The notes: generated by a model not told the origin, from the sequence alone. 32,100 bases of DNA from Nitrospiraceae bacterium (GCA_900299245.1 OMJA01000093.1:1-32100), one strand, 5' to 3'. Positions 1 to 32,100 are shown, counted from the stretch's first letter. Made by a program: numbers and translations.

Positions 1-674
1 AACCCTATATTGGCCATATGGGGCTGGCGGGGGTCGGAAAGTCCCGGCGGCTGATGGAGGATGAGTTTGCCGAACATTCCATCAAGCCGCTCTCGAATAT
101 GTCGATAAAGGAAGTGCAGCCGGGAAAGATGCTGTTGGAGGATGGCCAGGAAGTGCCCTTTCGGTACTCGATGATGATCCCGCCGTTTGCCGGGGTAGAC
201 GCGGTGGCAGGAACAGCGGGCCTGTGCAACCCGAAAGGATTCGTGAACATCGATGCCTATCAGGCGAATCCCAAGTATCGGAACATCTATGCCGTGGGTG
301 TCTGCGTGGCGATTCCTCCGGTTGAACAGACCCCGGTGCCGACCAGCGCGCCGAAGACCGGGTACATGATCGAGTCGATGGTCTCGGCGGCGGTGCATAA
401 CATACACGCCGATATCGAAAACAACGCCAAACGGGACACGGCGACCTGGAATGCGATCTGCCTCGCCGACATGGGCGATACGGGTATGGCGTTCGTCGCG
501 TTGCCGCAGATGGCACCGCGCAATGTCACCTGGGCGAAGAAGGGCAAATGGGTGCATCTGGCCAAGATCGGTCTGGAGAAGTATTTCCTGATGAAGATGA
601 AGCGGGGGGTGAGCGAGCCCTTCTTCGAGAAGGCGATCTTGAAGGCGATGGGAATTACGAAGCTGGAGAAGTAG
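1..674 (+). CDS. Sulfide:quinone oxidoreductase-like FAD-dependent oxidoreductase, C-terminal part (5' truncated by window edge)
   Basis: Frame is open from base 3 (PYIGHMGLAGVGKS...) through the listed ATG at 18, so 18 is internal. SQR-like C-terminal motifs: GVCVAIPPVEQTPVPTSAPKTGYMIESM and CLADMGDTGMAFVALPQ. Confidence 0.85.
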   Translation, partial: PYIGHMGLAGVGKSRRLMEDEFAEHSIKPLSNMSIKEVQPGKMLLEDGQEVPFRYSMMIPPFAGVDAVAGTAGLCNPKGFVNIDAYQANPKYRNIYAVGVCVAIPPVEQTPVPTSAPKTGYMIESMVSAAVHNIHADIENNAKRDTATWNAICLADMGDTGMAFVALPQMAPRNVTWAKKGKWVHLAKIGLEKYFLMKMKRGVSEPFFEKAILKAMGITKLEK

Positions 675-676
675 AG

Positions 677-1228
677 ATGACGCCTGGGGATGACCATCAC
701 GTCGAGGGTGAGTCAGGCCTGCACACGCCGGTCGGCACGCGCCGTTCGTTCTTCAGTCGGATCACCGCCGGCATTGCCGGCCTGATCGGTATGGGGCTGG
801 CGGTTCCCCTGCTCGGCTATGTCATCTCGCCTGCGTTGAAGCGGCGGGAACGGGCGTGGGTCGATGTCGGCGGTGTCGGGGACGTGCCGGTCGGTGAGCC
901 GAAACAGCTCGACCATGTGACGACCATTCAGGACGGCTATTTGCAGACCCGCTCTCAGAAGGCGGTCTGGGCCGTAAAGCAGCAGGATGGACAGGTGACG
1001 GTCTTCGCGCCGAAATGTACCCATCTCGGCTGCGGGTATCGCTGGGCGGACGAGGAGAAGCAGTTCAAGTGCCCGTGTCACGGCAGTGCGTTCGGCATCG
1101 ACGGGCAGGTGCTGGCCGGTCCGGCGCCGCGTCCGTTGGACCGGCTGCCTGCCAGGATCGAGAACGGCCGGCTGATGGTGGTGTTTGAGGAGTTCAAATC
1201 GGGTGTAGCGAATTCCGAGGCATTGTGA
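677..1228 (+). CDS. Rieske [2Fe-2S] protein, N-terminal TM anchor
   Basis: CTHLGC...CPCHGS Rieske cluster motifs; TM anchor near N-terminus. ATG at 677 directly follows the SQR-like stop and is preferred over the ORF-track start at 548, which lies inside the upstream gene. Confidence 0.93.
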   Translation: MTPGDDHHVEGESGLHTPVGTRRSFFSRITAGIAGLIGMGLAVPLLGYVISPALKRRERAWVDVGGVGDVPVGEPKQLDHVTTIQDGYLQTRSQKAVWAVKQQDGQVTVFAPKCTHLGCGYRWADEEKQFKCPCHGSAFGIDGQVLAGPAPRPLDRLPARIENGRLMVVFEEFKSGVANSEAL

Positions 1229-2547
1229 TGCAGCTCTATCGATGGCTGGACAGCCGGCTCAATCTCAAGCCGGTGGAGCGCACGCTGCTCGATGAGCCGA
1301 TCCCGGGCGGCGCCAGCTGGATCTATGTGTTCGGGTCGGTCACGCTGTTCCTCTTTCTGCTGCAAGCCGTCACGGGGATGTTCCTCGCGGTCTATTATGC
1401 GCCGACCCCCGATCATGCCTACGACAGCATCCGGTACATCGAAACGGAGGTCATGTTCGGCGCCTTTGTGCGCGGGTTCCATCACTGGGGCGCGTCGGCG
1501 ATGGTGGTGGCGATCGGGCTGCACATGCTGCAAGCCTTTCTCTATGGTGCCTACAAGCCGCCGCGGGAAGCGATGTGGATGGTCGGGGTACTGCTGTTTC
1601 TCCTCGTCATGACTTTTGCGTTTACCGGGTATCTGCTGCCGTGGGATCAGACTGCCTACTGGGCGACGCAGATCGGGATCAACATGGTAGGGACGGTTCC
1701 GGTAGTTGGCGACTTCATGATGCGGGTGATGCGCGGGGGCGAAACCCTCGGTGCTTTGACTCTGTCCAGGTTTTTTGCGATTCATGTGCTGTTTCTCCCC
1801 GGGGTCATCATTGCGCTGATCGGACTGCATCTCTTTATCCTGCGCCGTGTCGGACCGGCCGGACCCTGGACCGACGAACGAAGCTCCCTGACCAGAGAGA
1901 CCTTCTATCCCCGCCAGGTCTATATGGATGCCGTTGTGATCGGGGGCGTCTTCGCGTTGGTGGCAGTAGCCGCCTGGGTGCTGCCGTTTCCGTTGACGGA
2001 CAAGGCTGATCCGTCGGATACGAGTTTCGTCCCGGTACCGGAATGGTATTTTCTCTTCTACTACGAATTGCTGAAGTACGTGCACGGGCCACTGGAGCCG
2101 TTGGCCACCTGGATTCTTCCGATAGGAGTGATTCTGATCATGTTGTTGTGGCCGTTCATCGATCGGAACCCTGCCAGAAATCCGATCCGGCGCCCTGTGG
2201 CGCTCGGCGCAGGGGCGGTATTTCTGGTCGTGGTGCTGTCTCTCTTGGGGCTGTCGGTCAGGAATCTCTATGCCGTCCCGCGCATCGATCCGGCGGTCGC
2301 CCGTGGGAAGGCGTTGTATGCCGGGTTTGGCTGTGCGGGTTGTCACCGGATCCATGGTGCCGGCGGGGCGGTCGCGCCGGACCTGTCGTTTGTCGGCGAT
2401 ACCAGGCCGGAGCGGGAATGGCATTTGAAACATTTCAAGGATCCCCAATCGGTCTCACCCGGTTCGTTCATGCCGAAGTTTCCGCTTACCGACCAACAAC
2501 TGCATGATCTGACGAGCTATATGCTCAGCCTCACACGTACGCCCTGA
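1228..2547 (+). CDS. Cytochrome b (b6/bc1-type) fused to a C-terminal c-type cytochrome domain
   Basis: Cytochrome b features (GGASWIYVFGS, RGFHHWGAS, GYLLPWDQTAYWATQ, PEWYFLFYYELLKY), then GFGCAGCHRIHGAGG with a CXXCH heme c motif and a downstream Met ligand candidate (SFMPKFPL). ATG overlaps the Rieske TGA. Confidence 0.93.
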   Translation: MQLYRWLDSRLNLKPVERTLLDEPIPGGASWIYVFGSVTLFLFLLQAVTGMFLAVYYAPTPDHAYDSIRYIETEVMFGAFVRGFHHWGASAMVVAIGLHMLQAFLYGAYKPPREAMWMVGVLLFLLVMTFAFTGYLLPWDQTAYWATQIGINMVGTVPVVGDFMMRVMRGGETLGALTLSRFFAIHVLFLPGVIIALIGLHLFILRRVGPAGPWTDERSSLTRETFYPRQVYMDAVVIGGVFALVAVAAWVLPFPLTDKADPSDTSFVPVPEWYFLFYYELLKYVHGPLEPLATWILPIGVILIMLLWPFIDRNPARNPIRRPVALGAGAVFLVVVLSLLGLSVRNLYAVPRIDPAVARGKALYAGFGCAGCHRIHGAGGAVAPDLSFVGDTRPEREWHLKHFKDPQSVSPGSFMPKFPLTDQQLHDLTSYMLSLTRTP

Positions 2548-2616
2548 CCGGCGTAATCGAATCCTTTCTCCGTCAGATGTCTCACAGGAGTAGAGGGGAA
2601 GAGGAAAGGAGGCCTT

Positions 2617-2805
2617 ATGAAACTCAACGAGTTGCTGCGGTTGATCGCCGGAGTGTTTGTGCTGCTGGCTATTATCCTGGGGGCGACGGTCCATCCCTAT
2701 TGGAATTATTTTGCTGCCTTTGTGGCGGCGAATTTGATCCAGTCGGCGTTTACGGGCTGGTGTCCGATGATGGCGTTGCTGAGAAAGCTCGGCGTGCAGG
2801 AGTAA
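2617..2805 (+). CDS. Small membrane protein, DUF2892 / YgaP-like TM domain
   Basis: 62 aa with two hydrophobic helices and a GWCPM motif typical of DUF2892; RBS aaaggagg upstream. Confidence 0.75.
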   Translation: MKLNELLRLIAGVFVLLAIILGATVHPYWNYFAAFVAANLIQSAFTGWCPMMALLRKLGVQE

Positions 2806-2916
2806 CTGCCTGGTGAAAAAACAGCGGGCTTAGGATAAGGTTGGTGCCGGTTTCTCCTCCCGCCGGAGGGAGGAGCGGTTCGTAATAGTGTCTGCGCTAC
2901 GCAGGAAAGAGTCGAC

Positions 2917-3972
2917 ATGACGGGCAAGTATTGGCTCATTGCCGCCGTGCTCTTCGCGGCCGGCTGTGGTTCGAAAGAGGAACCGGTTCCGGCAGTGGTG
3001 TCGGCGGCAGCGCAATCCACTATTCAGGCTGTGGTCGTCGAGATCAAGGCGGTTCAGGTTCCCGTACGTGTCGAAGTCACGGGTCAGGTGATGCCTATTT
3101 TCCAGGCGACACTGTCCAGCCGTATTCAGGGGACGATCGACACGTTGCTGGTAAGAGAAGGTAGCCGTGTTTCAAAAGGACAGACACTCATTCAGTTGGA
3201 TAGCCGTGACGTGCAGGCGGATGTGGCGCGTGCTTCCGCGGAGGTTGAAAATGCCAAGGCCCAGCTGGATCGCATGCAGTCGCTGTATAGCCAGGATGCG
3301 GTGTCGAAACAGGAAATGGAAAACGCCACCCGTTCGTATAAGGTGGCAGAGGCCAATCGGAAGGCCGCCCTGGCGCAGCTCAGTTATACCGTGGTGAAAG
3401 CTCCGTTCGACGGCGTGATCACCGAAAAGAAAGTGGAGGCCGGGGAGTTGGCGTCACCCGGTCAACCCCTGCTGAAGATGGAAGACCCGCACCAGCTCCG
3501 TTTGGAGGCGACAGTGGCGGAAAGCGATCTGAAAGCAATTGCCCGGGGTGATAAGATTCTGGTGCTCATCGATGCGCTGGAGGCGCAGACGTTGAGTGGG
3601 GTTGTGAGCCAGATTCTGCCGGCCGGCGATCCGCAAACCCACACCTTCATGGTCAAAGTCGATCTTCCCAAGACGGCCGGGTTGAAGACCGGCATGTTCG
3701 GCCGGTTTCAGCTGGATAAGGGGACCACCCATACGATTCTCATCCCTGCGTCGGCCGTGGTGGAGCGCGGGGAATTGACCAGTGTCTATGTCGTCGGAGC
3801 CGACCGGATTGCCCGGCTTCGCTGGATCAAGGCCGGCCGGCGGTTTGAGCAGCAACTGGAAATTCTTTCCGGCGTCAATCCGGGCGAACGGGTGCTGCTT
3901 GACGGGAGCCGGGGGGTCGACGGTGCTACCGTGCAGATCTCCAATCCCGTAGCCACTCCGGCGGCGCCCTAA
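2917..3972 (+). CDS. RND efflux periplasmic adaptor (membrane fusion) lipoprotein
   Basis: Lipobox (FAAGCGSK); HlyD/AcrA-like biotinyl-lipoyl region (GTIDTLLVREGSRVSKGQTLIQLDSRDVQADVARA; VVKAPFDGVITEKKVEAGE). Confidence 0.92.
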   Translation: MTGKYWLIAAVLFAAGCGSKEEPVPAVVSAAAQSTIQAVVVEIKAVQVPVRVEVTGQVMPIFQATLSSRIQGTIDTLLVREGSRVSKGQTLIQLDSRDVQADVARASAEVENAKAQLDRMQSLYSQDAVSKQEMENATRSYKVAEANRKAALAQLSYTVVKAPFDGVITEKKVEAGELASPGQPLLKMEDPHQLRLEATVAESDLKAIARGDKILVLIDALEAQTLSGVVSQILPAGDPQTHTFMVKVDLPKTAGLKTGMFGRFQLDKGTTHTILIPASAVVERGELTSVYVVGADRIARLRWIKAGRRFEQQLEILSGVNPGERVLLDGSRGVDGATVQISNPVATPAAP

Positions 3973-3981
3973 CCGCGCACC

Positions 3982-6900
3982 ATGGAACCCTACCGACCAG
4001 GACTCAGTGGCCGGATCGCGGCGTTGTTCATCGGGAGCAAGCTGACGCCCCTGATCATGCTGGCGGCGCTGTTGCTCGGATTGTTCGCTGTCGTTGTCAC
4101 GCCCCGCGAAGAAGAGCCTCAGATAGTGGTCCCGATGGCCGACGTGTGGCTGTCCTTTCCCGGTGCCTCCGCCAAGATCGTCGAAGAGCAACTGACCAAA
4201 CCGTTTGAACGAAAAATCTCCGAGATCAAGGGGGTGGAGTATGTCTATTCGACTTCGCGCCCGGGCGGCGCCCTGATCATTGTGCGGTTTTATGTCGGTC
4301 AGCCGATGGAGCAGAGCCTGGTCGATTTGTACGACAAGCTGATGTCGAACCAGGACCTACTGCCGCCTGGCGCCGAGCCCTTTCTGGTCAAGCCCAAAGA
4401 TGTCAACGATGTGCCGATTGTGACGATCACGCTGTCAAGCCAGCGATATGGCGAGTTTGAACTGCATCAACTGGCTGAGCAGGTGCTGGAAGAGACAAAG
4501 AAAGTGCCCGGCACGTCTAACGGCTTCATCGTAGGGGGGCGGTCGCGCGAGTTGCGTGTGCAGATTGACCCGACGCGACTCAAGGCCTATGGGCTGACCC
4601 CCTTGCAGGTGGCCGGGGTCATTCGCGGTGAGAATCGGGCTCTGCCGACGGGCCGGTTCGACAGCCGGAATCAGAGTTTCCTTGTGGAGACAGGGCGTTT
4701 CATTCGATCCCGAGAGGATCTGGAATCGCTCGTCGTCGGTGTCAACGAGCAGCGTCCGGTCTATCTGCGGCAGGTGGCGGAGGTCACCGATGGACCGCAC
4801 GAGGTGAATCAGTATGTCTGGTTCGGGGCACGCGATCTTGAAGAAAGCCCAGCCGTGACGGTCGCGATCGCCAAACAGGGCGGAACGAATGCCGTGAGCG
4901 TGGCCGAGCGTGTCATCCGTAAGATGGAGGATATGCAGGGGCGGACGGTTCCCGCAGATGTGCGCGTGACGGTGACCCGCGACTATGGAGAGACCGCTCG
5001 CGAAAAGGCTGATGAGTTGCTGTGGCATCTGCTGGTTGCGGTGGCGGCGGTTGTCGTGTTCCTGGGGGTCACGCTGGGCCCGCGTCCGGCGATGGTCGTT
5101 TCACTGGCCATCCCGCTGACGCTGGCGTTGACCTTGTTTACGTCCATGCTCATCGGGTACACGATCAACCGGGTCACGCTCTTTGCGCTGATCTTCTCCA
5201 TCGGCATTCTGGTGGACGACGCCATCGTCGTCGTCGAAAACACCTACCGCCATCTGACGCTGCGGCTGAAGCCTCACCAGGAAGCGTCGATCTATGCGGT
5301 CGACGAAGTCGGCAACCCCACGATCCTGGCGACGTTCACCGTCATCGCCGCGCTGCTGCCGATGGCGTTCGTGTCGGGATTGATGGGCCCCTACATGCGG
5401 CCGATTCCGGTGAACGCCTCCATTGCCATGTTCTTTTCGCTGCTTGTCGCGTTCATCGTCATTCCCTGGTTCTGCCAGACCTGTTACCGGCCGGGGGCGG
5501 TCGTCAAGGGTGTCGATCATGAAGGCAGCGAACAGGGCTTCACGGCGCGTCTCTACCGCCGGATGCTGGCGACGTTGCTGGCTCACCCGGTGCTGGCCTA
5601 TGTGTTTCTGGGTGGCGTTGCGCTTCTGCTGGTCGGATCCTGCGCCTTGTTCTATACCCGGCATGTGGTGGTGAAGATGATGCCGTTCGACAACAAGAGC
5701 GAATTGCAGTTGGTGGTGGATATGCCGGAGGGCACGACGCTGGAGGAGACGGCGCGCGTCACGCAGGCGCTCGGCCGCTATGTCAGCACCGTCCCGGAGG
5801 TGCGGGACTATCAGGCCTATGTCGGCACGGCCTCGCCGTTCAACTTCAACGGATTGGTGCGCCACTATTATCTGCGGGAACAGCCGCATGAGGCTGATAT
5901 TCAGGTCAACCTGGTAGCGAAGGATTCGCGGTCTGCGCAAAGTCATCAGATCGCCCAACGGCTGCGGCCGGAGGTGCAGGAGATTGCCCGCCGGTATGGG
6001 GCCAACGTGAAAGTCGTCGAAGTCCCGCCGGGGCCTCCGGTGCAATCGGTGCTGGTGGCCGAAATATATGGACCTGAGTATGACCGGCAACTCGCTGTCG
6101 CGCGGGAGATCCGGGCGCTGATGGAATCCACGACCGGGGTCGTCGACGTCGATGACTATATCGAAGCCGAGCAGGTGAAGTACCTGTTTACCGTGGACCG
6201 GGCGAAAGCGGCGCTGGCCGGCATCCCTTCCGAGGAAATCGTGAACACGCTGCGGATGGCGCTGGAAGGCGCGAATGTGGGAATGGTCCACATTCCCCGT
6301 GAAAAAAGCCCGGTGCAAATCATGTTGCGCCTGCCCCTGGCCGAGCGGACCGGACTGGAGCACATCGGGGAAATCGGCCTGCGGACGAATACCGGGGGGA
6401 TGGTGCAACTCTCCGAACTTCTGACGATCGAGCAGACGAAGCTGGAGAAGGCGATCTATCACAAGAATCAGAAACCGGTGGTTTATGTCGTGGCCGATGT
6501 CGGCGGGCCCGGAGCGGAGCAGGCGGAGAGCCCGGTGTACGGCGTTCTCGGGGTCGGCAAGAAGCTGGACGCCTATCGGCCGGCAGAAGGCTATCGGGTG
6601 GAACAGTACTATGCGTCGCAGCCCTGGTCGGAAGAGCAGTTGGCGATGAAATGGGACGGGGAGTGGCAGATCACCTATGAAACGTTCCGCGACATGGGCA
6701 TCGCGTTTGCCGTCGCGATGCTCTTGATCTATCTCCTGATCGTCGGTCAATTTCAGTCCTTCCTCACCCCGGTCATCATCATGGCGCCGATCCCGCTCAC
6801 GCTCATCGGGATTCTGCCGGGGCACTGGCTGACCGGTTCCTACTTCACCGCGACCTCCATGATCGGCTTCATTGCGCTTGCGGGGATCATCGTGCGGAAC

Positions 6901-7185
6901 TCCATCCTCCTGGTGGACTTCATCCAGCTGCAGGAACGGACGGGAGTCCCGTTACGGGAGGCGGTCATCACCGCCGGTGCCATTCGTACCAGACCTATTG
7001 TATTGACGGCCGCCGCGCTGATGGTCGGCGCGTTCGTGATCATCCTCGATCCCATCTTTCAGGGGTTGGCCGTGTCGCTGCTGTTCGGTGTCGGAGCCTC
7101 GACCCTGCTGACACTCATCGTTATTCCGCTGTTGTATTACCACCTGATCGGGCGCCGTCTCGTGAGCTCCGGTGGCGGCTCCTAG
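3982..7185 (+). CDS. RND family efflux permease (AcrB/CzcA-like)
   Basis: 1067 aa; RND hallmarks GILVDDAIVVVENTYRH, LLVDFIQLQERTG, REAVITAGAIRTRPIVLTAAALM; directly downstream of the adaptor. Confidence 0.94.
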   Translation: MEPYRPGLSGRIAALFIGSKLTPLIMLAALLLGLFAVVVTPREEEPQIVVPMADVWLSFPGASAKIVEEQLTKPFERKISEIKGVEYVYSTSRPGGALIIVRFYVGQPMEQSLVDLYDKLMSNQDLLPPGAEPFLVKPKDVNDVPIVTITLSSQRYGEFELHQLAEQVLEETKKVPGTSNGFIVGGRSRELRVQIDPTRLKAYGLTPLQVAGVIRGENRALPTGRFDSRNQSFLVETGRFIRSREDLESLVVGVNEQRPVYLRQVAEVTDGPHEVNQYVWFGARDLEESPAVTVAIAKQGGTNAVSVAERVIRKMEDMQGRTVPADVRVTVTRDYGETAREKADELLWHLLVAVAAVVVFLGVTLGPRPAMVVSLAIPLTLALTLFTSMLIGYTINRVTLFALIFSIGILVDDAIVVVENTYRHLTLRLKPHQEASIYAVDEVGNPTILATFTVIAALLPMAFVSGLMGPYMRPIPVNASIAMFFSLLVAFIVIPWFCQTCYRPGAVVKGVDHEGSEQGFTARLYRRMLATLLAHPVLAYVFLGGVALLLVGSCALFYTRHVVVKMMPFDNKSELQLVVDMPEGTTLEETARVTQALGRYVSTVPEVRDYQAYVGTASPFNFNGLVRHYYLREQPHEADIQVNLVAKDSRSAQSHQIAQRLRPEVQEIARRYGANVKVVEVPPGPPVQSVLVAEIYGPEYDRQLAVAREIRALMESTTGVVDVDDYIEAEQVKYLFTVDRAKAALAGIPSEEIVNTLRMALEGANVGMVHIPREKSPVQIMLRLPLAERTGLEHIGEIGLRTNTGGMVQLSELLTIEQTKLEKAIYHKNQKPVVYVVADVGGPGAEQAESPVYGVLGVGKKLDAYRPAEGYRVEQYYASQPWSEEQLAMKWDGEWQITYETFRDMGIAFAVAMLLIYLLIVGQFQSFLTPVIIMAPIPLTLIGILPGHWLTGSYFTATSMIGFIALAGIIVRNSILLVDFIQLQERTGVPLREAVITAGAIRTRPIVLTAAALMVGAFVIILDPIFQGLAVSLLFGVGASTLLTLIVIPLLYYHLIGRRLVSSGGGS

Positions 7186-7488
7186 CCGTCATCCGCCTTC
7201 TGGTCAGGGGGTCGGAGTGGGCCGGTGGCCTTCTACGAACAAGCGGCGTATCCCGACGATTGACGACTTCTGCTACAGTGCGGTGTGCCGTTGCTGGGGT
7301 AAGACTCCCCTGCGAAGAGAGTGGCATTGTTCCGTGCCATCAGAAGGCATAGGATTGCGTGTCGGCAGCACCGGTCGTTTCTGAACGCCGTTCTGGTGTC
7401 CGGCTTGCACGCTCCGAGGATGGCCTGTGAAGACTCACACGGTGCGTACGCTGCAGGAGGATGTTTGCCGTGACAGGAGCGAGGCGTT

Positions 7489-9303
7489 GTGAATAAAAAA
7501 GTCTCCTTTTCCATCTGGTACGTTTTTCTTGCCATCTGGGCGGTGATCCTCGTCCACGACTTCATCTCTGCGCTGCAGAAAATCGAAGAGCTTCCCTACA
7601 GTGAATTCCGGCAGCTCGTGGCGGCGGACAAAGTTGCCGAGGTGGCGGTCGGCAGTCACACCCTGACGGGAAAGCTCAAGCCGGAGGGCGACGCCAAAGA
7701 GTCGAAGCTGTTCTCGACCATCCGGGTGGAAGATCAGGATCTTGTTCGGGAGTTGAATCAGCACAAGGTGAAATTTGTCGGGGTGATCGAGACGACGTTC
7801 TGGCGCGATGTGCTGTCCTGGATTCTGCCTGCCGCCATTTTCGGGGCCATTTGGTATTTCTTCATTCGCCGGCTGGGACAGGCCCAGGGCGGGTTTATGC
7901 AGGTCGGTCAGTCCAAGGCCAAGATTTACGCCGAGACAGACATCAAGGTGACGTTCGCCGATGTCGCCGGGGTGGATGAGGCGAAGGAGGAACTCCGCGA
8001 AGTGATCGAGTTCCTGAAGACGCCGGAGAAATTCACCAAACTCGGCGGGAAAATTCCCAAGGGCATCCTGCTCGTCGGACCGCCGGGAACGGGTAAGACC
8101 CTGCTCGCGCGGGCCGTGGCCGGCGAGGCCGGCGTGACGTTCTTCAGCATCAGCGGGTCGGAGTTCGTCGAAATGTTCGTGGGGGTGGGGGCCGCGCGGG
8201 TGCGTGACCTCTTCGAGCAGGCGAAGCTGAAGGCTCCATGCATTATCTTTATCGACGAACTCGATGCGCTGGGGAAAGCCCGCGGCATGGGACCGATGGC
8301 CCATGAAGAACGCGAGCAGACGCTCAATCAACTCCTGGTCGAAATGGACGGGTTTGATCCCCGCATCGGCGTCATTCTGATGGCCGCGACCAATCGGCCG
8401 GAGATTCTGGATCCCGCGCTGTTGCGGGCCGGCCGGTTCGACCGTCAGGTGCTGGTCGACCGCCCGGATAAGATCGGCCGGCTGGCCATTCTGCGGGTCC
8501 ATGCGAAGCAGGTGGCCTTGGGGCCCGATGCGGACTTGGAGGTGATCGCCGGGATGACGCCCGGCTTCTCGGGCGCCGATCTCGCCAATATCATCAACGA
8601 AGCCACGCTCCTCACCGTGCGCCGGAATAAGGAACTGGTCGGCCTTCCGGAATTACAGGAAGCGGTGGAGCGGGTGGTGGCCGGTCTGGAAAAGCGGAAC
8701 CGGGTGCTCAACAAGATGGAGAGGGAGCGTGTCGCCTACCATGAAGTCGGTCATGCGCTGGTGGCCCTCTCGCTTCCCGGAGCCGATCCGATCCAGAAGA
8801 TTTCGATCATCCCGCGCGGGATTGCCGCGTTGGGCTATACCCTTCAACTTCCGACCGAGGACCGCTTTCTGATGACCAGGACGGAGTTGGAGAACAAAAT
8901 TGCGGTGTTGCTGGGAGGGCGGATTGCAGAGGAGCTTACCTTTGGCGAAGCCTCCACCGGTGCGCAGAACGATCTGGTGAAAGCCACGGATATCGCCAAG
9001 AGCATGGTCAAGGCCTACGGCATGAGCGAGAAGCTGGGCGCGATCACATTGGAACGGGAGCGCCAGCCGCAGTTTATGCAAATTCAGCTGTCGCAGGAAA
9101 AGGGCGATTACTCCGAGGAGACGGCCCGTGAAATCGATTGCGAGATCCGACGGATCGTGGACGAGCAGTTTGCGCGGGTGAAGCGATTGCTGGGAGAACA
9201 GCGAGCGGCGCTGCAGGCGGGAGCTACCATGCTGATGGAGCGGGAAGTCATCACCGGTGCCGAATTGAAAACGATCATGGAGAACCAATCGGCCGGCCGG
9301 TAG
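7489..9303 (+). CDS. ftsH: ATP-dependent zinc metalloprotease FtsH
   Basis: N-terminal TM segments, AAA Walker A GPPGTGKT, Walker [15 protein letters not shown] region [20 protein letters not shown], zinc-binding HEVGH. GTG start. Confidence 0.96.
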
Positions 9304-9323
9304 GTCCGGCCGAACGGAGCGCG

Positions 9324-10439
9324 ATGGCGGGAGAGCAGGCTTCAATCGACATTGGCGATAACGTGATCCGCTGCCGCGGGCGATGGACCTTGCAGAATCT
9401 GGCGGATCTTGAACAGCAGGTCGTCGCGCTTCACTGGCCGGAAGGGGCGGGGGCTCCCTGCGACATGAGCCAGGTGACGGCGATGGATACCGGGGGCGCG
9501 GTGCTGCTGCAGGAGATCGTCGCCGACAGGCGCCGGCGGGGACAGCAGGTGACGCTCCGCGGGTTGCAGGAGGACTTCCGTGTTTTGTTGGATCGCATTG
9601 ACGGTCAGATCAGGAGGGTGGATGCCGGCGCTGCGGCTGTTCCGGTCGGATGGCTCGCGCGTTTGGGGCAAACTCTGTGGACGCAGTGGGAGTCCGGCCT
9701 GCGGGGCGTGGCGTTTCTCGGCGAAAGCGCCGTGACGTTCACTCATGCGTTCCGGCATCCGCGCTACATCCGCTGGCGTTCGCTCTTGCGGATTCTTCAC
9801 GTCGACGGGGTGAACGCGCTCCCGATCACCGGCTTGCTGACGTTTCTGGTCGGCGTCGTCATCGCGTATCAGGGCGCGGAGCAGTTACGCAAGTTCGGAA
9901 CGAACATTTTCATCGTCGATCTGGTGGGCATTTCGCTGTTACGCGAAATCGCGCCGCTGATCGTCGCGATTCTCATCGCCGGCCGGTCGGGATCGGCCTA
10001 TGCGGCGGAGATCGGCACGATGAAGGTGACAGAAGAACTGGATGCCGTGCGAACGCTTGGGATCTCGCCGATGGCGTTGCTCGTGCTCCCGCGCACGCTG
10101 GCGCTGATGATCGCCGTGCCGTTGCTCACGGTCTATGCCGATGTGCTGGGTGTGTTCGGCGGGATGCTCATCGCGTCGGGCCAGTTGAATGTCAGCTTTA
10201 CGGAATTCGTGTCCCGCTTTCAGGAAGCCGTGGCCGTGCGGCACTTCTTGATCGGCATCGGGAAGGCGCCGTTCTTCGCCATGCTGATCGCCCTGGTCGG
10301 ATGTTATCAGGGGTTTCAGATCCGCGGCGGAGTGGACGACGTCGGTCGCCATACGACGATCAGCGTGGTGCAGGGGATTTTTCTGGTCATTGTGTTCGAC
10401 GCGATTTGCTCGATCCTTCTGAACTGGTGGGATCTGTGA
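9324..10439 (+). CDS. MlaE-family ABC transporter permease with N-terminal STAS (MlaB-like) domain
   Basis: N-terminal STAS-like stretch (CDMSQVTAMDTGGAVLLQEIV), then MlaE permease (GVVIAYQGAEQLRKFG, APLIVAILIAGRSGSAYAAEIGTMKVTEELDAVRTLG). ATG at 9324 preferred over the track start at 9138 inside ftsH. Confidence 0.9.
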   Translation: MAGEQASIDIGDNVIRCRGRWTLQNLADLEQQVVALHWPEGAGAPCDMSQVTAMDTGGAVLLQEIVADRRRRGQQVTLRGLQEDFRVLLDRIDGQIRRVDAGAAAVPVGWLARLGQTLWTQWESGLRGVAFLGESAVTFTHAFRHPRYIRWRSLLRILHVDGVNALPITGLLTFLVGVVIAYQGAEQLRKFGTNIFIVDLVGISLLREIAPLIVAILIAGRSGSAYAAEIGTMKVTEELDAVRTLGISPMALLVLPRTLALMIAVPLLTVYADVLGVFGGMLIASGQLNVSFTEFVSRFQEAVAVRHFLIGIGKAPFFAMLIALVGCYQGFQIRGGVDDVGRHTTISVVQGIFLVIVFDAICSILLNWWDL

Positions 10440-10473
10440 CCGGAAGCGGAGCGAAGCGAGAAGGTGCGCTCGG

Positions 10474-11304
10474 ATGTCGCTAGTCTCAACGAATGCACCG
10501 CCGGTCATTGAGGTAGCGCATGTCGCTACCCGTTTCGGGCAGGCGGTCGTGCACAGGGATGTCAGTTTGACGGTGTTGCGCGGGGAAGTCTTTGCGATTG
10601 CGGGCGGCAACGGCTGCGGGAAATCGACGCTGCTCCGTGAAATTGTCGGACTGCTGACCCCTTCTTCCGGATCGATCCGGATCTTCGGCCTGGACAGCCG
10701 CTCGCTGGAGGAATATGACGGCCGGCCGGTTCACCGGCGGTTCGGCGTGATGTTTCAGCACGGAGCGCTGTTCAGTTCGCTGACGCTGGCGGAAAACGTC
10801 GCGGTCCCCTTGCGTGAACACACGGCATTGAGTCCGCGCCTGATCCGTGACATTGTGGTCGCCAAGATCGCGATGGTGGGGCTGCCGCCGGACAGTGCGT
10901 CGAGATATCCCAACGAACTGAGCGGCGGGATGCGGCGGAGGGCCGCGCTGGCCCGGGCGATCGTCATGGATCCGGAACTGCTGTTTCTCGACGAACCGAC
11001 GGCCGGCCTGGATCCGATCATCGCGGCGGGATTCGACGACCTGGTGCTGTCTCTGAAAAGTCTTCTGGGGTTGACGGTGGTGATGGTGACGCACGATCTG
11101 GACTCATTGTGGCGGATCACCAGCCGGGTGGCGGTGTTGGGCAACGGGACGGTGTTGGGGGTGGGCACGATGCAGGAATTGTCGCAGTCCGAGGATCCTG
11201 TGATCCGAGAGTATTTCCATGGTCCGCGAGGGCGGGCGGCGACCGAGCAGGCCTCCTGGAACAGCCGCGGCGGAGCGGCATCGGCCGATCGTCCCGGAGC
11301 ATAA
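10474..11304 (+). CDS. ABC transporter ATP-binding protein (MlaF-like)
   Basis: Walker A GGNGCGKST, signature ELSGGMRRRAALARA, Walker B LLFLDEPTAGLDP. Confidence 0.92.
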   Translation: MSLVSTNAPPVIEVAHVATRFGQAVVHRDVSLTVLRGEVFAIAGGNGCGKSTLLREIVGLLTPSSGSIRIFGLDSRSLEEYDGRPVHRRFGVMFQHGALFSSLTLAENVAVPLREHTALSPRLIRDIVVAKIAMVGLPPDSASRYPNELSGGMRRRAALARAIVMDPELLFLDEPTAGLDPIIAAGFDDLVLSLKSLLGLTVVMVTHDLDSLWRITSRVAVLGNGTVLGVGTMQELSQSEDPVIREYFHGPRGRAATEQASWNSRGGAASADRPGA

Positions 11305-11315
11305 GGGAAGGACGT

Positions 11316-12278
11316 ATGGAACCGAAAGTGAACTATGTCGTGGTGGGCGCCTTTGTGCTGCTGCTCGGCGCAGCCCTGCTTATAGGCGTGCTCTGGCTGG
11401 GGAAAACGGACTATCGGGGCGTCTATGACCGGTATGAAGCCTCGATGCGGGAGTCGGTCGCGGGGCTGAGTGTGGATTCGACCGTCAAGTATCGCGGCGT
11501 GGACGTGGGGCGGGTGAAAGCGATCGCCTTGAATCAGAGCAATCCCGAAGAAGTGCTGCTGACGCTGGATATCGTGCGCGGCACGCCGATCAAGACCGAT
11601 ACGATCGCCGTTCTTGAAACCCAGGGTCTCACTGGGCTGGCCACCATCAACTTAACCGGGGGCAGCCGGGATGCGCCGCCGTTACAGGCGTTGCCGGGGC
11701 AGGAGTATCCGGTCATCAGAACGGGCCCGTCGCTGTTTTTCCGGCTCGACGAGGCGATCTCGCGGCTGTTGTCGGAAAAGGGGCTGACCAAGCTGCTCAC
11801 GGATATGGACACGGTGGCAAAAGGGGCTGCGGAGATCCTGGATGAAGAGAATCGCACGGCGTTGAAACGGACGATCAAGGATCTTGCCGATGTGGCGCAG
11901 ACGGTGGCGGCGCATAAGGCGCAGATGGAGCAGGGGTTGAACGGTGCCGCCCTGAGCGCCGACAATCTGGTGAAGGTCACCACTTCGCTCAATGAGCAGG
12001 TGCCAGTGTTGCTTACGCGCATCAATAAAAGCGCCGATGCCCTGCGGACGTTGACGGATGAGCTGGCGAAGACCAGCAAAGCTGTCGGCTCGGTCGTTAA
12101 TGACACCAGGCCGGAGTTGGAGCAGTTCTCCCGGCAGACGTTGCCGGAAACCGGCCTGCTGGTGACGGAACTCCGGCAGCTGGCCGGGACGTTGACTCGG
12201 GTGGCCCGGGATCTCGAACGTGAGCCGAATGCGCTGGTGTTCGGCCGTCCGCCTTCCCGGCGGGGGCCGGGGGAGTAG
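11316..12278 (+). CDS. MCE/MlaD-family substrate-binding protein
   Basis: N-terminal TM then MCE core (ESVAGLSVDSTVKYRGVDVGRVKAIAL; VLETQGLTGLATINLTGG) and helical tail. ATG 11316 with upstream aaggac RBS. Confidence 0.9.
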   Translation: MEPKVNYVVVGAFVLLLGAALLIGVLWLGKTDYRGVYDRYEASMRESVAGLSVDSTVKYRGVDVGRVKAIALNQSNPEEVLLTLDIVRGTPIKTDTIAVLETQGLTGLATINLTGGSRDAPPLQALPGQEYPVIRTGPSLFFRLDEAISRLLSEKGLTKLLTDMDTVAKGAAEILDEENRTALKRTIKDLADVAQTVAAHKAQMEQGLNGAALSADNLVKVTTSLNEQVPVLLTRINKSADALRTLTDELAKTSKAVGSVVNDTRPELEQFSRQTLPETGLLVTELRQLAGTLTRVARDLEREPNALVFGRPPSRRGPGE

Positions 12279-12286
12279 GGAGCGTA

Positions 12287-12922
12287 ATGATGAAGTGGGG
12301 AATCGCACGAACAGCGGCGGTGGTGATGCTGGCAACGGCGGGCGGATGCCTCTCGCCTCGCGGGGACGCACCGCCCATGCATACCTATCAGTTGAGCCTT
12401 GATACGGCGTCGGGAGAAGGGCGTCCGGCCGATGTCACCGGTTCCGTACTCCTGGTCGGCCAGCCGCAACCTCATCCGGGCTTTGAGTCGCCGCGGATGG
12501 TCTATCTCAAGCGGCCGTATGAGCTGGAGTTCTACGCGACGAATCAATGGACCGACTCGCCCGCACGTTTGTTCGCGCCGCTGTTGGTGCAGTCGTTGAG
12601 CCAGACCGGAACCTGGCGCGCCGTGGTTGCGTTGCCGGGGTCGGTGCGCGGCGATTACCGGCTGGATTCGTCGGGATTCATCGTGCAACAGGAATTTCTC
12701 CGGCAGCCGAGCCTGGTGCGGATGGCCCTCCGCGGCCAGTTAGTCGATCTGAAAGAGTCCCGGGTCGTCAGCACGAAACTGTTCGAGGTGGAGGAGCCGG
12801 CTCCGAGCGAGGATGCCTACGGGGGGGTGCTGGCGTCGAACCGGGCGGCGGCGGCGATGCTGGCGCAGATCACGTCGTGGCTCCAGAGTTGCGCGCGGCA
12901 TGCGCCGGAGTGCAACCGGTAA
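12287..12922 (+). CDS. ABC-type transport auxiliary lipoprotein (PqiC/YmbA-like)
   Basis: Lipobox TAGGC near N-terminus; 211 aa; position directly after MlaD; fold-typical TYQLSL...GSVLLVGQP... pattern. Confidence 0.75.
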   Translation: MMKWGIARTAAVVMLATAGGCLSPRGDAPPMHTYQLSLDTASGEGRPADVTGSVLLVGQPQPHPGFESPRMVYLKRPYELEFYATNQWTDSPARLFAPLLVQSLSQTGTWRAVVALPGSVRGDYRLDSSGFIVQQEFLRQPSLVRMALRGQLVDLKESRVVSTKLFEVEEPAPSEDAYGGVLASNRAAAAMLAQITSWLQSCARHAPECNR

Positions 12923-12961
12923 GCGAACAGTGCGGCCCGAGCAAAGGAAGGTAAGGAGATC

Positions 12962-13312
12962 ATGACGGTTTTCCGCAAACAGATGGCCGGAGCGGCGATG
13001 ATCGGCTGGTGGCTGGCAGCGGCCGTTTCGGGAGCGGCGGCGGGCGAGCCGGATCTTGCCAGGGGAAAACAGGTCTATGAGAAATATTGTCTGGCCTGCC
13101 ATGGCCCGCAGGGGCGGGGGGATGGCGCAACCCAATTCGATCCGCCGGTGGCCGACCTGACATCGAGTGATGTGCTGATGAAGCCGGACTCCCGGCTCCT
13201 CAAGAGCATCCATGACGGCCGGACGAACACGGCGATGGATGCGTGGAAAACAACGCTGTCGGATGAGGCGATTCGTGCCGTGCTGGCCTATATTCTGACG
13301 TTTCCCCGATGA
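12962..13312 (+). CDS. Small periplasmic c-type cytochrome (monoheme)
   Basis: Signal peptide, YCLACHGPQGRGDG heme motif, class I cytochrome c C-terminus (LSDEAIRAVLAYILTF). Confidence 0.9.
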   Translation: MTVFRKQMAGAAMIGWWLAAAVSGAAAGEPDLARGKQVYEKYCLACHGPQGRGDGATQFDPPVADLTSSDVLMKPDSRLLKSIHDGRTNTAMDAWKTTLSDEAIRAVLAYILTFPR

Positions 13313-13345
13313 GGACGGCATGATCGACGGCATGGCGGTTGTGTC

Positions 13346-13834
13346 ATGAGAGCCTCGTGGAAAACCGGGTTGAGTTTCGGATTGACGTCCGGGGTGATTA
13401 CCACACTGGGACTGATGGTAGGGTTGAATTCCGGGACGCATTCACGCCCTGTCGTGATCGGTGGAATTTTGACGATTGCCATCGCCGACGCGATGTCGGA
13501 TGCGCTCGGCATCCATGTGTCGGAAGAGTCGAAAAACAACAGTCCGGCTTTGCAGATCTGGGAAGCGACCGGGGCCACATTTCTGGCGAAATTCGTGATC
13601 GCGCTGACGTTTCTCGTTCCGGTGTTGCTGGTGCCGCTCGATCGCGCGATTCCCCTCAGCGTGCTCTGGGGCCTGCTCCTGCTGGCCGGGCTCAGTTTCT
13701 TCATCGCCAGGGCGCAGGCCATCGCGCCATGGAAAGTCATCGGCGAGCATCTTGTCATCGCGCTCTGTGTGGTCGCCCTGACGCATGCGGTCGGGGATTG
13801 GGTTGCGTCGTATGTGGCGGACGGGGGGCCGTGA
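13346..13834 (+). CDS. Integral membrane protein, VIT1/CCC1-like
   Basis: 162 aa with several hydrophobic helices; GLTSGVITTLGLMVGL opening resembles the VIT/CCC1 family. Confidence 0.5.
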   Translation: MRASWKTGLSFGLTSGVITTLGLMVGLNSGTHSRPVVIGGILTIAIADAMSDALGIHVSEESKNNSPALQIWEATGATFLAKFVIALTFLVPVLLVPLDRAIPLSVLWGLLLLAGLSFFIARAQAIAPWKVIGEHLVIALCVVALTHAVGDWVASYVADGGP

Positions 13835-14376
13835 TGGGAACAGCCGATGAAATTGCGTGCGATTCCACCTATGAGCATCTGCTGATGCTCTGGACTTCCG
13901 GTGTGCGCGATTACCATACGATGCTCTCCGACTATCTGACGGCCCACTCCATTTTCGTGGCGGTGATCGGTTTGATCGTGTCTCGGGAAGCACTCCCGCT
14001 CTCGTTCACGGTTCTGATCGTCCTGCTGTGCGCATTCGGCGTGCTCATGTGCCTGCAGATGGCGATCGTGCTGGGACGGTTGTCGGGTCAGAATGCCTTA
14101 TGGGAGTGGCGGTTGAGGAGCGTCGAGCAGGCGCCGGACTGGCAGAAGCCGAAACTGATCACGAGCCTGTATCAGCTCCATGAGACCAGGCAGTCGCTCG
14201 AGGATCCGCGGAACGTGCCGCCGGTCTTTCTGCCGAATTGGGCGTTTCGGCAGCACCGCCAGTGGTGGGCGCATCGCGCCGTCAGCTTCCCCTGGTTTTT
14301 CGGATCGGTGTACGGAGTCTTCTTTGTCTGGGCGGCGACACAGGTGATCCGGCTGATTGCAGGCGGTTCGCCATAA
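13834..14376 (+). CDS. RipA-like small integral membrane protein
   Basis: 180 aa from ATG 13834 (overlaps preceding TGA); paired hydrophobic helices, a conserved-looking central segment with WEWRLRSVE, and a C-terminal TM. Family assignment is from recollection of domain pattern. Confidence 0.45.
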   Translation: MGTADEIACDSTYEHLLMLWTSGVRDYHTMLSDYLTAHSIFVAVIGLIVSREALPLSFTVLIVLLCAFGVLMCLQMAIVLGRLSGQNALWEWRLRSVEQAPDWQKPKLITSLYQLHETRQSLEDPRNVPPVFLPNWAFRQHRQWWAHRAVSFPWFFGSVYGVFFVWAATQVIRLIAGGSP

Positions 14377-14398
14377 TGGAAGAGCTGAGGGAGGACCT

Positions 14399-14848
14399 AT
14401 GTGGAAACTCCGGGTAATTGGCGTGATGTTCGCGGCGGTGTTGTCGTCCCTGCATGTCCTGCCGGGAGACAGCATCGGTCAGCAACTTCCGTCTGATCCG
14501 CACCATCGTGTCGTGATGCATCTGAACTCCGGCGACGAGAAGGTCCAGCGGGGGGCGTTGAACAATATCCGCCATCTCTATCAGGAAGTGGGCCGCGAGC
14601 ATCTTCAAGTGGAGTTGGTCGTGCACGGAGCGGGGCTGGCCCTGCTCATCAAGGGCACGACCGGGTTCGGTTCCGAGTTGGCGCAATTGAAAAACGAGTA
14701 CGGCGTACAGGTCACGGCTTGTTCCAACACCATGAAAGCCATGAACGTGACACGCGAGCAGCTGCTCGACGAGGTCGGCGATACGGTTCCGGCGATGGTG
14801 CGGTTGATGGAGCGGCAGGAACAGGGGTGGGCCTATATCAAGCCGTGA
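14399..14848 (+). CDS. Exported DsrE-like (DsrE/DsrF superfamily) protein
   Basis: N-terminal signal/TM (MWKLRVIGVMFAAVLSSLHVLPG); DsrE pattern (RVVMHLNSGDEKVQRGALNNIRHLYQEVG, LVVHGAGLALLIKG) and a single Cys at YGVQVTACSNTM. Confidence 0.8.
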   Translation: MWKLRVIGVMFAAVLSSLHVLPGDSIGQQLPSDPHHRVVMHLNSGDEKVQRGALNNIRHLYQEVGREHLQVELVVHGAGLALLIKGTTGFGSELAQLKNEYGVQVTACSNTMKAMNVTREQLLDEVGDTVPAMVRLMERQEQGWAYIKP

Positions 14849-14903
14849 ACCGTGCAGCATAACAGGTGGAATGCAGAGGCTCACATCAGGAGGAGAGACG
14901 ACG

Positions 14904-15338
14904 ATGGAATCGAAACCGAAAGTCTATCTGTACCACACGGCCGTGCGATGGACGGAGGAGCGCAAAGGGGTGATCTCCTGCGCGGGCAAACCCGATGTCG
15001 AGGTGGCGACGCCGCCGGAGTTCAAAGGGCATGACGGGATCTGGTCGCCGGAGGATCTCTTTGTGGCGTCGGCCAATATCTGTTTGATGACGACGTTTCT
15101 CGCCGTCGCCGGGCGGGCCGGCTTGGCGTTTACATCGTACGAAAGTTCGGCCGAGGGACGGCTTGAACTGGTGGAGGGAAAATTTCAATTTACCGAGATC
15201 ACGTTGAAGCCGGTGATTACGCTCCCTGCCGGCGGGGACGCGGCCAAGGCCAAGGAACTGATCGAGAAGGCCGAAGCGAACTGCCTGATTTCCAATTCGA
15301 TGAAGGCACATGTGACGCTAGTTCCAACCATCCGATAG
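14904..15338 (+). CDS. OsmC-family protein
   Basis: PPEFKGHDGIWSPEDLFVASANICLMTTFLAVA and AEANCLISNSMKAHV carry the two characteristic Cys positions. Confidence 0.85.
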   Translation: MESKPKVYLYHTAVRWTEERKGVISCAGKPDVEVATPPEFKGHDGIWSPEDLFVASANICLMTTFLAVAGRAGLAFTSYESSAEGRLELVEGKFQFTEITLKPVITLPAGGDAAKAKELIEKAEANCLISNSMKAHVTLVPTIR

Positions 15339-15349
15339 AAATTCCTGTG

Positions 15350-15380
15350 GGGCATTCTGGGACCATCACTTAGAATGCCC
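15350..15380. repeat. Perfect 9-bp inverted repeat gggcattct-N13-agaatgccc after the OsmC stop
   Basis: Read directly. Lies 11 nt after the stop, with no T-tract, so terminator or operator role is undecided. Confidence 0.6.
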
Positions 15381-15488
15381 TGGGGAGTTCCTCTCCAATC
15401 AACGCCGTACAGCAGAGCCTTGTGTGTCTGTAAACCTCTAAGCCGCTGAAAACAGAGTTGAATGTTGGTTTTGTAATTGGGCCTTGCA

Positions 15489-15504
15489 TGGCACATCGCT
15501 GGCA
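15489..15504 (+). promoter_or_regulatory. Candidate sigma-54 (-24/-12) promoter
   Basis: TGGCACATCGCTGGCA: GG-N10-GC spacing, close to consensus TGGCACG-N4-TTGCA, 30 nt upstream of the ATG at 15535 in a ~200 bp intergenic region. Confidence 0.5.
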
Positions 15505-15534
15505 ATACTGACTTTGCAGAAAGAAGAGGTGTGT

Positions 15535-15903
15535 ATGCGTGTGATCGGAATCGTGGTCAGTATTCTGATCGGACTGATCTCTGTCGGTTTCGGGGGCGGC
15601 GGGCTCAAAGATCTGCCGGCTGCGTCGGGGAAGCAAGCTGATGCGGTGACCGGCCGGGAAATTTATTCCAATACCTGCATTCGCTGCCACGGGATCGACG
15701 GCAAGGGAGCCCTGGGATTGCAACTCGTGCCGAAGCCTGCCGATTTGACGTCGCCTGGGATCCAGGGCCGGTTGGATGCGAGTCTCTTTAAACGGATTCA
15801 CGACGGAAAGCCCAATACTGCGATGGGGGCGTGGAGCGCGGCGTTGTCCGACGACGAAATCTGGGACGTCTTGGCCTATGTCCGGACATTCCGGCAGGAG
15901 TAA
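15535..15903 (+). CDS. Small periplasmic c-type cytochrome (monoheme)
   Basis: Signal peptide; NTCIRCHGIDGKGALG; clearly paralogous to the cytochrome at 12962 (PADLTS...L.K.IHDG..NTAM.AW...LSD..I..VLAY..TF). Confidence 0.9.
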   Translation: MRVIGIVVSILIGLISVGFGGGGLKDLPAASGKQADAVTGREIYSNTCIRCHGIDGKGALGLQLVPKPADLTSPGIQGRLDASLFKRIHDGKPNTAMGAWSAALSDDEIWDVLAYVRTFRQE

Positions 15904-15998
15904 TCGATTTGAAAAACGGACGAATCCCTTTCAGATTCCCTGTCTCTCAATAATTGAGACTGTGAGTCAGCTTACCTCTCAGACAAGGAGGTGCCATT

Positions 15999-16217
15999 GT
16001 GATCTGTAATGTCGGAGGAATAGAGCGGCCTGTTCGTATCGTCGTTGGCATCGGGGCGCTGGGCATCGGGGCTTTTGGCGGATTGCCGCCGGTGGGTACC
16101 GGGATAGCCCTGTTGGTCGGGACAATTGCTCTGGTCACAGGTGCGATCGGATATTGTCCCCTGTGGACAGTGTTCGGGATCAATACCTGTCCGGTCGCTC
16201 CAGGCAAGAAGGGATAG
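15999..16217 (+). CDS. Small membrane protein, DUF2892 / YgaP-like TM domain
   Basis: GTG start behind aaggaggtg RBS; NVGGIERPVRIVVGIGALG...GYCPLWTVFGINTCP is typical DUF2892. Confidence 0.85.
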   Translation: MICNVGGIERPVRIVVGIGALGIGAFGGLPPVGTGIALLVGTIALVTGAIGYCPLWTVFGINTCPVAPGKKG

Positions 16218-16227
16218 GGAGTAATCG

Positions 16228-17082
16228 ATGCGTTCACGTGTGGTGAGTAGCCTGCTTGTGGCGGGTGTCTTGGCTGGATGGGCTGGATGTACTCCGACAC
16301 CGAAAGTCGATCCGCCGCTTCACGCCGGGGAGAGGAAAGCGGGCTTAACCGCTGCCGACGTGTTGTTTGCACCGCCGTATCCGGAGCAAATACCGGGCGA
16401 CCAGCGGGGTGAGCAAATCCGCCTGGGGTACAAGATCGTGGTCGATACGCAGGAGTATGGCAGGCCCTATGCGGGCAACCGGTTGAATTGTACGAACTGT
16501 CACCTTGATGCCGGAATGAATCCGAATACCGCTTCCTTTGTCGGCATCAGCCGGTTGTATCCGGAATATCGGGCGCGGGCTGATCGGAAGATGACGTTGG
16601 CGGATCGCATCAACGAATGTTTCGAACGCAGCATGAACGGCAAGGCGGCTCCACCCGATAGTTCGAAGTTGCAAGCCGTCGTCGCCTACATCGATTGGCT
16701 CTCGGAAAATGTGCCGCCGGGCAGCGCCGTTCCGTGGCGCGGTATTCCGCGGGTCGCTTCCAGCCGCACTCCGGATCCTGTAAACGGAAAAAAGATCTTT
16801 GCCGCGAAATGCGTGTTTTGCCATGGCGCGGACGGGCAGGGGACGATGGCCGCCCCGCCGCTCTGGGGACCGCACTCGTACAACATTGCAGCAGGGATGG
16901 CTCGCGTGAGCGTCGCGGCGTCGTTCATCAAATCCAACATGCCGAGGGGTTGGGGGTGGACCTTGACCGACGATGAGGCCTATGACGTGGCGACCTATAT
17001 GAACAGCCAGCCGCGTCCGGACTTTCCCGGCAAAGAGCAGGATTGGCCGAAGGGCGGCAAACCGGCGGATACACCCTACTAG
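16228..17082 (+). CDS. Diheme c-type cytochrome, thiosulfate dehydrogenase (TsdA)-like
   Basis: Lipobox WAGC; two heme motifs NCTNCHLDAG and CVFCHGADGQG; TsdA-like LGYKIVVDTQEYGRPYAGNRLNCTNCHLDAGMNPN...RINECFERSMNGK. Confidence 0.82.
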   Translation: MRSRVVSSLLVAGVLAGWAGCTPTPKVDPPLHAGERKAGLTAADVLFAPPYPEQIPGDQRGEQIRLGYKIVVDTQEYGRPYAGNRLNCTNCHLDAGMNPNTASFVGISRLYPEYRARADRKMTLADRINECFERSMNGKAAPPDSSKLQAVVAYIDWLSENVPPGSAVPWRGIPRVASSRTPDPVNGKKIFAAKCVFCHGADGQGTMAAPPLWGPHSYNIAAGMARVSVAASFIKSNMPRGWGWTLTDDEAYDVATYMNSQPRPDFPGKEQDWPKGGKPADTPY

Positions 17083-17091
17083 GAGCGCCTG

Positions 17092-17627
17092 ATGGCCTCG
17101 CACTCTCCGGTCGAACCAGTGCTTCCCTGGTGGGCCGGTGGTCTCGGAATCGGTCTGGTGCTGATCGTGGCTGTCGGGTTGGTGCAACCGATCGGAGTAT
17201 CCACCCAATATGTCGCATTAGACGGCGTGCTGCTGTATCGCGTCCTTCCCGAGGTGGCCGCGCAGACACCCTATCTGCAGGAAACAACCGGAGAATGGAC
17301 CCTGGCCACCTACGAAATTTGTTTGTGGCGGGAATCCCGCTCGGGGCCTTTCTCTCAGCCCTGGCGACCGGTCGATTTACGACCAGGCTCGTGCCGGACG
17401 AATGGAATCGCCGTTTCGGATCAGGACCAGGCCTGCGGCTGGTGTGGGCATTCATCGGCGGTTTCCTTCTGCTCTTCGGAGCCCGATTTGGGGGCGGATG
17501 CACATCCGGCCATATGATCAGCGGGGTTTCGCAGTTGGCGGTGAGTTCGATCGTATTTTCCGTGACGCTCTTTGCCAGCGCCATCGTCACGGCGCGGTGG
17601 CTCTACTCGAACGGGAGACGCGGATGA
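17092..17627 (+). pseudogene. YeeE/YedE-family transporter half, apparent -1 frameshift near 17315-17320
   Basis: N-terminal part (WWAGGLGIGLVLIVAVGLVQP...WTLATYE) is in frame 17092; C-terminal part (NLFVAGIPLGAFLSALATGRF...FIGGFLLLFGARFGGGCTSGHMISG) continues one frame back to stop 17627. Confidence 0.8.
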
Positions 17628-18154
17628 AGCTGTTGTTGGGATTAGTGTTGGGTGCGGCGTTCGGCGCCATGCTTCAGCTGTCCGGCGCATCCAGCCACAC
17701 GAAGATCACCAATACGCTCCGGTTGAAAGATCTGACGGTCATGAAGGTGATTCTGACGGCGATCGGCGTCGGATTGATCGGCGTGCATATGTTGGATGCG
17801 GCCGGCTGGGCTCATATGAAAGTCAAAGACCTCTATCTGCCCGGCATGGCGTTGGCCGGAGGAATCTTCGGAGTAGGCTTTGCGGTGACCGGCTATTGTC
17901 CCGGCACGGCCCTGGCTGCCGCAGCCGAAGGGAAACCGGATGCGTGGGCCACGGTCCTCGGCGGGCTCGTCGGTGCGCTCGTCTTTGCATTCATGTTTCC
18001 CGAGCTCGAGGGATATTTGCTTTCGATGGGTCAGTTCGGTCCGGTCACGGTACAGGGCTTTCTGGGCATGCAAGGAATCTGGCTCGCCGCGCCGCTGGCT
18101 GCGGGCTGTCTGTATCTTGCATGGCGGTTGCCCGGAGCGGGAGGGACACGATGA
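17624..18154 (+). CDS. YeeE/YedE-family transporter, second half-size subunit
   Basis: ATGA overlap with upstream stop; multiple TM; GGIFGVGFAVTGYCPGTALAAAAEGK YeeE motif with Cys. Confidence 0.85.
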   Translation: MKLLLGLVLGAAFGAMLQLSGASSHTKITNTLRLKDLTVMKVILTAIGVGLIGVHMLDAAGWAHMKVKDLYLPGMALAGGIFGVGFAVTGYCPGTALAAAAEGKPDAWATVLGGLVGALVFAFMFPELEGYLLSMGQFGPVTVQGFLGMQGIWLAAPLAAGCLYLAWRLPGAGGTR

Positions 18155-18564
18155 CACTGACGGTCTCCTACCATGGCGGCATGCGGCACGATATCGTGAG
18201 TGGGAAGCATCGCATTATTACAGACCAGCCGGCCGAAGACGGCGGGCAGGATGCGGGGATGAGTCCGGTTGAATTGTTCGTCGGCTCGGTCGCCAGTTGC
18301 GTCGGATACTTTGTCGGGCAGTTCTGCGCCCGGCATCATATTTCACGCGAAGGCCTTGCGGTCGATGCCGAATGGGAAATGGCCGAAGGCCCTCATCGCG
18401 TGGGGAAGATTGCTCTGGCAATCAGGCTGCCGCACCGGCTCACGCCGGAGATGAAGGAGCGGTTGTTGAAAGTTGCGCACGGGTGCACGGTGCACCAGTC
18501 TCTCTCGGGCTCGCCGGCGGTCAGTATCCAGCTCAATCCTCATACCACGGGAGCGCACCCATGA
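18151..18564 (+). CDS. OsmC-family protein
   Basis: MSPVELFVGSVASCVGYFVGQF and LLKVAHGCTVHQSL carry the two conserved Cys; ATG 18151 overlaps yeeE stop (ATGA). Track start 17572 is an artefact. Confidence 0.87.
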   Translation: MTLTVSYHGGMRHDIVSGKHRIITDQPAEDGGQDAGMSPVELFVGSVASCVGYFVGQFCARHHISREGLAVDAEWEMAEGPHRVGKIALAIRLPHRLTPEMKERLLKVAHGCTVHQSLSGSPAVSIQLNPHTTGAHP

Positions 18565-19745
18565 GTGACTCCGGCGCATTGTCCCGCCGCACGTGCTTCC
18601 AGCGGATCGCGTTTCTGCTCGGCGGTCTTGCCCTATGGCGACGGGTACAACCGGCGCAGGCTGAACCGGCTGGCGTGGTCGAGACCGGCCCCCAGACCGT
18701 GCGGGTCATGCGACCCTACGATGCAGAAACCCCGGTGCGAGAATTTGCCTCGTACCTGACTCCCAATCATCGATTTTTTGTAAGAAGTCATTTCGGCCCG
18801 CCTGAAGCGGCGCTGATTGCCGAGGCCGACTGGCGGCTCCGTGTGGGGGGACTGATCGAGCATCCGCTGGAGTTGACGCTCAAGGACCTCAAACAGTTTG
18901 AACGGATCACGATCACGGCGGTGGTGCAATGCAGTGGCAATGGCCGCGCGTTTCATCGTCCGAAAGTGCCGGGCGTGCAGTGGGAGCGGGGCGCGGTCGG
19001 GAACGCCCAATGGACGGGGGTGCGGTTGCGGGACCTGTTGGCGAAAGCCGGTGTGCGTCCTGCTGCGAAGCACGTGCAACTCCAGGGCGCCGATCGCCCG
19101 GTGGTCACGTCCGTGCCATTGTTCACCCGCAGCATTCCATTAGAGAAAGCGGTTCATCCGGACACGATCCTCGCGTACGAAATGAACGGGCGGCCCCTGC
19201 CGCTGTTGCACGGCGCACCGTTGCGGGTGATTACGCCAGGCTGGATGGCTGATTCCTGTATCAAGTGGCTGACCGACATCACTGTGCAGGCGGACGAGGC
19301 CAAGGGCTATTACATGCAGACGGCCTATCGCGTGCCGGTCACGGCCATTCAGCCGAATTCCGGTCTGCCGGGGACCTCGATGGTTCCGGTGGAAGCGATG
19401 GTCCTGAAATCGCTGATCGCCTCGCCCGGCAACGGTGATGAGGTCGGGCGCGGGCCGGTGACCGTGCAGGGCGTAGCCTGGAGCGGGGAATCGGCGATTA
19501 CGACGGTGGAATTGTCCTTTGACGAAGGCAGGACCTGGGAGCAGGCGAGGCTGGTCGGAGAGGATGAGCCCTACGCCTGGCGGCAATGGCAGTTTCTCTG
19601 GAAACCGAAGGCGGCCGGCTCCGCCAGCATACTGTGTCGTGCAACGGATTCGGCGGGCCAGGTTCAGCCGCAGACGACGGCCTGGAACCCAAGCGGGTTT
19701 TTATGGAACGGGTGGGACCGCGTGACTGTGACGGTGCAGGCCTGA
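18561..19745 (+). CDS. Sulfite oxidase-family molybdenum oxidoreductase (SorA-like), putative Tat substrate
   Basis: N-terminal SRRTCFQRIAFLLGG; Mo-cofactor Cys in VVQCSGNGRAFHRP; GPLRVITPGW-like APLRVITPGWMADSCIKWLTDI; C-terminal dimerisation Ig-like domain (ELSFDEGRTWEQA). Confidence 0.9.
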   Translation: MSDSGALSRRTCFQRIAFLLGGLALWRRVQPAQAEPAGVVETGPQTVRVMRPYDAETPVREFASYLTPNHRFFVRSHFGPPEAALIAEADWRLRVGGLIEHPLELTLKDLKQFERITITAVVQCSGNGRAFHRPKVPGVQWERGAVGNAQWTGVRLRDLLAKAGVRPAAKHVQLQGADRPVVTSVPLFTRSIPLEKAVHPDTILAYEMNGRPLPLLHGAPLRVITPGWMADSCIKWLTDITVQADEAKGYYMQTAYRVPVTAIQPNSGLPGTSMVPVEAMVLKSLIASPGNGDEVGRGPVTVQGVAWSGESAITTVELSFDEGRTWEQARLVGEDEPYAWRQWQFLWKPKAAGSASILCRATDSAGQVQPQTTAWNPSGFLWNGWDRVTVTVQA

Positions 19746-20350
19746 TGATGTTCAGTCGTATGTTGATCAGCGTGATTGTGTTGGGCGTGGCCGGGGGCGC
19801 GGCCATGACCGGAGCGCAGGAGGAGGATGTCGTGGCGGCCCTGGCACCGCGGGCGGAAACATTGATTCTCGCACGCTGTTCCGTCTGTCATACGCCGGAC
19901 CTTGTCGCGCAGCAGCGGCTGCCGAAAGACCGATGGGAGGCGACGGTCCAGAAGATGCGGCATTGGGGCGCCGAGATCACGGAGGAAGAGGCGGGGCTGC
20001 TCGTGCGGTTTCTGTCCGCCCGCTATCACCCAGGCGCGCCGGATCAACTGCCGCCGCTGGACAGCGAGTTGCGGAAGGCAGAGCCGTTGACGCAGGAGCC
20101 GGCAGCCGAGGGGCCGCTCGTCGGCGTGGCCGTGCGGGGAGCGGGTATTTTTGAACACAATTGCCAGGCATGCCACGGAACCGGGGCTACCGGCGGGTTC
20201 GGACCCAAACTCGCAAAGAATCCGATACTGAAACACGAAGACCTGTTCTGGGAAACGGTGCTGCACGGGCGCGGGCCGATGCCGGCCTGGGGTGCCGCGC
20301 TCAGCCATCAGGACATTGCCGACATTCACGCCTGGTTGTTGACGAAATAA
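19745..20350 (+). CDS. Diheme c-type cytochrome: SorB-like N-terminal half plus additional class I cytochrome domain
   Basis: ARCSVCHTPDLVAQQRLPKDRWEATVQKMRHWGAEI (SorB-like) and NCQACHGTGATGGFGPKLAKNP. ATG overlaps SorA TGA. Confidence 0.82.
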   Translation: MMFSRMLISVIVLGVAGGAAMTGAQEEDVVAALAPRAETLILARCSVCHTPDLVAQQRLPKDRWEATVQKMRHWGAEITEEEAGLLVRFLSARYHPGAPDQLPPLDSELRKAEPLTQEPAAEGPLVGVAVRGAGIFEHNCQACHGTGATGGFGPKLAKNPILKHEDLFWETVLHGRGPMPAWGAALSHQDIADIHAWLLTK

Positions 20351-20387
20351 GAAGGTACGCAGTTCAACGCAACGGAAAGGAGCGGTC

Positions 20388-21398
20388 ATGAATGTGAGAA
20401 GGAACGTGATGCTTGGAGGGGCGCTGCTGACGCTAGTGGGATTGATGTCCACTCCGAAGCTGTTGTTCGGAAGCGACCAGCCCCGGGCGAAAGAATTGAT
20501 TCAGCAGGCCTGCGTCCAATGCCATCGGCTGGAAGGGCAAGCCGACTCGCGATTCAACCTGCGCGCCCCGGATCTGATCTGGGCCGGGAGCAAGTACAAC
20601 CGGCCCTGGTTGATCCGCTGGCTGACCGGGAAGGAAGCGCCGCTCTATGTGAAAGGCTATCGCTGGGATCTCAGCGAAGGAGCCGTGAAGCATCCGGTCG
20701 TGACGGAGTCAGAGGCGAATGCCATTGCCGATTACTTTGACAAGCACAACAAGGATCCGCGGGTGACAGTCGGCGCGTATGACGTGACGAAGGTCACCAA
20801 GTTTGAAGCCGCGTTCGGCGGGATGGCCTATAAGGCGCATGCCTGTCTCGGTTGCCACACGGTCGAGGAAAACGGAAAACTCATCGGCGGGCAGCAGAGC
20901 GCGGCGCTGGAAAAATCCGGTCAACGCTATAACATGGACTGGCTGTTCCGGTTCGGATTGAACCCGCAGGATTTCGTGCCGCACAGCGGCGAGTTCCTCG
21001 CCGATGCGACCGAGCCGCAGTTACGTGCCGTGCTCGGATACCTGGCGACGCAGGGCGTGCCGGACTTTAAATATTACGAGCCCTGGACGGCTCCCGAATT
21101 CGGGAAGGCCAGCGTCGGGCGCGGAAAAGTCATCTACAAGGAGTATTGCATGCAGTGCCACGGGGCGACCGGGAAGGGCGATGGGCCGGCCGCGGCGACG
21201 CTGGAGCCGAAACCGGCGATTCATGCCAACATCAATTTCAGCGAGGTGCCGACGGAATATCTCTACAACATGATCAATCACGGGGGGGCGGCGATGGGCA
21301 AGTCTGCCAATATGCCGTACTGGGGATTGACCATCGGGCAGCAGGGCGTCGCGGACGTCATGGTCTATCTGAAGGCCACGTTCAAGGGACCGAAGTAG
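20388..21398 (+). CDS. Triheme c-type cytochrome
   Basis: Three CXXCH motifs: CVQCH, CLGCH, CMQCH in 336 aa with N-terminal signal. Confidence 0.9.
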   Translation: MNVRRNVMLGGALLTLVGLMSTPKLLFGSDQPRAKELIQQACVQCHRLEGQADSRFNLRAPDLIWAGSKYNRPWLIRWLTGKEAPLYVKGYRWDLSEGAVKHPVVTESEANAIADYFDKHNKDPRVTVGAYDVTKVTKFEAAFGGMAYKAHACLGCHTVEENGKLIGGQQSAALEKSGQRYNMDWLFRFGLNPQDFVPHSGEFLADATEPQLRAVLGYLATQGVPDFKYYEPWTAPEFGKASVGRGKVIYKEYCMQCHGATGKGDGPAAATLEPKPAIHANINFSEVPTEYLYNMINHGGAAMGKSANMPYWGLTIGQQGVADVMVYLKATFKGPK

Positions 21399-21416
21399 AC
21401 ATTCACGTATGAGCTG

Positions 21417-21449
21417 CGTTCGTCGCTCGCCACATGCGAGCGACGAACG
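21417..21449. repeat. Perfect 13-bp inverted repeat cgttcgtcgctcg-ccacatg-cgagcgacgaacg
   Basis: Read directly: arms 21417-21429 and 21437-21449, 7-nt loop, between triheme cytochrome stop and dsrE start. Confidence 0.85.
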
Positions 21450-21469
21450 GCGCATAAGAAGAGGTTACG

Positions 21470-21829
21470 GTGGCGACGTTTATTATTTCCGGCAGTCGGG
21501 GCACAGATGATCCCACGATGGCGACACTCCCGTTCGTCGCCGCCAAAGCAGCCAAAGAGCAGGGACACGATGTCGTCCTCTGGCTCTGGAACGAAGCTGT
21601 CACGCTGGGACGGAAGGGCACGGCCGATCATGTCCATGGCGTGAATCTGACTCCGCTAAAAGACTTGCTTGCCGGGGTGCAAGCTGCAAATATTCCTATA
21701 TGGGTCTGCGGCGCCTGCGCGGTGGCCAGGCAGATCGGCGGAGCGGATCTGGTGGCCGGCGCGTCCATTAAAGGCATGCCGGACTATATCAAGGCCGTGG
21801 CCGAACGAGACCGGAACGTGGTGTTTTAG
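21470..21829 (+). CDS. DsrE-family cytoplasmic sulfur-carrier-like protein
   Basis: TFIISGSRGTDDPTMATLPFVAAKAAKEQGHDVVLWLWNEAV...ANIPIWVCGACAVARQI; GTG start behind aagaagagg. Confidence 0.83.
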   Translation: MATFIISGSRGTDDPTMATLPFVAAKAAKEQGHDVVLWLWNEAVTLGRKGTADHVHGVNLTPLKDLLAGVQAANIPIWVCGACAVARQIGGADLVAGASIKGMPDYIKAVAERDRNVVF

Positions 21830-21859
21830 TTCGGGGGATTGTTTCTAACGCGGGGGGGC

Positions 21860-22921
21860 ATGATGGCTGCTGAAGGCGAGTCGACCGGCAAATCGAAGCA
21901 GAAAAAAGAGAATCGAGTCGGGCGCGATGCCGGGGCGGTGGACAACGACGGCGAGTTCTTGGCCGACGACCTGGAGACGATTCCCACCGCCGTTCCGAAA
22001 CTCGGCGACGGCTATCGGCAGCGACAGTCCGGAACCGGTGATCAGCTCGCCTATGCGATCGGGGTCGCTGGGCATACGTTGACGGATGAGGATCTGGGCC
22101 GGATCAACACCAGAAGAGGTCTGCTGACACTGCTCAAGCGGAAAGAAGTGGATGTGGAGGAAGTGCGCAAGACCTTGCTGTACGAGCAGGAGTTGCGGGC
22201 GCTTCAGGTCGAACTCGTCCGGTTGCAGCGGTGGGTCCAGGAGAGCGGGCAGCGGATCGCCATTCTGGTCGAAGGACGTGACGCCGCCGGCAAGGGCGGC
22301 ACGATCCGCCGCTTCACCGAACATCTGAATCCCCGCGCCATGCGGGTCGTCGCGCTGCCCAAGCCCACGGATGAAGAGCGGGGGCAGTGGTATTTTCAGC
22401 GGTACATCCGGCAATTGCCGAACAAGGGCGAAATCGTGTTCTTCGATCGCAGCTGGTACAACCGGGCCGTGGTCGAGCCGGTGATGGGGTTCTGCAGCAA
22501 GAAGGACCACCAGCGCTTCCTCCAGCAGGTGACCGAGTTCGAGCATATGCTCTATGAAGACGGCGTGACGATCATCAAGTTCTGGTTCTCGATTTCCAAG
22601 GAGGAGCAGGCGAAACGGTTTGAGGCACGCCGGCAGAATCCGCTGAAACAGTGGAAGCTGAGTCCGGTCGATGAAAAAGCGCAGGAGCTGTGGGATTCGT
22701 ATACCCGCTACAAAGAGGAAATGTTCAGCAAGACCCATGCGACCTTCAGCCCCTGGATCATCGTGAAAGCCAACGATAAACAGTCGGCGCGATTGGAGAG
22801 CCTGCGCTATGTCCTGAATCTGCTGCCGTACAAGGGCAAGGACCAGGCGCAGATCCGTCTGACGCCGGACCCGAATATCATCACCCGTTTCCATCGCAAG
22901 ATGGTCGAGCTGGATTTCTAG
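21860..22921 (+). CDS. ppk2: Polyphosphate kinase 2 family protein
   Basis: PPK2 Walker A/B motifs: LVEGRDAAGKGGTIRRFTEHLNPR and EIVFFDRSWYNRAVVEPVMGFC. ATG at 21860 preferred over TTG at 21839. Confidence 0.94.
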   Translation: MMAAEGESTGKSKQKKENRVGRDAGAVDNDGEFLADDLETIPTAVPKLGDGYRQRQSGTGDQLAYAIGVAGHTLTDEDLGRINTRRGLLTLLKRKEVDVEEVRKTLLYEQELRALQVELVRLQRWVQESGQRIAILVEGRDAAGKGGTIRRFTEHLNPRAMRVVALPKPTDEERGQWYFQRYIRQLPNKGEIVFFDRSWYNRAVVEPVMGFCSKKDHQRFLQQVTEFEHMLYEDGVTIIKFWFSISKEEQAKRFEARRQNPLKQWKLSPVDEKAQELWDSYTRYKEEMFSKTHATFSPWIIVKANDKQSARLESLRYVLNLLPYKGKDQAQIRLTPDPNIITRFHRKMVELDF

Positions 22922-22941
22922 CAACTGGAAAGAAGCGGATT

Positions 22942-23508
22942 ATGCGAAACCATCGTGGGCTGACAGTCCTTGTCGCGGTTGGCGTGCTGAGCGCATCGGC
23001 CTTGTGGGCGGCGGAGCGCCACATGATGCAGCCGCGGGTGCCGGCCGACAAGCTGGCCGAAGCGCGCGTGTTGGTGAGCCCATTGCCGGAATCCGCAGAG
23101 ACGGCGGAGAAGGGGAAAACCCTCTATCACGGCAAAGGGACCTGCTTCAATTGCCACGGCAAAGACGGGTCGGGCAACGGCGTGGCGGCGGTCGGACTCG
23201 ATCCCTCCCCCCGCAATTTTCAGCACCATGGATTCTGGCGCCATCGGACGGAAGGTGAGATCTTCTGGGTGATCAAGCATGGTTCGCCCGGCACCGCGAT
23301 GATCGGGTTCGGCGATCAACTCAGCGACGAAGAGATCTGGTCGATCATCCAGTATGAGCGCGGTTTTGCCGGAGACCATGGCCACGGAATGATGGGGCAC
23401 GGCGAAGGTATGGGGTCCGGGATGGGACCAGGCGGGATGGGGGGCATGGGGCATCGTGGGCCAAGAGGCATGATGGGTGAATGCGAAGGCGAAGCCTGCG
23501 GCCGGTAG
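22942..23508 (+). CDS. Monoheme c-type cytochrome with Met/His/Gly-rich C-terminal tail
   Basis: GTCFNCHGKDGSGNG heme motif; tail GDHGHGMMGHGEGMGSGMGPGGMGGMGHRGPRGMMGECEGEACGR. Confidence 0.9.
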   Translation: MRNHRGLTVLVAVGVLSASALWAAERHMMQPRVPADKLAEARVLVSPLPESAETAEKGKTLYHGKGTCFNCHGKDGSGNGVAAVGLDPSPRNFQHHGFWRHRTEGEIFWVIKHGSPGTAMIGFGDQLSDEEIWSIIQYERGFAGDHGHGMMGHGEGMGSGMGPGGMGGMGHRGPRGMMGECEGEACGR

Positions 23509-23753
23509 AACAGAGATCACCTGTGTAATTGCAGCGGTTCCCCTCCTCCTGATCCCCATCCTTGCGCTCATACAGCGACTGTAAATAAGCCTGCTCAGAC
23601 CGATTTCCCAAATCCAGGGCACTGGTGCCTTTTGCATCAGGCTCCTTTCTCCTCCAGACCTGGAATGCCCCAGGCGGCTTCTACTTTCCTCCTCCCGGAT
23701 TTGTAAGCCCTCATCAATCCAACGCAATTGATCATCGCTCAGCTTGACGATCT

Positions 23754-23769
23754 GGCATGAACCTGGCTT
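23754..23769 (+). promoter_or_regulatory. Candidate sigma-54 (-24/-12) promoter
   Basis: TGGCATGAACCTGGCT: GG-N10-GC, ~40 nt upstream of the YtxH ATG at 23810, in an intergenic region. Confidence 0.45.
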
Positions 23770-23809
23770 TTCGATTGGTGAAGAACACTTTCAGCAGGGA
23801 GGAATTGCC

Positions 23810-24121
23810 ATGGATACCCACGAGACACGTTGTTCATCGCAAGCCATCGCGCTGGCCTTTCTTGGCGGGGCGATTGCCGGAGCCGTCGCCGGGATTCTGC
23901 TCGCGCCCAAGTCGGGGGAGGAAACCAGGCGGGAGTTGCGCGGATATGCAAGGAAGGCGGAGGAAGAGGTGATCGAGAAGGCCAAGGAGGCGCGCGCCGC
24001 GCTCGATGACATGATCGAGCGGGGGAAGCACTACATGGATGAGCGCCGGGCCGATGTCGAGGCGGTCGTTCATGCCGGCAAAGAAGCGATGAAAGAGCGC
24101 ATGGACAAGTGCTGTAGCTAA
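23810..24121 (+). CDS. YtxH-domain stress-type membrane protein
   Basis: ALAFLGGAIAGAVAGILLAPKSGEETRRELRGYARKAEEE is the YtxH signature; RBS gggagg. Confidence 0.9.
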   Translation: MDTHETRCSSQAIALAFLGGAIAGAVAGILLAPKSGEETRRELRGYARKAEEEVIEKAKEARAALDDMIERGKHYMDERRADVEAVVHAGKEAMKERMDKCCS

Positions 24122-24130
24122 GGAGCGCCT

Positions 24131-25036
24131 GTGCTGTCGATTCGTTTCCATGGCCGGGGCGGGCAGGGCGCGAAAACCGCGAGCCGTATCGTGGGGACGG
24201 CGGCGTTTCTCGAAGGCTATCACGCGCAGGATTCGCCTGTGTACGGGGCGGAGCGGCGAGGCGCCCCGGTTGCCGCGTTCACGCGCATCGACCACAGTCC
24301 GATCCACGAACGGGGCGTAATCGCCCGACCTGATCTGGTGGTGATTGCGGATGCTTCGCTGATACGCGATCCGGCCGCCCGTGTGGCGGACGGGGTCGAT
24401 GAGCGGACGGTTGTGTTCGTCAATTCCTCCCTGAGTCCCGATCAGGTCAGTGTACAGGCGGCGCTTCCTGGCCGGCTGACGGCGCTGGATCTCACCGGTA
24501 TTGCGCTGCGCGAGTTCGGCAAGCGCGGGGCGATCAGTGCCTTGCTGGGGGCGGTGGCCGGACGGTTGAGCGGATTGCATCGGGACTCGATTAGGGACGC
24601 AGTGGCACGGGAGTTGGCGGATCTCGGGTTGTCTTCTGCGGTTATTGAGCGCAATCAGGCGGTTGCTCTGGATTGTTTTGACCAGGTGCCGGTGGTGTCC
24701 GTCGAACCGGGGGGGCCTCGGCCCGCGCCGCCCGTTCAATTGCACCGCCCGACCTATGATGCGCCCACGAAAGGCACGGCAAGTATCACCGTGGGGCCGA
24801 ATTCCGGCCTGCGATCCATGAGCGGGTGGCGGACGTTCCGCCCGGTGTTGCGTCCCGATCTGTGCAACGGCTGCTGGCTCTGTTTTGCGAATTGTCCGGA
24901 GGGAGCCATCACGATCAAGCCCGACGGGAAGCCGGCGGTGTACTACCCGCATTGCAAAGGGTGTCTGGATTGCGTGGAAGTCTGTCCGACCGACGCGATG
25001 ACCGTTGAGCGGGAGCCGCAGGGAGTGCAGCCATGA
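24131..25036 (+). CDS. 2-oxoacid:ferredoxin oxidoreductase, fused gamma + delta (2x[4Fe-4S]) subunits
   Basis: IRFHGRGGQGAKTASRIVGTAAFLEGYHAQDSPVYGAERRGAPVAAFTRI (gamma); C-terminal LCNGCWLCFANCPEGA...HCKGCLDCVEVCPTDAM (delta). GTG start. Confidence 0.93.
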   Translation: MLSIRFHGRGGQGAKTASRIVGTAAFLEGYHAQDSPVYGAERRGAPVAAFTRIDHSPIHERGVIARPDLVVIADASLIRDPAARVADGVDERTVVFVNSSLSPDQVSVQAALPGRLTALDLTGIALREFGKRGAISALLGAVAGRLSGLHRDSIRDAVARELADLGLSSAVIERNQAVALDCFDQVPVVSVEPGGPRPAPPVQLHRPTYDAPTKGTASITVGPNSGLRSMSGWRTFRPVLRPDLCNGCWLCFANCPEGAITIKPDGKPAVYYPHCKGCLDCVEVCPTDAMTVEREPQGVQP

Positions 25037-26268
25037 CCGCCGAGATGATGACCGGCAATCTGGCGGCGGCCTGGGGGGCGCGACTGGCCGATGTGGATTA
25101 TGTGCCGGCGTTTCCGATCACTCCGCAGACGGAGATCGTCGAGACGCTCGCCAAGTGGTGCGGGAGCGGTTCGCTGAATGCCCGGTTCGTCACGCTCGAT
25201 TCTGAGCATTCGATGATGACCGCGGCAGGCGCGGCGGCCGCGACCGGGGCGCGTGTCTTCACCGCCACGTCGAGCCAGGGGCTGCTGCATGCGTTCGAAG
25301 TGCTGTATACCGTGGCCGGCTGGCGGGTGCCGTTGGTGCTGGTAAATGTCTCGCGCGCCCTTGCGTCGCCGATCACGCTGGAGCCGGACCACAACGATGT
25401 GCTGGCCGCGCGGGATTGCGGGTTTCTTCAGCTGCATGCGGAGACCTGCCAGGAAGTCGTCGACTCGATTCTCCTGGCCTACCGGATTGCTGAAGATGCG
25501 AGGGTCTGCCTGCCGGTGATGGTGAACCTCGACGGATTTGTGCTCTCGTTTACCCGTGAGCCGGTGACGCTTCCCGATCCGGAAGTGGTGAAGCAATTTC
25601 TGCCGCCCTTTCGCCCGGCCCATCTGGGCTTCACGGCCTCGGCGCCGCGGTCGCTCGGCACGGCGGTCTTCGGCGGCGCGACCTACAGCTACTTCCGGCA
25701 CCAGCTCCATCTCGCGTCGCTCAACGGTCTCCGCGTGTACGAAGAAGCGGCGGCCGATTTCGAGCGGCTCTTCGGCCGCCGGTACGATCCGGTCGAACAA
25801 TACCGCATGGACGATGCCGAGGATGTGCTGGTCATGACCAATGCGTTTGCCAGCAAAGGCAAGGCGGCGGTGGATGCGGCGAGAGCGCAGGGGCGGCGGG
25901 TGGGATTGCTGCGTCTGCGCATGATTCGCCCCTGGCCGGCTGAGACAATTCAGCACGCCTTGCAGGGCCGGCGGGCCGTGGCCGTGGTCGATCAGAACCT
26001 CTCGCCGGGCCAGGGCGGTATTCTCTTTCAGGAAATCGCGGCCTGCCTGTATCACGAAGCCTTGCGGCCCCGGGCGCTCTGCTCATTCATCGGCGGGCTG
26101 GGGGGAAAAAATCTGTCGGAGGGGGAGTTTCAGGCGATCTTCGAGCAGACGGCGGACGCGGGAGTCCGGGGCACGGGCATCGGGCCGGTGCTGTTGTTTA
26201 CCGAGTCCGAGCATCGTGAAGTGGAACAGTTGCAATTCCTCGCCCATGAACTCAAAACGGGCCGGTGA
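25033..26268 (+). CDS. 2-oxoacid (pyruvate-type):ferredoxin oxidoreductase alpha subunit
   Basis: GNLAAAWGARLADVDYVPAFPITPQTEIVETLAKW...DSEHSMMTAAGAAAATGARVFTATSSQGLLHAFEVLY; ATGA overlap with upstream gene. Confidence 0.95.
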   Translation: MTAEMMTGNLAAAWGARLADVDYVPAFPITPQTEIVETLAKWCGSGSLNARFVTLDSEHSMMTAAGAAAATGARVFTATSSQGLLHAFEVLYTVAGWRVPLVLVNVSRALASPITLEPDHNDVLAARDCGFLQLHAETCQEVVDSILLAYRIAEDARVCLPVMVNLDGFVLSFTREPVTLPDPEVVKQFLPPFRPAHLGFTASAPRSLGTAVFGGATYSYFRHQLHLASLNGLRVYEEAAADFERLFGRRYDPVEQYRMDDAEDVLVMTNAFASKGKAAVDAARAQGRRVGLLRLRMIRPWPAETIQHALQGRRAVAVVDQNLSPGQGGILFQEIAACLYHEALRPRALCSFIGGLGGKNLSEGEFQAIFEQTADAGVRGTGIGPVLLFTESEHREVEQLQFLAHELKTGR

Positions 26269-26275
26269 TGGACCG

Positions 26276-27223
26276 ATGACCTGGGAACCGCAGATCTTCA
26301 AGACGCTGCATCAGATTCCCCGCGAGGAGCATGTCTTCCCGGGCACGCCGCTCTGTGCCGGGTGCGGGGGGCTGGAGTCGTTGCGGCTGGCTGCAAAAGT
26401 GCTGGGGAGCCGCGTGGTCTATGTCGATGCCGCGGGCTGCATGACCAACCTGGCCGCATTCCCGTTCACGCCGCTCGATGCCTCGTGGCTCTACACCACG
26501 ATGGGGTCGGCGCCGGCCGGTGCCCAGGGAGTGCGCGATGCGCTGGATGTCCTGATTGCCAAAGGACGGGTGCCGAAAGAAGAAGACGTGCAGGTCGTGG
26601 TGCTGGGCGGAGACGGCTCCACCTATGACATGGCCCTCTCCTCGACGTCCGGGGCCATCACCAGACAGCTCGACTTCTATTACTTCTGCTACGACAACGA
26701 AGCCTACGGCAATACCGGTGTCCAGCTCAGTCCCGCGACCCCCTACGGCGCGCGCACGACGACCTCGCCCTGCGCCGTGCAGCATCCGGCCGGCACGACG
26801 CAGGAGAAGAAAGACATCTTCGAAATCTGGCGGGCGCACAGGCCTCCGTACATGGCGACGGTATCGCCGCGCTTTCCGCTCGATCTGGAGGAAAAGTTTG
26901 CGCGCGCGGCGGCCTATAAAGGACCGAAACTCTTCCTGGCCTTCGCCGCCTGTCCGACCGGCTGGCTCTTCGATCCGGCCCAGACGCCGGACGTGGCGCG
27001 GCTGGCGGTGGAGTGCGGCCTCTGGCCGCTCAAGGAGGCGGTCAACGGCGTGGTCGTGCATACCTACTGGCCGAAGCTGACGCCGGTCGAAGAGTACCTC
27101 AAGCTCCAGGGCCGGTTCCGCCATCTGTTTGAACCGGTGGTGCAGACTGAGGCCATCGCCCATATTCAGGAGCGGGTGCATGGCTATTGGGCCAGGGTGA
27201 AACGGGAAGAAGGGAATTCCTGA
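26276..27223 (+). CDS. 2-oxoacid (pyruvate-type):ferredoxin oxidoreductase beta subunit
   Basis: PGTPLCAGCGGLESLRL, TPP-binding GGDGSTYDMALSSTSGAI and YDNEAYGNTGVQLS. Confidence 0.95.
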   Translation: MTWEPQIFKTLHQIPREEHVFPGTPLCAGCGGLESLRLAAKVLGSRVVYVDAAGCMTNLAAFPFTPLDASWLYTTMGSAPAGAQGVRDALDVLIAKGRVPKEEDVQVVVLGGDGSTYDMALSSTSGAITRQLDFYYFCYDNEAYGNTGVQLSPATPYGARTTTSPCAVQHPAGTTQEKKDIFEIWRAHRPPYMATVSPRFPLDLEEKFARAAAYKGPKLFLAFAACPTGWLFDPAQTPDVARLAVECGLWPLKEAVNGVVVHTYWPKLTPVEEYLKLQGRFRHLFEPVVQTEAIAHIQERVHGYWARVKREEGNS

Positions 27224-27259
27224 TGCGTCCGGCAGGCTCGTCTGAAGAAAGGGTACGGA

Positions 27260-27775
27260 ATGTCTGAGAAGGGAGTGTCGCCAGTCAAGAAAGAGAGCCG
27301 GATTGTTTTGAACGGCGCGATGCTGGGCGGGCTCTGCATCCTCCTGTTTGCCGGATGCGCCGTCGGCGAATCGCGCCAGGGCGAGCCACGGTCGAATCCG
27401 ATTCTGACCTCCGATATCCGGCAGCCCATTCCGCTGCCGGCGGCAGCAGGGAGAGAGCATCGCGCGGTGATGCTGCAACATTTGGAAACGCTGCAAGTCA
27501 TTATGAACGCGCTGGTCGAGGAGGATTATGAGCTGGCCAGGGGATTAACCGAAACGCATCTGGGGTTCTTTATGCACCGGCAGGCGATGGCGAGTCAGCA
27601 GCCGGAGCATTTTCCCCCGGCCTATCATGATCTGGCCATGGCGCATCACGCCGCCGCTGAGGAATTGGCCCGCATCATCCCGACGAAGGATCTCAAGCAG
27701 ATCCTGCCGCAATTCAATAACGTTCTGAAGGCCTGCGTGGCCTGCCATCTGGAATACAAACTGCGAAGCTCATAA
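27260..27775 (+). CDS. Cytochrome c'-like lipoprotein (C-terminal heme)
   Basis: Lipobox LFAGC; helical body; single CVACHLEYKL motif at extreme C-terminus, as in four-helix cytochrome c'/c556. Confidence 0.75.
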   Translation: MSEKGVSPVKKESRIVLNGAMLGGLCILLFAGCAVGESRQGEPRSNPILTSDIRQPIPLPAAAGREHRAVMLQHLETLQVIMNALVEEDYELARGLTETHLGFFMHRQAMASQQPEHFPPAYHDLAMAHHAAAEELARIIPTKDLKQILPQFNNVLKACVACHLEYKLRSS

Positions 27776-27786
27776 GGAAGGAGCGC

Positions 27787-28233
27787 ATGATGTCCGAACG
27801 CACGATCAGCAGCATGTTTGACGAAGACCATGACCGCCTTGACGCGCTCTTCAAATCCTTCCAGACGTTGAAGCGGAAGGATTTCCCCAGGGCCAAGCGC
27901 GCGTTCCTCGAGTTCAAGACGGGGATGCGGCGGCATGTGGCGTGGGAGGAGGACGTGATGTTTCCGCTGTGGGAGAAAAAGTCTGGCCAGACCGGCGGCG
28001 GGCCGACGATCGTCATGCGGCGCGAACATCAGGAAATCCAGGACTGCCTGGAATCCATCGATCGCAAACTGCAGGCGCAAAATCCGGAGACTGACCATGA
28101 GGAGGAGATTCTGCTGGATCTCGTGGATCGGCACTATATGTCGGAGGAAGAGGTCCTCTATCCTGAAATGGATCACCTGATGACTCCGGAAGAGCGCGAG
28201 GCCGCAGTGCGCGCCATAGAGAAGATTGCCTGA
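27787..28233 (+). CDS. Hemerythrin HHE-domain protein
   Basis: DEDHDRLDALF, RRHVAWEEDVMFPLWE, REHQEIQDCLESI, DRHYMSEEEVLYPEMD metal-ligand spacing. Confidence 0.9.
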   Translation: MMSERTISSMFDEDHDRLDALFKSFQTLKRKDFPRAKRAFLEFKTGMRRHVAWEEDVMFPLWEKKSGQTGGGPTIVMRREHQEIQDCLESIDRKLQAQNPETDHEEEILLDLVDRHYMSEEEVLYPEMDHLMTPEEREAAVRAIEKIA

Positions 28234-28243
28234 GGTGCACACA

Positions 28244-28708
28244 GTGGACAAAGACAGTCTCAAGCACAGCCGGATGGCGATACGAGCGGGGATGGTGGTC
28301 GTTCTGCTGGCATTAGGAGGCGGGGGTATTTCGGCGCCTGGCTTGTGGGCGGCTCCCTCATCGTCCGGAAAGCCGGCCGCGCCGGGCAATGCCCTGGCAG
28401 GCAGGAGCATCTTTAACGGCAAAGGTGTCTGTTACTACTGTCATGGTGTCGACGGGTATATGGCGAAGCGGCCCGAACTTGCCGCTGATACGGCTGCGTT
28501 GATCGCCCGCCTGAATCCGCCGCCGGCTGATCTGCGGAATCCCAACGTGCTCCATTTGAAAAACGACAAGCAGCGCGCGCAAGCCGTTCGCGAAGGTCAT
28601 CCCGGCACGGGGATGTTTCCCGACACGACCATCACGGATCAGGAACTGGCGGATACACTGGCCTATCTGGCGTTCCTTCGGAAGGAAGGCTCCACGGGGC
28701 AGCAATGA
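28244..28708 (+). CDS. Monoheme c-type cytochrome
   Basis: N-terminal signal; GVCYYCHGVDGYM; GMFPDTTITDQELADTLAYLAFLRK. GTG 28244 with AGGTG RBS preferred; TTG 28226 is the track start. Confidence 0.85.
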   Translation: MDKDSLKHSRMAIRAGMVVVLLALGGGGISAPGLWAAPSSSGKPAAPGNALAGRSIFNGKGVCYYCHGVDGYMAKRPELAADTAALIARLNPPPADLRNPNVLHLKNDKQRAQAVREGHPGTGMFPDTTITDQELADTLAYLAFLRKEGSTGQQ

Positions 28709-28730
28709 AGGTGAAAAGCAAAAGGGAGTC

Positions 28731-29111
28731 ATGCCGATGAACAGATGGTTGATTGGCGCCGTCCTCTCTCTGGTGGTTGTTGAAGCTGCGGGCAACGGGA
28801 TTGTGAACGGGGCGAACAGCGATGGACGGCAACATGCGGGCATGAATGAATCGAGCGGGAATGTGCCGGTGCGTCCTGCGGGGGACAGTAGCAGAGGCCA
28901 GGGACTCTATGATTCCAGCTGTATCGTGTGTCATGGGCCGCAGGCCGCCGGCGGCATAGGTCCCCGGTTGGCAGGCAACCCCGTGCTGTCGAATGAACAG
29001 GCGTTCTGGAAGGTCGTGTATGAAGGGCGGCACGTGATGCCGCCGCTGAAAGGCTCGATCACCGAGCAGCAGATGGCCGACATCCAGGCCTGGCTGAAGA
29101 CGTTGCGGTAA
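28731..29111 (+). CDS. Monoheme c-type cytochrome
   Basis: DSSCIVCHGPQAAGGIGPRLAGNP...VMPPLKGSITEQQMADIQAWLKTL; paralogous to the second domain of the 19745 protein. Confidence 0.9.
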   Translation: MPMNRWLIGAVLSLVVVEAAGNGIVNGANSDGRQHAGMNESSGNVPVRPAGDSSRGQGLYDSSCIVCHGPQAAGGIGPRLAGNPVLSNEQAFWKVVYEGRHVMPPLKGSITEQQMADIQAWLKTLR

Positions 29112-29166
29112 GGACGGTCGAAAAGAAACGGATGTCCGAGTTGCTGTATCGTGTATCGATTCACGT

Positions 29167-29613
29167 ATGAGTGAAAACGTTCAAGTCGTCTGTCCTCATT
29201 GCCGGAGCATTAACCGTGTTCCGGAAAGGCGGTTGACCGATCAACCCAATTGCGGCCAGTGTCATGCGCCGCTGTTTACTGGACACCCCATCGCGTTGAC
29301 GGAGGCAGACTTCAATCTGCATGTGCTGCGCACGGGGATTCCGCTTGTGGTGGATTTCTGGGCATCCTGGTGCGGGCCTTGTATGGCAATGGCCCCCGCC
29401 TATGAGAGAGCTGCGACGGTGTTGGAGCCGCACGTACGCCTGGCCAAGGTGAACACGGAAGAGCAGCAGGCGCTGGCGGCAAAATTCGGGATTGCCAGCA
29501 TTCCCACTCTGGTGATCTTCCGCGGGGGGCGCGAGGTGGCGCGGCAGCCCGGTGCCATGGGGACACAGGATATCGAACGCTGGGTCCGCGGGCATTTATC
29601 GAACACTCGATAA
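29167..29613 (+). CDS. trxC: Thioredoxin 2 (TrxC-type, N-terminal zinc ribbon)
   Basis: CPHCRSINRVPERRLTDQPNCGQCHAPLF zinc ribbon; WASWCGPCMAMAP active site. Confidence 0.93.
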   Translation: MSENVQVVCPHCRSINRVPERRLTDQPNCGQCHAPLFTGHPIALTEADFNLHVLRTGIPLVVDFWASWCGPCMAMAPAYERAATVLEPHVRLAKVNTEEQQALAAKFGIASIPTLVIFRGGREVARQPGAMGTQDIERWVRGHLSNTR

Positions 29614-29659
29614 GCGACATCCGCTCGGGTATCTATCTGATCAGTGAGACAGAGGATGG

Positions 29660-31822
29660 TCAGCGTACAACCCTGATTCTCGCATCCGCAATCCTGCAAC
29701 CTTGTCCCTCTGGTAGCGCGAAGATCGGATTCAGATCGAGTTCGCTGATCTCGGGGATTTCTTCGACGAGACGTGACAGGCGCAAAAGCACATCGCTCAG
29801 TGCGGCCGCATCGGCAGCCGGCTTGCTCCGGTAGCCTTGCAGCAATCGAGCGCCTTTGATTCTCGTCACCATCTCGGTCGCATCGCGGTCGGTTAACGGT
29901 GCGATGCGGAACTGCACGTCGCCGAGAATCTCGACATGAAATCCTCCGAGGCCGAAGGCGACCAGCGGGCCGAAAAGGGGATCGCGGGTCATGCCGGCCA
30001 TCACCTCCACGCCGCCCGACAGCATCGGCTGTACCAGCACGCCTTCCATCGCCTCCGGTTGTCCTTCCTGTGCGAGCCGGGCCCTGATCGATTCGAACGC
30101 GTTGCGCACGGATTGCGCATCGGCCAGGTTCAGATGTACCCCGCCGATCTCGGTCTTGTGGAGAATCGTATGGGACGCCAGTTTCACCGCCACGGGAAAG
30201 CCGATCTCGCCTGCAATCCTGACGGCTTCGTTCGCAGTCGCGGCGATTTCTCCTTGCGCCAGGGGGAGTGTCATCGCTGCGAGGAGCGTACGGGTTTCTT
30301 GTGTGGTGAGCCATCCCGGCCCGCGGTTGGATAATGCGCCGGCGCAAATCGCTCTGGCCTGGTCGATGTCGGCATCGGGGTAGCGCGGCGTCTGTCCGGC
30401 CGACTCGTGTTGCCAGGTGGTGTAGGTGAGCGCCCGGTTGATGACGCGGGCGGGAATCTCAGGGTGCCGGTAGGTGGGAATGGTTTCTTCACCTACGGAG
30501 AAGGTCCGGTCCAGGTCGCCTTCGGCCATCCAGCAGATATAGACCGGTTTCCGTTTTCCGCTGATCCGGCGGGCGGCCTTGATCCCCCGGACGATTCCGG
30601 CTGCCACGGGGGGATTGTCTTCTGGTCTGACCGAGACATGCACGATGATGAGCGCATCAAGCGAGTCCGTGGTGAGCATCGTCTCGACGGCCCGCGCATG
30701 CTGGTCTTTCGTGGCGAAGCCGATGACATCGACGGGATTTCTCAGCGCGGCGGTCGGCGGAAGAAACGATGCGAGGGCGGATTGTGTTGGGTCTGAGAAG
30801 GGCGGCACCGTGAGCCCTTCCGCTGCGCAACTGTCCGCGCAGAGCACACCGGGGCCGCCGGAATTCGTCAGGATGCCGACGCGCCGCCCCTGAGGCATCG
30901 GCTGGGCGGAGAGGCCGGTCGCCAGGGCCAGCATGTCATCCAGCGTCTCTGCGCGGATCGCGCCGCACTGTGTGAAGAGCGCGTCAACGGCTGTGTCGTT
31001 TGTCGCAAGCGCCGCGGTATGCGAGCCGGCTGCGGATTGTCCGGCCGATGTCCGGCCCGCTTTCAGGACGACGATCGGTTTCTTTTTCCCCACCCGCCCG
31101 GCGATGTGTCTGAATCGTCGGGGATCCACGACGGTCTCGAGATACAGCAGGATCACGCCGGTGGATTCATCCTGTTCCCAGTATTCGAGCAGATCGAGGA
31201 CCGACACATCGACGTGGTTGCCGACGCTGACGAAGCCGGAGAGCCCGAGGTTCAACCGTCTGGCAGCGGTCACGACGGCCAGTCCCAGTCCGCCGCTTTC
31301 GGAGGCGATGGACACCCGTCCGGAAGGCGGGATCGCGGGTGTATAGGTGGCGTTCAGCTGCACGTCGGGATGGAGATTCATCAACCCGAAGCAATTCGGT
31401 CCGATCAAACGGATTCGATGCCGGCGGATCGCTGCCTGCAGGTGCTGTTCGAGCGCGAGTCCGGAGCCGCCGGTTTCCGCAAAGCCCGCCGTGATGAGGA
31501 CGACAGCCGGAACGTGCGCGGCGGCACAGTCGTCGATGACTGAGAGTACGAGCGCCGGTGGGACGGCAATGATTGCAAGATCGACAGGGCCTGGTGCAGC
31601 CGTCAACGACGGGAACGATTTGAGTCCGGCTATCTCTGCCGCGTGTGGATTGACGGGGAAGATGCTGCCGGAAAAGCGGCTGCCTAGCAGCGCGAGCAGG
31701 ATGCGATGTCCGATACCGGCCGGGTCCCGCGAGGCGCCGACGACGGCCACCGAACGGGGCTTGAAGAAAGGGGTGAGCGGGGAGCCGGCCCGGGAATGTG
31801 GAGATGCAGGTTGAGCAGACAC
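29660..31822 (-). CDS. Acyl-CoA/acetyl-CoA synthetase, NDP-forming (CoA-binding + ATP-grasp domains)
   Basis: FFKPRSVAVVGASRDPAGIGHRIL CoA-binding start; GRRVGILTNSGGPGVLCADSC; ATP-grasp GFPVAVKLASHTILHKTEIGGVHLNL. GTG at 31822 (ggag RBS) gives 720 aa; the track's longer start at 32098 reads antiphase through a cytochrome gene. Confidence 0.88.
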   Translation of the reverse strand: MSAQPASPHSRAGSPLTPFFKPRSVAVVGASRDPAGIGHRILLALLGSRFSGSIFPVNPHAAEIAGLKSFPSLTAAPGPVDLAIIAVPPALVLSVIDDCAAAHVPAVVLITAGFAETGGSGLALEQHLQAAIRRHRIRLIGPNCFGLMNLHPDVQLNATYTPAIPPSGRVSIASESGGLGLAVVTAARRLNLGLSGFVSVGNHVDVSVLDLLEYWEQDESTGVILLYLETVVDPRRFRHIAGRVGKKKPIVVLKAGRTSAGQSAAGSHTAALATNDTAVDALFTQCGAIRAETLDDMLALATGLSAQPMPQGRRVGILTNSGGPGVLCADSCAAEGLTVPPFSDPTQSALASFLPPTAALRNPVDVIGFATKDQHARAVETMLTTDSLDALIIVHVSVRPEDNPPVAAGIVRGIKAARRISGKRKPVYICWMAEGDLDRTFSVGEETIPTYRHPEIPARVINRALTYTTWQHESAGQTPRYPDADIDQARAICAGALSNRGPGWLTTQETRTLLAAMTLPLAQGEIAATANEAVRIAGEIGFPVAVKLASHTILHKTEIGGVHLNLADAQSVRNAFESIRARLAQEGQPEAMEGVLVQPMLSGGVEVMAGMTRDPLFGPLVAFGLGGFHVEILGDVQFRIAPLTDRDATEMVTRIKGARLLQGYRSKPAADAAALSDVLLRLSRLVEEIPEISELDLNPIFALPEGQGCRIADARIRVVR

Positions 31823-31851
31823 CGCCGCGCTCCCGGGTGGATCGGACCGAG

Positions 31852-32100
31852 CTAGCTCACGATTTCCGGCCTGGCGACGCTTCTGATATATGACAGCACG
31901 TCCACCATCTGCTGATCCGTCAGCTTGCCTCGAAATCCGTGCATCGGACTGAAGAGAACGCCGTTCGAAATCGTGACGAGCAGCTCCCAGTCGGTTTTGC
32001 TGCGGGAGGCTTGCGACTGGAGATTGGCCGGCCGGACGATCAGATCCTGACTGTCCGGTCCTTTCCCGTCGAGTTTGTTGCCGTGGCAGCGCAGGCATTG
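31852..32100 (-). CDS. c-type cytochrome C-terminal part (truncated by window edge)
   Basis: Reverse strand translation QCLRCHGNKLDGKGPDSQDLIVRPANLQSQASRSKTDWELLVTISNGVLFSPMHGFRGKLTDQQMVDVLSYIRSVARPEIVS*, stop at 31852-31854. Missing from the ORF track because its start is outside the window. Confidence 0.88.
   Translation of the reverse strand, partial: QCLRCHGNKLDGKGPDSQDLIVRPANLQSQASRSKTDWELLVTISNGVLFSPMHGFRGKLTDQQMVDVLSYIRSVARPEIVS

Follow-up and report, generated by a model that had tools for sequence, protein, structure and literature searches.

The question raised by this locus is whether its sulfur-handling proteins and interleaved c-type cytochromes make up one fixed sulfane-sulfur and sulfite oxidation system, as the earlier note proposed, or a looser assembly with some other role. 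The window, that is, the whole stretch of DNA analysed, is a 32,100-base contig (C93) of a Nitrospira MAG of 3.0 Mb in 351 contigs that is 87.6% complete; 78 further genomes of the same genus were in the comparison set, the relatives that bear names are Nitrospira, and comparisons extended to 175 genomes of the family and 236 of the order. Gene calls and Pfam matches bore out each protein that the earlier note had named, all of them on the plus strand and where they had been placed:

18..674, +, C-terminal half of a sulfide:quinone oxidoreductase (SQR), cut at the contig end (PDB 3t2y, E 1e-75)
548-1228, +, Rieske protein (Pfam)
1225-2547, +, cytochrome b fused to cytochrome c (Pfam)
14399..14848, +, exported DsrE-family protein (Pfam DsrE 1.4e-8; MTH1491 1l1s, E 9.5e-13)
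14904..15338, +, OsmC/Ohr-family protein 1 (Pfam OsmC 2.6e-18)
15535..15903, +, monohaem c-type cytochrome (Pfam Cytochrome_CBB3 1.8e-13; one CxxCH)
15999..16217, +, YgaP-like membrane protein, DUF2892 (Pfam PF11127 2.7e-17)
16228..17082, +, predicted TsdA-type dihaem thiosulfate dehydrogenase (PDB 4wqc, E 1e-54)
17092..17627, +, YeeE/YedE C-terminal-half protein, PmpA-like, frameshifted (Pfam Sulf_transp, profile 220-309)
17625..18154, +, YeeE/YedE N-terminal-half protein, PmpB-like (Pfam Sulf_transp, profile 10-150, and DUF6691)
18151..18564, +, OsmC-family protein 2 (OsmC2), scaffold gene (Pfam OsmC 2.9e-13; 4-nt overlap with sorA)
18561..19745, +, predicted SorA-like molybdenum sulfite dehydrogenase subunit (PDB 2blf, E 5e-71)
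19745..20350, +, SorB-like dihaem cytochrome (NCBIfam SorB and a second cytochrome c domain)
20388..21398, +, trihaem cytochrome c, scaffold gene (Pfam)
21470..21829, +, DsrE-family protein with CxxC, scaffold gene (Pfam DsrE 8.4e-19; signal peptide not evident)
21839..22921, +, PPK2-family polyphosphate kinase (Pfam PPK2 8.3e-96)

From the gene preceding tsdA through that for SorB the intergenic gaps range from -4 to +10 nt, and between TsdA and SorB they are, in order, 9, -3, -4, -4 and -1 nt. Given this tight and overlapping spacing, it is very likely that the genes from TsdA to SorB form one transcript and, as the gene order also recurs across the family, their clustering is more than chance. 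The PPK2 gene starts 9 nt past that of the DsrE protein and keeps this position in most of the relatives whose loci were read. A chimeric contig was ruled out by the identical order in many independent genomes.

Comparison of the relatives identified a Nitrospiraceae-wide scaffold, TsdA-OsmC2-multihaem cytochrome-DsrE-PPK2, that accepts two optional cassettes. The first, a PmpAB-like YeeE/YedE pair, sits between TsdA and OsmC2, sometimes preceded by the exported DsrE protein; the second, SorAB, occupies a slot between OsmC2 and the multihaem cytochrome. TsdA-OsmC-cytochrome-DsrE forms the core that varies least. Of the 175 family genomes, 122, comammox among them, have a TsdA orthologue, 131 the multihaem cytochrome and 77 SorA, and OsmC2 is found in 137 of the 236 genomes of the order. 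The idea of one fixed oxidation system was not sustained, given that SorAB and the YeeE/YedE pair are both removable; sulfite oxidation is an addition to the core, because the scaffold is also found where SorAB is missing. The synteny itself extends well beyond one species; outside Nitrospira and its close relatives none was seen, save on one 5.3-kb contig from a MAG that is probably contaminated. The link that had been drawn to the Rieske/cytochrome b-c module, some 13 kb away in the window, gains support from the relatives: these genes lie just upstream of tsdA in N. defluvii (L068) and in L038, and of the 20 SorA-positive loci that hold both cytochrome b and tsdA, 14 have them no more than 2.5 kb apart. 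The left-edge SQR is likewise real, but the contig end leaves no more than its C-terminal half; L051, L055 and L060 also have an SQR homologue close to the locus.

The active site of TsdA, whose loss would have argued against a role in thiosulfate chemistry, is intact: both CxxCH haem motifs, the haem-1 ligand Cys131 and Met238 show no variation across 95 of 95 orthologues, as counted, like those of SorA, OsmC2 and DsrE, by alignment columns, since rigid motif patterns undercount. The protein resembles Allochromatium vinosum TsdA (PDB 4wqc/4v2k) in its two haems, haem-1 Cys ligand, haem-2 Met and arginines near the active site, and the haem-2 Met ligand is strictly conserved across TsdA (PMC5146829). 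It differs in having Asn237 at the position of A. vinosum Lys208, in 94 of the 95 orthologues, and thus an Asn-Met haem 2, which is shared with the TsdA of Campylobacter jejuni, a tetrathionate reductase in vivo (PMC5146829). Given that precedent, the direction of the reaction is not readable from the sequence. A further difference from known TsdA systems is that no TsdB partner was identified, other cytochromes being encoded around the window TsdA.

The SorA-like protein has the Oxidored_molyb (Pfam 7.4e-59) and Mo-co dimerisation (1.2e-18) domains, and the equivalents of R55, H57, C104, R109 and Y236, which comprise the Mo-ligand Cys and the catalytic Arg, His, Arg and Tyr, are invariant in 50 of 50 orthologues, so that here too no active-site loss was found. 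In these five residues, in fold family and dimerisation domain, and in the cytochrome subunit adjoining SorA, the pair resembles Starkeya novella SorAB (PDB 2blf). In contrast to that system, the window pair is set within a TsdA/OsmC/DsrE locus, its SorB is dihaem, and its SorA scores 326 bits, short of the NCBIfam SorA equivalog cut-off of 600, although the SorA model is the best scorer for it among SorA, SorT and SoxC. Within the scanned stretch 19751-20347, the SorB-like protein matches NCBIfam SorB at residues 36-92 (48 bits; cut-off 93) and a cytochrome c551 domain at residues 128-198, and two haem sites are present in 45 of 45 orthologues.

PmpA and PmpB correspond to the C- and N-terminal halves of YeeE (PMC11582611), and the pair found here is likewise two short proteins with one conserved Cys each: the GGGC motif is present in 29 of 29 full-length PmpA-like copies and GYCPG in 31 of 31 PmpB-like ones. 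Unlike PmpAB, it is an optional cassette with TsdA, OsmC and an exported DsrE protein as neighbours. In the window the open frame of the PmpA-like gene is interrupted: compared with 31 relatives it lacks one base at about 17318, perhaps through a mistake in the assembly, perhaps as a genuine lesion. The exported DsrE protein has a signal peptide, judged by eye, and an ACSNT cysteine; the order TsdA-DsrEx-YeeE1-YeeE2-OsmC occurs in eight loci (L094, L108, L127, L128, L130, L132, L134 and L146). Both cysteines of OsmC2 (100/100) and the CxxC of the scaffold DsrE (85/85) are invariant, and the trihaem cytochrome has three haem sites within its aligned part in 94 of 94 sequences; the multihaem cytochrome gene of N. 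defluvii is longer, with an ORF of 490 aa and a fourth haem site.

The distribution of SorAB is uneven with respect to ammonia oxidation, the scaffold itself being conserved in comammox and other genomes alike. Comammox (amo-positive) genomes, recognised by an AmoA and/or AmoB marker, number 69 of the 175, and SorA is present in 5 of these versus 72 of the 106 amo-negative genomes (Fisher p 1e-16, with shared ancestry ignored). The same depletion is seen within the window's genus (4 of 55 versus 15 of 24) and within g17 (1 of 14 versus 12 of 18), and essentially two comammox clades on the tree, hence few independent events, stand behind these p-values. The absence is not an assembly gap, given that the slot is closed: OsmC2 and the cytochrome are 20-277 nt apart in 40 of the 42 comammox contigs that hold both without SorA, versus about 1.8-2.0 kb in amo-negative loci with SorAB. 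The two exceptions are G029, with two other small genes in the slot, and G150, in which OsmC2 and the cytochrome are separated by 8.7 kb. The stronger statement that SorA is exclusive to amo-negative genomes, for which AmoA alone gave one overlap in 61, was rejected because AmoB marked 8 more comammox genomes missed by AmoA, including the SorA-positive G033, G052, G066 and G144; the idea of a regain of SorA that tracks amo loss inside clade A was dropped on the same grounds. Other comammox proteins of the sulfite-oxidase family (33-38% identity) were rejected as the same SorA orthologue, as no SorB lies alongside in the two tested, one of which matched SoxC best and the other SorA weakly, all below cut-off. 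The NxrB marker TIGR03478 gave partial matches only, with no genome above its cut-off and no match in the window's genome (G000); nitrite oxidation by the window organism is presumed from its relatives.

In a scaffold tree of TsdA, OsmC2, the cytochrome and DsrE, midpoint rooted and with the root provisional, SorAB-bearing lineages surround both comammox clades, L048 being the sister of clade A and L057 and L059 lying beside clade B. One ancestral SorAB insertion followed by loss is favoured, because the insertion site is identical throughout. In the SorA tree, the comammox genomes G052, G033 and G066, together with G054, form their own group near other genera, and G066 carries its SorA elsewhere, with no SorAB in the scaffold locus; the separate group, and this SorA away from an empty locus, point to re-entry by transfer. 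The trees and the shared insertion site thus suggest that SorAB was ancestral, was lost in both comammox clades and in some cases entered again later. G054 is amo-negative by AmoA and AmoB, in a genome that is only 83% complete, and retains, as a deletion scar, a truncated SorA directly against the cytochrome gene's end. The SorA tree does not agree in full with the scaffold tree, as SorA of lineage I groups with the window's clade, and this mismatch makes SorA transfer among nitrite oxidisers possible too. It is conceivable, if unlikely, that the two losses were adaptive, with SorAB driven out by the gain of amo and the thiosulfate core retained; oxidising sulfite via this branch of cytochromes would then be disadvantageous or redundant once the oxidation of ammonia, hydroxylamine and NO feeds the same pool.

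As to what the locus does, it is suggested, at about even confidence, that it is a Nitrospiraceae-specific auxiliary sulfur-redox module, in which periplasmic thiosulfate oxidation would feed cytochrome c and SorAB would remove sulfite. What the substrates are, in which direction TsdA runs, how the electrons travel and what OsmC and DsrE contribute can be inferred along the following lines. TsdA in the periplasm would join two thiosulfates into tetrathionate, and its electrons would go to the multihaem and monohaem cytochromes of the neighbouring genes and from them to the pool of cytochrome c, which the Rieske/cytochrome b-c complex, where neighbouring, would share. The optional PmpAB-like pair with the exported DsrE protein may import thiosulfate or sulfane sulfur, the cytoplasmic DsrE and OsmC proteins may carry or reduce persulfide, and the optional SorAB could convert sulfite from thiosulfate breakdown to sulfate, its dihaem SorB delivering electrons to the same cytochromes. 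The combination of such a module and a sulfite dehydrogenase has precedent: E. coli TsuB is able to split thiosulfate and thereby set sulfite free, and during thiosulfate oxidation H. denitrificans excretes sulfite, which is toxic (PMC11582611). The expectation of a non-canonical pathway without Sox and Dsr(AB) held, since SoxY is present in just 2 of the 175 family genomes, with none in the window's genome, and no DsrA in the family reaches its cut-off (best 47.6 bits vs 392.85), so that neither the Sox nor the Dsr pathway fits; what is shared with Sox is the presumed substrate, thiosulfate, and the membership of TsdA in the SoxA cytochrome family. Counted against this reading were the Asn-Met haem 2, the sub-cut-off SorA score and the frameshifted importer of this MAG.

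Other roles can be proposed for the same genes. The Asn-Met haem 2 of 94 of the 95 TsdA proteins, as in the C. jejuni TsdA that supports tetrathionate respiration (PMC5146829), would allow TsdA to act as a tetrathionate reductase at low oxygen, an electron sink fed by the cytochrome pool, with SorAB merely clearing sulfite. However, since the C. jejuni enzyme is bifunctional, the direction does not follow from this residue, and SorAB would feed electrons into the very pool that is to be drained. Furthermore, Nitrospira are mainly aerobic nitrite oxidisers, and this role for TsdA is quite unlikely. A role in detoxification rather than energy conservation, by removal of sulfite, persulfides and thiosulfate derived from assimilation or cysteine breakdown, is rather unlikely: OsmC, DsrE and SQR suit the management of sulfane sulfur and SorAB is dispensable, yet the many dedicated cytochromes and the adjacent Rieske/cytochrome b-c complex suggest that electrons are conserved.

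It is also possible that the locus does not concern sulfur, and that the substrate of the SorA-like and TsdA-like proteins is a different small molecule, such as one from the metabolism of nitrogen oxides or peroxide. The confinement of the locus to nitrifiers and their relatives, the correlation of SorAB depletion with ammonia oxidation and the fact that OsmC proteins are often peroxidases would all be consistent with this, but the proteins keep the catalytic residues of sulfite and thiosulfate enzymes and DsrE and YeeE/YedE are sulfur families, which makes it very unlikely.

Returning to the auxiliary sulfur-redox module, the conservation of the cluster and the absence of SorAB from its exact slot in almost all comammox suggest a sulfur side-metabolism in Nitrospira nitrifiers. 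Nitrospira are the dominant nitrite oxidisers of many soils, waters and treatment plants, and their survival in a given place is influenced by alternative electron donors. With tsdA in 122 of 175 genomes and SorAB mostly in those that are not comammox, the locus offers a link between sulfur and nitrogen cycling that could be tested in culture, and the distribution of SorAB is a possible point at which the niches of nitrite oxidisers and complete ammonia oxidisers diverge.

The single enzymes are of known kinds; their arrangement and distribution appear to be undescribed. The earlier note put the system forward as an uncharacterised candidate, which does not hold for the sulfite dehydrogenase, already reported in some comammox and in three closed nitrite-oxidising Nitrospira genomes (PMC7078480); the locus and cassette arrangement do seem to be new, and no description of TsdA, this locus or the SorAB cassette pattern in Nitrospira was found in the openly licensed literature. 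The likeness to the published accounts is in the predicted periplasmic sulfite oxidation, while this locus, TsdA and the cassette structure are not described in the accessible portions of PMC7078480 and PMC12342949. The latter describes SorAB in Nitrospirales as largely restricted to lineage IV, whereas SorA is found here also in N. defluvii and L038. The N. defluvii orthologue, like that of the window, falls under the NCBIfam SorA cut-off, and because of such scores surveys may be undercounting SorA.

An exported DsrE protein adjoins the YeeE/YedE pair in L094, L108, L127, L128, L130, L132, L134 and L146, and because both travel together in these eight loci, it is suggested that they form a functional unit. 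Within the window, comparison with 31 relatives identified the deletion of one base in the PmpA-like gene of the pair, which encodes the C-terminal-half protein (17092-17627), indicating either a true pseudogene or an assembly error.

The SorAB genes are also found at a second site, together with OsmC-like genes and neighboured by RND, HlyD, Rieske and SQR genes, in L035/L055 and L144 (G066, Nitrospira sp. BO4), where the main scaffold locus is empty. The genome G054 has lost sorB, all of sorA but an N-terminal fragment (L140, 5338-5873), and most of the gene for the multihaem cytochrome; the fragment directly adjoins the end of this cytochrome gene. The SorAB slot of the comammox genome G029 is occupied by two small exported proteins (L105, 5177-6180) that, by eye, look like cupredoxins.

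In a Pyrinomonadaceae MAG, one contig of 5.3 kb (L057) carries TsdA-OsmC-SorA-SorB-cytochrome at ~70% identity, and is probably Nitrospira sequence present through binning contamination. The genome to which the window belongs encodes a second sulfite-oxidase-family protein that has no haem partner (contig C236; L041, 7084-8115); proteins like it are common throughout the genus and could be mistaken for SorA.

Downstream of the locus, the window (24131-29610) encodes:
2-oxoacid:ferredoxin oxidoreductase, three subunits
cytochrome c'-like protein
hemerythrin
two cytochromes c
thioredoxin 2

The 2-oxoacid:ferredoxin oxidoreductase genes likewise follow the locus in N. defluvii.
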